Shown piece by piece: positions 1 to 64,000 of a DNA stretch of 64,000 bases. Below the pieces are notes generated by a model. It did no database searches. It worked only from the letters and a program-made list of their open reading frames with translations, and was not told the DNA's origin. The translations under genes were made by a program, and so were the position numbers. The DNA is from Paludibacter sp. Lineage in GTDB: Bacteria; Bacteroidota; Bacteroidia; Bacteroidales; Paludibacteraceae. Numbering within the stretch: the first letter of the stretch is position 1; each line of letters starts with the position of its first letter. The stretch covers positions 1 through 64,000 of the forward strand of contig JARLGX010000035.1 of assembly GCA_031292575.1 (NCBI GenBank). The letters run 5' to 3'.

Positions 1-397
1 AATATCTCGAGAATTTTCTCGTACTTTGTTAGGAAGTTGTTCATGATATTTATGTGATTGGTAGTTAGATAAATATACGGATTTTATCCGACATGAACAA
101 CTTTTTTTATTACTATTTTATAAATGCACTACGGGTTATATTATCTCTTTATTTTATGTGTATCTCATCATTATATAGTTGAATTTTGATATAACCTTGA
201 TGCGGCAATGATATATAAGTAGTGTTATGTCATCGAATTATTTTTATGTTACTCCTCTTCTCCGACAAATCGATTGAAGTGTTTGTTCGACTAGTATGCA
301 TGACTTGTTTCGGTCTGAGGCATAATAATGTTATATTATACCACAATCTAATTTTCACCATCCACTTGGAAAATAAATGATATACCAAATTATTAGA

Positions 398-584
398 TAT
401 AAGTAAGTGGAACTAAATAATGTCGTATAATTCTTTGTGCTTCTTTGAGTCTTAGAGCCTTTGTGGCAAGATAAATAGCCACTAAGCCACAAAAACACGA
501 AGTTTCACGAAGTAAATATAAAATATAAAAAGGGATTATCTAATCGAAATAAATACGACATTATATTTATCCTGCTACTTAGAT
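398..584. repeat. MITE-like unit 1 with 30-nt inverted ends
   Basis: The left end at 398-427 runs inward to taatgtcgta, and the right end at 554-584 begins with its exact complement tacgacatta. The outer 20 nt of each end also match each other (AAGTA...GG...A/TATAATGTCGTA). The interior, about 431-512, is an imperfect inverted repeat whose arms resemble 'ctttgtgcttctttgag...cctttgtggc', a common type of intergenic repeat in Bacteroidota. There is no ORF inside. It is a non-autonomous element or intergenic repeat; no transposase is nearby. Confidence 0.6.
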
Positions 585-650
585 TACCAAACTATTCTTG
601 AAAATCAGAACAAATACAATTTTAATCCAATTTCACAACGCGATATATCT

Positions 651-929
651 ACTAAGTAATGGTCAGAATATAATGTCGTATTTCATTAAAAGAATAGAAC
701 GCAGATTTTCACGGATTAAGCGGATAATCGCTGATTATAATTTAAACTGATTTATAACTGATTATAGTCATGCAAGCATGACTGATAAGACTTAAAACTC
801 TTGAAAATCATTTCGACTTGTCGAAATTTAAATCCGTATTAAAATCCGCTATATCTGTGTGAATCGGCGTTCTATTCTTATTTTATTATAAATTGATTTT
901 ACGACATTATTTGTTTCCCACTACTTATA
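651..929. repeat. MITE-like unit 2 with the same 30-nt ends
   Basis: The left end at 651-680 finishes in taatgtcgta and the right end at 900-929 begins tacgacatta. Both match the ends of the neighbouring unit over about 30 nt. The core is unrelated to that of unit 1: 691-725 pairs imperfectly with 843-878 (agaatagaacgc...cggat against atccgc...gcgttctattct). Two units with shared ends and different cores in tandem suggest that the ends are what is recognised. Confidence 0.6.
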
Positions 930-1496
930 TATGATTTATAGAATGGTACAGTAGTTTAAAGTTGGTCTTCATCTAAATTAGATAGAACTAATCTTTTGAA
1001 TAAAGTTTACACAAAAAAAACGGCTAAACTTTAACAAGTTGTCAGACTAGCACTGGAAATTTTATCAACCATTTAAAAGATTTAATTATTAAATAAAGAG
1101 TATTTTCAACTTCAATATGAAGTTTATTTTAATTTCTAATTGTAAGTTGAAGGATTAAAATAGGAACAAATTGAAGAAATATTTCTTTAATTGCTGTGTT
1201 TTTGCTTTAAATTATATGCTTTTTGCTGGTTTTTTGGCAATTTTAAAAGTTAAATCTAAGGTATGATAAAAAAAGTTTCAATTTTTCGCTTTTTATTTTA
1301 CTTTGTTTAGATATATTGTTTATTAACGCTTTTTAGTTTTTATGATAAGTGTAATTGCTTAAATATAAATACGATATGTATATGTTAATATGTTTAAAAT
1401 GCAATTATTCCTCTCAAAATAAGTCTTAAAATTTTGATTTGCCTACAAACTGACACAAAAATTCTGCATATTTTTTCTATTTATCATCAAAAACAC

Positions 1497-1527
1497 TTGT
1501 TTTTTAATTATTAATCCTTTATTTTTG
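1497..1527 (+). promoter_or_regulatory. Bacteroidota-type promoter of the SusC operon
   Basis: A -7 box TATTTTTG (TAnnTTTG consensus) lies at 1520-1527, with a TTG at 1497-1499 at the expected -33 spacing. It is the only good box in front of the SusC start, giving a leader of about 65 nt. Confidence 0.6.
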
Positions 1528-1597
1528 CAAACTGATTAAAAGAACTTACTGGAAAAAACGCAAATTAAAGAAGATTAATAAACAAAATGTAAAATTT

Positions 1598-4500
1598 ATG
1601 AGAAAACTAACGTTCTTATTGGCTTGCCTGTTTTTGGTTGGCGTAGGTTTGGTTAATGCTCAAACAAAATCTATTTCGGGAAAAGTATTTTCCGCAGATG
1701 ATGGGCAACCTGTTATTGGAGCTACTGTAATGGTAAAAGGTACTAGTCAGGGTACAATTACCGATACGGATGGTAATTTTAAAATCATTTTGAAAGGAAA
1801 TGACAAGAATTTGATCATTTCTTATGTAGGAATGAAAAAAGTGGATGTTGAAGCTAAAGACAACATGGTAGTTAAACTGGAATCTGATACTCGTCAGATG
1901 GATGAAGTTGTTGTTGTTGCTACTGCCCTTGGTATTAAAAGGCAGGAAAGAGAAGTTGGTTATGCCGCTACAACAATTAAAGACAATTTCATTAATCAGG
2001 CAAATTCTACCAATGTAGATCAGGCATTGAACGGTAAAATTTCGGGCTTGAACGTTACAACTACAAATAGTGGTGTATTCGAAAATGCAAAATTGAACAT
2101 TCGTGGTATCCGTTCTCTAACGGGTAATAACCAGCCAATGTTTGTATTAGACGGTTCGCCGGTTGATTTGAGTTATCTTAATTCAATTGCACCAAGCGAT
2201 ATTCAGGATGTAACTGTATTGAAAAGTGCTGCTTCAGCTGCTTTATACGGACCTGATGCTGTAAACGGTGTAATTTTGGTAACTACTAAACGCGGTGATA
2301 CCGATAAAACAGCTATTTCAATCACATCATCGTTAGAAGCTACAAAAGTTTCTTACTTCCCACAAATGCAAAATCAGTTTGGTGCAGGTGCCGGTGAAGT
2401 AAAAGACCAGTTTGGTAATTATGGGTATGTACCTTACGAAAACCAAATTTACGGGGCGCGTTTCGATGGTTCTATACAGCCTATTGGTATTGTTAATGCC
2501 CAGGGTCAACAACAAACAGGACCTTACACAAATGCTCATTATTCCGATAAAATTAATTTTTTCAATACAGGTTCTACTTTCCAGAATGCCATTTCATTAT
2601 CCAGTAAGGATTACTTCTTTAGCGTAACCAATGCTGATATCCGTGGTATTATGCCAAGCGATAAAAACAACCGGACAACTTTACGCTTCAGTTCGGGCAA
2701 AGATTATGGCAAACTATCAGTTAAATATAATATAAACTATACCAATCAAACTTATGATGTAGTAAACGAGGCCGATATGCCTAACCTGACAACCAGTTCA
2801 TACACTGGTAGTATTTTGTCAAATGTTATGCAGGTTTCCAGCAACGTTCCATTATTATCCTATAAAAACATTAATAGTGGTTGGGGACAGTTTGATAACT
2901 ACTTTAATGAGTTCGCTTTTAGCCCTTATTGGTTGATTGCCTCTTTAAGACACAAAGGTACAACTCATGATATTATTGGGAACGTTGATTTGGAATACAA
3001 ATTTGCAAAATGGCTGAAAGCCGATGTGAAAGCCAGCTCCAATGTTTCAGTTGAAAATTTTGCAAATACCGATGGACCTATAAGTGTGTCAGATTACACA
3101 TTGAATGTATTGAAACGTAACAGCACTCAGTATCATAATCAACCTGGATCAGTATTAACTGATATGAACTTAACCAGTCGTGTAAACGTGGATGCATTCT
3201 TGAGTGGAGAGTTTGATGTAAATCAGTTCAACTTGAAATATGTGGCTGGAACTACTGTTCGTAGCAATGATTTTAAAGATGTTTCTGTCGGTGGAAATAA
3301 TTTAACTGTCCCTGGATTATATAATGTATCAGTTCGTTCTGGGGATGCGATTGTTAACACATATGGCGCCACAACTTCTTATGCATGGAATGCTACTATA
3401 CAATCAAGATTAGTTTCGGCTTACGGTAACTTAACTATTGGCTATAAAAATTTAGCTTTCTTGGATTTGACAGGTCGTAATGACTGGGACAGCCGCTTGG
3501 CAGTCGCAAATCGTTCGGTATTTTATCCTGGAGCAAGTGCCTCGGTTATTATGTCTGATATCTTCCCTTCATTGAAAGATAATTCTATCAGTTATTTGAA
3601 ATTAAGAGCTGCTTTAAATAAATCGGGTAACGTAAACATTAACCCTTACTCGTTACAAGCAGTTTATACCACAAATTATGGTTTCCCTTATGGAAATACT
3701 GTTGGTTTAACCGCAGGGAATACGATTCCAAGCCCGAACCTGAAACCGGAGTTCGTAACAACCACTGAAGCCGGTTTTGAACTTCGATTGTTAGAAGACC
3801 GCGTCAACGTAGAAGCTACTTATTTTAATCAGGATTGTACAAACCAGATTTTGGCAGTTTCTCAGTCTTGGGCAACAGGCTATCCTACAGCTTTGGCTAA
3901 TGCAGCCAGCTTCCGTAACTGGGGGTATGAAATGGATTTATCGTTAACTCCGTTAGTTAAGATTGGAAATGGTGACTTTAATTTTAGAATTAATGCCACG
4001 TATAATGATAACGTTGTTACAGCTACTCAAGGAAATGTTCCGGTAGTTCTTACCGGTAATGGTAATTTTATTCAAAATGCTGCCAGTAACCCAACTGTAA
4101 ACAATATCGCTATTGTTGGACAACCTGCATTTGCATTCCAAATGACAGATTATAACAGGGATCCTAAAACCGGTAAAGTAATTGTAGATGCCACAACCGG
4201 TAATCCTTCAGTTTCTTCTACCCTGGTTACAAAAGGACGAACATTGCCTCTTTGGGTAATTGGTTTATCGCCTTCTTATACCATTGGTAACTTTAGCGTT
4301 TCTATGACCTGGGACTATAAAGGTGGTAATTATTTCTACGCTGGTATTGGTCCGGATATGGATTTCTCGGGTATTTCTGCCCGTTCGGCTGAATATGGCC
4401 GTCAACGTTTTGTATTCCCTAATTCAGTTTACCAATCGGGGACCGACAGCAAAGGAAATCCAATCTATTCACCAAATACCAAAATCCTTATTTCTGACGG

Positions 4501-4822
4501 TAATTATGGTTTTTGGACAGGTTCAACAACCAATACAGGAGTTGCAACAAACTATTATGCAAGTGCTGCAGCCTGGAGATTGCGTGAGTTGAATATCACC
4601 TATAATTTACCAAGCAAGTTCTTAAAGAATAATGTAAACTTTATTAAAAGAGCTTCAGTAAGTATCATTGGTAAGAACTTATTAATGTACCTGCCGAAAT
4701 CTAACCAATGGGGTGATCCAGAATTTAACTACACATCTTCCGGTAACGTTGCTGGAGTAAGTAGTGCTTACCAGACACCGGCTTCGAGATTCTATGGTGC
4801 AACAGTTAACGTACAGTTTTAA
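1598..4822 (+). CDS. SusC/RagA-family TonB-dependent outer-membrane transporter
   Basis: A TonB-dependent transporter that works with a SusD-like lipoprotein to import a ligand (glycan, peptide or other) across the outer membrane. The 1074 residues show a signal peptide ending near VNAQ (1-22), a carboxypeptidase-D regulatory-like (CnaB) domain of about 24-95, and a TonB-box-like DEVVVVA at 102-108. A plug domain follows with the LNIRGIRSL and PMFVLDG motifs, then a long beta barrel ending in an aromatic residue (VNVQF). The next gene is the SusD partner 21 bp downstream. The ligand cannot be predicted because no hydrolase or regulator is adjacent. Confidence 0.93.
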   Translation: MRKLTFLLACLFLVGVGLVNAQTKSISGKVFSADDGQPVIGATVMVKGTSQGTITDTDGNFKIILKGNDKNLIISYVGMKKVDVEAKDNMVVKLESDTRQMDEVVVVATALGIKRQEREVGYAATTIKDNFINQANSTNVDQALNGKISGLNVTTTNSGVFENAKLNIRGIRSLTGNNQPMFVLDGSPVDLSYLNSIAPSDIQDVTVLKSAASAALYGPDAVNGVILVTTKRGDTDKTAISITSSLEATKVSYFPQMQNQFGAGAGEVKDQFGNYGYVPYENQIYGARFDGSIQPIGIVNAQGQQQTGPYTNAHYSDKINFFNTGSTFQNAISLSSKDYFFSVTNADIRGIMPSDKNNRTTLRFSSGKDYGKLSVKYNINYTNQTYDVVNEADMPNLTTSSYTGSILSNVMQVSSNVPLLSYKNINSGWGQFDNYFNEFAFSPYWLIASLRHKGTTHDIIGNVDLEYKFAKWLKADVKASSNVSVENFANTDGPISVSDYTLNVLKRNSTQYHNQPGSVLTDMNLTSRVNVDAFLSGEFDVNQFNLKYVAGTTVRSNDFKDVSVGGNNLTVPGLYNVSVRSGDAIVNTYGATTSYAWNATIQSRLVSAYGNLTIGYKNLAFLDLTGRNDWDSRLAVANRSVFYPGASASVIMSDIFPSLKDNSISYLKLRAALNKSGNVNINPYSLQAVYTTNYGFPYGNTVGLTAGNTIPSPNLKPEFVTTTEAGFELRLLEDRVNVEATYFNQDCTNQILAVSQSWATGYPTALANAASFRNWGYEMDLSLTPLVKIGNGDFNFRINATYNDNVVTATQGNVPVVLTGNGNFIQNAASNPTVNNIAIVGQPAFAFQMTDYNRDPKTGKVIVDATTGNPSVSSTLVTKGRTLPLWVIGLSPSYTIGNFSVSMTWDYKGGNYFYAGIGPDMDFSGISARSAEYGRQRFVFPNSVYQSGTDSKGNPIYSPNTKILISDGNYGFWTGSTTNTGVATNYYASAAAWRLRELNITYNLPSKFLKNNVNFIKRASVSIIGKNLLMYLPKSNQWGDPEFNYTSSGNVAGVSSAYQTPASRFYGATVNVQF

Positions 4823-4843
4823 AATTTGTAAAACTAAAGAGAT

Positions 4844-6385
4844 ATGAAAAAAATAAAAAATATAATGTTGTTGTCGCTTTTAGCTGTTGTTTTTGCAATA
4901 AGCTCATGCAGTGACTTCTTGAATGTAAACACCGATCCAAACCGCGTGACCGATGCGAATGTTACTCCTGATTTAATTTTTACCCAAGCTGAAAATGCAG
5001 TCGGCGCCCGACAAGCAAGCCGGTTTGTATTTTTGAACAACTGGATGGGCTATATGAGTCGCTCAGGAACATTTGTTGTGGACCAAATGGAAACCACCTA
5101 TCAAATAGATAATAGTTTTACTGAAGCCAACTGGGATCAGGCATACAATATATTATTTGACCTTTATCAGGCAAAAACAAAAGCAGTTGCTACCAATAAT
5201 AAAGCTTTAGCAGGTGCTTCCATTGTATTATCAGTTAAGCTGTGGCAGGAAACTGTGGATCAGTTTGGTGACATCCCGTATACACAAGCATTTAATTATG
5301 CCAAGTATCCACAACCTAAATTTGATAAAGCAGTTGATATTTATACAAATTTATTAGCGCAACTCGATACGGCAGTAGTATATCTGAATGCAGCAAATCC
5401 GATGACTTCTTTTGCAAAAACAGATATTATTTTTGGACGGGGTGATAGTCTTAATCACGTTATATCAAAATGGAATAAATTTGCAAATACCATCAGACTT
5501 CGTATATTATTACGTCAAGCATCAACTACGTTTGCTTCTACTGTTCCTACTGCAGAAATAGCTAAAATTACTGCGAATGGCGGACTTTTGGGATCTGGAG
5601 AAGATGTAAGTGTAAATCCTGGTTATACAAACACTGTTGTAAGCGGCAATACAACAAGACAAAACCCTTTCTATGGGGCATTTGGATTGACTCCTTCAGG
5701 ATCTCCAGCCACTTCGGATAATACGGCAAATAATTATTTTGCAAATTCCATAGAAGTATCTGCAGCCAATGATCCGAGGCTTACACAGTTCTATTCAGCC
5801 CCTGTAAAGGGAACAGATTATGGAGCTCAAAATGGAAGTCTGGACGGAACAGTAGTCGTTGGTACCGGTTTTGGTGACGGATTATTAAAAACTCCTGAAA
5901 GTGACCAATTTATTTTACCTGCTTTCGAAAGTTTGTTTTTTCAGGCTGAAGCGGTTGAAAGAGGTTGGATGACGGGAAATGCACAAACTGTCTACGAAAG
6001 CGCAGTTGCCGAATCATTTAACTGGCTGGCTGTTCCAAGTGCAAGTACTGCTGCAGCTACTTTCTTGTCAACAAATATTAAAGCAATGTGGTCGAATGCA
6101 AGTGGAGTTAAGGCAAATGAACTTAAGTTGATTGCGTTTCAGAAATATATTGCTTTATGCTGTATAGACCCGCTGGAATCATGGTCGGATTTACGCCGTG
6201 GTGTGTTGGTTTTACCTACTAGTGGTAGTTCAACTTATATATCACACAATCCAACTGTAGCTACAGGCTTGCCTAATGTATTGACTTATCCTCAAAGTGA
6301 GTTTACTACAAATGGTTCACATATTCCAACTCCAGCAAGGACGACCGCGACGATATTTACCGAAAAGCTATTCTGGCAACCTTGA
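4844..6385 (+). CDS. SusD/RagB-like surface lipoprotein
   Basis: Ligand-binding lipoprotein that caps the SusC channel on the cell surface. The 513-residue protein has a lipobox ending ISSC (Cys22) after a hydrophobic leader, followed by the family-typical SDFLNVNTDPN start. Sequence features such as WMGYMSRSG, the TPR-like helical segment with DQFGDIPY and the C-terminal ESWSDLRRG fit the 'SusD-like 2' branch of the superfamily. It lies 21 bp after the SusC gene and is clearly co-transcribed with it. Confidence 0.9.
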   Translation: MKKIKNIMLLSLLAVVFAISSCSDFLNVNTDPNRVTDANVTPDLIFTQAENAVGARQASRFVFLNNWMGYMSRSGTFVVDQMETTYQIDNSFTEANWDQAYNILFDLYQAKTKAVATNNKALAGASIVLSVKLWQETVDQFGDIPYTQAFNYAKYPQPKFDKAVDIYTNLLAQLDTAVVYLNAANPMTSFAKTDIIFGRGDSLNHVISKWNKFANTIRLRILLRQASTTFASTVPTAEIAKITANGGLLGSGEDVSVNPGYTNTVVSGNTTRQNPFYGAFGLTPSGSPATSDNTANNYFANSIEVSAANDPRLTQFYSAPVKGTDYGAQNGSLDGTVVVGTGFGDGLLKTPESDQFILPAFESLFFQAEAVERGWMTGNAQTVYESAVAESFNWLAVPSASTAAATFLSTNIKAMWSNASGVKANELKLIAFQKYIALCCIDPLESWSDLRRGVLVLPTSGSSTYISHNPTVATGLPNVLTYPQSEFTTNGSHIPTPARTTATIFTEKLFWQP

Positions 6386-6463
6386 TAAACAATCATTCAA
6401 ATCGTGTATCGGTTTGTTGAGATGATCTTCAAGCCGGTACATAATTAAAAACTTAAAATAAAA

Positions 6464-7462
6464 ATGATTATGACAAAAATAATTTATAAAATCTTTCCTA
6501 TTCTCACACTTGCCTTTGCATTGTCAATGACGGCTTGTTTGACCGATAGTGAGTACGATAATAATCAAATTGGTATAAATCCTACCAATAATAAAAACTA
6601 TGTGGAAGTTCATATAACTTCGGATAATAACACCAATATTATCTCACGTGCTTATCCTACTATTGGAAGGGATACTACTATTACTAAGTTTATTGCTATT
6701 AATTTAACTTCAGGAGCCGCAACCAGCGATGTAACCATCACTTATAAAGACTTGAATATGACTACAGGTGATCCTGAATATTCATACGTTGTTGACTCGT
6801 TGGTAAATGTTCTGGGATTTGCATTGGCTGATGCAACTAAGATGACCGATTTAAATAATGGAAAAGTAGTGATATCAAAGGGCTCGAGCACTGGTTATAT
6901 TGCTGTTAAATTAAATCCTAATAATTTAATCGGAAGTTCTTATGTTTTTGGTATCAGGATTACAGCAGTTAGTGACTCAAAATATACTATTAGTAATTTG
7001 ACTGATGGAGTCGTTAAATTTGGAGCTGCCAATATGTATGATGGTCAGTATATCAATTCTGGTTCTATGATTGATTATGCTAATGCTGCATTCACAGGTG
7101 CATATCCTTTGACTGTTAATCTGGTTACTCAGAGCGCCAATTCAGTAGGATACTATGATGTGAAAGTTTGGGGTGATTATTTCCATGCATTTATGAATGG
7201 TTCATCATATAGTGGTTATGGAACTTTTGCACCGGTATTTACATTTAATGCTGATAATACTGTTCAATCGGTAACTAATTATTATGGACAAGCAGTTCCT
7301 CCTGCAAATGGAAGAACAGCACAGTTAGATCCATCAGGTATAAATAAATTTGATCCAATAACTAAAACATTGTATGTTTCGTACTGGATGAATCAACCTG
7401 CTGTTATTACTCCGCATCGTACACACTTTGTTGAAGTATTTACGTATGTAGGACCAAGATAA
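6464..7462 (+). CDS. DUF1735/DUF4361-type lipoprotein of a SusCD locus
   Basis: Surface lipoprotein of a type often found as the third gene of SusCD loci, where it may bind substrate. The 332 residues have a lipobox MTAC (Cys25) and a first beta-rich domain after NNQIGIN resembling DUF1735. The C-terminal half ends in YVSYWMNQP and RTHFVEVFTYVG, resembling DUF4361. An in-frame ATG two codons later is an equally possible start. It is followed by a strong terminator, so the uptake operon is three genes long. Its ligand is unknown. Confidence 0.75.
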   Translation: MIMTKIIYKIFPILTLAFALSMTACLTDSEYDNNQIGINPTNNKNYVEVHITSDNNTNIISRAYPTIGRDTTITKFIAINLTSGAATSDVTITYKDLNMTTGDPEYSYVVDSLVNVLGFALADATKMTDLNNGKVVISKGSSTGYIAVKLNPNNLIGSSYVFGIRITAVSDSKYTISNLTDGVVKFGAANMYDGQYINSGSMIDYANAAFTGAYPLTVNLVTQSANSVGYYDVKVWGDYFHAFMNGSSYSGYGTFAPVFTFNADNTVQSVTNYYGQAVPPANGRTAQLDPSGINKFDPITKTLYVSYWMNQPAVITPHRTHFVEVFTYVGPR

Positions 7463-7482
7463 TTCTTATCTTAATCAATTCT

Positions 7483-7517
7483 AAAAAGGAACTGCTCATT
7501 TGAGTGGTTCCTTTTTT
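7483..7517 (+). terminator. Terminator of the SusCD operon
   Basis: Stem aaaaaggaactgctca (7483-7498) pairs with tgagtggttccttttt (7501-7516), with two internal mismatches, and runs into a T tract. It lies 20 bp after the stop of the DUF1735-type gene. Confidence 0.75.
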
Positions 7518-7867
7518 TGTTTTCTTGCATTTGTTTACAAGTGTCCATTGTCTTTCAGGCAAAAGCAGATGAGCAATAATATTAGTTTTTATTCTTTTAC
7601 ATCGTATCCTCAAGTACATTTATAACAGCAAAATCATTAAAAATAGGTAAGTAAAACATATGAAATGCTAATCGAAATAATCATAAACAGTTGAGTAAAC
7701 TGCACAAGTAACGAATTTATGTGCATTATTTTTAGATTAATTGCACAATTATAAAATAAATGTGTATTTTTGTAGGCTTAAAAAAATATAAAATTATCAA
7801 TTTGATTTAGTTTTCATTTATATACAATGAAGACTCTCTCAGGGAACTAAATTTAAAGATCAACTTT
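7518..7867 (+). promoter_or_regulatory. Intergenic region with FadL-gene promoter
   Basis: 350 bp without a gene. A TATTTTTG box at 7765-7772 with TTG at 7741-7743 is the likely promoter of the FadL-type gene, giving a leader of about 90 nt. I see no riboswitch or other element here. Confidence 0.55.
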
Positions 7868-9502
7868 ATGACTAAAAAATTAATGTTACTATGTTATCTC
7901 ACGTTGGGTGCAAGCACTGCATTTGCAGGCGGTTTATTGACTAACACGAATCAAAGTGCCCATTTTTTGCGTAATCCGGCACTTGATGCTTCTACCGAAA
8001 TTGATGCTGTGTACACGAATCCTGCCGGATTAACTTTCTTGTCCGACGGTTTTCATTTTTCTCTGACCAATCAAAGCGTGTATCAGACCCGTACCATTAC
8101 TTCTACTTTTGCTCCTTTTGCTGGTTTCAATGCTGGTGACCCAACCAAAACATTTAACGGAACAGCCTCCGCTCCAATTGTCCCCAGTTTTCAGTTCGCG
8201 TACAAAAAAGATCGTTATGCCATTTCGGCTGCATTTGCCATTACCGGAGGTGGAGGAAAAGCCGTTTTTGGTAAAGGCTTGCCTTCTTTTGAGGCTCCAA
8301 TTTCGATGATACCGCTGTCATTGACATCCAAGGGAATTCCTACGTCGCAATACTCGGTTGACAGCTACATGGAAGGCCAACAATATATTTTTGGTGTTCA
8401 ATTGAATGGTTCGTACAAAATAAACGATAATTTGTCAGCTGCTCTGGGAATGCGTTTAAATATAGTGAATAATGCTTATTTAGGACATTTGAAAAATATA
8501 ATGATTAATCCAAATCAACCTGCTTTTGGAGCTTCATACAATGGATCATTACCGGTATCAGCACCAAAATTCTTCACTGATGCAGCAACAGTATTAAGTG
8601 GATGGTCTGCAGGTGCAACAAGTTTTGTGACTGGTTTACAGCCAATTGTTTCAGGTGGTGGTGGCACGGTATTGTTGGCAAATGGCACAGCTGCAGGTTT
8701 AAATGCAACTCAAATAGCTCAGATTCAGGGATTATTGGGAGCTGCTGGTTTAACCCCAGCGCAAATTGGTGCTATAAATATTCAAACAGCCCAGGGTACA
8801 TTAGCCGCAGCTGCTCCGGTTTTTGCCGGAAAAGCCGCTACTATGACAACAAATGCTGCATCCACTGCTGATAAGCAATTGGATTGTACCCAGTCGGGTT
8901 GGGGTGTAACGCCAATTATCAGTCTCGATTATCATTTAGATGGTTTGAACGTAGCTGCCAAATATGAATTTAAAAGTGCCTTGAATATCGAGAATAAAAC
9001 AATTATTGACGATACCGGTTTATTCCCAAATGGCGTTAATACACCGTCCGACATTCCAGCTCTTTTGACTATAGGTGCCGAATACGAACTTTGTAAAAGT
9101 TGGAAAGTATCCGCTGGTTATCATCATTTTTTCGATTCGGATGCCAAAATGGCTAATAATCGTCAACAATTTATCAATGGTGGTGTAAATGAATACCTGG
9201 CCGGAACTGAATATCAAATTAATGACTTGTTTCTGGTGAGTGCCGGATTGCAAGTTACTCGTACCGGCGTTACTGATGCTTATCAAACCGATATGAGTTA
9301 TAGTTTGAATTCTTACTCTATAGGTTTTGGTGGTGCAGTAAAAATTTCTCCACAACTGCGGTTAAATCTGGCATATTTCTTTACCAATTATGATAAATGG
9401 ACAAAAGTTTCAGCAAATTACAATGGAACAGGATTGCCCGGAACTGATGTATATGACCGTACCAACAAGGTTTTTGGTATTGGTTTAGAATATAAATTCT
9501 GA
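7868..9502 (+). CDS. OmpP1/FadL-family outer-membrane channel
   Basis: Outer-membrane beta-barrel of the FadL/TodX family, which moves hydrophobic compounds such as long-chain fatty acids across the outer membrane. The 544 residues have a signal peptide ending AFA (1-20), followed by GGLLTNTNQSAHFLRNPA and the family motif TNPAGL near 50-55. The C-terminus ends in KVFGIGLEYKF, a typical barrel end. The middle third has an Ala/Gly-rich segment (about residues 240-335) that would be a long loop. It stands alone between two terminators. Confidence 0.88.
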   Translation: MTKKLMLLCYLTLGASTAFAGGLLTNTNQSAHFLRNPALDASTEIDAVYTNPAGLTFLSDGFHFSLTNQSVYQTRTITSTFAPFAGFNAGDPTKTFNGTASAPIVPSFQFAYKKDRYAISAAFAITGGGGKAVFGKGLPSFEAPISMIPLSLTSKGIPTSQYSVDSYMEGQQYIFGVQLNGSYKINDNLSAALGMRLNIVNNAYLGHLKNIMINPNQPAFGASYNGSLPVSAPKFFTDAATVLSGWSAGATSFVTGLQPIVSGGGGTVLLANGTAAGLNATQIAQIQGLLGAAGLTPAQIGAINIQTAQGTLAAAAPVFAGKAATMTTNAASTADKQLDCTQSGWGVTPIISLDYHLDGLNVAAKYEFKSALNIENKTIIDDTGLFPNGVNTPSDIPALLTIGAEYELCKSWKVSAGYHHFFDSDAKMANNRQQFINGGVNEYLAGTEYQINDLFLVSAGLQVTRTGVTDAYQTDMSYSLNSYSIGFGGAVKISPQLRLNLAYFFTNYDKWTKVSANYNGTGLPGTDVYDRTNKVFGIGLEYKF

Positions 9503-9540
9503 AAATAGCCATAAAGGACGAATTTTAGAATTCAGCATTG

Positions 9541-9572
9541 AAAAAGAAATAAGTTTAGGCTTATTTCTTTTT
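9541..9572 (+). terminator. Terminator after the FadL-type gene
   Basis: Perfect 13-bp stem: aaaaagaaataag (9541-9553) with cttatttcttttt (9560-9572), followed by more T residues. Confidence 0.8.
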
Positions 9573-9616
9573 TTATTTAGATTGTGTTTAAATTTGTACA
9601 TCCGAAGCAAATTATT

Positions 9617-9624
9617 TACTTTTG
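9617..9624 (+). promoter_or_regulatory. pyrH promoter -7 box
   Basis: TACTTTTG fits TAnnTTTG. It decides the start of pyrH: transcription would begin near 9631, so an upstream in-frame TTG at 9622 lies before the transcript and the ATG at 9640 is the start, leaving a very short leader. Confidence 0.6.
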
Positions 9625-9639
9625 CTAAAAAATAAACCT

Positions 9640-10350
9640 ATGGTAGCATTTAAACGCATTTTGCTGAAACTGAGCGGCGAATCGCTTATGGGCGAAAAAC
9701 AATACGGTATCGATGAGAAACGATTGGGAGAATATGCATCCCAAATTGCCGAAATTGCCGGATTGGGTGTGCAGGTTGGCATCGTTATTGGCGGTGGAAA
9801 TATCTTTCGGGGACTGAGTGGAACGTCCAAGGGTTTCGACCGTGTTCAGGGCGACCAAATGGGCATGTTGGCTACGGTGATTAATAGTTTGGCATTAAAT
9901 TCTGCTTTGCAAGCCTCAGGGGTAAAATCGCGCGTACTCACTGCTATCCGGATGGAACCGATAGGCGAATTTTACAGCAAACAAAAAGCAGTGACTTTTC
10001 TGGAACAAGGCGAAATAGTCATACTTTCGGCCGGTACGGGTAATCCATTCTTTACAACTGATACAGGTTCTTCACTTCGAGCCATCGAAATTGAAGCCGA
10101 TGTGATGCTGAAAGGTACCCGCGTGGATGGAATTTATACTGCCGATCCCGAAAAAGACAAAACTGCTACCAAGTTCGACGAAATTACCTACGACGAAATT
10201 TATAATCGGAACCTGAAAGTGATGGACTTAACTGCCACCACCATGTGCAAAGAAAACAATATGCCTATTTATGTTTTTGATATGGATACGGTTGGCAATC
10301 TGAAAAAGGTGATACTGGGCGAAAAAATAGGAACTTTAGTGAAAAATTAG
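9640..10350 (+). CDS. pyrH: UMP kinase
   Basis: Phosphorylates UMP to UDP in pyrimidine nucleotide synthesis; cytosolic homohexamer of the amino-acid-kinase fold. From the chosen ATG the protein has 236 residues, the usual length. Visible motifs are LLKLSGESL at the start, VIGGGNIFRG in the nucleotide-binding region, and the late GTRVDGIYTADPEKD. The next gene, frr, is the common Bacteroidota neighbour. The start was chosen from the promoter position and because VAFKRILLKLSGE is the normal N-terminus. Confidence 0.97.
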   Translation: MVAFKRILLKLSGESLMGEKQYGIDEKRLGEYASQIAEIAGLGVQVGIVIGGGNIFRGLSGTSKGFDRVQGDQMGMLATVINSLALNSALQASGVKSRVLTAIRMEPIGEFYSKQKAVTFLEQGEIVILSAGTGNPFFTTDTGSSLRAIEIEADVMLKGTRVDGIYTADPEKDKTATKFDEITYDEIYNRNLKVMDLTATTMCKENNMPIYVFDMDTVGNLKKVILGEKIGTLVKN

Positions 10351-10460
10351 TTCATAGGGTGAAAAGTTTTTAAAGTTGAAAGTCAGTTTTGATAAACTTT
10401 ACAAACTCTTCTACTTCACAAACATTGAACTTTACAACTTTATAAACTCAAAAATATATT

Positions 10461-11021
10461 ATGCAAGACATTAAACCAATACTGACACACGCCGAAGACA
10501 ATATGGAAGCAACTGTGTTGTTTTTGGACGAAGCATTGGCGCACATCCGTGCAGGAAAAGCCAATGTGCGGATTTTAGATGGTGTAAAAGTAGAATATTA
10601 CGGAGCACATGTGCCCGTTTCGAATGTAGCTACCATTACGACTCCCGATGCTAAAACTATTAGCATTCAACCGTATGAAAAAGCGTTGATTTCGATTATT
10701 GAAAAAGCAATTTTAAATTCGGATGTTGGTATCACGCCAATGAACAACGGTGAAACAATTCGATTGGGCATTCCGCCACTTACCGAAGATCGCCGTCGGC
10801 AACTGGCCAAGCAATCTAAAGCTGAATGCGAAGAATCAAAAATCAGCGTTCGTAATGCACGCAGGGATGCTATTGAACATTTAAAAAAGTTAGTAAAAGA
10901 AGGGCTTCCGGAAGATTTGGAAAAAGACGCAGAATCAAGCGTTCAAAAAATTCACGACAAGTATATTAAAAGAATTGATGACTTGTACCTGGCAAAGGAA
11001 AAGGAAATTATGACGGTTTAA
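10461..11021 (+). CDS. frr: Ribosome recycling factor
   Basis: Splits the post-termination ribosome together with EF-G so that subunits can be reused. The 186-residue length is standard. Recognisable segments are the N-terminal helix with the [19 protein letters not shown] region, [20 protein letters not shown] in the beta domain, and [33 protein letters not shown] in part at the hinge and long helix. It lies 110 bp after pyrH and is followed by a terminator. Confidence 0.97.
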
Positions 11022-11055
11022 AATAACTCATAATGATTATACAGTAAAAATAGAT

Positions 11056-11094
11056 CAGTCATCTCATGTTTGATGGGATGACTGAAGTTTTTTT
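11056..11094 (+). terminator. Terminator after frr
   Basis: Stem cagtcatctcat (11056-11067) with atgggatgactg (11073-11084), one mismatch, then aagttttttt. It separates frr from rsgA, which starts only a few bases later. Confidence 0.75.
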
Positions 11095-11100
11095 AATCTC

Positions 11101-12024
11101 ATGGTTGGATTAGTAGTTAAAAATACAGGCAGTTGGTATCAGGTAAAAACTGACGCAGGCGAATTATTTGAATGCAAAATAAAAGGACATTTTCGCATGC
11201 AGGAAATTCGTAGTACCAATCCTATTGCCGTAGGCGACATAGTGGAGTTTGAGAAAAATGCCGACGGAACTGCCATGATTCACGCTATCAGCGATCGGCG
11301 AAATTATATTGTTCGTCGTTCGTCAAACCTTTCCAAGCATTCACAAATATTGGCGGCTAATCTTGACTTGGTGGCTTTAATTGTAACCATTAACTATCCA
11401 GAAACATCGACGGTTTTTATAGATCGGTTTTTGGCTACGGCCGAAGCATATCGTGTTCCGGTTTGCCTTGTTTTCAATAAAACAGACCGATATTCCGAAT
11501 CGGAAAAAGAATATCTTGGAAAATTGGAAAGTCTGTATGCTTCGTTGGATTATCCGGTTTTTAAAATATCGGCTTTGTTGTCCGAAAATATTACAGATTT
11601 AATGGTTTTCCTGAGTAATAAAACAACTCTTTTTTCAGGAAATTCAGGCGTAGGTAAATCAACGTTGATAAATGCTATTGCACCCCATTCGCTGGCCAAA
11701 ACAGGTGAAATATCTTCGTATCACAACAAAGGAATGCACACAACCACGTTTTCGGAGATGTTTGAATTGATTTCAGGCGGTCATATTATCGATACTCCGG
11801 GGATTAAGGGATTTGGAACTATCGACATGGAAGAGGCTGAAATTGGTCATTATTTCAAAGAGATTTTTAAATTTTCTAAAAAATGCAAGTTTGCGAATTG
11901 TAGCCATGTGCATGAGCCTGAATGTGCTGTTTTAAAAGCGGTAGATGAGCAGACTATCAGTTTATCGCGTTATCAGAGTTACATAAGTGTGTTGAAAGAC
12001 TGTAAGGAAGGAAAATATAGATAA
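11101..12024 (+). CDS. rsgA: Small-subunit ribosome-maturation GTPase RsgA
   Basis: Circularly permuted GTPase that checks late 30S subunit maturation. The 307 residues contain an N-terminal OB-fold and GTPase motifs in permuted order: NKTD (126-129), GNSGVGKS (180-187) and DTPG (231-234). A C-terminal zinc site uses Cys262, Cys267, His269 and Cys275. The gene begins directly after the frr terminator and no clear TAnnTTTG box is visible, so read-through or an atypical promoter may feed it. Confidence 0.95.
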
Positions 12025-12092
12025 AATGAATATTATTGCACTTTTAACTATCAATTTATTGCAAATATTGAGCAAATTACAAAAATATTAAA

Positions 12093-12100
12093 TACATTTG
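12093..12100 (+). promoter_or_regulatory. Promoter -7 box of the Lrp-family gene
   Basis: TACATTTG fits TAnnTTTG, about 58 bp before the chosen start codon. Confidence 0.5.
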
Positions 12101-12157
12101 CATTATATTATTACATTTAAACCCCAATAGACTAATATTAAGGAAAAATTGAATATT

Positions 12158-12658
12158 ATGGCACAACATCAAATAGATAGATTAGATAAAAAAATTCTTC
12201 AACTTATTTCACAGGATGCTCGAATCCCATTTTTGGAAGTGGCGCGAGAATGTAATGTCTCCGGAGCAGCAATTCATCAGCGCATTCAAAAACTTCGTAA
12301 TACCGGAATTATTAAAGGTTCTGAGTTTGTTATTGATACATACAAGGTTGGTTTTCAAACTTGTGCTTATATAGGAATCACTTTAAGTGATATCAAAATG
12401 TTTAATGCTGTGGTTGAGGAGCTTAAAAAGGTCCCTGAAGTAGTTGAATGTCATTATGCAACCGGAAAGTATTCGATGTTCGTAAAGATTTATGCTAAAG
12501 ATAACCGTCATTTGCTACAAATTATTTTGGAACATCTAACTCTTATTCCGGGAATTGCTCACACCGAGACATTCCAAATTTCGTTGGATGAAATTTTCCG
12601 TCGCCAACTTTCTGTTTTTGAAATTGATTCAACAATTGATGTTATAGACGAAGAGTAA
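12158..12658 (+). CDS. Lrp/AsnC-family transcriptional regulator
   Basis: Feast-famine regulator that senses amino acids. The 166-residue protein has an N-terminal helix-turn-helix (IDRLDKKILQLISQDARIPFLEVARECNVSG in part) and a C-terminal RAM/ligand domain (YIGITLSDIKMF, VPEVVECHYATGKYSMFVKI). An in-frame TTG lies three codons upstream, but the ATG at 12158 gives the standard MAQHQIDRLD start. It is a single-gene unit ending in a strong bidirectional hairpin. The targets are not predictable from here. Confidence 0.92.
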   Translation: MAQHQIDRLDKKILQLISQDARIPFLEVARECNVSGAAIHQRIQKLRNTGIIKGSEFVIDTYKVGFQTCAYIGITLSDIKMFNAVVEELKKVPEVVECHYATGKYSMFVKIYAKDNRHLLQIILEHLTLIPGIAHTETFQISLDEIFRRQLSVFEIDSTIDVIDEE

Positions 12659-12680
12659 TTTTCTGTATCAAAACACATAA

Positions 12681-12717
12681 AAAAAGCTTCCAATGGATTA
12701 TCCGTTGGAAGCTTTTT
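12681..12717. terminator. Bidirectional terminator
   Basis: Perfect 17-bp stem with a 3-nt loop: aaaaagcttccaatgga (12681-12697) with tccgttggaagcttttt (12701-12717), flanked by A and T runs. It serves the Lrp gene on plus and the lipoprotein gene on minus. Confidence 0.85.
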
Positions 12718-12732
12718 CTTATCCAGGTTTCG

Positions 12733-13875
12733 TCAATATCTGCTATGTGCTGAACGAATATAAGAAACCGCCTGAGAATAAATAGGTTTTGTGAATTCGA
12801 TAAACAGATCTTGATCTGAAGGTGGAGTTTGCGGCTCGCGGTTACACATTTTCTTTTGCTCATTATCCAACGCACGGTCGTCGCCTTTGAACTTTGCCCA
12901 GTTTGTATTCCAAACATAATTTCCTGCGAAATTCTGTTGTTGAATTACCTGATTATTTTGGGCATCGATAATACGTAAACTTAAAATACCGCCCGAGCTG
13001 ATTTCCCTATGGAAAGTTGTCAGCCTTGCTTTTACGGTGTTGTATGAGTTGTAAATTTTGCCTTCAACCTTAACTGTTCCCACAATTACACTATCACGTG
13101 TATATTCTGCAGTATTGGTTGATTCGTGAACATCTCCAACCGAAAAATCTTCAAAGTTCAATGCAATATATTGATGAGGGTTGTTCATATTTTCTTTTCT
13201 GGCTTCTTCCGGCGTATAATATCGCACAAAACGGTTTTGAGCATTTTGACGTATTTCTGCTAGTAAATTGTTGTAAAAGAAGTCGGCTGAATACTGAAAA
13301 TTCGCATTGGTATAGGGTCTTTGAACAATTACCCGAAGCGTGGCATAAAACTTAGATTCGTTGATTTTATTCAATACATCTTTGTAACCATTGACGTATC
13401 TATTTGCATTTTGAAAGTATTGATAGGCTACTCTGGCCTGATCTAATGTGCCAATGCCCAATGCCTTAGTTCCCAGCTCGTATGCCTGATCGGCAGCGAG
13501 TTGTTTGGCCTTGCTCAGTTCAGCAATATATTCAGTGGGGTGGGGAATAAGTTCCAACGCTTTCGGACAATTATAAATCTGATTAGCCAATTGATTCAAT
13601 CTATCATATTGATAAACTGAAACATCATATTTATCCGATCCGTTGGCAATCAATGCATTGTCAATCTCACGTTGAGCAGCTTGCTGAGCTAACGGATACG
13701 AACTCACAAGTACGGATTGTGCCTTTGTGTTTTTAGGACTGGAACGTAATCGGTCAATAGATTCAAGGCAAGCTTTGTAATAATCTCCGTGTTGGTATGA
13801 TTTACTTCCTGTAGAACAAGAAGTTACGGAAATAATAACTGAACAAAACAGGAGAAATGGATAGAGTTTTTTCAT
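12733..13875 (-). CDS. Lipoprotein of unknown function
   Basis: I do not recognise a named family. The 380 residues begin MKKLYPFLLFCSV and have a lipobox VTSC near Cys20, so it is a lipoprotein. The first 200 residues are helical with repeated Ala/Gln/Tyr-rich segments resembling tetratricopeptide helices (KACLESIDRLRSSPKN, QAYELGTKALG, ARVAYQYFQNANRY). The second half is beta-rich. An upstream in-frame Met exists, but the leader only makes sense from this start. It lies 40 bp after argS on the same strand and may be co-transcribed. Confidence 0.7.
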   Translation of the reverse strand: MKKLYPFLLFCSVIISVTSCSTGSKSYQHGDYYKACLESIDRLRSSPKNTKAQSVLVSSYPLAQQAAQREIDNALIANGSDKYDVSVYQYDRLNQLANQIYNCPKALELIPHPTEYIAELSKAKQLAADQAYELGTKALGIGTLDQARVAYQYFQNANRYVNGYKDVLNKINESKFYATLRVIVQRPYTNANFQYSADFFYNNLLAEIRQNAQNRFVRYYTPEEARKENMNNPHQYIALNFEDFSVGDVHESTNTAEYTRDSVIVGTVKVEGKIYNSYNTVKARLTTFHREISSGGILSLRIIDAQNNQVIQQQNFAGNYVWNTNWAKFKGDDRALDNEQKKMCNREPQTPPSDQDLFIEFTKPIYSQAVSYIRSAHSRY

Positions 13876-13915
13876 ATCAACATAGTAAATGTAAATGAAT
13901 AAATGGTAAATAGTT

Positions 13916-15709
13916 TTACATTCTTTCTGGTACATCAATTCCCAATAATCCCATTCCGGTTTTAATTACGGATGCTATTGATTCGGAAAGTACCAGTCTG
14001 AATTGTTTTATATTTGGATTTTCTTCTTTCAAAATGGAGAAATCGTGATAAAACTGGTTGTACTCTTTTACTAATTCATAAATATAATTGGCAATTAATG
14101 CCGGGCTAAATTCTTCTCCGGCTTGATTAACAACTGTTGGAAATTCGGTAAGTAGCTGAATCAGATAGCTTTCTTTTTCTGAGATTTCGAGCTGAGTATC
14201 ACTTAACCTGCTAAATTCGAGACCCTGTTCTATTGCCTTGCGCAAAACGGATTTAATACGGGCATGTGTATATTGAATAAACGGACCAGTGTTACCATTA
14301 AAATCAATCGATTCTTTTGGGTTAAAAGTCATGTTTTTGCGTGGGTCGACTTTTAGGATGAAGTATTTTAACGATCCAAGCCCAACCATGCGTACAATGG
14401 TTTCAATTTCATCGGGTGTACAATTATCTAATTTTCCTAGTTCTTGCGAAGTTTCGCGGGCTGTTTCAATCATTTCGTCCATCAAATCATCGGCATCCAC
14501 CACAGTGCCTTCACGGCTTTTCATTTTTCCTTCGGGAAGTTCTACCATACCGTATGAAAAGTGTACCAGGCTTTTACCCCATTCAAAACCAAGCTTATCG
14601 AGCAGGATTGATAAAACCTGAAAATGGTAGTTTTGCTCATTTCCAACAACATATACCATCTTATTGATTGGGTAATCGTCGTAACGAAGTTTAGCAGTTC
14701 CAATATCCTGAGTCATGTAAACCGATGTCCCATCAGCACGCAATAATAGTTTCTCATCCAGACCATCACCGGTCAAATCAGCCCAAACCGAACCATCCTC
14801 GCGTCGATAAAACGCGCCACTTGCCAAGCCTTCTTCTACTTTTTCTTTCCCTTCGAGGTACGTTTCCGATTCATAATAAATCTTGTCAAAACTTACGCCC
14901 ATTTGTTTGTAAGTTTTATCAAAACCTGTATAAACCCAGCCGTTCATGGTTTGCCACAATTGCCGTACTTCAGGTTCGTTATTTTCCCATGCAAGGAGCA
15001 TTTTTTGAGCGTCAAGAATAAGCGGAGTTGATTTTTTTGCGTCTTCTTCGGACATTCCTTTATCCATTAGCTCTTTGATTTCAGCTTTGTAAGCTTTATC
15101 AAAAATCACATAGTATTTTCCAACTAGATGGTCGCCTTTCAAACCTGAACTTTCGGGGGTTTCGCCGTTTCCAAAAAGTTTCCATGCTAGCATAGATTTG
15201 CAAATATGAATGCCACGATCGTTCACAATATTGGTTTTCACCACTTTCCAACCGTTGGCTTTTTGAATTTCGGCAATGCTGTGTCCGAGTAAATTGTTGC
15301 GTATATGTCCTAAATGGAGTGGTTTATTGGTGTTTGGCGATGAATATTCAATCATCATTAATTCCGAACTTTCTGTAACAGGTTTTATCCCGAAATTACT
15401 GTCTGAATGAATTTCATTCAGGGTTTCGAGCCAGTAATTTTTGCTGATACTCAAATTTAGAAAGCCTTTGATAACATTGTATTTTGAAACAACAGGATTA
15501 TTTTGAAGAAGGAATTCTCCAATTTCTTGTCCGGTTTGTTCGGGTGATTTGCGTGCTGCTTTTACAAATGGAAATATTACAACAGTGAGTTCGCCTTCGA
15601 ATTCTTTCTTTGTTTTTTGAAGTTGTATTTGATTAACCTCAGTTTCCATACCATAAAGAGTTTTTACGGCATCGGCTACTACGGCACTAAGAATTGTCTC
15701 TAAATTCAT
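13916..15709 (-). CDS. argS: Arginyl-tRNA synthetase
   Basis: Class I aminoacyl-tRNA synthetase charging tRNA-Arg. From the chosen start (MNLETIL) it has 597 residues. The HIGH-type motif is HLGH (132-135) after SSPNTNKPL, and the KMSKS-type motif is seen as EGKMKSREGTVV. The C-terminal DALR anticodon-binding domain ends in GMGLLGIDVPERM, typical of the family. A longer reading frame extends 35 codons upstream, but a promoter box lies inside that extension, so the shorter start is right. Confidence 0.97.
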   Translation of the reverse strand: MNLETILSAVVADAVKTLYGMETEVNQIQLQKTKKEFEGELTVVIFPFVKAARKSPEQTGQEIGEFLLQNNPVVSKYNVIKGFLNLSISKNYWLETLNEIHSDSNFGIKPVTESSELMMIEYSSPNTNKPLHLGHIRNNLLGHSIAEIQKANGWKVVKTNIVNDRGIHICKSMLAWKLFGNGETPESSGLKGDHLVGKYYVIFDKAYKAEIKELMDKGMSEEDAKKSTPLILDAQKMLLAWENNEPEVRQLWQTMNGWVYTGFDKTYKQMGVSFDKIYYESETYLEGKEKVEEGLASGAFYRREDGSVWADLTGDGLDEKLLLRADGTSVYMTQDIGTAKLRYDDYPINKMVYVVGNEQNYHFQVLSILLDKLGFEWGKSLVHFSYGMVELPEGKMKSREGTVVDADDLMDEMIETARETSQELGKLDNCTPDEIETIVRMVGLGSLKYFILKVDPRKNMTFNPKESIDFNGNTGPFIQYTHARIKSVLRKAIEQGLEFSRLSDTQLEISEKESYLIQLLTEFPTVVNQAGEEFSPALIANYIYELVKEYNQFYHDFSILKEENPNIKQFRLVLSESIASVIKTGMGLLGIDVPERM

Positions 15710-15735
15710 GTTTCTTTGTTTTTTCTTTCGGAATG

Positions 15736-15743
15736 CAAAGATA
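15736..15743 (-). promoter_or_regulatory. argS promoter -7 box
   Basis: On the minus strand TATCTTTG, about 27 bp before the argS start codon; it fixes the start choice. Confidence 0.6.
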
Positions 15744-15814
15744 CAAAAATAAGTGATAAGTACTAAACTATTGTTTGGTAAGTAGGTAGGTGAATGCAGG
15801 AAAGGTAAAGACAA

Positions 15815-15847
15815 AACGTCTGTTTCTCATCTCGGGAAACAGACGTT
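15815..15847 (-). terminator. Terminator of the outer-membrane protein gene
   Basis: Perfect 12-bp stem aacgtctgtttc (15815-15826) with gaaacagacgtt (15836-15847). On the minus strand it is followed by ttgtctttacc, a moderate T tract. It lies 25 bp beyond the stop codon of the gene at 15872. Confidence 0.65.
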
Positions 15848-15871
15848 ATAATAGAAATATGGGCTTTGTAT

Positions 15872-16537
15872 TTAAAAGAATTTCCAGCCTAAAGAGATTA
15901 CAAAAGTATTGGCGGGGATGTTATCTATTGTTAAACTGCTAAGTTTGGTTTGATACATGTCGTTAATTATTTGATACCGTGCATCCAATGTAAACATTAA
16001 AACGTCTACGCCAACACCTGCTTCTAAACCTAATTGCGCAGCTTTAATGTCTTTAACTAACTGGTTTTGAGTTACTGAACCTCCTGTTGACAGGTTGCTA
16101 TAATCAAGGGAAGAACCTGCATTAAATCTTAGTTTTGGGCCGGCAAATACACGAAGATTTACCAGTTTCAAATCCAATAATTTATAGCCAAGCAACAATG
16201 GAACATCCAAGGTGCTGACATTTACCAATTTGTCAAACCTGACATTGTTTTTCAAAGCATCTTGAAATGAAATGGTGTAATCCTTTTTACCCATGTTGTA
16301 TAAAAATTCCGGTTCAAAATAAACCTTTTTGAGCCCTAACCGGAAAAATACACCAGCCTGAAAGCCGTTAGATAATTCAGATTTTACCGAATTCAGATTA
16401 TAATCACCGGTAGTAACTGAGCCTAAATTGTTTAGTCCAAGTGATGAGTTATAGCTTGCTTTAATACCAAAATTTAATTGTGCAAAAGCGGAAGTTACTG
16501 TAAGCAAAAGTACAGCTGCAAAAATGATTTTTTTCAT
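15872..16537 (-). CDS. Outer-membrane beta-barrel protein (PorT-like family)
   Basis: Predicted small outer-membrane barrel of the kind annotated as PorT or 'outer membrane beta-barrel 2' in Bacteroidota. The 221 residues have a signal peptide ending AFAQ near residue 20, then alternating strands with LNFGIKASYNSSLG, VYFEPEFLYN and LLGYKLLDLKLVNLRVFAGPKLRFN. It ends in VISLGWKFF, a barrel-terminal aromatic. It is not adjacent to the type IX secretion core, so a role in that system is not implied by context. Confidence 0.8.
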   Translation of the reverse strand: MKKIIFAAVLLLTVTSAFAQLNFGIKASYNSSLGLNNLGSVTTGDYNLNSVKSELSNGFQAGVFFRLGLKKVYFEPEFLYNMGKKDYTISFQDALKNNVRFDKLVNVSTLDVPLLLGYKLLDLKLVNLRVFAGPKLRFNAGSSLDYSNLSTGGSVTQNQLVKDIKAAQLGLEAGVGVDVLMFTLDARYQIINDMYQTKLSSLTIDNIPANTFVISLGWKFF

Positions 16538-16619
16538 ACACTTATTTTTTTATTTGGATTGCTTCTTTTGTTTATTAGTTGAAAACGCAGAATTAAGACA
16601 TTTGTTATAAAAATTCCAA

Positions 16620-17537
16620 TTAAAAACTAACCCACATAGGATTATATATTTTTATTTTTGCAGGATTGAATTTAAAATCTTCTTTGTTAGGAACTTGTAT
16701 GGTATATTCTTTGTTAGCTAAATTAGTTAATTTTCGATCTCGTAACCAGATATTAAAGTCTTTGAGTTGCGAATAGCTTATTCCATACTGTGCTGCCCAA
16801 ACCGTCCAATCTGCAACCGGACCTTTCACAATTACATTTTTTGTTCCAATTGTTTGATAAAACTCATCATGTTCAATGTTATAGCCAAATGCTTTTGGGT
16901 TTTGCAGAAATTGCTTCATGGCCAAAATTCGGAAGACATAACGACTGCTTTCTGATGTCAACAACATATCGAAGGAATTGTCAACTTGCTGATTTTCTTT
17001 TTCATTCGAAATTCTTCCCATTCCTGCGTTATATGAAGCCGCCACTGTTGTCCAGTTTTTATATTTTGCATAAGCACTTTTAAAAAATTGACAGGCAGCT
17101 TCGGTGGATTTCTCAATATTGTAGCGTTCATCCACTTCATCATTCACTTCCAAACCAAACTGTTGTGCTGTTTTGGGCATCAGTTGCCAAAGTCCTGCTG
17201 CCTGAGCACCCGAAATAGCTCGTGGTTCCAGATTACTTTCTATTACAGCCAGATATTTAAAATCATCAGGTACACCATTTTCTTTTAATATTGGCTCGAT
17301 AATTGGGAAATACCGATTTGCACGTTTAATAATCATAAAGCTTAAAGATTGTTGGTATGCTATGATAATTTGTTCACGGTCAAAACGTTCACGCATATCA
17401 TAACGCTCCAGTGAAATGGCTTGGCCGGCAAATTCTGTTTTTGCCGGAATTGGGAACGAATAAAATGGTTCAACAGAAAATACAGATGTACTTAAACAAG
17501 CAAAAAACATCAACAGTAAAATGGATTTTTTCCTCAT
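16620..17537 (-). CDS. Periplasmic lytic transglycosylase (SLT family)
   Basis: Cleaves peptidoglycan glycan strands with formation of a 1,6-anhydro end. From the chosen start the protein has 305 residues with a signal peptide (MRKKSILLLMFFACLSTSVFS in part). The catalytic glutamate is Glu100 in VIESNLEP, followed by GLWQLMP (115-121) and the VAASYNAGMGRI motif, all standard for SLT domains. No LysM repeats are seen; the C-terminus has a short WTVWAAQYGISYSQLKDFN segment that resembles a single degenerate one. It is divergent from coaD. Confidence 0.9.
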   Translation of the reverse strand: MRKKSILLLMFFACLSTSVFSVEPFYSFPIPAKTEFAGQAISLERYDMRERFDREQIIIAYQQSLSFMIIKRANRYFPIIEPILKENGVPDDFKYLAVIESNLEPRAISGAQAAGLWQLMPKTAQQFGLEVNDEVDERYNIEKSTEAACQFFKSAYAKYKNWTTVAASYNAGMGRISNEKENQQVDNSFDMLLTSESSRYVFRILAMKQFLQNPKAFGYNIEHDEFYQTIGTKNVIVKGPVADWTVWAAQYGISYSQLKDFNIWLRDRKLTNLANKEYTIQVPNKEDFKFNPAKIKIYNPMWVSF

Positions 17538-17577
17538 CTTTTTATTTATTTTTTGAAATTTGACTTTTTGAATACTG

Positions 17578-17585
17578 CAAAGGTA
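17578..17585 (-). promoter_or_regulatory. Lytic transglycosylase promoter -7 box
   Basis: Minus-strand TACCTTTG, about 40 bp before the start codon; divergent from the coaD promoter. Confidence 0.55.
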
Positions 17586-17667
17586 GTGATATGAGAGAAA
17601 TATTGAATGAAAAATTAAAAAAATCAAAGATAACATTCAGTTTTTAAATCTCGAAGTTAAATTTACC

Positions 17668-17675
17668 TATCTTTG
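17668..17675 (+). promoter_or_regulatory. coaD promoter -7 box
   Basis: TATCTTTG at 17668-17675, 60 bp before the coaD ATG. Confidence 0.6.
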
Positions 17676-17734
17676 TAGATGCTTTTTCAAAGTGATTGTT
17701 TTTATATAAATTGAACCAGAACATAATTAAAAGT

Positions 17735-18187
17735 ATGAGAAGAGCCATTTTCCCCGGAACATTCGATCCGTTTACAATCGGACATTATGGTATTGTACAG
17801 CGAGGACTCTCGTTTTTTGATGAAATAGTAATTGGAATAGGTCAGAATCAGGCAAAGAAAACTTTGTTTTCGGAAGAAAAGCGTATTGACATAATTCAAC
17901 AAGCGTTTAAAGATGAACCAAGAGTGAAAGTAGCTACCTACAATAGTTTGACGGTTGATTTTGCGCTTTCGGTCGAAGCGGATTTTGTTTTAAGAGGCTT
18001 ACGCTCGGTCAGTGATTTTGAATACGAACGTACTATTGCCGATGCAAACAAAAAACTTACAGGAATAGAAACTGTTATACTTTTCACGGAATCACAATAT
18101 TCTTTTATTTCATCAACGGTAACGCGCGATTTAATTGCTTTTGGCAAAGATATTTCAGCTTTTTTACCGCCCAATGTAAAGCTCTGA
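17735..18187 (+). CDS. coaD: Pantetheine-phosphate adenylyltransferase
   Basis: Transfers AMP from ATP to 4'-phosphopantetheine to make dephospho-CoA. The 150 residues show the nucleotidyltransferase motif FPGTFDPFTIGH with T/HxGH at residues 14-17, and the ISSTVTR motif late in the protein, both diagnostic. The start at MRRAIFPGTF is the normal one; the reading frame is open 13 codons further upstream without support. The S41 protease gene follows 61 bp downstream, probably in the same transcript. Confidence 0.96.
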   Translation: MRRAIFPGTFDPFTIGHYGIVQRGLSFFDEIVIGIGQNQAKKTLFSEEKRIDIIQQAFKDEPRVKVATYNSLTVDFALSVEADFVLRGLRSVSDFEYERTIADANKKLTGIETVILFTESQYSFISSTVTRDLIAFGKDISAFLPPNVKL

Positions 18188-18248
18188 TTGACAGAGTTAG
18201 TTGTAAATTTTAAATTCAAAATATATCGTATTTATAAACCAACAATAT

Positions 18249-19925
18249 ATGAAGAAAATAATTAAAATCTCAATTTTTATTTTTTGTTTAAGTTCCAGTT
18301 CTGTAGCGTTTGGAGCTTCAACTGTTGATCAACATAGTTTCAGAATTAGTAAAAACTTGTCAATTTTTAATTCAGTGCTGCGCGAACTCGATTTATTTTA
18401 CGTGGATACATTGAATTACGACAAAATGGTGAATACCACAATTGACAATATGCTCGAAAAGCTTGATCCATATACTGTCTATTTACCTGAAGCTGAGACT
18501 GACGATCTTACTTTTATGACAACGGGCGAATATGCGGGAATTGGTGCTTTAATCATGAAAAAAGGTAATCAAATTTGTATATCAGAGCCATACGAAGGTA
18601 TGCCTGCTCAACGAAACGGACTTAGAGCCGGAGATATAATTTTGCAAGTAGATGGAAAAAATGTTGAAGGCCTTTCAGTAAGCGAAGTAAGTGCTTTGTT
18701 GAAGGGAACTCCAGGTACTACGATTAAATTGAAATTAAACCGAGCAGGGGAGAAGAAGCCACTTGAAATTTCGTTTCCAAGAGAAAAAATTCAGGTCAAC
18801 CCTGTTTCGTACTATGGGGTTATTTCCGATAAAGTGGGCTACGTTTTGTTGAATGAATTTACTGATCGCGCTGCATTGGAACTTAAAAATGCTGTGAATG
18901 ATATGGTTAACAAGAATCAAATAGAATCTTTAGTGCTCGATATTCGGAATAATGGAGGAGGCTTAATTGATGAAGCAGTAAAAATTGTGGGTTATTTTGA
19001 ACCTAAAGGAACTGAAGTTGTAACCACTAAAGGCAAAAACAAAGATGCCGATAGAACTTATAAAACTCCTACCGAACCTATTTTCCCACAAATGAAATTA
19101 GTTCTTTTGGTGAATCGTTCTTCAGCTTCTGCATCAGAAATTGTTTCAGGATCTATTCAGGATCTTGATAGAGGTGTAATTGTAGGCGAACGAACTTTTG
19201 GAAAAGGATTGGTTCAGAACATTCGACCTATTGGCTATGGTGGTCATTTAAAGGTTACAACGGCCAAATATTATATTCCAAGCGGGCGATGTATTCAGGC
19301 AATTGATTATAGTCATCGTAATGAAGACGGAAGTGTGGGTCATATCCCCGATAGTCTGACATCGGAATTTAAAACAAAAAATGGACGGATAGTTAGAGAT
19401 GGAGGTGGAATTGTTCCCGATACATTAACAAAAGATGATCGGAAGTTGAACATTGCCTATTATATTTATGCACAGAATCTATACTTCGATTTTGCTACAC
19501 TTTATGTTTTATCGCATCCAAAAATAGCGTCGCCAAGCGAGTTTAGTTTGTCCGATGCCGATTTTAAGGCTTTTACCGATTATTTGGTCGAGAAGAAATT
19601 CACTTATACAACTCAAACTGAGAAATACTACAAAGAGTTATATGATATGGCCAAGGAAGAAGGATTGGATAAATCGGCTAAAGAAGAGTTTGCTGCCCTA
19701 AAAGCTAAACTAATGCCGGATATTACAAAAAGTATTGTAGAAAATAAAAACGAAATTTCCGAATTATTGAGCCTTGAGATTATTAAACGCTATTATTATC
19801 AAAAAGGAGAAATTCAGTATTCACTTCGAACCGACAAGGATTTGAAAGTTGCTCTTTCATTGCTGAAGTCTGGTGGTAGGTACAATGGAATATTAAAAAT
19901 AGAAAATAAAACTACCAACCAGTAA
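18249..19925 (+). CDS. S41-family C-terminal processing protease
   Basis: Secreted or periplasmic serine protease with Ser-Lys chemistry, related to CtpA/Prc. The 558 residues contain a signal peptide (1-23), a PDZ domain of about 90-165 (GEYAGIGALI, GLRAGDIILQVDGKNV), and the catalytic serine region SSASASE at 291-297. The lysine is Lys319 in TFGKGLVQ. A helical C-terminal extension follows, as in other Bacteroidota members. It ends in one of the strongest terminators in the window. Confidence 0.93.
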   Translation: MKKIIKISIFIFCLSSSSVAFGASTVDQHSFRISKNLSIFNSVLRELDLFYVDTLNYDKMVNTTIDNMLEKLDPYTVYLPEAETDDLTFMTTGEYAGIGALIMKKGNQICISEPYEGMPAQRNGLRAGDIILQVDGKNVEGLSVSEVSALLKGTPGTTIKLKLNRAGEKKPLEISFPREKIQVNPVSYYGVISDKVGYVLLNEFTDRAALELKNAVNDMVNKNQIESLVLDIRNNGGGLIDEAVKIVGYFEPKGTEVVTTKGKNKDADRTYKTPTEPIFPQMKLVLLVNRSSASASEIVSGSIQDLDRGVIVGERTFGKGLVQNIRPIGYGGHLKVTTAKYYIPSGRCIQAIDYSHRNEDGSVGHIPDSLTSEFKTKNGRIVRDGGGIVPDTLTKDDRKLNIAYYIYAQNLYFDFATLYVLSHPKIASPSEFSLSDADFKAFTDYLVEKKFTYTTQTEKYYKELYDMAKEEGLDKSAKEEFAALKAKLMPDITKSIVENKNEISELLSLEIIKRYYYQKGEIQYSLRTDKDLKVALSLLKSGGRYNGILKIENKTTNQ

Positions 19926-19952
19926 CTATCATTTGGTTATTTGTAACTAATT

Positions 19953-20002
19953 AAAAGACTTTTGATTGAAAATCTTCCAAATTTCAATCAAAAGTCTTTT
20001 TT
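19953..20002 (+). terminator. Terminator after the S41 protease gene
   Basis: Perfect 19-bp stem aaaagacttttgattgaaa (19953-19971) with tttcaatcaaaagtctttt (19982-20000) and further T residues. Confidence 0.9.
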
Positions 20003-20018
20003 TATGCAGTATTTTTTA

Positions 20019-20026
20019 TATTTTTG
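20019..20026 (+). promoter_or_regulatory. Promoter -7 box of the regulator/ligase operon
   Basis: TATTTTTG at 20019-20026, directly after the preceding terminator. Transcription would start near 20033, which excludes in-frame start codons before 20058. Confidence 0.6.
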
Positions 20027-20057
20027 CATGCTGAACCAAAAATTAACGATAATATTC

Positions 20058-20630
20058 ATGAACAAAAACATTGTAAGCGAGAAAATTAGCACTTTATGTG
20101 CCGACAAAAACATTACCAAAGCAGAATTGGCTGAACGTTCAGGTTTAACTATTTCGCAAATAGAATTAATTGAAAGCAGCGACATTGTGCCATCTTTGTC
20201 GCCACTAATTAAAATTGCCAGAGCATTGGGTGTTCGGTTGGGAACCTTTCTTGACGATAGCGATCAATTTGGTCCTGTCATTCATCGGCAGTTTGATGTG
20301 CAACAGCCTGCAACTTTTTCCAGTCAACTTTCCAGTGCAAATTCTCATCTTGACTTTTTTTCTTTGGCGGCCAGTAAAACAGGTCGTCACATGGAGCCAT
20401 TTCTCATAGATATAAAACCATCTACAACACACGAACCTATTTTGTCGTCGCACGAAGGGGAAGAGTTTATTTTTGTTATTCGTGGATCTGTGAAAATAAA
20501 CTACGGCAAACATACTCATATCTTGCAGCAAGGCGACAGTATTTATTACGATTCAATTGTTGACCATTTGGTAAGTGCCGCGACAACTGAACCGGCTCAA
20601 ATTGTGGCTGTAGTTTATACGCCTATATAA
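20058..20630 (+). CDS. HTH (XRE) and cupin domain transcriptional regulator
   Basis: One-component regulator with DNA-binding and small-molecule-binding parts. The 190-residue protein has an N-terminal XRE helix-turn-helix ([19 protein letters not shown]) and a C-terminal cupin barrel ([32 protein letters not shown]). Upstream in-frame Met codons fall inside the terminator and promoter and are not used. The acyl-CoA ligase gene starts 14 bp later, so the regulator probably controls the operon, perhaps sensing the ligase's substrate or product. Confidence 0.9.
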
Positions 20631-20644
20631 ATACGCAATTGATT

Positions 20645-22294
20645 ATGAAATTATTTGACAGAACTTTAGGAAATTGGCTGGAACATTGGGCTACTGAAAC
20701 TCCCAATCAGGAATATATTGTTTATTCCGACAGAAACTTGCGTTTTACATGGTTTGCTTTCAACGAACGTGTTGACAATATGGCCAAAGGATTATTGTCA
20801 ATTGGCGTTACAAAAGGTTCACATGTTGGAATTTGGGCTCAAAACGTCCCTGATTGGTTGACATTTCTATACGCGTGTGCCAAAATTGGTGCAGTAGCGA
20901 TAACAGTCAACACCAATTATAAAGACCATGAATTGGCTTTTGTGCTGGAAGATTCGGATATGCATACGCTTTGTATCACCGATGGTGTTTCTGGCAGTGA
21001 CTACCTAGAAATGGTTTATTCCTTAGTGCCCGAACTGAAAACCACCCAACGTGGCCGGTTAAAAAGCGAGCGTTTCTCTGAACTTAAAAATGTAATTTAT
21101 ATCGGACAAGAAAAACACCGTGGAATGTATAATACAGCCGAAATGCTGCTTTTGGGAAGCAATCAGGATGAACAGGATTTTCTGCGCATAAAACAATCAC
21201 TCAATTGCCACGAAGTAGTCAATATGCAATATACATCCGGTACTACGGGATTTCCAAAAGGCGTCATGCTCTCGCATCATAATATAGCCAATAACGGATA
21301 TTTGACGGGTGAGCACATGAAGTTTACTCAATCAGATAAGTTGTGCGTATGTGTGCCTTTGTTTCACTGTTTTGGAGTGGTTTTGGCAACTATGAACTGC
21401 CTTACCCACGGCTGTACGCAGGTAATGATTGAGAAATTTGACCCGTTAATTACATTAGCTTCCATTCACAAAGAACGTTGTACAGCTGTTTATGGAGTGC
21501 CAACAATGTTTATTGCCGAGTTGAACCATCCCATGTTCGATTTATTCGATATGAGTTCGTTGCGCACCGGCATTATGGCCGGAGCTTTGTGCCCGATAGA
21601 ATTAATGCGCCAGGTGAACGAAAAAATGTTTATGACCATCACCAGTGTTTATGGCCTGACTGAAACTTCGCCGGGAATGACGCAAACTCGTATCGACGAT
21701 TCATTTGAAGTGCGTTGTACAACCGTAGGAAGCAATTATGAATTTACCGAAGTTGCAGTTATAAATCCCGAAACCGGTGAAATTTGTCCGGATGGTGCTC
21801 AGGGCGAAATGTGTTGCCGTGGTTACAACGTAATGAAAGGCTATTATAAAAACCCGCAAGCCACATCCGAGGTGATAGACAAAAACGGTTATTTGCATTC
21901 CGGCGATTTGGGCGTGAAAGACCCTGATGGAAATTACCGCATAACTGGTCGCATAAAGGATATGATTATCCGGGGTGGTGAAAATATATCTCCACGTGAA
22001 ATAGAAGAGTTTTTATATCATATTCCGGGTGTAAAGGATGCTCAAGTAGTTGCCATTGCTTCTCCAAGGTATGGTGAAGATGTAGCAGCTTTCGTAATTT
22101 CACACGATGGAGCTGACTTAACGCCGGAAGATATTCGTGACTTTTGTAAAGAAAAAATTGCACGCTATAAAATACCACGCTATGTGTTTTTTGTGGATGA
22201 ATATCCTCTAACGGGAAGTGGCAAAATTCAAAAGTTTAAACTAAGGGAAATGGCATTGGAATTATGTAAGGAACAGGCAATTGAGATAATATAA
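20645..22294 (+). CDS. Acyl-CoA synthetase (AMP-forming)
   Basis: Member of the ANL superfamily; activates a carboxylic acid to its acyl-AMP and then acyl-CoA. The 549 residues carry the P-loop [18 protein letters not shown], the A5 motif YGLTETSPG, the A7-A8 segment [11 protein letters not shown] with [16 protein letters not shown], and the catalytic lysine in [10 protein letters not shown]. The acid cannot be predicted; the nearest relatives by motif are medium-chain or aromatic acyl-CoA ligases. A TTG two codons upstream is possible, but the ATG is preferred. Confidence 0.9.
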
Positions 22295-22776
22295 ATAAAA
22301 CCTGGAATTAGGGTTCACGGCTGTTTATTCCATAGTTTTCAGTAACTAAGTTTTAGAATTATAAACTACAATGAATCTGGCAATCTCTGTATTTTGACGG
22401 TTGTGTTTTGAAAAGACTAAATAAGAATCATCCCTAAAAGCAACATGCTTGTAAAAATATGTCAAGAACCTTTCTCCCTGTAAATTAATAGGTTTGCAGG
22501 GATTTTTTGAAATTGTAAAATGGGAATTTTCAACTTTATAATACTTCCATGACCTATTTTTAAAATATAACAAATAAATATTAATGCAAACTATTGCGAT
22601 ATTAGTTCGCAATTTATTTTTTTATTTTTGTTTTACAAGAAAAATACAAAAGATTTCTCGAAACACTAGTTTTTTTAAAACAAAACATTAAAAATATAGA
22701 TAAACTTTATTTTAAAAAACATATATATATATTTATCGTTAATTATATCAATTCTTTTTTCTATTTTTGTACCATT
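22295..22776 (+). other. Intergenic region with terminator and promoter
   Basis: About 480 bp. A stem ccctgtaaa (22476-22484) with tttgcaggg (22493-22501), followed by atttttt, is a likely terminator of the ligase operon. Two TATTTTTG boxes occur on plus at 22623-22630 and 22762-22769; the second sits just before the methyltransferase start. A minus-strand reading frame of 88 codons (22346-22612) overlaps the terminator and is judged doubtful. Confidence 0.5.
22762..22769 (+). promoter_or_regulatory. Promoter -7 box of the methyltransferase gene
   Basis: TATTTTTG ending 7 bp before the ATG at 22777, which predicts a leaderless or nearly leaderless mRNA if used. Confidence 0.45.
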
Positions 22777-23556
22777 ATGAAGCGGTTTCGAATCTTGTAT
22801 AAATTTTTAGTTCATTTTTTTTCTGCCCGAAATACAAAGGGCTTCGGTGTTCATTCTCCTTTTGTTTTTCAATTTACTGATTTCGTGTTAGTTGATAAAA
22901 GTATATTTTATGTATTTCCTGAAATTGAAGCTATTCGTTCAAATTTGAGAAGAGATAAAAGAATTATAAATATTAAAGATTTTGGTACGGGGCATGATAG
23001 AACGAGAAAAGTTTCTGAAATTGCAAAATGTTCAATTAAATCGGCAAAATATGGGCAATTGCTTTATAGAATTGCTAATTATTTAAAAGCTCGGGATATT
23101 TTAGAACTTGGTACTTCATTGGGGTTAACAACCTTATATTTAGCGTCTTCTTCGAATAAAATTCAATGTGTAAGTTTAGAGGGTTGTCCGCAAACGGCTA
23201 ATTTAGCTAAAGAGAATTTTGATAAATTAGGTTTCGAGAATATAAAAACTGTAGTTGGGAATATAGATGATACATTGCCGGATGTAATTAATGAAATGGA
23301 GAAATTAGATATGGTTTTCATTGATGCTAACCACCGCTACGAATCAGTTATTCAGTATTTTGATATATGTCTGCATAAGGCACACGATAATACTGTGATA
23401 ATAATTGATGATATTTATTGGTCGGCCGATATGGAAAAAGCCTGGGAAAGAATTAAAGAATATCCCAAAGTGAAAACAACAATAGATTTGTTTCAATTTG
23501 GAATCGTTTTTTTTAATCCGGATTTATACAAAAAGCATTATAAAATGCGTTATTAA
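22777..23556 (+). CDS. Class I SAM-dependent (O-)methyltransferase
   Basis: Methyltransferase of unknown substrate. In 259 residues the SAM-binding motif I is seen as ILELGTSLGLTTLYLA, motif II as VSLEGCPQTANLAKENFDKLG, and the acidic motif as MVFIDANHRYESVIQYFD followed by VIIIDDIYWSADM. This arrangement is like catechol-O-methyltransferase-type enzymes common in Bacteroidota. The N-terminal FSARNTKGFGVHSPFVFQF is a family hallmark. The cobalamin adenosyltransferase gene follows 55 bp downstream. Confidence 0.88.
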   Translation: MKRFRILYKFLVHFFSARNTKGFGVHSPFVFQFTDFVLVDKSIFYVFPEIEAIRSNLRRDKRIINIKDFGTGHDRTRKVSEIAKCSIKSAKYGQLLYRIANYLKARDILELGTSLGLTTLYLASSSNKIQCVSLEGCPQTANLAKENFDKLGFENIKTVVGNIDDTLPDVINEMEKLDMVFIDANHRYESVIQYFDICLHKAHDNTVIIIDDIYWSADMEKAWERIKEYPKVKTTIDLFQFGIVFFNPDLYKKHYKMRY

Positions 23557-23611
23557 ACTTGTCGTAAATTACAAAAAAAGTAGAGTTGATTCTTAAATTA
23601 AAAATAAAGAA

Positions 23612-24163
23612 ATGAAACTATATACTAAAACTGGAGATAAAGGTGAAACCGGACTTATTGGTGGAACAAGGGTCCCAAAGAACGATGTTCGGATTGAGGC
23701 TTATGGAACTGTTGATGAGTTAAATTCTTTTATTGGCTTGCTTTCTACTTACCCTATTACTGAAATAGATAAGAATTTTTTGCGAAATATACAAAATACT
23801 TTATTTTCAATAGGTTCGTATTTAGCAACCGATACTACTAAAGTGGAACTCGATAAAGCTTCGGTGTTGAAAAGTGAAAGAATTACATTAATTGAAACTG
23901 AAATTGATCGACTGGATGCAATTTTACCGACCCTTAGTTCATTTATATTGCCAGGTGGCTCACAAACAGGGGCTTTGTGTCATATTTGTCGAACAATTTC
24001 TAGAAGAGTTGAAAGAAGACTTTTCGATATGAATGAAACTTATTCTATTGATAATAACATACTTATATATATAAATCGTTTGTCGGACTATTTTTTTGCA
24101 TTATCGAGGTTCTCTACACTCTACGATGGTGCAGAAGAAATTTATTGGAAAACGCATGATTAA
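23612..24163 (+). CDS. Cob(I)alamin adenosyltransferase, PduO type
   Basis: Makes adenosylcobalamin from ATP and cob(I)alamin. The 183-residue protein has the PduO-type nucleotide motif TKTGDKGETGLIGGTRVPK, YGTVDELNSFIGL, and the late active-site helix with CRTISRRVERRL. Presence of this enzyme implies that the cell uses B12 coenzyme, for example in methylmalonyl-CoA mutase. Trimeric, cytosolic in known members. Confidence 0.93.
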   Translation: MKLYTKTGDKGETGLIGGTRVPKNDVRIEAYGTVDELNSFIGLLSTYPITEIDKNFLRNIQNTLFSIGSYLATDTTKVELDKASVLKSERITLIETEIDRLDAILPTLSSFILPGGSQTGALCHICRTISRRVERRLFDMNETYSIDNNILIYINRLSDYFFALSRFSTLYDGAEEIYWKTHD

Positions 24164-24176
24164 TAAAAAAAATTCC

Positions 24177-24184
24177 TATTTTTG
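24177..24184 (+). promoter_or_regulatory. Promoter -7 box of the DUF2795 gene
   Basis: TATTTTTG at 24177-24184, about 57 bp before the start codon. Confidence 0.5.
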
Positions 24185-24240
24185 CACAAAAATAGAAATT
24201 TAATACTCTAAACTTATTTACTTTAAAAACTGAGTTGATT

Positions 24241-24462
24241 ATGTATTGGACTTTGGAATTAGCTTCTAAAATTGAGGATGCGCCTTGGCCGGCCACAAAA
24301 GATGAATTAATTGATTATGCAATGCGATCGGGATCGCCACTTGAAGTTATTGAAAATTTGCAAGAAATAGAGGATGAGGGTGAAATCTACGAATGTATAG
24401 AAGACATATGGCCAGATTATCCAAGTAAAGAAGATTTCTTTTTTAACGAAGAAGAATACTAA
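24241..24462 (+). CDS. DUF2795 domain small acidic protein
   Basis: A 73-residue acidic protein of unknown function. The segment WPATKDELIDYAMRSGSPLEVIENLQEIED and the closing EDIWPDYPSKEDFFF match the DUF2795 family as it occurs in Bacteroidota. A TTG two codons upstream is in frame, but the ATG fits better. It precedes the type IX secretion core by 177 bp and has its own promoter box. I see no nucleotide-binding or catalytic motif. Confidence 0.8.
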   Translation: MYWTLELASKIEDAPWPATKDELIDYAMRSGSPLEVIENLQEIEDEGEIYECIEDIWPDYPSKEDFFFNEEEY

Positions 24463-24639
24463 TCGTTAAAAGTAGAGTTAATTGTCTATATTTATCTTTT
24501 TTTTATCAATAATGACTTTATTTGAAATAAAAAAGTTAAAGAAAACAATTTTTTGCAAGATTTGCAGTTTCATAAGAGGCACTTATATCAGATAGAGAAA
24601 TGTGCATAGGTTATGTGAATAAATTAATTAAAATTTCCT

Positions 24640-25590
24640 ATGAAGAAAGTACTATTAAGTTTAATGTTATTACTTATTAGCATAGGTTCAGTTTATTCAC
24701 AATTTGATGCGCAATTAAGTCAGTATATGTTTCATAATTCAGCATTTAATCCGGCAGCGGCTGGCGATGGCGATATGATTCAGATTATTGGACAGCACCG
24801 AATCCAGTGGGTAGGGATGCCAAATGCTGGCCAAACTACCATTTTCAGTATCGATTCGCCACTCAAAATAGGGAATGTAAATCAAGGAATCGGGTTAAAA
24901 TTTGTCAATGATAATGCGGGGTTATTTACCGATCAAACTGCGCATTTGCAATATGCATTTAAGAAAAAACTTGGTACAGGAGTGTTGAGTATTGGTGCAG
25001 ACATTGGATTTGTAAGTTTAGGTTTTCATGGCGACAGTGTCAGGTCAATTCCAATTGGAGATTATTATAGCTTTTCTACTGATCCGGCAATACCAAAAGG
25101 TAGTGTAGTAGGAATGAGCTTAGATATTAATCTGGGGTTGTTCTATTCAAGTCCTAAGTTATATGGAGGAATATCCTATTTGCACTTAAATAATCCAACA
25201 GTAAAATGGGGAGATACATCTGAGTTCAAACAATATGGAACAATGTATATAACAGGTGGTTATAATTTTGTACTCCCGGATGCAAGGTATGTAATAAAAC
25301 CGAGCACATTAATTAAAACGGACTTCAGCTCTTTTCAATGTGACGTTAGTGGTAGGTTAGAATATAATAATAAGTATTGGGGTGGACTTTCTTACCGGCT
25401 TCAGGATGCAGTTGTATTTTTAGCTGGAATTAATATAGCAGGAGGTTTATCGATTGGATATTCATACGATCTTCCAACATCTCAAATTTTATCTGTCAGC
25501 TCAGGTTCGCACGAATTTATACTAATGTATAGTTTTGAATATATTTTAGGGAAGAAAAATAGTAAATATAAGAGTATAAGAATATTATAA
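24640..25590 (+). CDS. PorP/SprF-family type IX secretion outer-membrane protein
   Basis: Outer-membrane protein associated with the type IX secretion system; SprF-like members help secrete or anchor particular adhesins. The 316 residues have a signal peptide ending VYSQ and the family N-terminal motif FDAQLSQYMFHNSAFNPAAAG, then barrel strands up to FILMYSFEYIL. It is the first gene of the porP-gldKLMN order seen in T9SS-positive Bacteroidota, 76 bp before gldK. Confidence 0.9.
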   Translation: MKKVLLSLMLLLISIGSVYSQFDAQLSQYMFHNSAFNPAAAGDGDMIQIIGQHRIQWVGMPNAGQTTIFSIDSPLKIGNVNQGIGLKFVNDNAGLFTDQTAHLQYAFKKKLGTGVLSIGADIGFVSLGFHGDSVRSIPIGDYYSFSTDPAIPKGSVVGMSLDINLGLFYSSPKLYGGISYLHLNNPTVKWGDTSEFKQYGTMYITGGYNFVLPDARYVIKPSTLIKTDFSSFQCDVSGRLEYNNKYWGGLSYRLQDAVVFLAGINIAGGLSIGYSYDLPTSQILSVSSGSHEFILMYSFEYILGKKNSKYKSIRIL

Positions 25591-25666
25591 AAGTACGAAT
25601 GCTATTCGAAAGAATGCAATCAAAAAATATCAGAGTTTTTATTTCAAAAAAATAAATTGCACAAGA

Positions 25667-27034
25667 ATGAAAAAAAATCTGCCAATTATTGTTCTGACTT
25701 TCCTGTTAGTTGCTTGTAACAAACCAGCAGGTGAATTAACTGGTCTTGGAATTAAGGACACATTTCATGAAGCACAGCCGTATGGAATGGTGTTTATAAA
25801 AAGAGGTTCATTTATGATGGGACCCAATGATCAATCAGCCGTTGGCTCTATCGCTGATAAATCTATCAATGTGACTGTTGATGCATTTTGGATGGATGAA
25901 ACAGAAATCACAAATGATAAATACAAACAATTTGTTTATTATGTACGTGATTCAATTGCTTTACGCTCACTTGTTCTTGCTGGCAAAGATGAATTTCGTA
26001 TGAAAACAAAAAACCAAACGGAAGATGAGGCATCACCCGAGTTAGCACGCCTCAATTGGAAGATTAAAATACCCTGGAATTCAAAAGATGAAGAAGTAAG
26101 AACCATTTTAGAATCTTTATACTACAAAGGTGAGAATGGATTAAGTTCAAAAAGGCAGATTGATCCAGGTAAATTGCAATATAAATACGAGTGGATAAAC
26201 TATGATCAAGCTGCATTGCCAGGTAATAAATACGATGTAAATACAGGTGCTTATCCTGCATCTGCAAGAGCAAGAGTTGATACATCTTACGTTGAAAATG
26301 GTGTGATTGTAAATAAAACTATTGAAAGAAAGCTGACTACGCGTAAAGATTTAATTTCTACACGAATTGTAAATGTTTATCCGGATACAATTATGTGGTT
26401 ACGCGATTTTCAATTTTCGTATAATGACCCTAAAATGCGCATGTATTTTTCAGCGCCGGGCTACTCAAATTATCCTGTAGTAGGAGTAACCTGGGAACAA
26501 GCTTCAGCATTTTGTCAATGGAGGACGCAGCTATTTAACAGCTCAAATGCTATTGGTGGTCAAGATTATCGTTTACCTACTGAAGCTGAATGGGAATACG
26601 CTGCCCGTGGTGGTCGTAAAATGGCCTTATATCCTTGGGGAGGAAATTATGTACGTGATAAAAAGGGTTGCTATTTAGCAAACTTTAAGCCTATGCGAGG
26701 CAGTTATACCGATGATATGGGTGCAACAACAATGAAAGTAGCTTCTTATCCTCCAAATAATTACGGATTGTATGATATGGCTGGTAATGTTGCTGAATGG
26801 ACATCTTCGGCTTACGATGCATCGAGTGATTTGTTGGTATCCGATATGAATCCAAGTTTTCAGTATAATGCAAAAAACAGTGACCCAGATGTTTTGAAAC
26901 GAAAAGTAATAAAAGGAGGCTCTTGGAAAGATATAGCATACTATTTACAGTGTGGTGTAAAAACATACGAGTATCAGAATGAAAGCCGCCCATATATAGG
27001 TTTCCGTTGTGTACGTTCGTACAATGGAGAATAA
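25667..27034 (+). CDS. gldK: Type IX secretion lipoprotein GldK/PorK
   Basis: Outer-membrane lipoprotein that forms the periplasmic ring with GldN/PorN in the T9SS. The 455 residues have a lipobox LVAC with Cys17 and a formylglycine-generating-enzyme-like fold: FIKRGSFMMGPND, WMDETEITNDKYKQFV, VVGVTWEQASAFCQWRT, RLPTEAEWEYAARGG, GLYDMAGNVAEWTSS and a closing YIGFRCVRS. The gldL gene follows 32 bp downstream. Confidence 0.95.
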   Translation: MKKNLPIIVLTFLLVACNKPAGELTGLGIKDTFHEAQPYGMVFIKRGSFMMGPNDQSAVGSIADKSINVTVDAFWMDETEITNDKYKQFVYYVRDSIALRSLVLAGKDEFRMKTKNQTEDEASPELARLNWKIKIPWNSKDEEVRTILESLYYKGENGLSSKRQIDPGKLQYKYEWINYDQAALPGNKYDVNTGAYPASARARVDTSYVENGVIVNKTIERKLTTRKDLISTRIVNVYPDTIMWLRDFQFSYNDPKMRMYFSAPGYSNYPVVGVTWEQASAFCQWRTQLFNSSNAIGGQDYRLPTEAEWEYAARGGRKMALYPWGGNYVRDKKGCYLANFKPMRGSYTDDMGATTMKVASYPPNNYGLYDMAGNVAEWTSSAYDASSDLLVSDMNPSFQYNAKNSDPDVLKRKVIKGGSWKDIAYYLQCGVKTYEYQNESRPYIGFRCVRSYNGE

Positions 27035-27066
27035 TTTATTTGTTGATATTTTAAAATATTGAATAT

Positions 27067-27954
27067 ATGTCTCAGAACTTAACAAAATTTGATATATGGT
27101 GGAACAAGCCAGAAACCAAGCAAAAATTAGGCGCAGCTTATAGCTTGGGGGCCTCAATTGTAATAATTGGAGCCATGTTCAAAATTTTACATTTACCTTT
27201 TGCAGGTACCATGTTAGGGGTTGGTATGTCCGTGGAGGCATGCTTGTTCGCCTTGGGTGTTTTTGATCAACCACATAAAGAGTACGATTGGGAAAAAGTG
27301 TATGATTTTGATGGTGATGGAAGTAACAAAGTTGAAGGAAAAAGTCCATTTACCCAGTCACAGGGAACAGCGCAATCAAGATCAGTAGGGCTTAATTATA
27401 CTGAAACAATTAATGACGAAGATGTAAAGAAATTATCAGAAGGAATCAAAAATCTAACTGTTACAGCACAGCAATTTGCAGGTTTATCGAATGTTGTGGG
27501 AGCAACCGATCAGTTTGTGAAGACAATTGATGGTGCATCGCAAGCCACAGGAAAGTTCATAAAAAATCAGGAATCTTTAAATGGCGCAACAGGGCTGTTA
27601 GCATCATCCTATCAGGGAATTGCTGATGGAATGGAAGTTGTAGAAAAACAGACAAAATTTTATGCAAATAAAGTGGAAGACATTAATAGAAATTTATCAT
27701 CCATAAATTCAATTTATGAAATTCAGTTAAAGAATATTCAAGCTCAATCTGAGAGTTTAACTCAACAAACTGAACGTATTAGATCTGTTAATGATGAATT
27801 AGGCTATGTGGTGAACGATGTTCAGAAAATGAAATCAGCATCTACTATTGCTGCTGAAGAAACAGAAAATTTCAAAAAAGGTACGGTTAAACTGGCTAAA
27901 CAAATTTCAGATTTAAATCAGGTTTATGGTAATATGCTTAATGCATTGAGCTAA
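27067..27954 (+). CDS. gldL: Type IX secretion/gliding motor protein GldL
   Basis: Inner-membrane component that with GldM forms the proton-driven motor of the T9SS. Two transmembrane helices lie at about residues 21-40 and 45-65. Glu57 in the second (SVEACLFALG) and Lys39 in the first are the charged intramembrane residues, and the glutamate is the likely counterpart of the conserved motor glutamate. The remaining 200 residues are a cytoplasmic helical/coiled-coil domain. Length is 295 residues. It is preceded by gldK and followed by gldM. Confidence 0.95.
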   Translation: MSQNLTKFDIWWNKPETKQKLGAAYSLGASIVIIGAMFKILHLPFAGTMLGVGMSVEACLFALGVFDQPHKEYDWEKVYDFDGDGSNKVEGKSPFTQSQGTAQSRSVGLNYTETINDEDVKKLSEGIKNLTVTAQQFAGLSNVVGATDQFVKTIDGASQATGKFIKNQESLNGATGLLASSYQGIADGMEVVEKQTKFYANKVEDINRNLSSINSIYEIQLKNIQAQSESLTQQTERIRSVNDELGYVVNDVQKMKSASTIAAEETENFKKGTVKLAKQISDLNQVYGNMLNALS

Positions 27955-27994
27955 CAGTCCGGAGTTTTCTGATTAAATTTTAAAGTAATTTTCA

Positions 27995-29536
27995 ATGAGT
28001 GGAGCAAAAAATTGTCCAGAAACGCCCAGACAAAAAATGATAGGTATGATGTATTTAGTGCTTACCGCAATGTTGGCATTAAATGTATCTAGTGAGATTT
28101 TGAATGGTTTTACACTTGTAGACAATAGCTTACATACTACCATAGAATCTTCTGAAATAAGGAATAACGCATTATACAAAGATTTCAAAAATTTATCTGA
28201 AATTAATCCTGATAAGGTAAAAAAATGGCTTGATAAAGCAATTGTTGTAAAGCAGAAATCTGACGATCTTTATAATTTTATCGAAAAATTTAAAGTTCAC
28301 ATTGTTAGAATGACCGACAAAGAAAAAGCTAACGATAGTGCGTACGTAAAACAAATCATTGCCAAAGATAATTTGGATAAACCCGAGGAGTATGCAATAA
28401 CAGAAGGTAATGCAATAATTCTGAGGAAGAAGATAGAAGACTATAAAAATTTCTTAATTCAGTTGTCTGCAAATAATCCTACGAAGCAGAAAATGTATGA
28501 AGATGTTTTTGCTACCAAAGGTGGAATTGATGGTAAGAAATGGGAAAATGTTGTGTTTGAAATGATGCCTATTTCAGCAGTAGTTACAATTCTAACTAAA
28601 TATCAAAGTGATGTGCGTTCAGCAGAGGCTGAGGTAGTTCAGGATTTAAAAGGGCAGACAGATGTTAAGGACTTTCGTGTAAATAAAGTTTCAGCATTAG
28701 TTGTTCCGGTATCCAAATATGTTATTCGTGGAAGCAGATACAGTTCACAAATTGTACTTTCAGCCGTAGACTCTACTGCCAAGCCAGATTACTATATCGG
28801 ATCTTCTTTAATTAATAAAGGTCTCTACGAAGTTAATTGTAATAAAACTGGTTCATTTACTTATTCCGGTTTTATCAAGCTTAAAAGAGATGATGGATCT
28901 ATTACAACGTATCCATTTAAAAGTGATTATATAGTTGGAGAACCGTCAGCTACCGTCTCAAATGAAGATTTGAACGTTGTTTATAGAGGAATTGACAATA
29001 AATTTAGTATCTCAGTTCCAGGTGTTGCATCAGAGAACGTTTCAGTTAGAGTTTCAGGCGGAACGGCACAAAAAATTGCAAATGGTAGATTTATAATTCG
29101 TGCAAACCAGGATGGGGAAATAAATATAGGTGTATTTGCAAAAATTGAAGGAAAAGAATTAGCCATGGGTGGTGGGATGTACCGTGTAAAATATATTCCA
29201 GATCCAAAGTCTTTTCTTCAATATTCTGATGCTGGTGGAATAACACGTCTTTTACAAGATGGAAACTTATCAAAACGAATTTTAAAATCTAATAGTATTT
29301 CAGTTATTGCCAGTTATGGTCAGGATGAATTAATTAAAGCTAATTTTACAGTAACGTCATTTACTATGGTAACAATTTTTGGTTCAGTTAGTACCAGTGG
29401 ATCACATTTTAATAGTAGAATGTTGAACGATATTGAAAAATTAGAGGGTAATGATTTTGTTACACTTAAAAATATAAAGGCAGTTGGACCTGATGGTAAA
29501 GTTCGAAGTTTAGGATTAATACAAGTACAAATTTAG
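27995..29536 (+). CDS. gldM: Type IX secretion/gliding motor protein GldM
   Basis: Single-pass inner-membrane protein with a large periplasmic stalk that couples the motor to the GldK/GldN ring. The 513 residues begin SGAKNCPETPRQKMIGMMYLVLTAMLALNVSSEIL, in which the transmembrane helix follows the conserved PRQKMI. A helical domain and several immunoglobulin-like periplasmic domains follow. It lies 40 bp after gldL and 37 bp before gldN. Confidence 0.95.
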   Translation: MSGAKNCPETPRQKMIGMMYLVLTAMLALNVSSEILNGFTLVDNSLHTTIESSEIRNNALYKDFKNLSEINPDKVKKWLDKAIVVKQKSDDLYNFIEKFKVHIVRMTDKEKANDSAYVKQIIAKDNLDKPEEYAITEGNAIILRKKIEDYKNFLIQLSANNPTKQKMYEDVFATKGGIDGKKWENVVFEMMPISAVVTILTKYQSDVRSAEAEVVQDLKGQTDVKDFRVNKVSALVVPVSKYVIRGSRYSSQIVLSAVDSTAKPDYYIGSSLINKGLYEVNCNKTGSFTYSGFIKLKRDDGSITTYPFKSDYIVGEPSATVSNEDLNVVYRGIDNKFSISVPGVASENVSVRVSGGTAQKIANGRFIIRANQDGEINIGVFAKIEGKELAMGGGMYRVKYIPDPKSFLQYSDAGGITRLLQDGNLSKRILKSNSISVIASYGQDELIKANFTVTSFTMVTIFGSVSTSGSHFNSRMLNDIEKLEGNDFVTLKNIKAVGPDGKVRSLGLIQVQI

Positions 29537-29573
29537 ATACAAAATATTGTAGAACATAATAAGAATGTAAAAC

Positions 29574-30482
29574 ATGAAAAAATATTTGATCGTTTCTTTA
29601 GTCATATTATTGACAGCTGTTCCGAGTTTGCTTAAAGCGCAGCAAAATCAAGTGCCTTTTTTCGATAGTAAAGGAAATGTTCGGATTCAAACAACTGAGT
29701 TGGATGCTTTGGCAGATACGATTGCTAAAGTGTATCATCGGTCTGACGATATTGTTTGGTCAAGAGTTGTTTATCGAATAATTGACACGCGTGACAAACA
29801 GAATTATCAATTATATTTCCCAATGAGAGCAAATGATGAGTATCGGAGCTTGTTTCGTGTAATGCTCGATGCAATTTGTAATGGAATACCTGTGTATAGA
29901 AGGAGTCCACGCGAAATTAAACCCGATTTCACTGACAGTACGCGTTTGGAAGGTGATGAACTCTCGAAAGCATTTGCTTATGATAATAACAACGATAACA
30001 ATTTGATTCAGGTAGATTCGATTACTAAAGGATATAAAGTAGGAAATGATGAATATGTCAATTACGTAAAAAACCAATTTAAGTTTTTAATTCAGGAAAT
30101 TATATTTTTTGATAAACACACATCTAGGTTGTATACTAAAATTATGGCTATTGCTCCAGTTTATGCTTTCCATCCGGATAATGTTCCAACCAAAAATGTA
30201 TTTAGTTTTTTCCAACAATCTGTTTTGTGTTGGTTTGATTTCGATGAACTTCGTCCTTACCTTGCAAAACAATATGTTATACCAAATGGCAACGAAACCC
30301 AACGCTTAACTTACGATGAGTTTTTCTCTGAAAAACTATATTCCAGCTATTTGTTAGGAGATAGTAATATGTTCAACAGAATGTTATTGCAATATGAAGT
30401 GGATCCGCTTAAAATTAGAAAAGAACAAAATCGTATTGATACAGAAATTTTGAATTTTGAACAAGACCTTTGGGAGTATTAA
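29574..30482 (+). CDS. gldN: Type IX secretion protein GldN/PorN
   Basis: Periplasmic ring partner of GldK. The 302-residue protein has a signal peptide ending LLKAQ, then the typical DDIVWSRVVYRIIDTRDKQNYQLYFP. FKFLIQEIIFFDKHTSRLYTKIMAIAPVY and FSFFQQSVLCWFDFDELRPYLAKQ follow. It is the last gene of the T9SS operon, ending before a clear terminator. Confidence 0.95.
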   Translation: MKKYLIVSLVILLTAVPSLLKAQQNQVPFFDSKGNVRIQTTELDALADTIAKVYHRSDDIVWSRVVYRIIDTRDKQNYQLYFPMRANDEYRSLFRVMLDAICNGIPVYRRSPREIKPDFTDSTRLEGDELSKAFAYDNNNDNNLIQVDSITKGYKVGNDEYVNYVKNQFKFLIQEIIFFDKHTSRLYTKIMAIAPVYAFHPDNVPTKNVFSFFQQSVLCWFDFDELRPYLAKQYVIPNGNETQRLTYDEFFSEKLYSSYLLGDSNMFNRMLLQYEVDPLKIRKEQNRIDTEILNFEQDLWEY

Positions 30483-30527
30483 TTTGTTTCTTGATTTTAT
30501 TTCAATAGCCAAAAGTAGAGAGATATT

Positions 30528-30556
30528 AAAAAGACGACATATAGTCGTCTTTTTTG
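30528..30556 (+). terminator. Terminator of the type IX secretion operon
   Basis: Perfect 11-bp stem aaaaagacgac (30528-30538) with gtcgtcttttt (30544-30554), then further T residues. Confidence 0.85.
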
Positions 30557-30589
30557 TATTTTTACTCTATATACTCTGTTTAAAAACAG

Positions 30590-30597
30590 TAATTTTG
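30590..30597 (+). promoter_or_regulatory. Promoter -7 box of the response regulator-mnmA operon
   Basis: TAATTTTG at 30590-30597, 87 bp before the response regulator start and directly after the T9SS terminator. Confidence 0.5.
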
Positions 30598-30683
30598 CAC
30601 AGATTATGAAGTATCCTTTGATTGCCGTAATTTCAATCTATAAATTTACCTTAGCTTAGCAACTCTTTAAAATTAGTAAGAAA

Positions 30684-31337
30684 ATGAGAAGTATAATTAT
30701 AGCCGATAATCAAGATATTTCGAATGCAGGATGGCATTATTTATTTCAAAATAATATGGAGATATTGGAAATAAAGAATGTTTCCAAAAAAAGTGAATTA
30801 ATTCCATTATTATTGAACTCATTAGATTCAATAGTTATACTTGATTACACTTTATTCGATTTTGAGAGTGTAAATGAGTTACTTATTTTGCAGGTAAGGT
30901 TTGAAAAAGTAGATTGGATATTGTTCTCGGACGAGCTTAGTGATGATTTTTTGAGAACTTTACTATATAATACTAATTCATTTAGTGTGCTTCTGAAAAG
31001 TTGTTCCATCGAAGAAATTAGTAGCGCTATAAAAGAAGCGATGAAGAGCAATAGATATATTTGCAACCAGGTGAGTAATATCTTACTGGATGGCAATAAA
31101 AATATGCAAAAGTACCATGCTAAAAATATATTGACTACTACGGAACAAGAAATTTTGAAAGAAATGGCTTTGGGTAAGACAACAAAAGAAATTGCTACTC
31201 TTCGAAATGTAAGTGCACATACAATTATGACACATCGAAAAAATATTTTTAGAAAAATAGAAGTTAATAACGTTCATGAAGCTACTAAATATGCCATGCG
31301 AGCAGGTATTGTAGATTTAGCTGAATATTATATTTAA
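30684..31337 (+). CDS. LuxR/NarL-type response regulator
   Basis: Transcription factor with an N-terminal receiver-like domain and a C-terminal LuxR helix-turn-helix. In 217 residues, ADNQD supplies the acidic pocket and VILDYT (Asp54) a possible phosphoacceptor. The usual conserved Thr/Lys residues are hard to identify, so the receiver may be atypical. The HTH segment is clear: [22 protein letters not shown] followed by [17 protein letters not shown], here given in parts. No histidine kinase is nearby; it is two bases from mnmA. Confidence 0.85.
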
Positions 31338-31339
31338 TA

Positions 31340-32401
31340 ATGAAAATAGCAACTTTATTGTCTGGAGGAGTTGATAGCTCAGTAGTAGTTCATTTATTGA
31401 AAGAGGCTGGATATACACCATCTTTGTTTTATATAAAAATTGGAATGGACGATGATGAGTTATTACATTGTTCGTCTGAAGAGGATATTGAAATGGCTTC
31501 TCTTATAGCACGAAAATACGGTTGTACACTGGATGTGATTGATTTACATAAAGATTATTGGGACAATGTTGTATCTTACACTATTGACAAAGTTAAGCAG
31601 GGCTTAACTCCAAATCCGGATGTAATGTGCAACAAGTTAATTAAGTTTGGTGTTTTTGAGCAGCGGGTAGGGAAGGAGTTTGATAAAACGGCTACCGGAC
31701 ACTATGCTACTACGGTTGAAAAAAATGGAAAAATTTATTTATCAACTGCATTAGATCCAATTAAAGATCAAACTGATTTTTTGGCTCAAATCAATTATCT
31801 TCAGGTTTCTAAACTTATGTTTCCTATCGGAAATCTCATGAAAAGTGAAGTAAGAGAAATCGCTGTTAAAGCAGGTTTGCCAAGTGCGAAACGCCAAGAC
31901 AGTCAGGGAATTTGTTTTTTGGGAAAGGTGAACTATAATGATTTTATCCGTCGGTATTTGGGTGAAAAGGAAGGTCCTATTGTTGAGCTTGAAACAGGAA
32001 AAATTCTTGGAAAGCATAAAGGATATTGGTTTCATACAGTTGGCCAGCGTAAGGGTTTGGGACTTTCAGGTGGGCCTTGGTATGTAATAAAAAAAGATAT
32101 AGCAGGTAATATTGTATACGCATCAAAAGGTTATGATGTGGATGCGCAATATGGGACTGAATTTTCCATGCGTGATTTTCATTTTATAACTGACGATCCA
32201 TGGGAAAATTCTATCAGTGAAAGTAATGTTACTTTTAAAATCAGGCATACACCTGATTTTACATCAGGGAAAATCATAAGAACTAGCGATGGATTTCACT
32301 TAGTTTCTAACCAGAAACTTCAGGGAATTGCTCCCGGCCAGTTTGGGGTTGTATATGATGCGGAATCTAAAATTTGTATTGGTAGTGGCGAAATAATTTA
32401 A
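31340..32401 (+). CDS. mnmA: tRNA-specific 2-thiouridylase MnmA
   Basis: Installs sulfur at position 2 of the wobble uridine (s2U34) in tRNAs for Lys, Glu and Gln, receiving sulfur as persulfide. The 353 residues have the PP-loop [15 protein letters not shown], the catalytic Cys in [13 protein letters not shown], and the second Cys in SQGICFLGK, both essential in the family. [15 protein letters not shown] and the C-terminal [10 protein letters not shown] are also typical. Sulfur is probably fed by rhodanese/TusA-type carriers, and a TusA homologue is encoded at 53091. Confidence 0.97.
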
Positions 32402-32421
32402 ATTCTATGTTATAGATTTAA

Positions 32422-32464
32422 AATAGAGGCTAAACAAAATCCATATTTTGTTTAGCCTCTATTT
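32422..32464. terminator. Terminator after mnmA
   Basis: Long inverted repeat: 32422-32440 (aatagaggctaaacaaaat) pairs perfectly with 32445-32463 (attttgtttagcctctatt). There is only a weak T tract downstream. Confidence 0.7.
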
Positions 32465-32518
32465 AGTAAGTAATCAAATATAAAGATGAATTTTATAAGA
32501 TCAATTTGTCTATATAGT

Positions 32519-32550
32519 GAACATATGTTCAAAACTATTTGTTATCTTTG
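32519..32550 (+). promoter_or_regulatory. Promoter with palindromic operator of the DUF134 operon
   Basis: A perfect 12-bp palindrome gaacatatgttc lies at 32519-32530, and a -7 box TATCTTTG at 32543-32550. The palindrome covers the -33 region, where a bound regulator would block RNA polymerase. The first gene encodes an HTH protein, so autoregulation is plausible. Confidence 0.55.
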
Positions 32551-32577
32551 CACTTAAATAATCATTCATACATTAAT

Positions 32578-32985
32578 ATGCCACGCCCAAAACAAGATAG
32601 AAAAATTTGTAATCCACCACTCATGCAGGGATTTAAGCCTTTTGGAATTCCTCGAAAGTTTTTAAGTTCAGTATCACTGCAATTCGATGAATACGAGGTT
32701 GTCCGTTTGTTGGATTACGAAGGGCTTAATCAGGAGCAGGCAGCTGAAAAGATGAATATTTCTCGTCCTACATTGACACGAATTTATGAAAAAGCGCGTA
32801 AAACTATTGCTCAAGCCTTTGTTGAAGGAAAGATGATTTTGATTGAAGGTGGGAATGTTCAGTTTGATAAGGACTGGTTCAGGTGTAAGAGGTGTCACAA
32901 ACTTGTAGATGGATTGGAAAACCATGTGCGTTGCAAAGATTGTAAAAATTTTGGTAATGAGGAATTAATAGCTATAAAAAAATAA
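32578..32985 (+). CDS. DUF134 family HTH/zinc-ribbon protein
   Basis: Predicted DNA-binding protein. The 135 residues start MPRPKQDRKICNPPLMQGFKPFG, given here only as MPRPKQDRKICN..., the DUF134 hallmark. A sigma-70-region-4-like HTH follows (DYEGLNQEQAAEKMNISRPT), and a C-terminal zinc ribbon has Cys pairs CKRC and CKDC. The start was chosen downstream of the promoter box. In other anaerobes these proteins lie next to NifX/Mrp-type genes, as here, and may regulate metal-cofactor or iron-sulfur functions. Confidence 0.88.
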   Translation: MPRPKQDRKICNPPLMQGFKPFGIPRKFLSSVSLQFDEYEVVRLLDYEGLNQEQAAEKMNISRPTLTRIYEKARKTIAQAFVEGKMILIEGGNVQFDKDWFRCKRCHKLVDGLENHVRCKDCKNFGNEELIAIKK

Positions 32986-33017
32986 TTGTGAATAAACTTG
33001 TTTTAAAAAATCAGAAG

Positions 33018-33854
33018 ATGAAATTGGTTGTTTTGTCAGACAATAACCAATTACAGGAATCACTCGAATTTGAACATGGATTATGTATTTATTTGGAAAC
33101 AGAAAAATACAAATGTCTGCTCGATACGGGAGCCTCAGACTTGTTTTTACACAATGCAGAAAAAATGGTTATTGATATTGAAGATATTGACTATGTATTT
33201 ATTTCGCATGGACATTCCGATCATATTGGAGGATTGCAAGCATTTTTAAAATTGAATACCAAGGCCAAAATAGTTTTATCTAAAAAGACTTTATCACAAC
33301 GATTCTTTTCAGTGCGTCAGGGATTACACGAAATAAGCAGTAAAATTGATATCAGCAAATTTGAAGATCGTCTTATTTTTATTGATTCGAAAACTGAATT
33401 CGAAAATGAAATTTTTGTTTTTCCATGTCAACCTTCAATTTATCCAATGCCAAAAGCAAACATTAATTTAATGTCCGAAGATGGGAGTGATCTAAGAAAA
33501 GATGATTTTAATCATGAAATTATTGTTTGTTTTGGAACCGATGATTTACTGGTTTATACTGGTTGTGCTCACCATGGTGTTTTAAATATATTGAATTGTG
33601 TTGAAAAAACTCTACATAAACCGATTTCAACTCTAATTGGTGGCTTTCATTTATTAGATGGATTCCCAGATCAATATGAATCTGAAGCAGAAATAAATGA
33701 AATAGCACAAAATATAAATGCAAATTATCCACAAACGAAATTATATACTGGACATTGCACCGGAAAGCAAGTCTATGGTTTACTAAAGAGTGAATTGGTT
33801 GACAAATTAAGTTTTTTTTATACAGGTTACACATTGATTATTCATAACAAGTAA
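33018..33854 (+). CDS. Metallo-beta-lactamase-fold hydrolase
   Basis: Dinuclear-metal hydrolase or oxidoreductase of the family that includes the archaeal dihydropterin-related enzymes (TM0207/MJ0301 type). In 278 residues the metal motif is SHGHSDHIGG, preceded by CLLDTGASDLFLHNA. Later metal ligands are probably the His residues in YTGCAHHG and in the GGFHLLDG and YTGHCTG segments. An upstream GTG would add ten residues. It is the second gene of the DUF134 operon. The substrate is unknown. Confidence 0.85.
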   Translation: MKLVVLSDNNQLQESLEFEHGLCIYLETEKYKCLLDTGASDLFLHNAEKMVIDIEDIDYVFISHGHSDHIGGLQAFLKLNTKAKIVLSKKTLSQRFFSVRQGLHEISSKIDISKFEDRLIFIDSKTEFENEIFVFPCQPSIYPMPKANINLMSEDGSDLRKDDFNHEIIVCFGTDDLLVYTGCAHHGVLNILNCVEKTLHKPISTLIGGFHLLDGFPDQYESEAEINEIAQNINANYPQTKLYTGHCTGKQVYGLLKSELVDKLSFFYTGYTLIIHNK

Positions 33855-33911
33855 AAATAAGCCAATTGAGGATGCTATTACTCAAATCAAAACAATTAAA
33901 AATAATAAATT

Positions 33912-34289
33912 ATGAAAATTGCAGTACCAACAAAAGAAAATAACCAAATTGATGCACATTTTGGTCATTGTGAGTTCTATAAAATTTACACAGTTTCAGA
34001 GCAAAATGTGGTTATTTCAGAAGAAAGAATGGACTCACCGCAAGGCTGTGGTTGTAAATCGAACATAGCTGAGGTGTTTGAAAATGAAGGAATAAAAATT
34101 ATGCTCGCAGGTGGAATTGGTGATGGAGCTATCAATAAATTAGGTGCTCACGGAGTTAGCGTAATTCGCAACTGTCAGGGAGATGTGAATGAAATTGTTG
34201 CGAAATACTTAGCTGGAGAAGTGAAAGATGGCGGTAGCAATTGTGCAGCTCATGCTCACGGAGATAGTCATGTTTGCAACCATAACTAA
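33912..34289 (+). CDS. NifX/NifB-type dinitrogenase iron-molybdenum cofactor domain protein
   Basis: A 125-residue protein of the family that binds iron-sulfur-type clusters in nitrogenase cofactor assembly. In cells without nitrogenase it is found with DUF134 and Mrp-like proteins. Visible features are KIAVPTKENNQIDAHFGHCEFY, the Cys-rich PQGCGCKSN, VMLAGGIGDGA-type segment IKIMLAGGIGDGAINKL, and an extra His/Cys-rich tail (NCAAHAHGDSHVCNHN) that looks like a metal-binding site. No nif genes are present in the window. Confidence 0.88.
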   Translation: MKIAVPTKENNQIDAHFGHCEFYKIYTVSEQNVVISEERMDSPQGCGCKSNIAEVFENEGIKIMLAGGIGDGAINKLGAHGVSVIRNCQGDVNEIVAKYLAGEVKDGGSNCAAHAHGDSHVCNHN

Positions 34290-34302
34290 ATAAAACAGCC
34301 CA

Positions 34303-34710
34303 ATGATTGAACATGAACATAAATTTAGGGTTACTTACCCTGACACTGATCAGATGGGAACAATGCATCATGCGAATTATGTAAAATATTACGAAGCGGC
34401 TCGTTGGGAGTTGTTTCGCAGCATTGGCGTTTCGTACAACTCGGTGGAAAATGCAGGAGTCATGTGTCCGGTGGTTAGCATGAATTTTAGGTTTATAAAA
34501 CCAACCCGTTACGATGAACTTTTGACAGTAAAAACAACATTGAAAGCCTTAAGAGGAGTACGCATGTGGTTCACATATATGCTTTACAACGAGCAAAAAG
34601 AATTAATAAACGAAGCGGAAACAGAGCTTGCATTTGTGGGAAGGGACAATTGGAAACCTTGTGCAGCACCGGATTTTGTACTGGCAGCAATTGAAGCAAG
34701 ACAAAAATAA
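34303..34710 (+). CDS. 4-hydroxybenzoyl-CoA/acyl-CoA thioesterase (YbgC-like)
   Basis: Hot-dog-fold thioesterase that hydrolyses acyl-CoA. The 135 residues begin with the active-site motif FRVTYPDTDQMGTMHHANYVKYYE, shown in part; the catalytic Asp is in DTDQMG and HANY follows. VSMNFRFIKPTRYDELLTV is also typical. It sits 13 bp after the NifX-like gene and 24 bp before the phosphatase fusion, so it is clearly in the operon, though its substrate is not evident. Confidence 0.9.
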   Translation: MIEHEHKFRVTYPDTDQMGTMHHANYVKYYEAARWELFRSIGVSYNSVENAGVMCPVVSMNFRFIKPTRYDELLTVKTTLKALRGVRMWFTYMLYNEQKELINEAETELAFVGRDNWKPCAAPDFVLAAIEARQK

Positions 34711-34734
34711 GAATCAGTGTCAAATGTTTAGTAT

Positions 34735-35802
34735 ATGAATCTAAAAGAAAGCATTAGCTCCACAACAGTTATTTGTATTATCAGACATGGTGAAACAGAT
34801 TGGAACTCGTCAGGAAGACTTCAAGGGCATGAAGATATTGAACTAAATGAATTGGGACGTAAACAAGCCATTGAAACCTCGCGCTATTTTGAAACAGAGA
34901 CGTGGGATATTGTAATATCAAGCCCATTGAAACGTGCGTTTGAGACAGCTCAAATTATTGCCAAGCGACTTTTAATTCCAAAAGTTCATATCGTAGAAGA
35001 AATAATTGAACGAAGCTATGGCGAGGCATCAGGGTTATTACCCGAAGAACGCAGAAGTCGGTTTCCCGAGGGTGTTATTCCCGGACAAGAAGATTTTGAA
35101 CATTTGCGACAACGCGCAATGATTGGATTAAATAAAATTGTAAGTGATTTTCAAGGCAAAAAGATAATAGTTGTATCACATGGTGGACTTACTAATTCAA
35201 TTCTATATTCACTTTCAAATGGGGAGTTCGGTAGTTTTAAAACAAGGCTGAAAAATGGATGTATCAATAAAATTAAATTTCAAAATAACATGTGGACCGT
35301 CGAATTTTATAATAAAACAACGGAAGAATTAGTAGACAAAATGGAAAATCAAAAGAAGTTATATTCAAAAGCCGATGTAGAAGCTATGCGTATTGCCGAA
35401 AATTCTCGTTTGATGGGGAAAAACAGAGTTGAAGAACTTATCAATTATGCTGAAAAATCAGGTATTAAACGCATTGGCATAGCTAATTGTGTTGGGATGC
35501 CCAAAGAAACTGCAAAACTCAAAGCTCGCTTGTCAGAAAAATTTGAGGTTTATTCAGTGGATTGTAAAGTGGGAAAACTTAAATCGGCTGAGCTTTTGGA
35601 TGATGATTCGAAAGGAACATCTTGTAACCCTGCCGGACAAGCTGATTATTTAAATGAAAATGAAACTGAACTCAATATATCATTTGGTTTGTGCATGGGA
35701 CATGATATAATGTTTAATCAGAAATCGAAAGCCCCTGTTACCACACTTATAGTAAAAGATCGGGAGCACAAGCACAATCCATACAAAGAGTTTGAGGATT
35801 AA
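34735..35802 (+). CDS. Histidine phosphatase fused to a DUF1847 metal-binding domain
   Basis: Two-domain protein of 355 residues. Residues 1 to about 195 are a phosphoglycerate-mutase-like histidine phosphatase with the catalytic RHGETDWNSSGRLQGHED (Arg17, His18, Gly19), SSPLKRAFETA and the second histidine in VSHGG. Residues 205-355 match DUF1847 (KADVEAMRIAENSRLM, RIGIANCVGMPKE, Cys in VDCKVGK, SCNPAGQADYLN, LCMGHDIMF). DUF1847 proteins are normally free-standing with a Cys-rich start; here that part is replaced by the phosphatase. Substrates are unknown. Confidence 0.85.
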   Translation: MNLKESISSTTVICIIRHGETDWNSSGRLQGHEDIELNELGRKQAIETSRYFETETWDIVISSPLKRAFETAQIIAKRLLIPKVHIVEEIIERSYGEASGLLPEERRSRFPEGVIPGQEDFEHLRQRAMIGLNKIVSDFQGKKIIVVSHGGLTNSILYSLSNGEFGSFKTRLKNGCINKIKFQNNMWTVEFYNKTTEELVDKMENQKKLYSKADVEAMRIAENSRLMGKNRVEELINYAEKSGIKRIGIANCVGMPKETAKLKARLSEKFEVYSVDCKVGKLKSAELLDDDSKGTSCNPAGQADYLNENETELNISFGLCMGHDIMFNQKSKAPVTTLIVKDREHKHNPYKEFED

Positions 35803-35837
35803 CAGAAATATATTTTACAATCTCAAAATCTATCATT

Positions 35838-37532
35838 ATGAAAACAAACCGAATTATCGTAATTGGCGGTTCAGCAGCCGGACCAAAAGCTGCTTCCAAA
35901 GCACGTCGAATGGACGAAAATGCTGAAATTACTATTTTCCAGAAAGCATCTGATTTATCAATGGCTTCATGCGGTTATCCGTATTACATTGGTGGTTTTT
36001 TTGACGACCGTAACCAGCTTTTATGCTCACCTGCCGGAGTAGTTAGAGATTCCAGGTTTTTTTGGAATGCAAAAAAAATCACCACCAAGGTGTTGACGGA
36101 AGTAACCGTTATTGACAAAAAAAACAAACGAATAGAATTCAGAGATCTTCAAACAGGTGAAAGAGGAACTGCAGAGTATGATAAGCTTGTTATTGCCAGT
36201 GGAGCCTCTGCTCGGAAGCCGCCTGTTCCAGGGATTGATCTGGATGGCGTCACTACTTTGCAGTCATTGTCGGATGCCGATTATTTACGCAAAGTCCGCG
36301 ATGAAGGTATAATTAAAAAAGCTGTTGTGATTGGTGGAGGTTTAATTGGAATAGAAACAGTTGAAGCGTTGAATTTAGCCGGCATTGAAATCACACTTAT
36401 TGAGTTGTTGCCACAATTGCTTACATTCCTTGATAAGCACTTGGCTCGACTGGTAGAAAAATATGTTCAAACAAAAGCCAACGTCATTTTGCAAAACGGA
36501 GTAGCTGCATTTTTGGGCGAAAATGGGAAATTAAATGCTGTCAAATTGCAAGATGGCACTGAAATCCCTTGTGACTTGGCTGTAGTGGCCATTGGTGTAA
36601 CTCCAAATAACCGGTTAGCCAAAGATGCAGGGTTAAAAATTGGAAATACCGGAGGAATTGTAGTAAATGAATTCATGCAAACTTCAGACCCGGATATTTA
36701 TGCCGTAGGCGATTGCGTAGAAATCCCTAATCTTATTACAGATTTACCGGTACATGCTCCTTATGGTGATTTGGCTAATTTACAAGGACGAATTGTTGGT
36801 GAAAATCTTATCTCGGGAAATGTGGCCAAATTCCCCGGAACCATTCAAACTGGCATTTGCAAGGTTTTTGATTATGGTGTTGGAGCCACAGGTTTGTCTG
36901 AGCAAAATGCGTTGCAATTAGGTTATACAAACATTGAAACAGTAGTAAATGCGAGTTTGGACAAACCGGGTTTTATGCACGGAAATCTTTTGATTACCAA
37001 GTTGGTGGTTGACATTGCAACAGGTTTGATTTTAGGAGCACAGGTTATTGGCCCTGGCGATGTAAGCAAACAAGTTGCTATATGGGCAATGGCTATTAAA
37101 GGCCACCTTACCGTGGATGATATGGCAACTGCCGATCTTCCCTATGCACCACCTTATTCGTTAGCTATTGATCACAGCATTGCCACTGCGCACATTATGC
37201 AAAACAAACTGAAAGGTTACTTTACAGGGATTTCGGCTGAACAATTAAAAGAAAAAATCAAAGAAAAAGCGCCCATGGTATTGTTGGATGTGCGTAACCC
37301 GGATGAATTCGAACAAATGCGTATGGGAGTAGGTGAAAAGTTAATTCCACTTGGTCAACTTCGTAAACGGTTGGAAGAAATGCCACAGGATAAAAATACT
37401 GAAATAATTACCTGGTGTAAAATATCGCTGCGGGGTTACGAAGCAGCATTAATACTTCAGGCAAATGGATATACTAATGTAAAAGTATTGGAAGGTGGCA
37501 TTGTTGCATGGCCTTGGGTGAGGGAAAAGTAA
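35838..37532 (+). CDS. CoA-disulfide-reductase-like flavoenzyme with C-terminal rhodanese
   Basis: FAD-dependent pyridine nucleotide-disulfide oxidoreductase of the CoA-disulfide reductase/NADH polysulfide reductase type. In 564 residues: FAD motif VIGGSAAGPKAA, active-site Cys45 in MASCGYPYYIGG, NAD motif VVIGGGLIGIETVEAL, and the second FAD motif IYAVGDCVE. The dimerisation domain has PPYSLAIDH. A rhodanese domain from about 465 follows, with Cys in TWCKISLRG. In this fusion the rhodanese delivers persulfide to the CoA-thiol site. It is last in the operon, and a paralogue with three rhodanese units is at 44592. Confidence 0.92.
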   Translation: MKTNRIIVIGGSAAGPKAASKARRMDENAEITIFQKASDLSMASCGYPYYIGGFFDDRNQLLCSPAGVVRDSRFFWNAKKITTKVLTEVTVIDKKNKRIEFRDLQTGERGTAEYDKLVIASGASARKPPVPGIDLDGVTTLQSLSDADYLRKVRDEGIIKKAVVIGGGLIGIETVEALNLAGIEITLIELLPQLLTFLDKHLARLVEKYVQTKANVILQNGVAAFLGENGKLNAVKLQDGTEIPCDLAVVAIGVTPNNRLAKDAGLKIGNTGGIVVNEFMQTSDPDIYAVGDCVEIPNLITDLPVHAPYGDLANLQGRIVGENLISGNVAKFPGTIQTGICKVFDYGVGATGLSEQNALQLGYTNIETVVNASLDKPGFMHGNLLITKLVVDIATGLILGAQVIGPGDVSKQVAIWAMAIKGHLTVDDMATADLPYAPPYSLAIDHSIATAHIMQNKLKGYFTGISAEQLKEKIKEKAPMVLLDVRNPDEFEQMRMGVGEKLIPLGQLRKRLEEMPQDKNTEIITWCKISLRGYEAALILQANGYTNVKVLEGGIVAWPWVREK

Positions 37533-37692
37533 AAACAGGGCTAAGAAATTAGTATAAATTGATAGTTATCGTTAATTTAATTGGATGTAGAAAAATTATA
37601 TCGGACATTATTGGTATAAATTCTAACAAGTTAAGTATAAATCATAATAATTTGTATTGAGTTTGTTTTTTTGTAAAGAGATATTTATTTTT

Positions 37693-37730
37693 AAGAAAAG
37701 CTATCAGCGTATATTCTGATAGCTTTTCTT
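37693..37730. terminator. Terminator between convergent operons
   Basis: Perfect 15-bp stem aagaaaagctatcag (37693-37707) with ctgatagcttttctt (37716-37730). It lies between the CoA-disulfide-reductase-like gene (plus) and the DUF2202 gene (minus) and can serve both. The rest of 37533-37823 shows nothing recognisable. Confidence 0.8.
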
Positions 37731-37823
37731 GTTAAAATATAAAGAAGATCTTCCAGATGGACAATAAGAAATGTGAACTTCTTGAAGATTGTATCCTTAT
37801 TTACTGAAGATGGACAGTCCTTA

Positions 37824-38498
37824 TCATTTCCATTTTCCGTTAGGCGCAGTATTTGTACCTGTAATTATAGCATCAAAATCCTCGCTTGAAAGAATTTGAG
37901 GACTATATACTATACCTTGATTTGCAAGTACATTTGCAAAAGCACGAAGATGATTTTTTGAGCCATCCAGCAGGTTTGTATAAACTTGCATAATTTCAGT
38001 ATTTGTTGTTTCAGCAATTAATCTCTTTAAGTCCCTGATATCATACTCTTCTATATATGCACCTGTGTTTAAAGCAGCATTAGCACTTGTACCAGATGCA
38101 ATCAACTGATTATACAATGTCTGTATTACCTGATTAGAAAACATACCTGCATCTTTTAATGCCGGATCTGTCAAACCAAAGTGATTAATAAGATTCAGGA
38201 TAGCTTCGGCATGACGCGTTTCACTGTTAGAAATAACATCAAAATTCGTTATTCCAAAAGCTTCATAAAATTTTTCGTACACATTCTGAGCCATTTTTTC
38301 TTCCTCTCTCATCAAAAATAGTCCATTAATTTCTGACTGAGTTAAATTGTTTGTAGTAGTAGTACTCAAAAGGGTTCCAGTTCCTTTTGACACAATTCCT
38401 TTAGATTCTGTTATGCCAGAATTTAGTTCGTTTTGTCCACAGGAGACCAATTGGATAGCCAGCATTAGAACGATTGGAATGAAAAGATTTGATTTCAT
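37824..38498 (-). CDS. DUF2202 ferritin-like lipoprotein
   Basis: A 224-residue exported protein with a lipobox VSC near residue 20 (IQLVSCGQ), followed by a Ser/Thr-rich linker and a DUF2202 domain. The domain has ferritin-like helices with candidate metal ligands: LFLMREEEKMAQNVYEKFY, SETRHAEAILNLINHF, YIEEYDIRDLKRLI and SKNHLRAFANVLA. Such proteins are often next to metal-stress genes. Here it is the last gene of the ECF-sigma operon, 29 bp after the EF-hand-like gene. Metal binding is inferred from the helical E..E..H pattern. Confidence 0.85.
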   Translation of the reverse strand: MKSNLFIPIVLMLAIQLVSCGQNELNSGITESKGIVSKGTGTLLSTTTTNNLTQSEINGLFLMREEEKMAQNVYEKFYEAFGITNFDVISNSETRHAEAILNLINHFGLTDPALKDAGMFSNQVIQTLYNQLIASGTSANAALNTGAYIEEYDIRDLKRLIAETTNTEIMQVYTNLLDGSKNHLRAFANVLANQGIVYSPQILSSEDFDAIITGTNTAPNGKWK

Positions 38499-38527
38499 TT
38501 TTTGGTAGATTTAATTGGTTTTTTAAT

Positions 38528-38845
38528 TTACTTTTTAAAAGTCTCGCGATTATCGCAGACCCCATTTTTATTCGAATCAACAAAGTTTGCTCCTTGTTGA
38601 TTGAGATGCGAGTTTCTGTTTTTACATCCATTAAAACATTGTCCCCTGCCAGTTCCTAAGCCATTCCCAATACAAACTTTACAGGTTTTGTTTTCACGGT
38701 TATCACATATTTTATTGTTGTTTAAATCAACAAAACAACTTTTCTTAGTCACTGATTTTGTTGTCACTCTTCTAGTGTTTTGGGAAAATAAAACACTTAC
38801 AGATGCTACAAAAATCAATACAATAAATAATTCTTTTACTTTCAT
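38528..38845 (-). CDS. Secreted Cys-rich protein with two EF-hand-like loops
   Basis: Unrecognised family, 105 residues. A signal peptide ends about residue 22 (VLFSQN). Two copies of the same 14-residue segment, FVDLNNNKICDNRE (38-51) and FVDSNKNGVCDNRE (88-101), place acidic/Asn residues exactly as in a calcium EF-hand or dockerin loop (D1, N3, N5, D9, E12: 40/42/44/48/51 and 90/92/94/98/101). Between them is a Gly/Cys-rich stretch with CKVC and CFNGC. It lies in the ECF-sigma operon; a role in metal or calcium binding outside the cytoplasm is inferred. Confidence 0.75.
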   Translation of the reverse strand: MKVKELFIVLIFVASVSVLFSQNTRRVTTKSVTKKSCFVDLNNNKICDNRENKTCKVCIGNGLGTGRGQCFNGCKNRNSHLNQQGANFVDSNKNGVCDNRETFKK

Positions 38846-38889
38846 AATTTTAAATTTTGTGATTGATTAAATTGATTTAATTACTATAT

Positions 38890-39429
38890 TTATTGATTTC
38901 GAAATCCATTTCCATTCCTATTCCCATTCCCATTTCCTTTATGTCCCCGTCCATCTCCATTATACGACTCACTCTTGTATAAAGGACTAAAGTCCATTTG
39001 TAATTTATTCAACTGTTCAGGAGTGCAAACCATTTTTATTTTCAAGTAAAACCTGTTGGTTTCACGTTTTAATTCAGCATGCAAGTTCCCTGTTTCTCGA
39101 GATAGAAAATTTAATCTTATTGTGTCTGATTTTGCTTTTTTTAATTCGGTAAACATTTCATTTTTAAGAGAATCTATGCTGAAAATAATTTTATTTGCTT
39201 TTGGACGAAATTCATGATTTGCTTCTCTAAAAACCTGCATCTGATTCTGATTAAACCCCAACGTTTGTCTAAAGAACTTACCATTAATCATATTTTTTCG
39301 TTCTACATTTATCTCAACTACTTTATCAGTGCTTTCTCTATAATTATGATAAAGTATGGTACCGATTGTAGTTAAATTCAGTACAATAAGCACAACTACT
39401 GTCCAACTAAGTATTTTTATTTTATTCAT
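38890..39429 (-). CDS. CpxP/CnrX-like periplasmic metal or stress sensor
   Basis: Membrane-anchored periplasmic helical protein of 179 residues in the Spy/CpxP/heavy-metal-sensor group. It has one N-terminal transmembrane helix (about 6-27), a long helical domain (FNQNQMQVFREANHEFRPKA) and an LTPEQ-like CTPEQLNKLQMDF. The low-complexity tail is rich in Gly, Asn and Arg (NGDGRGHKGNGNGNRNGNG). Its start codon overlaps the anti-sigma candidate gene by 8 bp. The arrangement sigma, small membrane protein, periplasmic sensor resembles the CnrH-CnrY-CnrX logic. Confidence 0.75.
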   Translation of the reverse strand: MNKIKILSWTVVVLIVLNLTTIGTILYHNYRESTDKVVEINVERKNMINGKFFRQTLGFNQNQMQVFREANHEFRPKANKIIFSIDSLKNEMFTELKKAKSDTIRLNFLSRETGNLHAELKRETNRFYLKIKMVCTPEQLNKLQMDFSPLYKSESYNGDGRGHKGNGNGNRNGNGFRNQ

Positions 39430-39712
39430 TGCTATCAGAATTATAAAGTGCAAAGTTTTCAATCTCACTGTCGTTAATATTAAGGCCTGTGTATTTTTTT
39501 TGAATGGGCGCGTAACTATCTCCAATAACGATTCCCATTATGACAGCAATTGAGATACTTGCTGCAACCGCTGTATATTGGAAGAAACGGGGAATTTTAT
39601 GTTTAGGAGCTTCAATTTTTTCCATTATCCTGGTTGCTAAGTATGGATTATGTTCTTGCTGTTTTTCCCTGTTTATGTATTCATTTATGTAATCTTCTGT
39701 TTCCATTTCCAT
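39422..39712 (-). CDS. Small membrane protein, candidate anti-sigma factor
   Basis: 96 residues: an acidic cytoplasmic N-terminus with the segment HNPYLATRIMEKIE, one transmembrane helix at about 45-66 (FFQYTAVAASISIAVIMGIVIG), and a short periplasmic tail. NPYLATRIMEKI followed by a helix is typical of short anti-sigma-like proteins next to ECF genes in Bacteroidota. There is no zinc-binding HxxxCxxC motif. Position directly after the ECF gene (28 bp) and overlap with the sensor gene support the role; there is no direct evidence. Confidence 0.65.
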   Translation of the reverse strand: MEMETEDYINEYINREKQQEHNPYLATRIMEKIEAPKHKIPRFFQYTAVAASISIAVIMGIVIGDSYAPIQKKYTGLNINDSEIENFALYNSDSNE

Positions 39713-39740
39713 TATTTTTATAAATGATTAGACAATTGTT

Positions 39741-40301
39741 CTATTTATTTCCTACTTTGATTGAAAGTTTTCTTTGAAGAGATGTTTTGGTTCGTTGCAA
39801 CAATTGTTCTACAGAACCCTCGCTGCAATGCATAATGGCAGCAATTTCTTTTTGAGACAAATCGTCATATTTACTCAATACAAATGCTGTTCGTTGTTTT
39901 TCGGGTAATGAATCTATTGCATTACGAATTGCTACATTACGTTCAATATCAATAAGATACTGTTCTGGATCCGGATCATTACTTTCTTTATTAAAGATGC
40001 TTTGGAGTAAATCTTCTGCAAAATGAAAAATTTGGCTACGCTTTCTTTTTTTTAGCTGATTTATTGATGTGTTTACACTTATACGATAAAGCCATGTTGA
40101 AAACTCTGAATTTCCTTTAAAGCTACTAAGCGATTCAAAAGCGTGTATAAAAATATCCTGTGTCAAGTCTTCGGCGTCTTCCCGGTTATGCACAAACCCC
40201 ATAGCGGTATGAAACACCATTGTTTGGTATTTCAGCACTAGTAATTCAAACTTTGAACTGTCGCCGTTCAATATGGCTTGTATTAATTTTTGTTCGGACA
40301 T
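39741..40301 (-). CDS. ECF-type RNA polymerase sigma factor
   Basis: Alternative sigma factor of 186 residues. Region 2 is seen in GFVHNREDAEDLTQDIFIHAFESL and FSTWLYRISVNTSINQLKKRKR; region 4 in LPEKQRTAFVLSKYDDLSQKEIAAIMHCSEGSVEQLLQRTKTSL (parts quoted). It heads an operon with an anti-sigma candidate, a CpxP/CnrX-like sensor, an EF-hand-like secreted protein and DUF2202. It is probably released in response to a periplasmic signal and likely drives its own operon. I could not identify its promoter. Confidence 0.92.
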   Translation of the reverse strand: MSEQKLIQAILNGDSSKFELLVLKYQTMVFHTAMGFVHNREDAEDLTQDIFIHAFESLSSFKGNSEFSTWLYRISVNTSINQLKKRKRSQIFHFAEDLLQSIFNKESNDPDPEQYLIDIERNVAIRNAIDSLPEKQRTAFVLSKYDDLSQKEIAAIMHCSEGSVEQLLQRTKTSLQRKLSIKVGNK

Positions 40302-40395
40302 TCGGTTTTTGTTCGGTAATGTAAAGTTAGACAGATATTGACAAAATTTCCTACGATAAAATTACTTTTTTTTTAAAAAGTTCAGTTTATGAACA

Positions 40396-40440
40396 GAAAA
40401 GAGCCGAATTGATTTATCAAAAATCAATTCGGCTCTTTTC
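40396..40440 (-). terminator. Terminator of the 15-gene minus-strand sulfur operon
   Basis: Perfect 19-bp stem gaaaagagccgaattgatt (40396-40414) with aatcaattcggctcttttc (40422-40440). On the minus strand it follows the ferredoxin-type gene and precedes the ECF operon. Confidence 0.85.
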
Positions 40441-40503
40441 TTATTACAAATAATTATAAACCCTGCAAGTTATTTATATAATGGATTGTTTACATTTTTT
40501 TAA

Positions 40504-40995
40504 TTACACTTTGTATTTCAAACTGCCATTAGGACAAGCTGCCACGCATTTCAGGCATTTTGAGCAAGAATAACTTGCTCCTGGTTTTAGTTTGTCCGGT
40601 TTGTACAAGCTGAACTTTGCAGGTTCAAGGGTTGAAATGTAACATTCCTTGTCACATTTACCACATTTTATGCAAGTATCGTTGTTTATTTTTATTTTGA
40701 AAAACGACCATTTGTTTAATAGCCCCGAAACCCATGCAATAGGGCAACCCATTTTGTGATATTGATACATGCTTGAAAATTGCGAACTTCCGCCCATCAT
40801 CAATTCCATCATAAAGCCAATGGGACACATCCAGCGACAAAACACTTTGCCGAAAATAACACCGGTTCCAATGCCAAAAAGCACGATATACCAAATAGAA
40901 ATATGAAAATAACTCTTTGCAAAATAGGTTAATGCTCCCAAAACAGCAAGTATAATTATACGCTTTGAAATAATAAATTTTGTTGCTTTTTTCAT
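40504..40995 (-). CDS. Membrane 4Fe-4S ferredoxin protein (NapH/YccM-like)
   Basis: Small electron-transfer protein of 163 residues. Two transmembrane helices (about 11-27 and 33-50) precede the CRWMCPIGF motif (Cys53, Cys57) characteristic of NapH/CcoG/YccM proteins. Two [4Fe-4S] ferredoxin motifs follow: CIKCGKCDKEC and CSKCLKCVAACPNG. It is shorter than NapH, with only the last membrane segments. It is the last gene of the sulfur operon, 5 bp after the methyltransferase gene, and probably passes electrons between quinol and thiol systems. Confidence 0.85.
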   Translation of the reverse strand: MKKATKFIISKRIIILAVLGALTYFAKSYFHISIWYIVLFGIGTGVIFGKVFCRWMCPIGFMMELMMGGSSQFSSMYQYHKMGCPIAWVSGLLNKWSFFKIKINNDTCIKCGKCDKECYISTLEPAKFSLYKPDKLKPGASYSCSKCLKCVAACPNGSLKYKV

Positions 40996-41000
40996 TTGCT

Positions 41001-41639
41001 TTAAACTTCAGTGGAAGTATTGTTGGCCAATACGGTTATGTGATTTGTGTTGTTTTTAATTTCAGAAAGAATCGTCAATCCTGCCTTTTCAGCCAGATAT
41101 GGAATTCCCCCGTTAGCTTGATAATTTCTGAAATTTGCATAGTGTTCGGAACCGGCAATATATTCAATTATCTTTGTCAGTGTCCCTGAAAAATTTGCGG
41201 GCTGTGGCGAAAGATAATCTCCAATAATTATTTTATCAGCAACCTGTGCAATTTCTTTCAGAAGTGGAATGCGTTCTTCTTCATTCACTTCGTGAATAAC
41301 ATAGGTAAGAATAGCATAATCAAAATGTTTTGCCTCAGTAATTATATTCTGTAAATTTGTATGCCTGAAGCTTAATTTATCAGTTGGCTTATTGGAGAGG
41401 TTCTGCATTGCTTTGTCAATATTCCTTTTCGACAAGTCAACACCTAAAGCCGATTTACATCTATCAGCCACTGTAAAACTAAAAAAACCGGTTCCACATC
41501 CCACATCAATAATTTCACTGTCAGGCTCAATAAGTTTAATTATCTGCTCAAAAAGTTCTTTTTGATTTGGAGCAATAACTTTATCATAAAACCAACCATC
41601 GTACCAATGATATTTACTTTCAATTACCTTGCTCTGCAT
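41001..41639 (-). CDS. Class I SAM-dependent methyltransferase
   Basis: Methyltransferase of 212 residues with motif I as IIDVGCGTGFFSFTVADR, post-I ALGVDLSKRNIDKAM, and motif IV as FDYAILTYVIHEVNEEERIP. Three segments are reminiscent of thiol or volatile-sulfur methyltransferases, but the substrate is not certain. The N-terminus KYHWYDGWFYDKVIAPNQKE is a family feature. It sits near the 3' end of the sulfur operon between a thioredoxin and a ferredoxin gene. Confidence 0.8.
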   Translation of the reverse strand: MQSKVIESKYHWYDGWFYDKVIAPNQKELFEQIIKLIEPDSEIIDVGCGTGFFSFTVADRCKSALGVDLSKRNIDKAMQNLSNKPTDKLSFRHTNLQNIITEAKHFDYAILTYVIHEVNEEERIPLLKEIAQVADKIIIGDYLSPQPANFSGTLTKIIEYIAGSEHYANFRNYQANGGIPYLAEKAGLTILSEIKNNTNHITVLANNTSTEV

Positions 41640-41687
41640 AGCTTGTTTTATGGATAATGTTTTGATTCACTTATAATACCGACAAAA

Positions 41688-42164
41688 TTATTTTACTAGT
41701 AATACTTCACTAATTGCTTTCTTCAAAGTTTCTTTTGGTAGCGCACCCTGAGCCATTTGTGGAGCTTTTCCTACCGGACAAAACAATATGGTAGGAATAC
41801 TACGAATGCCAAAAGCTGCTGCCAGTTCTTGTTCTTCTTCTGTATTTACTTTGTAAATATAGATCTTACCATCATATTCTTTGGCTAAATCTTCCAAAAT
41901 TGGAGCTACCATTTTGCAAGGACCACACCATGATGCATAAAAATCGATAATACAAGGTTTATCACCCAAGTATTTCCATTCGGTTGGATTAGTTTCGTAA
42001 TTAGCTACTTTCTTTAAAAAATCTGCTTTGGTTAAATGAATTGTTCCCATTTTCTTTTCTTGATTAATTGTTTTTTGATCTTCTACTTTATTTTCTTTAT
42101 TATTTCCGGCGCATGCTGAAAATATGCTCGTAAGCATTAAGCTTACAAAAATTATTTTTCTCAT
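41688..42164 (-). CDS. Thioredoxin-domain lipoprotein
   Basis: Thiol-disulfide protein of 158 residues exported as a lipoprotein (lipobox FSAC, Cys18). The thioredoxin fold has FYASWCGPCKMVAPIL with Cys80 and Cys83 and the cis-proline in RSIPTILF. A mostly charged linker (20-40) separates anchor and domain. The longer in-frame start would hide the leader, so this start is preferred. Part of the sulfur operon, 22 bp after the HMA gene. Confidence 0.88.
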   Translation of the reverse strand: MRKIIFVSLMLTSIFSACAGNNKENKVEDQKTINQEKKMGTIHLTKADFLKKVANYETNPTEWKYLGDKPCIIDFYASWCGPCKMVAPILEDLAKEYDGKIYIYKVNTEEEQELAAAFGIRSIPTILFCPVGKAPQMAQGALPKETLKKAISEVLLVK

Positions 42165-42186
42165 ATTGTATTGTTTATATTGATTT

Positions 42187-42441
42187 TTATAAGGCGCAAC
42201 CCCAAATTGAGGGCTCATCTGTTTCAATTTCTTCGTCTTGTTTTATCTCATGAAATCCACGTTCTGCAAGGGCTTCCGCAATTTTATCACGGGTTACTTC
42301 ATCAGTGTGGGTTACGACAACTCGTCCTTCAATTCGGTCCAACTCTACTTCAAATACACCTTGTAATGTTCCGAGTTGTTTTAAAACCCGATTGTTGCAA
42401 TCCATGCATTCATCTTTTGATACTAAAAAAGTGCTGTACAT
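42187..42441 (-). CDS. Heavy-metal-associated (HMA) domain protein
   Basis: 84-residue ferredoxin-like HMA protein with the metal motif CMDC (Cys12, Cys15) in the first loop, VFEVELDRIEGRVVVTHTDEV in the usual strand positions and a C-terminal extension ending CAL. Such proteins carry Cu+ or other soft metals, or serve as carrier domains. Here it lies between small membrane proteins and a thioredoxin in the sulfur operon, 4 bp after the DUF2892 gene, so soft-metal/thiol chemistry is the likely role. Confidence 0.82.
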   Translation of the reverse strand: MYSTFLVSKDECMDCNNRVLKQLGTLQGVFEVELDRIEGRVVVTHTDEVTRDKIAEALAERGFHEIKQDEEIETDEPSIWGCAL

Positions 42442-42445
42442 ACTT

Positions 42446-42688
42446 TTATTTTTTAGGTTCGTATTTCTCGAAATCTATTTCAGTTGTTTTATTGCTTTTG
42501 TTGCCTGTTTCGCAACTTCCACCAGGACAACTGATATTGAAAATGGCTTGAGCTGCCAAAATAATCCCGACAAATAAAAATATATTTTCGCGATTATAGT
42601 AAAATGCAATTCCTAATGCACCAGCCAACACCAGACGAATAATGCGTGTAATACCCCAGTTTTTAAAATAATTTTTAATTGGTTCCAT
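42446..42688 (-). CDS. DUF2892-type small membrane protein with Cys motif
   Basis: 80 residues with two transmembrane helices (GITRIIRLVLAGALGIAFYY, then FLFVGIILAAQAIFN), then SCPGGSCETGN. The helices plus the CPxxxC segment are as in DUF2892 (YgaP-like) proteins found with rhodaneses and sulfur-transport YeeE genes. Its start overlaps the preceding DUF6132-type gene by 14 bp, indicating translational coupling. Its role is unknown; a membrane persulfide or thiol site is possible. Confidence 0.75.
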   Translation of the reverse strand: MEPIKNYFKNWGITRIIRLVLAGALGIAFYYNRENIFLFVGIILAAQAIFNISCPGGSCETGNKSNKTTEIDFEKYEPKK

Positions 42689-42881
42689 GTTCTTTCTTTT
42701 TAAACATATCAAATAATAAATAGCCTAACACTCCTCCGTAAATGACACTTATATAAGGATTTGAGCTAATCGGACAAGTACCACTTGCACATCCCACAAA
42801 ATGATAATACATAAAACCGGCAATACCGCCAATCAGGACTCCAATTATTTTCAAGAAATGTTTTTTTAAAAATTCTTTCAT
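42675..42881 (-). CDS. DUF6132-like small membrane protein
   Basis: 68 residues with two hydrophobic helices (IIGVLIGGIAGFMYYHFVGC and YISVIYGGVLGYLLFDMF) separated by GCASGTCPISSNPY. The motif GCASGTCPISSNPY and small size are typical of the family named DUF6132 in Bacteroidota, next to thioredoxin and rhodanese genes. The start MKEFLKKHF was chosen over an upstream Met that lacks support. The two cysteines could form a membrane-surface disulfide. Confidence 0.72.
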   Translation of the reverse strand: MKEFLKKHFLKIIGVLIGGIAGFMYYHFVGCASGTCPISSNPYISVIYGGVLGYLLFDMFKKKEHGTN

Positions 42882-42960
42882 TTTTTCTATTCGTTTTTTT
42901 ACAAAGTGATTAATAATACACACCTGTTTAAAAATTCTTTTATACAAGAATTTACTCAAT

Positions 42961-44127
42961 TTATAAACCTGGAATTCTTGGGAACTGCCCTACTTTTGTC
43001 ATTTTAGAATAAATTCCCCAGCTTTTTTTCATCCAATGTCCAAAAATTGGCATCGGAATCAAAATAGCCTTTTTACTGTTGCGTAAGACAAAAGCTGCTC
43101 CATCACCGGTATCCATTACACAAAGAATATTCAGATGTTCCTGATACCCTTTTAGCTTAGTGCCGCCCTTTTCAATCTGTTGAATATTATAAGCCACATT
43201 ACGTCCCATCATTTCAGCTATATGCCCTTGTTTGGCAACCCATTCCGGTCCTTCATAAGCCGCGGCATCACCAATAGCAAAAACATTTTTCACTTCAGGC
43301 ACCCGATTAAAATTATCTATTCTCACGAAACCTGCTTCAGAAAGAGGTAAATCACTATTTTTCAGGATGGAAGAACCTGTCCCCGCGGCTATAAACATAA
43401 TTAAATCCGATTCAAGTTTTGATTCATCTTCGAAAATTACGCCATCTTCCACAAATTCTACTATTTTTTTACCAAATCGCTTATGAATGTTCAGTTTTGA
43501 AAACATGCTGTTAATCATTTTCATTGCACCTTTTCCCATACGCGCTCCGGGTTCTTCCATGGGGGCAAAAAAAGTAAGTTCAAATTTGTCACCCAGGCCT
43601 TTTTTCTTCAGGTAATGTTGAATGTTGAACATTAATTCAAAAGCCGGTCCACCACGCACAGCCGATTTGTCTTTTGGATTTCCACCAAAGCCTATTGCAA
43701 TTTTTCCAGATCCCTTTTGAATCAACGAATCCAGTTTATCGCGTAGTTGAACACTCATTTCCGGTTTTCCACAAATACTCAGTGTGTTGTTTATGCCTTT
43801 ATGTTGAATTTTATCCGCACCAAAAGCCACCACCAAATAATCGTAATTTAAAACCTGACTTTCGCAAACGACCTGATTCTCAGAAGCTTTTATTCCGTTT
43901 ACTTTATCAATAATTAAATTGAATGGATATTTCTTTTGAATTTTTGATAGTGGTATTTTTACATCGTCAAATTCTTTTTCGTGAACAGGAATCCAAATTG
44001 AAATGGGATAAACAAACAAATAATCACGATCTGAAACCAATGTTACTTCAAATTGACTGTTTTTTTGCAATTCTATAGCTGTTTGCACACCGGCAAAGCC
44101 ACCTCCAAGTATCAGAACTTTTTTCAT
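42961..44127 (-). CDS. Sulfide:quinone oxidoreductase-like flavoprotein
   Basis: FAD protein of 388 residues related to sulfide:quinone oxidoreductase and type II NADH dehydrogenases. FAD motif LILGGGFAGVQTAIEL, second FAD motif VFAIGDAAAYEGPEWV and a C-terminal LCVMDTGDGAAFVLRN are seen. Cysteines are Cys88, Cys119 and Cys336. The segment SAVRGGPAFEL (about 155-165) occupies the place where true SQRs carry the first redox cysteine, and it has none. So sulfide oxidation is possible through Cys119/Cys336 but not assured. Confidence 0.8.
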   Translation of the reverse strand: MKKVLILGGGFAGVQTAIELQKNSQFEVTLVSDRDYLFVYPISIWIPVHEKEFDDVKIPLSKIQKKYPFNLIIDKVNGIKASENQVVCESQVLNYDYLVVAFGADKIQHKGINNTLSICGKPEMSVQLRDKLDSLIQKGSGKIAIGFGGNPKDKSAVRGGPAFELMFNIQHYLKKKGLGDKFELTFFAPMEEPGARMGKGAMKMINSMFSKLNIHKRFGKKIVEFVEDGVIFEDESKLESDLIMFIAAGTGSSILKNSDLPLSEAGFVRIDNFNRVPEVKNVFAIGDAAAYEGPEWVAKQGHIAEMMGRNVAYNIQQIEKGGTKLKGYQEHLNILCVMDTGDGAAFVLRNSKKAILIPMPIFGHWMKKSWGIYSKMTKVGQFPRIPGL

Positions 44128-44137
44128 AAATTATCAA

Positions 44138-44554
44138 TTATGCATTTTGAATTTCTTTCAGTAAAAAATCTTTTTGTTTAATCCCCACAAACCGCTTTAC
44201 TTCTTTGCCATTTTTGAAAAGAATAAGTGTTGGGATGCTACGGACTTTGAATTGTTGAGCAAGCGTTTTTTGTTGTTCAATGTTTATTTTTCCAATTTTC
44301 ATATTTCCAGTTAATTCATCAGCGATTTCATTTAAAACAGGAGCCATCATACGACAAGGAGCACACCACTCAGCCCAAAAATCGACTAAAACAACTTTCC
44401 CTTTGGTTTGTTGCTGAAAATTTTTAAATGAAAGAGTCAAAATCTCATTATGATCGGCGACTAAAGGTGTTTTCTTCATTTTAATTCTGGCATAGATATT
44501 CAGAAGTAAAAATGTGCCGATTAAAGTCCCAATAATTATAAGTGCCGTTTCCAT
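44138..44554 (-). CDS. Membrane-anchored thioredoxin
   Basis: 138 residues: an N-terminal transmembrane helix (about 3-21, METALIIIGTLIGTFLLLN) followed by a thioredoxin domain with FWAEWCAPCRMMAPVL (Cys64, Cys67) and cis-proline in RSIPTLILF. Unlike the thioredoxin at 41688 it is anchored by a helix; topology is not certain. It lies 10 bp upstream of the SQR-like gene and likely works with it at the membrane. Confidence 0.88.
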   Translation of the reverse strand: METALIIIGTLIGTFLLLNIYARIKMKKTPLVADHNEILTLSFKNFQQQTKGKVVLVDFWAEWCAPCRMMAPVLNEIADELTGNMKIGKINIEQQKTLAQQFKVRSIPTLILFKNGKEVKRFVGIKQKDFLLKEIQNA

Positions 44555-44591
44555 ATCAATTTATTATTTAATTACTTCAATATCTATATAA

Positions 44592-46883
44592 TTAACGTCT
44601 CGACATCATTTGCATTATACCTCCACCATTTCTCACATTCGTGAAACCCAGTTGCTGTAATATCCGTTGAGCATAGGCCGAGCGTGCACCTGATGCGCAA
44701 TAAACTATTATATCTCTTGAATGACTTCCAAATTTATTTATGTGCATTTGTATCTCATCCAATGGAATATTGATTGCTCCCGGATAAGCTCCACCGGCAA
44801 ATTCTTGTGCTGTACGTACATCTACTATGATTGGTTCATTTGAAGTACTGGTTGTAGTTGTTGTCGCAGCTGCAGGTTTTGAATTCCTGCGTGCCATCAT
44901 GGATCCAAGTCCTCCACCGTTTTTCACGTTTTCATACCCAATTTGCATCAACATTCGTTGTGCGTAAGCCGAACGTGCACCCGAAGCACAATAAACTGTA
45001 ATTTCCCTCGCTCCATTATTTCCGAGTTCTTCGTATCGTTGCATCAACGAGTCCAATGGGATATTAACTGCATCGGGATATGCACCCGCTCTGAACTCTT
45101 CAGGTGTACGTACATCTACAACAATTGGGGAGTTAAAATCAACAGCCTGTTCGGTGGTTGTTTGATCGCCCTTTTCTTCCTCTTCATTTATCGATTTTGA
45201 TTCAATGGGCAATAAATCAATATTTATATTTTTAAATCCAATGGCACGAGCATAACGTTGTAATGAAGTATGTCCACCCGAGATATTCGTTACATCTTTG
45301 AAACCAGCTCCTAAAAGTGTACGAAGTGCCTGATGACCTTTTTTCCCTGTTTCGTCATAAATAATAGTCGGACGATTGGATGGCAATGAATTTATTTCCT
45401 GCAACAATAATTCAAGCGGTAAATGAATTGCTCCTTTGATATGGCTTTTTTCGAATGCAAAGACATCTCGAACATCAACAAACAATGGATTTTTACCTTC
45501 TACAAAGTTGTCAAGTTCCGAAACCGTTATAGAAGGGCTGAAGCCCGACATTTTGTTTTCGGCGGTGTAGGCAGCCATATTAATGGCATCGTTGGCAGTT
45601 CCGATTGGTGGCGAATAAGCAAAATCTACATCGGCAATATCGTGTATAGTCAATTTTGCAGCTGTTGCAGTTGCTATAATATCGAGCCGTTTGTCAGCGC
45701 CTTTGTATCCTGCAGTTTGTCCGCCAAGAATGACTCCTGTTTCACGATCGTAAACCAATAAGGCTGTAACTGTTTCTGCACCTGGATAATATGAAGTATG
45801 GTGTTCTTTATGAACCACCACTGCATCTGCATCCATTCCCAACATTCTGGCTTGTTTCAGTGATAAACCGGTAGTTCCGGCAACCGCTTCAAAAACACGA
45901 ACAACCGAAGTACCCAACGCGCCTTTGTAAACATGACTGCCACCCAATGCATTTTCAGCTGCAATTCTGCCTTGTCTGTTAGCTGGACCTGCAAGCGGAA
46001 TACGAACTTTTTTGCCATTCACACGGTGTTCAATTTCAACCATATCGCCGGCTGCAAATATATCAGGGTCATTAGTTTGCAATTGTGCATTTACAAGCAA
46101 GCCACCGGCTTCACCCAATTCAAGTCCGGCATCTTTAGCAAGCTGCAAGGTTGGACGAACTCCAATCGAAAGCAACACCATGTCTGCTTCAATTATTTTG
46201 CCGTTATCCAGTTTCACTGCTTTGTGCGTTATTTCAGTAACACCTGTACTTGTATGAATACCTACTCCGTATGATAGGAGTTCATTTTCAATAAATCCGG
46301 CTGTTTCGCCTTCCATAATTGCCATTACGTGAGGCATCATTTCTATAACGTTGACATTTAAACCTCGTTTTACCAATGCTTCCACCATTTCCAGACCAAT
46401 AAATCCACCACCAACTACCACTGCATTTTTTGGCTTCTTTTCATCCAGATGTTTGGCAATTTTGTCCATATCTTCCAACGTCCAAAGCGTGAAGACATGA
46501 TCGTAATCAGCTCCGGGCAATGTTGGTGTGATTGGACGACCGCCTTGTGCTAAAATTAGTTTGGTGTATTCAAATGTCTTTTGAGTACCGCTTTCTGAGT
46601 TTATCGTTTTAATTTGATGTCCGATTCTGTAAATTGCCGATACTTTGGTGTTTACATACACATTTACATCGTATTGTTCTTTGAAACTTTCAGGGCTTTG
46701 CAAAATCAGTTTCGATCTGTTTTTAATATCTCCACCAATGAAATATGGTAATCCGCAATTGGCAAATGAAATATCGGGGCCTGCTTCAAGCATTGTTATT
46801 TCAGCATCGGGTGAAATCCGACGGACTTTAGCTGCGGCTGTTGCACCTGCTGCAACTCCGCCTATTATTACAATCTTTTCCAT
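44592..46883 (-). CDS. CoA-disulfide-reductase-like enzyme with three rhodanese domains
   Basis: 763 residues. Residues 1-445 are a CoA-disulfide reductase/NADH polysulfide reductase (VIIGGVAAGATAAAK; active Cys43 in FANCGLPYFIGG; NAD motif VVVGGGFIGLEMVEAL; FAAGDMVE). The first rhodanese unit (about 455-565) has YDETGKKG where a Cys loop is expected, so it is inactive as a sulfurtransferase. Units 2 (about 585-670) and 3 (about 680-763) both have YCASGARSAYAQR and NGGG endings and are recent duplicates. The carrier units probably hand persulfide to the CoA site. Confidence 0.92.
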   Translation of the reverse strand: MEKIVIIGGVAAGATAAAKVRRISPDAEITMLEAGPDISFANCGLPYFIGGDIKNRSKLILQSPESFKEQYDVNVYVNTKVSAIYRIGHQIKTINSESGTQKTFEYTKLILAQGGRPITPTLPGADYDHVFTLWTLEDMDKIAKHLDEKKPKNAVVVGGGFIGLEMVEALVKRGLNVNVIEMMPHVMAIMEGETAGFIENELLSYGVGIHTSTGVTEITHKAVKLDNGKIIEADMVLLSIGVRPTLQLAKDAGLELGEAGGLLVNAQLQTNDPDIFAAGDMVEIEHRVNGKKVRIPLAGPANRQGRIAAENALGGSHVYKGALGTSVVRVFEAVAGTTGLSLKQARMLGMDADAVVVHKEHHTSYYPGAETVTALLVYDRETGVILGGQTAGYKGADKRLDIIATATAAKLTIHDIADVDFAYSPPIGTANDAINMAAYTAENKMSGFSPSITVSELDNFVEGKNPLFVDVRDVFAFEKSHIKGAIHLPLELLLQEINSLPSNRPTIIYDETGKKGHQALRTLLGAGFKDVTNISGGHTSLQRYARAIGFKNINIDLLPIESKSINEEEEKGDQTTTEQAVDFNSPIVVDVRTPEEFRAGAYPDAVNIPLDSLMQRYEELGNNGAREITVYCASGARSAYAQRMLMQIGYENVKNGGGLGSMMARRNSKPAAATTTTTSTSNEPIIVDVRTAQEFAGGAYPGAINIPLDEIQMHINKFGSHSRDIIVYCASGARSAYAQRILQQLGFTNVRNGGGIMQMMSRR

Positions 46884-46918
46884 ATATTTAATATCCTATT
46901 TTTAACTAATACTTTTTA

Positions 46919-47308
46919 TTACTTCTGAACGGGTAAATTGTTTCCTTCCCAACCCGGAAAACCATCCATCATTTGGTAAATTGTCTTGAAACCACTTTGC
47001 ATCATATGTGTAACGGCGATTCCACTTCGGTGATTGGTACGGCAATATACAATGTATTTGGCCGTGCGGTTGAGTTTATCAATTTTGCTAAATGCTTCCG
47101 GTTGGCGTATGTCTATATTTTTAGCGCCTTTAATGTGTCCACCGATATATTCTTCGGCCGACCGCACATCCAATACAATATACTTACTATCTTTTTGAAG
47201 CAGGCTGTAAACTTGTTTAGAACTTACTTCAATTTTATTTTGAGCCTGAAGGCTGTAAAATGTTGTGAGGAATAGAACAAATACAGACAATAAAATTTTA
47301 TTTTTCAT
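46919..47308 (-). CDS. Secreted single-domain rhodanese
   Basis: 129 residues with a signal peptide ending LQAQ and a rhodanese domain with YIVLDVRSAEEYIGGHIKGA and the active-site loop YCRTNHRSG (Cys89). It would carry persulfide or polysulfide sulfur in the periplasm. Position is directly before the triple-rhodanese enzyme (35 bp) and after a small membrane protein, all in the same operon. Confidence 0.88.
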   Translation of the reverse strand: MKNKILLSVFVLFLTTFYSLQAQNKIEVSSKQVYSLLQKDSKYIVLDVRSAEEYIGGHIKGAKNIDIRQPEAFSKIDKLNRTAKYIVYCRTNHRSGIAVTHMMQSGFKTIYQMMDGFPGWEGNNLPVQK

Positions 47309-47328
47309 AAATTATTTATTTAATTAAA

Positions 47329-47532
47329 TTACTTTTTGTTCCAGGTATTAATTCCGAAAGGAAGATACAAAGGACAAAATCTGATTAATCCGGTGAGAAT
47401 GAAAACTACTGCCAACACAAGTAGCACAATGGCTAAAGTTCCGGTAATGACATGTGCAAAATATAATCCGATAATAACTACAGCTATCAGTATTCGGGCT
47501 GCCCTGTCGATAATTCCTACATTTTTCTTCAT
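47329..47532 (-). CDS. DUF2892 (YgaP-like) small membrane protein
   Basis: 67-residue two-helix membrane protein: MKKNVGIIDRAARILIAVVI, TGTLAIVLLVLAVVFILTGLIRFCPLYLPFGIN, given in parts. The final GLIRFCPLYLPFGINT with one conserved Cys is the DUF2892 signature. In YgaP this domain is fused to rhodanese; here it is encoded next to a separate rhodanese gene (20 bp), consistent with a split version of the same pair. Confidence 0.88.
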   Translation of the reverse strand: MKKNVGIIDRAARILIAVVIIGLYFAHVITGTLAIVLLVLAVVFILTGLIRFCPLYLPFGINTWNKK

Positions 47533-47562
47533 AATTTCCGATTTTAAAATATTGTTTATTTA

Positions 47563-48834
47563 TTAGTTTAATTCTTTTGATATTGTAATTGCTGCAATAG
47601 TTCCATCGGCCACTGCCGTGGTTATTTGACGATATTTTTTGCTGATTATATCCCCAATGGCAAATACATCGGGAATACTTGTTTTCATATCTTCATCGGC
47701 AAGAATGTATCCCCACGAATTCATTTTAGGAAGATTTTTACCCAAGACATCAACATTCGATTTAAAGCCGATAAACACGAAAACCCCGTCTGATTCTAAT
47801 TTTTCTAACTTCTTAGTTTTCAGGTTTTCCAATGTTGCAACCATTTTGTCTCCTCGTTTTTCAAATTTACGTGGTTCGTGTTCGTACATCACTTTTATTT
47901 TCTCATTGGCTTGAAGTTGTTCAATGGCAGTTTGGTTGGCCGTGAGTTTATCAAACTGATGAATCATGGTTACTTTGCTTGCAAATTTAGTGATGAACAG
48001 TGCTTCTTCCACAGCTGAGTTTCCACCACCTATAACCGTAACTTCTTTGTCTACAAAGTATTTGGCATCGCAAGTGGCACAGTAGGAAATTCCTTTTCCT
48101 TTGTATTCTTTTTCTCCCGGAGCATTCATCGTATTTGGTGTTGTTCCGGTGGCAATTATTATTTTTTTAGCTCTTATTGTTTCAAGTTCGTCAATAACAA
48201 TTTCTCTTTTGTGTAAATCTACCGAAGTAATATCTACTGCAACTTTAAAATCAATGCCTGTATGTTTGGCTTGTTCGCTCATATAATGTGCTAACATGTA
48301 ACCGGGCTGTGGTTGTTCAAATCCCGGATAATTAGAAACTTGATGTGTAATACCCATATATCCGCCTGGCAAAGCAGGATCGATTAATACAGTTTTGATT
48401 TTAGCCTGACCAAGATAAATTCCGGCAGTCAATCCGGCAGGTCCACCGCCCAAAATAGCTACATCATATTCCGAAACGATTGGTTTTTGATTGGTTTTAA
48501 TTGTTTTTACATCATCATCAGAAAGCATAGCATCTAAACGTTGTTGAATCTCAGATTTTTTTATTCCACCACTGATAGAATCAGTTATCTGCTTTCCATT
48601 ATCAAAAAACAATAAAGTTGGCGATGAACTAACGCCGAGTTCGGTTGCAAGTTCCCGATTACCCTGTCGGAAAACTTTTAAAAATTTTATTTTTCCCCCA
48701 TAAAGTTCAGCCATGGCTTCAAATTTTGGAGCTAGTGCTTCACAAGGTGGACATTCAGTTGAATAAAAATCGACTACAACTTTACCTCCGTTCACAACTT
48801 CATTTTCGAAGTCAACTGTATTAATTTCTCTCAT
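47563..48834 (-). CDS. Thioredoxin-thioredoxin reductase fusion
   Basis: 423 residues. Residues 1-105 are a thioredoxin with FYSTECPPCEALAP (Cys28, Cys31; CPPC) and the cis-proline in SSSPTLLF. Residues 120-423 are a thioredoxin-reductase-like flavoprotein with VAILGGGPAGLTAGIYL, YCATCDAKYF (CATC redox pair), VTVIGGGNSAVEEALF and a C-terminal VFAIGDIISKKYRQITTAVADG. In the known mycobacterial fusion the order is reductase then thioredoxin; here the thioredoxin comes first. It lies 27 bp after the radical SAM gene. Confidence 0.93.
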   Translation of the reverse strand: MREINTVDFENEVVNGGKVVVDFYSTECPPCEALAPKFEAMAELYGGKIKFLKVFRQGNRELATELGVSSSPTLLFFDNGKQITDSISGGIKKSEIQQRLDAMLSDDDVKTIKTNQKPIVSEYDVAILGGGPAGLTAGIYLGQAKIKTVLIDPALPGGYMGITHQVSNYPGFEQPQPGYMLAHYMSEQAKHTGIDFKVAVDITSVDLHKREIVIDELETIRAKKIIIATGTTPNTMNAPGEKEYKGKGISYCATCDAKYFVDKEVTVIGGGNSAVEEALFITKFASKVTMIHQFDKLTANQTAIEQLQANEKIKVMYEHEPRKFEKRGDKMVATLENLKTKKLEKLESDGVFVFIGFKSNVDVLGKNLPKMNSWGYILADEDMKTSIPDVFAIGDIISKKYRQITTAVADGTIAAITISKELN

Positions 48835-48861
48835 AACTATTTATTTTGCTCGTTGATTTGT

Positions 48862-50166
48862 TTATAAATCATTTAAATAATATGCTGCTCCCAATGATAA
48901 AAGTTCTTTAATCGGGCGACAATCGGGCGAATTTGGATGCCCGTTTTTGTTTTTGGCTACCGAGGCACAACCTCCACCACAAGCTAATGCAACGTCGCAG
49001 GTTTTACATTTTTCAATAGTTGTAATATCACGGTTTTGCCAGCTTTCAATGGCTGTTTCATTTTTTGTAACTTCGGGATAAAATGTTCCAAGCTCGTCAC
49101 CCTTATTTCCAACAGTGGCGGTACAAGAATAAATTGTTCCGGTAAAGTCAAATGCCCATTCGGTTTTGCAAGCCGGACACGAATCGAATAACGCCATAGG
49201 CAATTCTTCATGTTCCGAAATATATTTGGCTATTGAGAAAGCCGGTTTATAGAATTCTGCAATATAAGGATGTACTTTTAGCAATTCGTATAAATGTTGG
49301 TACAAGGTTGCACGGTCAAAAAGTTTCTCAGGCGTGCTGTTGCAAAAATGCAATTCGTAGTTTCGCCCTATTTGAGTTTTGAAAAATGGTGACTTTGTCC
49401 ATCCTTTATCAATTGCAAAACGTGAAAGATCAGCTAAGTTTGATATATTTTCTTTATCAATCACCATGCGAAGGTTGATATTAATTCCAGCTTCCAAACA
49501 GGCATCAACTCCTTCTACAATTCGGTCGAAAGTTGGTTGTTTTCCTTTCAAATACCGTCGACCATCATGTACTTCCTGCGTTCCATCCAGCGTAACTTGT
49601 ACTTCGCGGATGCTGGCTGTTTTAAGCAGATCAACATAAGAAGTCAAGGTGTAACCATTTGTTACAAAGGCCACATCAAGTTTAGCCTCGTTGGATTTAT
49701 TCAATAAATGAGTAATCATTTGGCGTTGATTTTCGCCTGGCAGTAATGGCTCACCACCAAAAACTGTAATATATTTTCGCCGACCGGCAAATTCTGTTTT
49801 TATATAATCAAAAAAAGCATCAATAATCTCTGTACTAACTACTTTTTGTACTGGATTATAACCTTCCTGGTAACAATAAGAACAGGCAAAATTGCAGGAA
49901 TAATTTGGCACAAAAAATAATTGAGTTTCATCGGCTTCGCGCTTCTCGGTAAAATCGAGGTAAGCCAATTTAAAAGCACGCTTTTCTTTTTCTTCATCAA
50001 CCAAATAGCCATGGCGGGCAAAATCGCCGTTTGGATCAAGTTGGTGTTTCAACATCTTGACTTCGTTTGGACTTATTATATCTGCAGATTTACTCAACGG
50101 ATTGACAATAAGAAAAGCTTCTGAATCTTTAATCGGAGTGATTATGTTGTGTTTAGATATAGACAT
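48862..50166 (-). CDS. Radical SAM/SPASM peptide-maturase-like protein
   Basis: 434 residues. The radical SAM motif is CNFACSYC (Cys91, Cys95, Cys98) in NYSCNFACSYCYQEGYNP, followed by YITVFGGEPLLPG and VTLDGTQEVHDGRR. The C-terminal SPASM-type region has Cys330, 333, 348, 387, 390, 396, 400 and 416, enough for two auxiliary [4Fe-4S] clusters. The first 85 residues (no motif) could be a RiPP recognition-like region but are not proven to be. The gene directly upstream encodes a 34-residue Cys-rich peptide, its likely substrate. Anaerobic sulfatase-type maturases are the alternative, but no sulfatase is here. Confidence 0.9.
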   Translation of the reverse strand: MSISKHNIITPIKDSEAFLIVNPLSKSADIISPNEVKMLKHQLDPNGDFARHGYLVDEEKEKRAFKLAYLDFTEKREADETQLFFVPNYSCNFACSYCYQEGYNPVQKVVSTEIIDAFFDYIKTEFAGRRKYITVFGGEPLLPGENQRQMITHLLNKSNEAKLDVAFVTNGYTLTSYVDLLKTASIREVQVTLDGTQEVHDGRRYLKGKQPTFDRIVEGVDACLEAGININLRMVIDKENISNLADLSRFAIDKGWTKSPFFKTQIGRNYELHFCNSTPEKLFDRATLYQHLYELLKVHPYIAEFYKPAFSIAKYISEHEELPMALFDSCPACKTEWAFDFTGTIYSCTATVGNKGDELGTFYPEVTKNETAIESWQNRDITTIEKCKTCDVALACGGGCASVAKNKNGHPNSPDCRPIKELLSLGAAYYLNDL

Positions 50167-50200
50167 TTTAATTGATTTGTTTGATTAAAATTTGAAATTA

Positions 50201-50234
50201 GCTATTGCCGGAAAATTTCTTTTCCTGCAATAGC
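50201..50234 (-). promoter_or_regulatory. Stem-loop between the Cys-rich peptide and the radical SAM gene
   Basis: 15-bp stem with one mismatch and a 4-nt loop: gctattgccggaaaa (50201-50215) and ttttcctgcaatagc (50220-50234), plus strand. It starts 16 bp after the peptide's stop codon and ends 35 bp before the next start. On the minus strand the following bases are only moderately T-rich (taatttcaaatttt), so it fits a partial terminator or 3'-protecting hairpin. Confidence 0.75.
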
Positions 50235-50249
50235 CTTTTTTTAAGTAAC

Positions 50250-50354
50250 TTAGTCGTGACAACCAGCTACAATGATCGAAACTTTAGCGCAACATTGTGC
50301 AACTTTTGCTTCGTTGCTGTGGCAACCACAGCTTTTTTTCACTACACTTTTCAT
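50250..50354 (-). CDS. 34-residue Cys-rich peptide, candidate RiPP precursor
   Basis: Complete small ORF (ATG at 50354, TAA at 50250-50252). It contains five cysteines (9, 11, 21, 22, 32) and two histidines (12, 33) in SCGCHS (8-13), QCCAK (20-24) and AGCHD (30-34), after a basic start MKSVVKKS. There is no signal peptide and no recognised leader. It lies 60 bp after the ArsM-like gene and 83 bp before the radical SAM/SPASM gene, which fits a RiPP substrate. A metal- or persulfide-binding peptide is the alternative. Confidence 0.7.
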   Translation of the reverse strand: MKSVVKKSCGCHSNEAKVAQCCAKVSIIVAGCHD

Positions 50355-50414
50355 TTATTTTTGATTTTAGTTGTGAATAAAACCACCAACCTATAAAAGA
50401 TTAGCGGTGTTTTT

Positions 50415-51038
50415 TTATTTATATCCTGATATAGTAAAACTTGCAACCTCAGCACTTCCTTTTTCATAAGGTGCTGACTCCTCGTAAATAATTATATTGT
50501 TGAACCCTGCACTTTCGAGCATAGTCAAATATTCATCTTTGGTAACTGCACCTGCCCAACATTCGGCAACAGCAACCGGGTCGTTACGATATTCATCAGC
50601 AATCGCTGTAGTTGCATAAATATCACTCACTACAAAACGACCTCCGACTTTCAATATCCGGTTTACTTCATTCCAAACAGCTTGTTTGTTAGATGCATGA
50701 TTGATGGTGCAATTTGAGATTGTTAAATCAACAAAGTTATTCTCAAAAGGCAATTTTTCAAGTTCTGCTTGTAAAATCGTAGCATTTTCAATTTCAAATT
50801 TTGCGATGTTTGTTTTGGCTTTAGCAATCATCCCTTCCGAAATATCAATACCATAAGCATGTCCGCTTACACCAACTTCTTCGGCCATTCGGATTACATC
50901 GTTTCCACGCCCACTTCCCAAATCAACACAAATTTCATTAAGTTGGGGTTTGGCGTAATTTATAGCTCCACCACAAGACAAACAACAGCTTGTTTCGCTC
51001 AGTTGAGTGTATCGTTCATTTATTTTTTCTGTCTGCAT
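50415..51038 (-). CDS. ArsM-like SAM-dependent methyltransferase
   Basis: 207 residues with motif I ICVDLGSGRGNDVIRMA. It has the thiol pattern of As(III) methyltransferases: Cys18/Cys19/Cys22 near the start, Cys110 in TISNCTINH and Cys160 in AECWAGAV. The Cys110-Cys160 spacing of 50 equals that of the characterised enzymes (Cys174/Cys224 in the algal ArsM, Cys156/Cys206 in human AS3MT). It is the first gene of the sulfur operon. Either arsenic or other soft thiol substrates, or the Cys-rich peptide itself, could be methylated. Confidence 0.85.
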   Translation of the reverse strand: MQTEKINERYTQLSETSCCLSCGGAINYAKPQLNEICVDLGSGRGNDVIRMAEEVGVSGHAYGIDISEGMIAKAKTNIAKFEIENATILQAELEKLPFENNFVDLTISNCTINHASNKQAVWNEVNRILKVGGRFVVSDIYATTAIADEYRNDPVAVAECWAGAVTKDEYLTMLESAGFNNIIIYEESAPYEKGSAEVASFTISGYK

Positions 51039-51076
51039 AATTAAAGATTTAATTCTTCATTTATTGTTTCACGGTG

Positions 51077-51159
51077 CAAAGATAATTATTCTATTTTAAA
51101 TTACAATAGTATCACTAATAAATTATTATAGTATCACTAATAAATTTTTATTATCTTTG
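51077..51159. promoter_or_regulatory. Divergent promoter with 19-bp direct repeat
   Basis: On minus a box TATCTTTG (complement of 51077-51084) serves the ArsM-like gene; on plus TATCTTTG at 51152-51159 serves the zinc-ribbon gene. Between them atagtatcactaataaatt occurs twice without a mismatch at 51106-51124 and 51128-51146, a 22-bp period (about two helical turns). Each copy contains TAGT-ATC-ACTA, a small dyad. This is the layout of a two-site operator. Confidence 0.75.
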
Positions 51160-51199
51160 TACCGAAATTTAGGTCCAATTTTACAAAATCACTGATATT

Positions 51200-51628
51200 A
51201 TGATATTTAAAGAAGATATATCGCCAGAGCTTGCCAAGGAATTATTTGAAGACAGCGAAAAAGTTTTGAAATTTATTGCTGAAATTAAATGGAATGATAG
51301 TTTTGTGTGCAGAAAATGTGGACATACAAACTTTTGTGAAGGCAAATCACCGTCATCGCGTCGTTGTACACGCTGCAAAACTGAGGAATCAGCCACTGCG
51401 CACACCTTGTTTCATAATTGCAAATTTCCGATAAACAAAGCTTTTTATATTGCTTATCAGGTTTGTGTGGAAGGAAAAGATATATCGTCTTACGAATACT
51501 CCGATCAACTGGGTTTAAATCAAATGACTTGTTGGAAGTTTCGCAAACGAATTAAAAACTGTGTAATCAAAAACGGTGCAGACACAAAGAGTGTTACAAT
51601 TCAGAAGATTTTATTGACTGATTTTTAA
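51200..51628 (+). CDS. Stand-alone IS1595-type zinc-ribbon protein
   Basis: 142 residues with the transposase zinc ribbon of IS1595/ISXO2-type elements (CRKCGHTNFCEG with CTRCKTEESATAHTLFH) followed by a helical DNA-binding-like segment (KAFYIAYQVCVEGKDISSYEY, GLNQMTCWKFRKRIK). The protein stops there; the DDE/DinG catalytic domain of a full transposase is absent, and no inverted repeats or remnant follow. It either is a decayed insertion sequence or a domesticated regulator; its own promoter and the operator repeats favour the latter. Divergent from the sulfur operon. Confidence 0.75.
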   Translation: MIFKEDISPELAKELFEDSEKVLKFIAEIKWNDSFVCRKCGHTNFCEGKSPSSRRCTRCKTEESATAHTLFHNCKFPINKAFYIAYQVCVEGKDISSYEYSDQLGLNQMTCWKFRKRIKNCVIKNGADTKSVTIQKILLTDF

Positions 51629-51649
51629 AGTGATAAAATTGTTTCCAAG

Positions 51650-52327
51650 TTATCCATTTTGACTTATTAATTGCAAAGATTTTTTATTGACGATTTCAAT
51701 CTGTTTCCCTGTTATTTTTATAATTCCATCTTTGTCAAATTCAGTCAAAACCCGACTTACACTTTCACGGCTGGTATCTATAAGATTAGCAAACTCTCCC
51801 TGCGAAAGAGGTAAAAGAAATATATCAGATTTAAAAATATTATCAGAAAATTCTAATAGCGCATCCGCCATATTGCCTCGAATCAGTTTTTGAGTTCGGT
51901 TAGCACATCTATGGAATGATTCCAGTTCATTTTTACAAAATTCCCGTATTATCTCTCTCGTAAATTCCCTGTTTTCATCTAAGATATTCTGAAAAACCTC
52001 TAAATCGATAAAACAAACTTCTACTTCAGAAACAGCAGTAACTGAATATTGATTTATTTTACTTCCGAAAGTTGTTGGCAAACCTAAATAACTTGGTGCA
52101 TTTACAAGCTTCACAATCTGTTCGTTATAAGGCCCTTCTAAATGAATTTTTGCCAGTCCAGTGCGCAAAAATATAACATTGGTAGAATATGTTCCCTGTT
52201 TAATAATAGAATCTCCTTTTTTCAACTTAAGCTCCAAGTGGTTTGAAGTAAGTTGATCCAGACTGCATTCACTCAGTTTGGATGTTGCCTTGGTTTTAAA
52301 CGGACAATTTCTACAATCGTTTTGCAT
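51650..52327 (-). CDS. Crp/Fnr-family transcriptional regulator
   Basis: 225 residues: a cNMP-binding/Fnr sensor fold and the HTH SQGEFANLIDTSRESVSRVL. Cys5, Cys8 and Cys21 near the N-terminus, with Cys105 (EVEVCFIDLE), could hold an oxygen-labile iron-sulfur cluster as in Fnr, though the spacing (C-x2-C-x12-C) differs from that of Escherichia coli Fnr. It is transcribed away from the DsrE2-TusA-Hdr operon and shares a promoter region containing a CRP-type palindrome. Signal could be oxygen, redox or sulfide. Confidence 0.9.
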   Translation of the reverse strand: MQNDCRNCPFKTKATSKLSECSLDQLTSNHLELKLKKGDSIIKQGTYSTNVIFLRTGLAKIHLEGPYNEQIVKLVNAPSYLGLPTTFGSKINQYSVTAVSEVEVCFIDLEVFQNILDENREFTREIIREFCKNELESFHRCANRTQKLIRGNMADALLEFSDNIFKSDIFLLPLSQGEFANLIDTSRESVSRVLTEFDKDGIIKITGKQIEIVNKKSLQLISQNG

Positions 52328-52354
52328 ATCGTTCTGATTTCAGAGAATAAGTTG

Positions 52355-52445
52355 CAAATATATATATTGTGATGCATATCACAAAATAATGTATGCATAA
52401 GCACGTAAATATTCTCAATAAATAATTATTTCTGCAATACATTTG
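52355..52445. promoter_or_regulatory. Crp/Fnr divergent promoter region with TTGTGAT-N4-ATCACAA site
   Basis: Site at 52367-52384: perfect arms ttgtgat and atcacaa, i.e. TGTGA-N6-TCACA. Minus promoter box TATATTTG (complement of 52355-52362) for the regulator, and plus box TACATTTG at 52438-52445 for the DsrE2 operon. The site is about -19 to -36 on the regulator's promoter (repressor position) and about -76 on the operon's (activator position). Confidence 0.7.
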
Positions 52446-52487
52446 CAGAAATAATTCTTTAATAAAGTTCAATAAAATTCAATCAAT

Positions 52488-53054
52488 ATGGAAAACACAC
52501 AAGAAGTTACAATCCAAGAATTACAAACTCAACTGGATGCGTTAAAAAAGAAAGTAGGTAAACTTGAAAAAAACCGCAAAGATCAATTATCAATGGCAGT
52601 AGTTTCAGGTGATATGGATAAAATCCTTGCCACAATGATTATTTCATTGGCAGCTGCAGCAATGGATACTCAAGTGAAACTTTTCTTTTCATTTTGGTCA
52701 CTTTCAGCATTGCGTGATCCTAAAAAATCACCAAAAGGAAAAGATTTTATTTCAAAAATGTTCGGCTTGATGTTACCGAGAGGTAAAAATAAACTTGCTT
52801 TATCAAACATGAACATGGCTGGAATGGGACCAATGATGATTAAAATGCTGATGAAAAAGAAAAACGTAATGTCATTGGATGAAATGTTCAAACAAGCTGG
52901 TGAATTGGGTATTGAGATAACTATATGCGAAATGTCAATGGATTTGATGGGTTTCAAAAAAGAGGAATTTATTGATTATCCTAATCTTCGCTTTGCTGGT
53001 GCCGCAACTTTTGTGGCTGATGCAGGTGAAAGTGCAATGCAAATGTTCATTTAA
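52488..53054 (+). CDS. DsrE2-like sulfur carrier protein
   Basis: 188-residue DsrE-superfamily protein. An N-terminal coiled coil (about 5-32) precedes a DsrE fold with MAVVSGDMDKILATMIISLAAAAM, LFFSFWSLSALRD and the carrier cysteine Cys147 in ITICEMSMDLMGF, the only Cys in the protein. DsrE2-type proteins accept persulfide sulfur from rhodaneses or TusA and occur with TusA in sulfur oxidisers. The tusA gene is 36 bp downstream, and the Hdr-like complex follows. Confidence 0.92.
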   Translation: MENTQEVTIQELQTQLDALKKKVGKLEKNRKDQLSMAVVSGDMDKILATMIISLAAAAMDTQVKLFFSFWSLSALRDPKKSPKGKDFISKMFGLMLPRGKNKLALSNMNMAGMGPMMIKMLMKKKNVMSLDEMFKQAGELGIEITICEMSMDLMGFKKEEFIDYPNLRFAGAATFVADAGESAMQMFI

Positions 53055-53090
53055 AAAAAATATAAAATAAACAATTCATTTTAAAAAATT

Positions 53091-53339
53091 ATGGCAACAG
53101 ATTTAAAAAGTTTAAAATCAGATTTAGTAGTTGATGCTCGTGGAACAGCTTGTCCTGGACCACTTTTGGCCGCAAAAAAAGCAATTGGTGAAATAGAATC
53201 AGGAGAAATTATGGAAATTCTTTCAGCAGACGAAGGAACTAAAAATGATATTCCACGATGGTGCGAAAAGGTAGGTCATGAATATCTTGGTTTCTACGAC
53301 GAAGATAGCTTCAGCCGTTTATTTTTAATCAAAGAGTAA
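53091..53339 (+). CDS. tusA: TusA-family sulfur carrier
   Basis: 82-residue sulfur carrier with the family motif ARGTACPGPLL; Cys21 carries the persulfide. KAIGEIESGEIMEILSADEGTKNDIPRWCEKVGHE has the typical order of TusA. It likely hands sulfur between rhodaneses, DsrE2-like protein and the Hdr-like complex, and possibly MnmA. Directly after the DsrE2-like gene. Confidence 0.95.
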   Translation: MATDLKSLKSDLVVDARGTACPGPLLAAKKAIGEIESGEIMEILSADEGTKNDIPRWCEKVGHEYLGFYDEDSFSRLFLIKE

Positions 53340-53340
53340 A

Positions 53341-53457
53341 AAACACGACCCATAACCCCTAAAGGGGAGTTCAATTACTTTCGTCTTAAGTATTTTTATA
53401 GATATAAATTTGTAGATGGTTGTAATTCAGTTCCCCTTAAGGAGCTAGGGTTGTTTT
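53341..53457. repeat. Imperfect inverted repeat (cccctaaagggg family)
   Basis: Left arm 53341-53377 (cgaccc.taacccctaaaggggagttcaatta) and right arm 53423-53457 (taattcagttcccctta.ggagctagggttgtttt) form a long imperfect hairpin in the gap between tusA and the MvhD-like gene. Another copy of the same repeat type lies at 58869-58930. Confidence 0.7.
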
Positions 53458-53469
53458 AAATTAATACTT

Positions 53470-53886
53470 ATGGCAACTCAAAATAAATCTCCAGAACTTA
53501 AATCTCCTAAGATTCTAGTTTTCTCCACCGATAAAATATCCGACCCGGGAATTGATCAGGCAGGTTTGAGAAAAATTCATTATGCTCCCTACGTTTATGT
53601 TATCAACTTACCATGTTCCTCAGGTATCAAGCCGAGATGGATTTTACATGCGTTAGAAAATGGCTTCGATGGGGTTTTCATTGCAGCCGATGGGCACGAA
53701 TGTTCCTTTAGCGCACGTTGTCCGGATCACACAAATACCATTGTGGAAACAACTCAGGAACTCTTGAAAGAGAAAAATATTAATCCCAGACGTGTGCGTA
53801 TGGCGGCAGTTTGCTCAGTTTGTGCGGAACCATTTGTCAGCCACATGGAAAATTACGGGAAAATTTTAGCTGGATTAGAAGACTAA
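53470..53886 (+). CDS. MvhD/FlpD-like iron-sulfur subunit
   Basis: 138-residue electron-transfer protein of the MvhD/FlpD/QmoB-tail family, which passes electrons to HdrA. It has the cysteines of the family core: Cys49 in NLPCSSGIKPRW, Cys78 and Cys84 in GHECSFSARCPDH, and Cys115/Cys118 in VCSVCAEPF. The N-terminal FxCxWC motif of MvhD is absent, replaced by VFSTDKISDPG, so cluster content may differ. In sulfate-reducer QmoB this domain is fused to HdrA; here it is separate, 5 bp before the HdrA-type gene. Confidence 0.88.
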   Translation: MATQNKSPELKSPKILVFSTDKISDPGIDQAGLRKIHYAPYVYVINLPCSSGIKPRWILHALENGFDGVFIAADGHECSFSARCPDHTNTIVETTQELLKEKNINPRRVRMAAVCSVCAEPFVSHMENYGKILAGLED

Positions 53887-53891
53887 ATATT

Positions 53892-56669
53892 ATGAAACAA
53901 GATAAAAATTACGATGCATTAGTCATCGGAGGTGGAATTGCAGGTCAGGAAGCAGCGTTAAGCCTTGCCGATATGGGTCATGAAGTTTTATTGGTTGACA
54001 AAGGTTTATCAATTGGTGGAAAAATGATTCAGTTGAGTAAAGTGTTTCCTACGTTGGACTGTGCGGCCTGTATTACTACACCGAAAATGTCAGAAACTGC
54101 ACGCCATCCCAAGATAACATTAATGCTTAACAGTGAAATTAAAGGGATTAATAAAGAGGGCGATGATTTCAATGTTGAGATTGCCAAAAAACCCCGATAT
54201 ATTGTTGCTGAAGATTGTACCGGTTGTGCTGAATGTGAAGCGGTTTGTCCCGAAGTGCGCAAAGATGAGTATAATGCCGATTTAGCAGGCCGGAAAGTGG
54301 CTTACATTCCGTTCAACCTTGCCAATCCGCGAATTGCCACGATTGACCGTCAGGATCATTCTGCTCCATGTATCAATGAATGTCCCGGTGGTGTAAAACC
54401 TTATGGTTATATTACTTTGGTACGCAACGGTCAGTACGAAGAGGCCATGAAGCTTCATTTAGAAGATATTCCTTTTCCCGGAAGTTTGGGTCGTGCCTGC
54501 TATGCTCCTTGCCAGAATGCCTGTACACGTGCGAGCCTGGAAGGTTCAGTAGATATTCGTAAAACCAAACGCTTTTTTGCCGATTGGTATTACGAAAAAT
54601 ATCCCGAAGCTCCCGAAGTGGAAATTAAAAATAAAACCGACAAAAAAATTGCAGTTATCGGCTCGGGTCCTGCCGGAATTACTGCAGCTTATCATTTAGC
54701 TTTAAAAGGTCATAATGTGACAATTTTCGAAGCTGCTCCAGCTGCCGGAGGTATGTTACGTTTGGCTTTACCCGAATACCGCGCACCAAAAAATGTGGTA
54801 GATAGGGATTTGAAAAATATTACTGTTCTTGGCGTTAAGATTGAAGTAAACAAAAGAATTACCGATCTGAAAGCTTTGAAAGCTGAAGGGTATGATGCAG
54901 TATTTGTTTCCGTTGGAACGCATGATGCAGTAACTTCTAAGACCGAAGGTTCCGATTTGAAAGGTATTGTTGATTGTCTTGAATTCCTTCGTGAAGCCAA
55001 CATTGGTAAAAAGGAAGATCTAACCGGAAAACGTGTTATGGTGATAGGTGGTGGAAATACAGCCATTGATGCTGCCCGTACTTCATTGCGACTCGGTGCT
55101 GAAAAAGTAATCGTGGTTTATCGTCGTAGCCGTGAAGAAATGCCGTGTTTTGCTCCCGAAATTCACGAAGCGGAAGAAGAAGGCGTTGAAATAATGATTC
55201 TCCGTAATCCGGTAAAATACATTGGCGAAAATGGTAAAATCAAACAAGTGCAATTGGTAAAAATGCAATTGGGCGAAAAAGATGCAAGCGGTCGCCGCAG
55301 TCCTGAACCTGTAAAAGGTTCGGAATACATCGAAAATGTGGATTATGTAATCGAAGCTATCGGCTTGAAACCATCTACAAAACCTTTTGCCGGACAAATT
55401 GATTTAAATAAAAACGGAACGATTGTAGCCGATAAAAAAACACTCCAAACTTCTGTAGACTATATTTTCGCAGGTGGCGATAACGTTACCGGAGCTACAA
55501 CTCTGATTGAAGCTGCCGGACAAGGTAAAAAAGCCGCTTTCTATATGGACAAATACCTTCGTGGTTTAAATATGCTTGATTTTGAAGATGGCGACAAACT
55601 GCCGGCAATTGATAAAGAAAAAGTATTAAGAGAATACGATGGCAAAATTAAACCAGCAATTCCAAGTGATATGATGCCTTTGGCACAACGTGCCAGAAGT
55701 TGGGAAGAAGTAGAACAAACTTATACCGAACAGGAAGTAAAAGCCAATACCGAGCGTTGTCTGGATTGCAGTAATTGTCGCGAATGTCACCAATGTGTGG
55801 CTGCCTGTCCTTCGAATGCAATTGATTTTAAACAAAAAACTCAAGTTGTCAATACAACCGTGAAATCGGTGGTGGTTACAACAGGTTATAAATTGTTTCC
55901 ACCGGCTGGAAAACCGAACTACGGTTACGCCAAATATGCCAACGTGATTGATTCCATGCAAATGGATCGTCTGATTGCACCGACTCGTCCGTTCAACAAT
56001 GTTCTTCGTCCCGGTGATGGTAAAACACCGGATAATATCGCTTATGTGCTTTGTACAGGTTCGCGTGATTCGGCTATTGAAAACTCCGGTTGCGGTGCCG
56101 ATTGTGAAAACAATCCGATTTGTTCGCAGATTTGCTGTATGTATTCCATTAAGCAGGCTCAACTTTTAATGGGTGCATTGCCAATGGCTGATATCACTAT
56201 TTATTACATGGATATACGTGCATTTGGTAAAGGTTACGAAGAATTCTTCCAGGAATCGAAATCAATGGGCGTGAACTTTGTAAAAGGGAAAGTGGCAAAA
56301 ATTCGTGAAAATGAAAATGGCAGCGGTGACCTTATCATTCGTTATGAAGATGTTACCAAAGGTGTGGTAAAAGAAGCAAAACATGATGTGGTCGTACTTT
56401 CAGTGGGCGTTGTTCCAAATAAAAATGTTCCTGAAATGTTTAAAAATCAGTTGTTGGAACTGGATGATTTTAATTTCGTGAAACAAACCGATGAATTGAT
56501 TAATCCTGCTTTAACAAGTATCGAAGGAGTTTTCGTTGCCGGAGCGGCTTCAGGTCCAAAAGATATTCCTGACTCCATTTTGTCTGCCGGATGTGCGGCT
56601 TCAGAAGTTGATGGTTATCTTAATAGAGTGAGTAGTTCATCAAAGAGTTTCACTCTTGCTAAAAATTAA
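53892..56669 (+). CDS. HdrA/QmoA-like flavoprotein with embedded GltD/NfnB-type NAD(P)H module
   Basis: 925 residues. 1-120: HdrA start with ALVIGGGIAGQEAALSLAD, Cys57/Cys60 in DCAACIT, and a [4Fe-4S] motif CTGCAECEAVC (Cys109, 112, 115, 119). About 155-560: a GltD-like insert with Cys160/164 and 203/207/211, a second FAD motif IAVIGSGPAGITAAYHLALKG (252-272, partly quoted) and an NAD(P)H motif VMVIGGGNTAIDAAR (382-396). 620-925: ferredoxin Cys623, 626, 629, 632, 635 and 639, then the HdrA C-half with CGADC...CSQICC. It probably couples NAD(P)H to ferredoxin, thiol or quinone, possibly by electron bifurcation. Confidence 0.92.
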   Translation: MKQDKNYDALVIGGGIAGQEAALSLADMGHEVLLVDKGLSIGGKMIQLSKVFPTLDCAACITTPKMSETARHPKITLMLNSEIKGINKEGDDFNVEIAKKPRYIVAEDCTGCAECEAVCPEVRKDEYNADLAGRKVAYIPFNLANPRIATIDRQDHSAPCINECPGGVKPYGYITLVRNGQYEEAMKLHLEDIPFPGSLGRACYAPCQNACTRASLEGSVDIRKTKRFFADWYYEKYPEAPEVEIKNKTDKKIAVIGSGPAGITAAYHLALKGHNVTIFEAAPAAGGMLRLALPEYRAPKNVVDRDLKNITVLGVKIEVNKRITDLKALKAEGYDAVFVSVGTHDAVTSKTEGSDLKGIVDCLEFLREANIGKKEDLTGKRVMVIGGGNTAIDAARTSLRLGAEKVIVVYRRSREEMPCFAPEIHEAEEEGVEIMILRNPVKYIGENGKIKQVQLVKMQLGEKDASGRRSPEPVKGSEYIENVDYVIEAIGLKPSTKPFAGQIDLNKNGTIVADKKTLQTSVDYIFAGGDNVTGATTLIEAAGQGKKAAFYMDKYLRGLNMLDFEDGDKLPAIDKEKVLREYDGKIKPAIPSDMMPLAQRARSWEEVEQTYTEQEVKANTERCLDCSNCRECHQCVAACPSNAIDFKQKTQVVNTTVKSVVVTTGYKLFPPAGKPNYGYAKYANVIDSMQMDRLIAPTRPFNNVLRPGDGKTPDNIAYVLCTGSRDSAIENSGCGADCENNPICSQICCMYSIKQAQLLMGALPMADITIYYMDIRAFGKGYEEFFQESKSMGVNFVKGKVAKIRENENGSGDLIIRYEDVTKGVVKEAKHDVVVLSVGVVPNKNVPEMFKNQLLELDDFNFVKQTDELINPALTSIEGVFVAGAASGPKDIPDSILSAGCAASEVDGYLNRVSSSSKSFTLAKN

Positions 56670-56675
56670 GAAATT

Positions 56676-58868
56676 ATGAAAGAAAGAATAGGTGTATATA
56701 TTTGTCATTGCGGCGGAAATATTTCCGATTATGTAGATGTGGAAGAATTGGGTAAAATGTTTCATCAGGAGGATAACGTCGTCATTTCGAAAGATGTGAT
56801 GTTTGCCTGTGCCGATTCTAACCAAAAAGACATGGTGAAAGATATTCAGGAAAACAATCTGGATGCCATCGTGGTTTGCTCTTGCTCACCAAAGCTGCAT
56901 TTACATACTTTTAAAAATGTGGCAGCTCGTGCGGGATTGAATCCTTCCAATTATGTTCAGGTAAATATCCGTGAGCAATGTTCGTGGCCGCACAGTGACC
57001 GTCCACGTGAAGCAACAGTAAAAGCTGCCGGACTGATTCGGGCTGGTATCAACCGTGTTTCGTTCTCCGAATCGTTGGAAAATATTGAACTGACGGTTAA
57101 AAAATCGGTATTGGTTTTAGGAGCAGGAGTTGCTGGAATGAAAGCGGCTATTGATTTGGCCAAAAGTGGAAACGAAGTTTTCCTGATCGAAAAAGATTTT
57201 TTTGTGGGTGGACGAATTGCCCAGAAAGATGGACTGTTTATGTCGGGTCAAAAGGGAAAAGAAATCGTTGCGTCTTTGTATGAGGATATCAAAAAACAAA
57301 CTAATATTACAGTTTTCACTGGAACCACAGTTGAAAAAGTATCGGGGAGTTTAGGAAATTTCCACGTTGACATTAAAGTGAAACCTCGTTTTATCAATGG
57401 AAAAGCTGACAAGCAAGCTGTGAAGCGTGCCATGGATGAATGTCCGGTTTCGGTTGACGATGCGTTTAATTTAGGTTTAACCAAGCGCAAAGCGATTTAT
57501 AAAAATTATCCTGAAGCATTGCCTGATGTACCGGTTGTAGAAGCCGAATTGCTGAAGAACGAAACTGATTTCGTGGCTAAATTTGCTTCTACATTGAATC
57601 TGAACGAACAGGAAGAAACACTTTCGCTAATCGTTGGTTCGGTGCTGGTAACTACGGGTTACGATCATTATCAACCTAAAGAAGGTGAATATGGTTACAA
57701 AACCATTGACAATGTAGTGACTTTGCCCGAATTGAATCGGTTGATGGAGTTAAATCCCGAAAAACTGGTTTACAACGGAAAGCAAATCAAGAGCGTTGCC
57801 TTTATTTATTGCGTTGGCAGCCGTCAGACCAAAGGCGAAAACAAATATTGCTCACGTCAATGCTGTACATCAACCATTCACACGTCGCTACAACTGAAAG
57901 AAAAATACGAAAATATCCAGACCTATCATGTGTATCGTGATATTCGCACGTACGGAAAACAGGAAATTTTGTACGATAAATCTTCCAAACAAGGCGATAT
58001 TTATTTTAAATACGAAGAAAAAGAAATGCCGGTTGTGGAAAAAGAAGGCAAGTCAACCATCGTGAAAGTGAAAGATTACCTGACTGCTAAAAAGCAAATG
58101 GAAATTGAAGCTGATTTGGTGGTGTTGGTAACCGGAATGGTGGCTCGCGAAGATTCTACTCACATTTCCGAAATGTTCAAAATTCCAATCGGACGTGATA
58201 AATTCTTCAACGAAATTCACCCAAAACTGAAACCGGTGGAAACCGTTATCAAAGGTGTTTATATCGGTGGAACGTGTCAGGGACCAAAGAATGTAAGCGA
58301 ATCGGTGCAGTCATCGTTGGCTGGTGCTTCTAAAATAACGGCTTTATTGAAAAGCGGAACTGTTTCGGTCGATCCGATTATTGCCCGCGTGAATGCTGAC
58401 GCTTGTACCTGGTGCGGTAAATGCAGCGATGTGTGCGATTATACGGCTATTAAAGAAGTGGAAGCAGATGGAAAGCATATTGCAGCTGTGAATAAAGCTG
58501 TTTGTACCGGTTGCGGTATATGTGCTCCTGTTTGTCCGGCAAATGCCATTGATATTGCTCAATATACCGATCAGGGAATAGAATCAATGATTGATGGATT
58601 TATGCACGAAGTGGAAATCAGGGAAAAGGAAGTAAACCCGGAAGAAGTTCAGGAAGAAGGCAAAGTGGGAATGAAAGAATATCCACAAATATGGAAGAAT
58701 ATTCTTGAAACCATGGACGAAAAAACCACTATTCCACAGGTAGTTGAAAAACTAAAGGTAAGCGGAGAGTTGGTAACCTACCACATGATGACCATGAACC
58801 GTTACGGTGTGGTAGTTCCGGCCGGTATGGATGCGAAAGAAGAATATTTTTATTATAAGAAAAAATAA
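56676..58868 (+). CDS. HdrA/QmoB-like iron-sulfur flavoprotein
   Basis: 730 residues. It starts VYICHCGGNISDYVDVEELG (Cys10, Cys12), the HdrA N-terminus, then VVCSCSPKLH and QCSWPH segments. The FAD motif is VLVLGAGVAGMKAAIDLAKSG, split here as the usual Rossmann start. Near residue 590-640 lie two [4Fe-4S] motifs, CTWCGKCSDVCDY and CTGCGICAPVCPANA. The final 70 residues resemble a winged-helix segment. It starts 6 bp after the first HdrA-type gene and completes a two-HdrA Qmo-like pair. Confidence 0.93.
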   Translation: MKERIGVYICHCGGNISDYVDVEELGKMFHQEDNVVISKDVMFACADSNQKDMVKDIQENNLDAIVVCSCSPKLHLHTFKNVAARAGLNPSNYVQVNIREQCSWPHSDRPREATVKAAGLIRAGINRVSFSESLENIELTVKKSVLVLGAGVAGMKAAIDLAKSGNEVFLIEKDFFVGGRIAQKDGLFMSGQKGKEIVASLYEDIKKQTNITVFTGTTVEKVSGSLGNFHVDIKVKPRFINGKADKQAVKRAMDECPVSVDDAFNLGLTKRKAIYKNYPEALPDVPVVEAELLKNETDFVAKFASTLNLNEQEETLSLIVGSVLVTTGYDHYQPKEGEYGYKTIDNVVTLPELNRLMELNPEKLVYNGKQIKSVAFIYCVGSRQTKGENKYCSRQCCTSTIHTSLQLKEKYENIQTYHVYRDIRTYGKQEILYDKSSKQGDIYFKYEEKEMPVVEKEGKSTIVKVKDYLTAKKQMEIEADLVVLVTGMVAREDSTHISEMFKIPIGRDKFFNEIHPKLKPVETVIKGVYIGGTCQGPKNVSESVQSSLAGASKITALLKSGTVSVDPIIARVNADACTWCGKCSDVCDYTAIKEVEADGKHIAAVNKAVCTGCGICAPVCPANAIDIAQYTDQGIESMIDGFMHEVEIREKEVNPEEVQEEGKVGMKEYPQIWKNILETMDEKTTIPQVVEKLKVSGELVTYHMMTMNRYGVVVPAGMDAKEEYFYYKKK

Positions 58869-58930
58869 CTAACGACCCCCAAACCCCTAGAGGGGGCTTT
58901 TATGGCTCCACTTTAGGGGGAGGGGGTAAA
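58869..58930. repeat. Second copy of the cccctaaagggg-type inverted repeat
   Basis: Between the HdrA-type gene and the HdrC/E gene: acgacccccaaacccctagagggggc and, after about eight bases, ctccactttagggggaggggg. It resembles the repeat at 53341-53457 and a third partial copy at 63901-63945, all containing accccY...ccccttaRagggg. Confidence 0.65.
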
Positions 58931-58941
58931 TATAAAATAAT

Positions 58942-59988
58942 ATGTCAAGAGTTAATCCTGAATTTGCAACTGAACTTAAAAAATACGGAGCGAATGATTT
59001 TAGTGCCTGTTTCAATTGTGGAAACTGTACGGCAACCTGTTCGCTTTCCACCAGTGATAGTTCATTTCCCCGTGAATTGATTCGTTACAGTACATTGGGT
59101 CTCGAAGATGAAATAAAAGCATCGTTGAAACCTTGGGAATGTTACTATTGCGGCGAATGTTCCACCCAATGTCCGCGACAGGCCGAACCGGGCGAACTGA
59201 TGATGTCGCTCCGCCGCTGGTTGACGGCTAAGTACGACTGGACAAGTTTGTCGGGTTTGATGTACAAATCATTGCCTGCAAGTATTACCGCATTCGTTCT
59301 TACATTTATTGGTGTACTGGTATTTGCTTTTAATGCCGATTTTGATTTGGAACACATGATGCACGTGGGTCATTTGTTCGAAGCCATTGCTATTGCCAGT
59401 ATTATGACGGTAATTTTTGTACCGAACATTATCCGCATGTGGTATTTTACCATTCTGAAACCGAAAACAAAAGTGCCGTTTAAGAGGTATGTAAGTAGCA
59501 TTGGTGAGTTTTTCGTAACTATGTTCGTTCAAAAACGCGCATTGGATTGCGATGACAATCGCTTCCGTTGGTTCGAACATTTTATATTGGTTATCGGCTA
59601 TTTATCGCTGTTATTCACAACGGTATTTATGGACTGGTTTTCATCGCAATACATGTTTGTCATCGTTTTCGGATACGTGGTTAGTGCCATTGTGTTTGTG
59701 GTAACTATTGATTTTGTAAACAGCCGTATGAAAAAGAAAAAGGCAATGAATCAACAGTCACAACCTTCGGATTGGTTTTTTGTAATCTGGTTATTCATGA
59801 TGGGTTTAACCGCCTTTATGACCCGCCTGTTTATCGATCTGAACATTCTGGAAATGAACAAATGGTTGTATATCCTTCATTTCACCATTTTGGTTCAATG
59901 GGCATTAATCATTGTTCCGTTCGGTAAATGGACACACTTCCTGTACCGTTCGTTTGCTATGTATTTTGCCAAATTGAAAGAAAATTAA
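58942..59988 (+). CDS. QmoC-like HdrC/HdrE membrane subunit
   Basis: 348 residues. The first part is HdrC-like with two [4Fe-4S] motifs, CFNCGNCTATC (Cys23, 26, 29, 33) and CYYCGECSTQC (Cys67, 70, 73, 77). The second part has about six transmembrane helices (for example SITAFVLTFIGVLVFAFNAD, FILVIGYLSLLFTTVFMDW, YMFVIVFGYVVSAIVFVVT) with candidate heme-binding His residues such as HMMHVGH and FEHFI. This is QmoC architecture, linking the soluble Hdr-like proteins to menaquinone. It is last in the operon, before a strong terminator. Confidence 0.92.
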   Translation: MSRVNPEFATELKKYGANDFSACFNCGNCTATCSLSTSDSSFPRELIRYSTLGLEDEIKASLKPWECYYCGECSTQCPRQAEPGELMMSLRRWLTAKYDWTSLSGLMYKSLPASITAFVLTFIGVLVFAFNADFDLEHMMHVGHLFEAIAIASIMTVIFVPNIIRMWYFTILKPKTKVPFKRYVSSIGEFFVTMFVQKRALDCDDNRFRWFEHFILVIGYLSLLFTTVFMDWFSSQYMFVIVFGYVVSAIVFVVTIDFVNSRMKKKKAMNQQSQPSDWFFVIWLFMMGLTAFMTRLFIDLNILEMNKWLYILHFTILVQWALIIVPFGKWTHFLYRSFAMYFAKLKEN

Positions 59989-60021
59989 TGTGGCAATTTG
60001 AAAATAAGCCAATGTGCATGT

Positions 60022-60067
60022 AAAAGAACCGGCTGAATCTCATCCCAGAGATTCAGCCGGTTCTTTT
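60022..60067. terminator. Terminator of the DsrE2-TusA-Hdr operon
   Basis: Perfect 19-bp stem aaaagaaccggctgaatct (60022-60040) with agattcagccggttctttt (60049-60067), convergent with the O-acetylhomoserine sulfhydrylase gene; it may act in both directions. Confidence 0.9.
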
Positions 60068-60088
60068 ATAGATTAAAACTTCAATAGT

Positions 60089-61545
<1,457 letters not shown>

Positions 61546-61554
61546 TGCAGCTTC

Positions 61555-62502
61555 TTAAAGCGGATATTCCTCAAAAGCATAAAGCAAAGTTGACAGGTAG
61601 CGTTCGCCGGTATCGGGAAGTAATGTTACAATCAGTTTTCCTTTATTTTCGGGACGTTGGGCTAACACAGTTGCGGCATAGGCAGCAGCTCCCGATGAAA
61701 TTCCTACCAACATTCCTTCTTGTTGTGCCAATTGGCGTGAAGTGAGAATGGAATTATCGTTACTAACCTGGATGATTTCGTCCACCACATTTGCATCGTA
61801 GTTTTTTGGAATAAATCCGGCTCCAATTCCCTGAATTTTGTGAGGACCGGGCGCACCACCCGAAAGAACAGGAGAATCTGTTGGCTCAACAGCTACAATT
61901 TTTACGTTAGGATTTTTTTCTTTCAAATAGGCCCCAACTCCGCTTATAGTTCCACCGGTTCCTACACCTGCAACGAAGATGTCAACTTTACCATCCGTAT
62001 CGTTCCAGACTTCTGCGCCTGTAGTACGTTTATGAACGGCAGGATTTGACGCATTCTCAAATTGCTGTGGAATAAATGAAGCAGGATTTTCTTCGTGCAG
62101 TTCCAATGCGCGTGCAATTGCACCTTTCATGCCCGTTGCGCCGGGAGTTAACACTAAATTAGCTCCAAATGCTTTTAATAAATTGCGACGTTCCATGCTC
62201 ATGGTTTCGGGCATAGTCAGTGTAAGTTTGTACCCTTTAATAGCAGCTACCATGGCCAGTCCTATGCCGGTGTTTCCGCTAGTTGGTTCAATAATTTCGA
62301 TTCCGGCTTTTAGAATTCCGGCTTTTTCGGCATCTTCAATCATCGACAAGGCGATGCGTTCTTTTACGCATCCGGCAGGATTGAACGATTCAAGTTTAGC
62401 AACAATAATGGTCTGAAGGCCTTTTTTGGCACTGTAATTTGCCAGTTGAACGAGAGGAGTATTTCCAATCAGTTCGGTAAGATCTTTTGCAATTTTTGCC
62501 AT
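61555..62502 (-). CDS. cysK: Cysteine synthase A
   Basis: PLP enzyme making cysteine from O-acetylserine and sulfide. 315 residues; PLP lysine in [24 protein letters not shown] and [12 protein letters not shown] (phosphate-binding) are diagnostic. Its promoter box is on minus at 62541-62548. It is followed by metY 161 bp downstream, so both sulfide-fixing enzymes may be co-transcribed. Confidence 0.96.
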
Positions 62503-62540
62503 GACAATAAATATTAATGGGTTTGTTTATTTTTATGATG

Positions 62541-62548
62541 CAAAGATA
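62541..62548 (-). promoter_or_regulatory. cysK promoter -7 box
   Basis: Minus-strand TATCTTTG (complement of caaagata at 62541-62548), about 40 bp before the start codon. Confidence 0.6.
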
Positions 62549-62735
62549 ACAGGCTTTCGCAATCTTCACAATCGCAATGATGGGGTATTTTGCATACCAT
62601 ATTTATGGTAGACAGGTTGGAACTTTTTTCGTTCGATTGAAAAAACGATTTCAATCGACCGGGAAAAACCATTTAATTTTACAATAGTATGTTTAAAAGC
62701 ATTTATATTATCTGTATTAATTTAAAATTATCGTA

Positions 62736-62743
62736 TATATTTG
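62736..62743 (+). promoter_or_regulatory. Promoter -7 box in the cysK-63046 gap
   Basis: TATATTTG at 62736-62743. Transcription would begin near 62750 and could cover the short ORF at 62796 and the gene at 63046. Confidence 0.45.
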
Positions 62744-62795
62744 CATTTGGAATTTAAAATTAACTTTGTAAGCTCTCAGTACGTTTTAACCACGT

Positions 62796-62972
62796 ATGAA
62801 AAGAATTTATCGTTTACATTACCCTGAAGTTTCTGCTTCGGTTTTCAACATATTTACTCACCATTCTCCCTTTTCGGGGCGAAGTTACACACATCCCATC
62901 ATCTTCGAGGCTTTACCCCGTCCTGCATTTGATCATTTTCAGACGGCAGAGTACGGGGTGATTTTAATCTGA
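62796..62972 (+). CDS. Possible 58-residue short ORF
   Basis: An intact reading frame from ATG at 62796 to TGA at 62972, 53 bp after a promoter box. The predicted protein starts MKRIYRLHYPEVSASVFNIF and has a hydrophilic, aromatic-rich end without a recognisable domain. It could equally be an untranslated leader, and I did not recognise a riboswitch. Confidence 0.3.
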   Translation: MKRIYRLHYPEVSASVFNIFTHHSPFSGRSYTHPIIFEALPRPAFDHFQTAEYGVILI

Positions 62973-63045
62973 GTCTGAAAAAATAGCGGACGAAGTGTAA
63001 GTCCGTTATCTGTTCTTAGTTTTACAAAAAAAACAAATGAAATAA

Positions 63046-63531
63046 ATGAATAATATTCACAATCAGAGTATTCCACAGGAGGTACTCGACCAGGTAATAG
63101 CAAAAATAAATGAAGCTGGCTCAATATTAAAACCGTACACTTTATCTCTTACTCCTGATGAAAGGAAAAATATATTGAAAATGGGGGATAAATCAAGTGC
63201 ATTTGTTGAGAAGGCTTTTGAATACACTAAAACAAATCCAGAGTTTATTCCTTCATTTATGACTGCAGCTGAATTCGAAATTGATCTCACTGATTCGAAA
63301 AATTTAGTTGGGTCAGTATCACTGACAAAGCAGCTATTTTACGCACTTGAAGACACTATGATGGTAGCGGGCAGCGAAGCATATTATGCAGCTTTGTACT
63401 ATTATAAAAATGTACAACAAGCAGCTGCTATGAATATACCGGGTGCAAAAGCTATTTATGAGGACTTGAAAAAACGATTCCCAAGTCTGACACGTAAGAG
63501 TGGTGACAGTACTACCGATGCTGCAAAATAA
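63046..63531 (+). CDS. Conserved hypothetical protein (Bacteroidota)
   Basis: 161 residues of a recurrent but unnamed Bacteroidota protein type: LSLTPDERKNILKMGDKSSAFVEKAFEY, NPEFIPSFM and a helical end with NIPGAKAIYEDLKKRFPS. No signal peptide, membrane segment or catalytic motif was seen. It is followed by a terminator. Similar proteins often lie close to mobile or repeat regions, as here, but the role is unknown. Confidence 0.7.
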   Translation: MNNIHNQSIPQEVLDQVIAKINEAGSILKPYTLSLTPDERKNILKMGDKSSAFVEKAFEYTKTNPEFIPSFMTAAEFEIDLTDSKNLVGSVSLTKQLFYALEDTMMVAGSEAYYAALYYYKNVQQAAAMNIPGAKAIYEDLKKRFPSLTRKSGDSTTDAAK

Positions 63532-63555
63532 GGATATAAATTATAGCTGGACTTT

Positions 63556-63587
63556 AAACCGATTCTTCCGAGAATCGGTTTTTTTAT
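63556..63587 (+). terminator. Terminator after the hypothetical gene
   Basis: Perfect 11-bp stem aaaccgattct (63556-63566) with agaatcggttt (63571-63581) followed by tttttat. Confidence 0.8.
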
Positions 63588-63589
63588 AC

Positions 63590-63841
63590 ATATACCTTCC
63601 GAAGGTCGACGACCACGTAAAAAGGGTTTTTGGTCATGTAAATAAGGTGTCGAACCACGTAAATAAGGTATTGGGATACGCTCCGAAGGGAATCGGCGGG
63701 ATAATTTACGTGGTCGGATACGTAAATTACGTCTCCAACAACGTAAAAAAGGAGTCAGGATACGCTCCGAAGGTATACGGAGAGCCAAATTAGGTGTCGG
63801 CCGGGGTAAATTACGTGTAGAGAGAGGTAACTTGGTTGAAA
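63590..63841. repeat. 12-copy degenerate 21-bp tandem repeat
   Basis: Exact 21-bp register over 252 bp. Copies begin at 63590, 63611, 63632, 63653 and so on. Examples are 'ggtcatgtaaataaggtgtcg', 'aaccacgtaaataaggtattg' and 'ggatacgctccgaaggtatac' types, written here as fragments; the shared core is tacgtaaat.agg or tacgctccgaag. Because 21 is divisible by 3, artefactual heptad-repeat reading frames arise on both strands. No gene is proposed. Confidence 0.8.
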
Positions 63842-64000
63842 TTAGTGGGGTTAGATGTGTTAAGTGTAAAATTAAAGGGGTATATTTGCGGGGAGAAAAG
63901 TTAACCCCACCCGCTGCGCTCGTCCCCTTAAAAAGGGGATATCGGTGTATAGCGTTTTGCTCATTAATGAAATTTATATTACTTGGAAGTTTGAAAGAAG
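63842..64000. other. Right edge, non-coding
   Basis: Contains a promoter-like TATATTTG at 63881-63888 and a partial copy of the accccac...ccccttaaaaagggg repeat at 63901-63945. A gene may begin beyond the window; nothing else is supported. Confidence 0.5.

Follow-up and report, generated by a model that had tools for sequence, protein, structure and literature searches.

A near-invariant peptide encoded with a radical SAM/SPASM protein and an ArsM-like methyltransferase looks like a peptide cofactor in a Paludibacter sulfur operon

Judged from their sequences, the genomes examined encode a small peptide, an ArsM-like methyltransferase and a radical SAM/SPASM protein all together or not at all, apart from cases in which a contig is cut. 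The window, by which we mean the whole 64-kb stretch of Paludibacter sp. DNA that was analysed, carries all three genes (Table 1). The trio is very probably a RiPP-type system, and the peptide has the look of a cell-made peptide cofactor not described before. We give a probability of about 0.5 to the full mechanism, in which the product would be a thiol-peptide cofactor inside the cell, with a cross-link introduced by the radical SAM enzyme through a chemistry that we infer, and would serve sulfide and persulfide handling. What sets the system apart is a nearly invariant core held in a fixed trio with its maturase and the methyltransferase across environmental Bacteroidota. In one group the trio lies under the same operator as persulfide-handling genes, which raises the question of what the core becomes and whether it carries sulfur or arsenic. 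The answer would also assign a function to a set of ArsM-like methyltransferases, which could otherwise be taken for arsenite methyltransferases.

The peptide ORF (50250-50354 on the minus strand) starts with ATG and codes for MKSVVKKSCGCHSNEAKVAQCCAKVSIIVAGCHD. Direct reading confirmed the description given in the initial annotation, namely an intact 105-bp ORF with Cys at positions 9, 11, 21, 22 and 32 and His at positions 12 and 33, as well as the gap of 83 nt that separates it from the radical SAM gene, which starts at 50166. Taken alone, the ORF is unremarkable for its Cys content and the evidence is comparative: at least five Cys are found in 3 of the 389 ORFs of 25-45 aa in the window, and the ORF is raised above chance because of the conservation of its core. 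Neither the NCBIfam nor the Pfam models matched the peptide at E 0.01, and the best NCBIfam match of 48 of its relatives (E 0.04) was to an unrelated family. A literature search with the letters of the core matched only a snake-venom paper.

Table 1. Features of the peptide locus, with positions in the window.
Feature	Position	Strand	Remarks
Precursor peptide gene	50250..50354	(-)	34 aa; full-length relatives in 77/80 loci
Peptide residues 1-7, conserved start, proposed recognition part of the leader	50334..50354	(-)	Role inferred
Peptide residues 8-18, variable linker with the non-conserved C9 and C11	50301..50333	(-)	
Peptide residues 19-34, core AQCCAKVSIIVAGCHD	50253..50300	(-)	11/16 positions invariant in 78/78 copies
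Radical SAM/SPASM peptide maturase, 434 aa	48862..50166	(-)	Pfam Radical_SAM 80.6 bits; NCBIfam neighbours; alignment
Maturase residues 1-78, N-terminal domain, proposed leader-binding (RRE-like)	49933..50166	(-)	AlphaFold model; domain name inferred
Maturase residues 330-416, SPASM region with eight invariant Cys	48919..49179	(-)	Alignment
ArsM-like methyltransferase, 207 aa	50415..51038	(-)	Upstream of peptide
RNA hairpin in the peptide-maturase gap	50200..50235	(-)	z -5.67 against dinucleotide shuffles
Thioredoxin/thioredoxin-reductase fusion	47563..48834	(-)	Pfam, NCBIfam; family in 75/80 loci
Remainder of the same-direction run: YgaP-like membrane protein, rhodanese, CoA-disulfide reductase with three rhodanese domains, thioredoxin, Pyr_redox_2 flavoprotein	42961..47532	(-)	
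CoA-disulfide reductase fused to three rhodanese domains	44592-46883	(-)	
Operator copy 1, TTAGTGATACTATTGTAATT	51099..51118	(-)	
Operator copy 2, two mismatches	51121..51140	(-)	22 bp upstream of copy 1
TATCTTTG, Bacteroidota-type -7 element	51077..51084	(-)	
Divergent 142-aa zinc-ribbon protein, IS1595 N-terminal type, candidate regulator	51200..51628	(+)	Pfam Zn_ribbon_IS1595 28.5 bits; role inferred

Scanning genome contigs with the radical SAM protein yielded 188 loci, of which the best 80 (L004-L083; maturase identity 55-90%) were kept. According to the taxon labels of the MAG records, nearly all of these belong to Bacteroidota groups, the others being one Spirochaetales, one Kapaibacterium and one plain 'uncultured bacterium'. 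A complete peptide ORF lies upstream of the maturase in 77 of these best 80 of 188 loci. Loss or decay of the peptide where the maturase is kept, named earlier as the finding that would speak against the pairing, was looked for and not seen. The three loci with no complete peptide nearby (L036, L038 and L056) belong to genomes that all encode a complete peptide elsewhere, so that the whole-genome search ruled out its loss; in L056 the final peptide codons sit at the contig end. Two of the loci, L043 and L057, are copies on contigs that share one assembly prefix.

Alignment of the 78 peptide copies (the window and the 77 related loci) revealed that the final 16 residues follow the pattern AQCCAKxSxxxxGCHD, Asp being the terminal residue of every copy. 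Pairwise comparison of the core gave a non-synonymous rate lower than the synonymous one in 3002 of 3003 pairs, which are not independent, with a median ratio of 0.127. The start is exactly MKS[LV][VI]KK in 52 of the 78 copies, and it is joined to the core by a linker of 8-16 residues among the relatives. The conserved start, the variable linker and the invariant core therefore constitute a leader/core layout, where none had been recognised before; the gene encodes a ribosomal precursor with a leader part and a conserved core, as expected of a RiPP. The weight formerly placed on all five Cys has to be shifted to the three that are conserved. C9, C11 and H12 fall in the variable part and were rejected as functional residues, as 50 of the 78 leaders contain no Cys, whereas 27 contain two and 1 contains one.

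The three genes travel together. Among 200 family genomes, a sample that is not independent of the 80 loci since many genomes are the same records, and counted without phylogenetic correction, 26 carry peptide, methyltransferase and maturase, 172 carry none of them and 2 hold partial sets at contig ends. The maturase and peptide profiles each detected 27 of the 200 genomes, 26 in common; the exceptions are G454, with a maturase fragment near a contig end (L107), and G474, in which a fragment of the maturase stands at the start of a contig. The methyltransferase profile (E up to 1e-50) detected the same 27 genomes as the peptide profile. In the phylum sample of 296 genomes, five have the maturase, and the same five have the peptide. 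Three weak peptide matches in that sample (E 0.007-0.009) were judged to be chance, one (L094) because a longer frame continues past GCHD and two (L095 and L096) because they have no visible core of this kind.

The nearest upstream ORF of at least 90 aa is the methyltransferase in 63 of the 74 loci showing one, and a thioredoxin-like gene, so named by resemblance, lies between methyltransferase and peptide in 8 others; L008 has a cut methyltransferase, and L041 and L052 make up the remainder. In a MAG, the methyltransferase is split into two ORFs (L071:1748-2310), perhaps by sequencing error or decay. A complete peptide follows the methyltransferase in all three genomes with the maturase located elsewhere (L097-L099). 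A dedicated modifying enzyme is encoded with the precursor, and the co-occurrence supports the earlier view that the peptide is a candidate new RiPP precursor, probably matured by the radical SAM/SPASM protein.

The maturase has the radical SAM motif CNFACSYC (C91, C95 and C98) and, at its C-terminus, C330, C333, C348, C387, C390, C396, C400 and C416. These Cys, reported initially as CxxxCxxC and eight C-terminal Cys, proved to be invariant in 39 aligned rows. Its closest NCBIfam families are peptide maturases, namely CefB (134.8 bits), TIGR04463 (134.5), PapB (123.6) and Clo7bot (122.7), whose models each match all 39 maturase members; their cut-offs lie at 340-600, and none of the 25 models listed reached its cut-off with the window maturase. 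In the AlphaFold model (mean pLDDT 79, some segments below 50), three strands and three helices precede the barrel, and we predict from this model that they form a leader-binding domain. The solved structure that best matches the model is the thioether-forming CteB (TM 0.66, rmsd 8.1). A phage or plasmid origin of the maturase was considered and rejected, the 6 plasmid and 4 phage records that match it doing so at just 24-28.5% identity. It is very unlikely that the peptide works as an unmodified small thiol protein while the radical SAM protein has some other substrate. The distance between the two genes, about 9.6 kb on one contig in one of the three genomes with a displaced maturase, would fit such independence, but their strict co-occurrence, the action of the closest maturase families on peptides, and the conserved N-terminal motif of the peptide beside a predicted domain of the leader-binding type all argue against it.

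The system differs from each of its closest known counterparts. CefB and TIGR04463, maturases with Cys-rich precursors, gave the best NCBIfam scores, yet their cut-offs of 600 and 525 were missed and, unlike their precursors, the window peptide has no Cys at every fifth position, its core containing C-C and one more Cys. The SPASM maturase PapB, of the ranthipeptide system PapA/PapB, is also among the closest profiles, but the score of the window maturase is far under the PapB cut-off of 340. CteB, of the SCIFF ranthipeptide system CteA/CteB, is the best match among solved structures in both fold and sequence; however, the window maturase scores 77.2 of the 425 bits set for SCIFF maturases and the core is not of the six-Cys type. 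Few RiPPs have housekeeping roles, PQQ and mycofactocin being the cofactors of this kind. As in these, an almost fixed core is paired with a SPASM enzyme, and their products are kept for redox chemistry; the window core, however, is not a Tyr core like theirs, no Tyr being conserved, and the maturase scores 63.8 of the 265 bits set for mycofactocin maturases. To our knowledge no RiPP has a thiol-cofactor role in sulfide oxidation or persulfide transfer, and a literature search found neither anything like the peptide nor a RiPP with such a role in sulfide or persulfide handling.

On the minus strand, the methyltransferase, peptide and maturase genes are followed, in this order, by the thioredoxin-thioredoxin reductase fusion, the YgaP-like protein, the rhodanese, the CoA-disulfide reductase, the thioredoxin and the Pyr_redox_2 flavoprotein, with intergenic gaps of 10-37 nt from the maturase onward. 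The three-gene system sits inside what would be a sulfide/persulfide operon. A small protein resembling, by eye, a heavy-metal-associated domain is encoded in the same-direction run (42187-42441, minus strand). On the other side, a plus-strand run coding for DsrE2-like, TusA and FlpD proteins and a large flavoprotein with ferredoxin domains (52488-56669) adjoins the operon as a second sulfur-transfer/heterodisulfide-reductase-like run. A survey of flanks of up to 4 kb, with names given partly by resemblance, found 12 gene families recurring in at least 10 of the 80 loci. The thioredoxin-reductase fusion family, in 75 of them, is encoded on the same strand with a median start 1410 nt after the maturase start; other recurring neighbours, named from single members, are DUF302 (32 loci), DUF1847 (29), thioredoxin (26) and DUF6132 (26). 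The genus was compared on the 34 of its 48 genomes with known system status (23 with, 11 without). A close ortholog of the CoA-disulfide reductase/rhodanese occurs in 21 of the 23 genomes with the system, two of these orthologs being cut, versus 4 of the 11 without (P = 0.0017, uncorrected for phylogeny or incomplete genomes), and lies on the same contig as the system in 15 of the 21.

Two tandem operator copies directly precede TATCTTTG, a -7 element so named on what we take to be the Bacteroidota-type consensus; 0.02 operator matches are expected by chance in the window. When up to 2 mismatches were allowed in the 500 nt before the methyltransferase, an operator site was found in 21 of 28 Paludibacter-type loci (0 of 28 for the reversed control), and in just 1 of 38 other loci (control 0), so that the regulatory sulfur link covers the Paludibacter-type group only. 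The tandem operator also occurs in L163, L166, L170, L180, L181 and L187. In relatives it precedes CoA-disulfide reductase/rhodanese genes, a thioredoxin, a rhodanese-DUF1847-thioredoxin run and a weakly SQR-like gene (in L181; 39 of 525 bits). It precedes sulfur genes even where these and the peptide lie on different contigs (G442, G438 and G478). In 12 relatives hand-picked among genomes with the system, 10 had operator sites, 26 in total: 11 before the operon (9 genomes), 12 before sulfur genes and 3 elsewhere, context having been viewed directly for 11 of the 26 and assigned by coordinates for the other 15; the reversed operator gave 5 sites in the same relatives. That the operator is a common promoter was rejected: its own genome has two sites at up to 2 mismatches, both at this locus, and two more at 3. 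Hence the initial guess of a persulfide role gains from the operator shared with sulfur genes in Paludibacter-type genomes, but this argument does not extend to the loci outside.

We propose the following mechanism. The N-terminal domain of the maturase would bind the MKS[LV][VI]KK end of the peptide, and the enzyme would form a thioether in the core, most simply from C32 to the C-terminal D34, locking the tail. In none of the 78 copies does the core contain an acidic residue other than D34, which lies two residues after C32. PMC9413430 reports that PapB joins Cys-Xn-Asp with n of 0-6 and not the reverse order; the window core, too, has a Cys followed by a later Asp. A C32-D34 thioether, with C21 and C22 left free, is therefore predicted; this link is a guess within a reasoned class, drawn by analogy, and one choice among several. 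With the vicinal C21-C22 as free thiols, the product would be a small dithiol carrier that stays inside the cell and is kept reduced by the neighbouring thioredoxin/thioredoxin-reductase fusion. The hairpin between the peptide and maturase genes would provide more peptide than enzyme. Among the operon's flavoproteins, rhodaneses and persulfide reductase, the carrier may accept or pass on sulfane sulfur or some other thiol-loving species, and the methyltransferase may act on the peptide or on its cargo. More tentatively, the product may act in sulfide oxidation and persulfide transfer as a low-molecular-weight thiol cofactor that is encoded in the genome. In this pathway it would be the ribosomal equivalent of glutathione or coenzyme A, served by a maturase, a methyltransferase and a reductase of its own.

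The methyltransferase is the part of the trio that may point elsewhere. In this METHYLTRANSFERASE, CCLSCGGA, C110 and C160 are common to 24 aligned members (the window and 23 of 70 loci). The window protein aligns with solved ArsM at E 1e-27 to 1e-28, C22, C110 and C160 falling on C72, C174 and C224, positions counted along the alignment, which we take to be the arsenic ligands. It shares with ArsM the fold and the three Cys positions, and no other protein of its genome matches the arsenite methyltransferase model strongly (next 41 bits). The retention of these Cys would point away from a sulfur mechanism, and an arsenic role is the main rival of the thiol-cofactor reading. A three-Cys core would bind As(III) as an S3 site and hand it to the methyltransferase for methylation, thioredoxin and its reductase would regenerate the enzyme, and the peptide would replace glutathione as arsenic carrier; that the methyltransferase never occurs without the peptide in the 200 genomes is in line with this. 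We nevertheless consider an arsenic or metalloid system rather unlikely. Unlike ArsM, the window protein is 207 aa long, always accompanies a RiPP-type peptide and scores 180 bits where the model cut-off is 263; any arsenic activity is putative. Moreover, arsenic as first choice is weakened because no arsenic gene was noticed among the neighbour families recurring in at least 10 of the 80 loci, named only partly by profile, and because Acr3 does not track the system: it exceeds its cut-off in 20 of the 23 genus genomes with the system versus 7 of the 11 without (P = 0.18, without phylogenetic correction), a weak test because Acr3 is nearly universal in the genus (over cut-off in 41 of 48). Finally, the operator precedes sulfur genes, and an arsenic gene stands behind it at 0 of the 23 non-stray sites in the 12 chosen relatives.

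The methyltransferase adjoins the peptide even where the maturase is elsewhere (3/3 genomes), which is also compatible with an enzyme that tailors the peptide. The methylated product might then be a chelator or chaperone for copper, zinc or iron, or a signal, and not a sulfur carrier; the Cys, His and Asp at the end of the core could bind metal. This is improbable in our view, as no metal transporter or metalloregulator was seen among the families found in at least 10 of the 80 loci, and the shared operator indicates a link to sulfur.

Many radical SAM RiPPs are exported antimicrobials. Single-enzyme radical SAM clusters are, moreover, common in Bacteroidales according to a RiPP survey (PMC10352776), in which under-represented families such as Paludibacteraceae appear without a radical SAM area of interest. 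Export of the product, as a bacteriocin or another secreted RiPP, is nonetheless hardly credible here, for the core is almost invariant across many families, the peptide is tied to sulfur genes, and the 12 families recurring in at least 10 of the 80 loci (flanks of up to 4 kb, names partly by resemblance) include no peptidase and no ABC exporter. The initial annotation had seen neither a protease nor an exporter in the window and had favoured an intracellular, cofactor-like role over a bacteriocin; the near-invariant core and the recurring families support this role, although a peptidase that removes the leader may be encoded elsewhere. It had overlooked the ArsM-like methyltransferase, the thioredoxin/thioredoxin-reductase fusion, the operator and the peptide-maturase hairpin.

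This hairpin was also found in 6 of 9 relatives when scored against dinucleotide shuffles. Across the loci, scored with 40 mononucleotide shuffles each, peptide-maturase gaps of 40-260 nt gave z < -2 in 40 of 50 loci (25/25 Paludibacter-type and 15/25 others), compared with 18 of 57 methyltransferase-peptide gaps. The peptide-maturase gap is shorter than 40 nt in 22 loci and longer than 260 nt in five, and the hairpin is missing or the gap short in many loci outside the Paludibacter type. Stems viewed in different loci have unlike sequences. The simplest reading is a partial terminator or an RNA end that raises the peptide above the enzyme. A second terminator-like hairpin (z -5.2) lies between methyltransferase and peptide in the window (50382-50408, minus strand). 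Beyond the operator, where a Crp-like protein (51650-52327) is also encoded, the divergent zinc-ribbon protein consists of only the zinc-ribbon/N-terminal part of an IS1595 transposase. Its family occurs in 28 of the 80 loci, always on the strand opposite to the operon, and the protein is perhaps a domesticated regulator.
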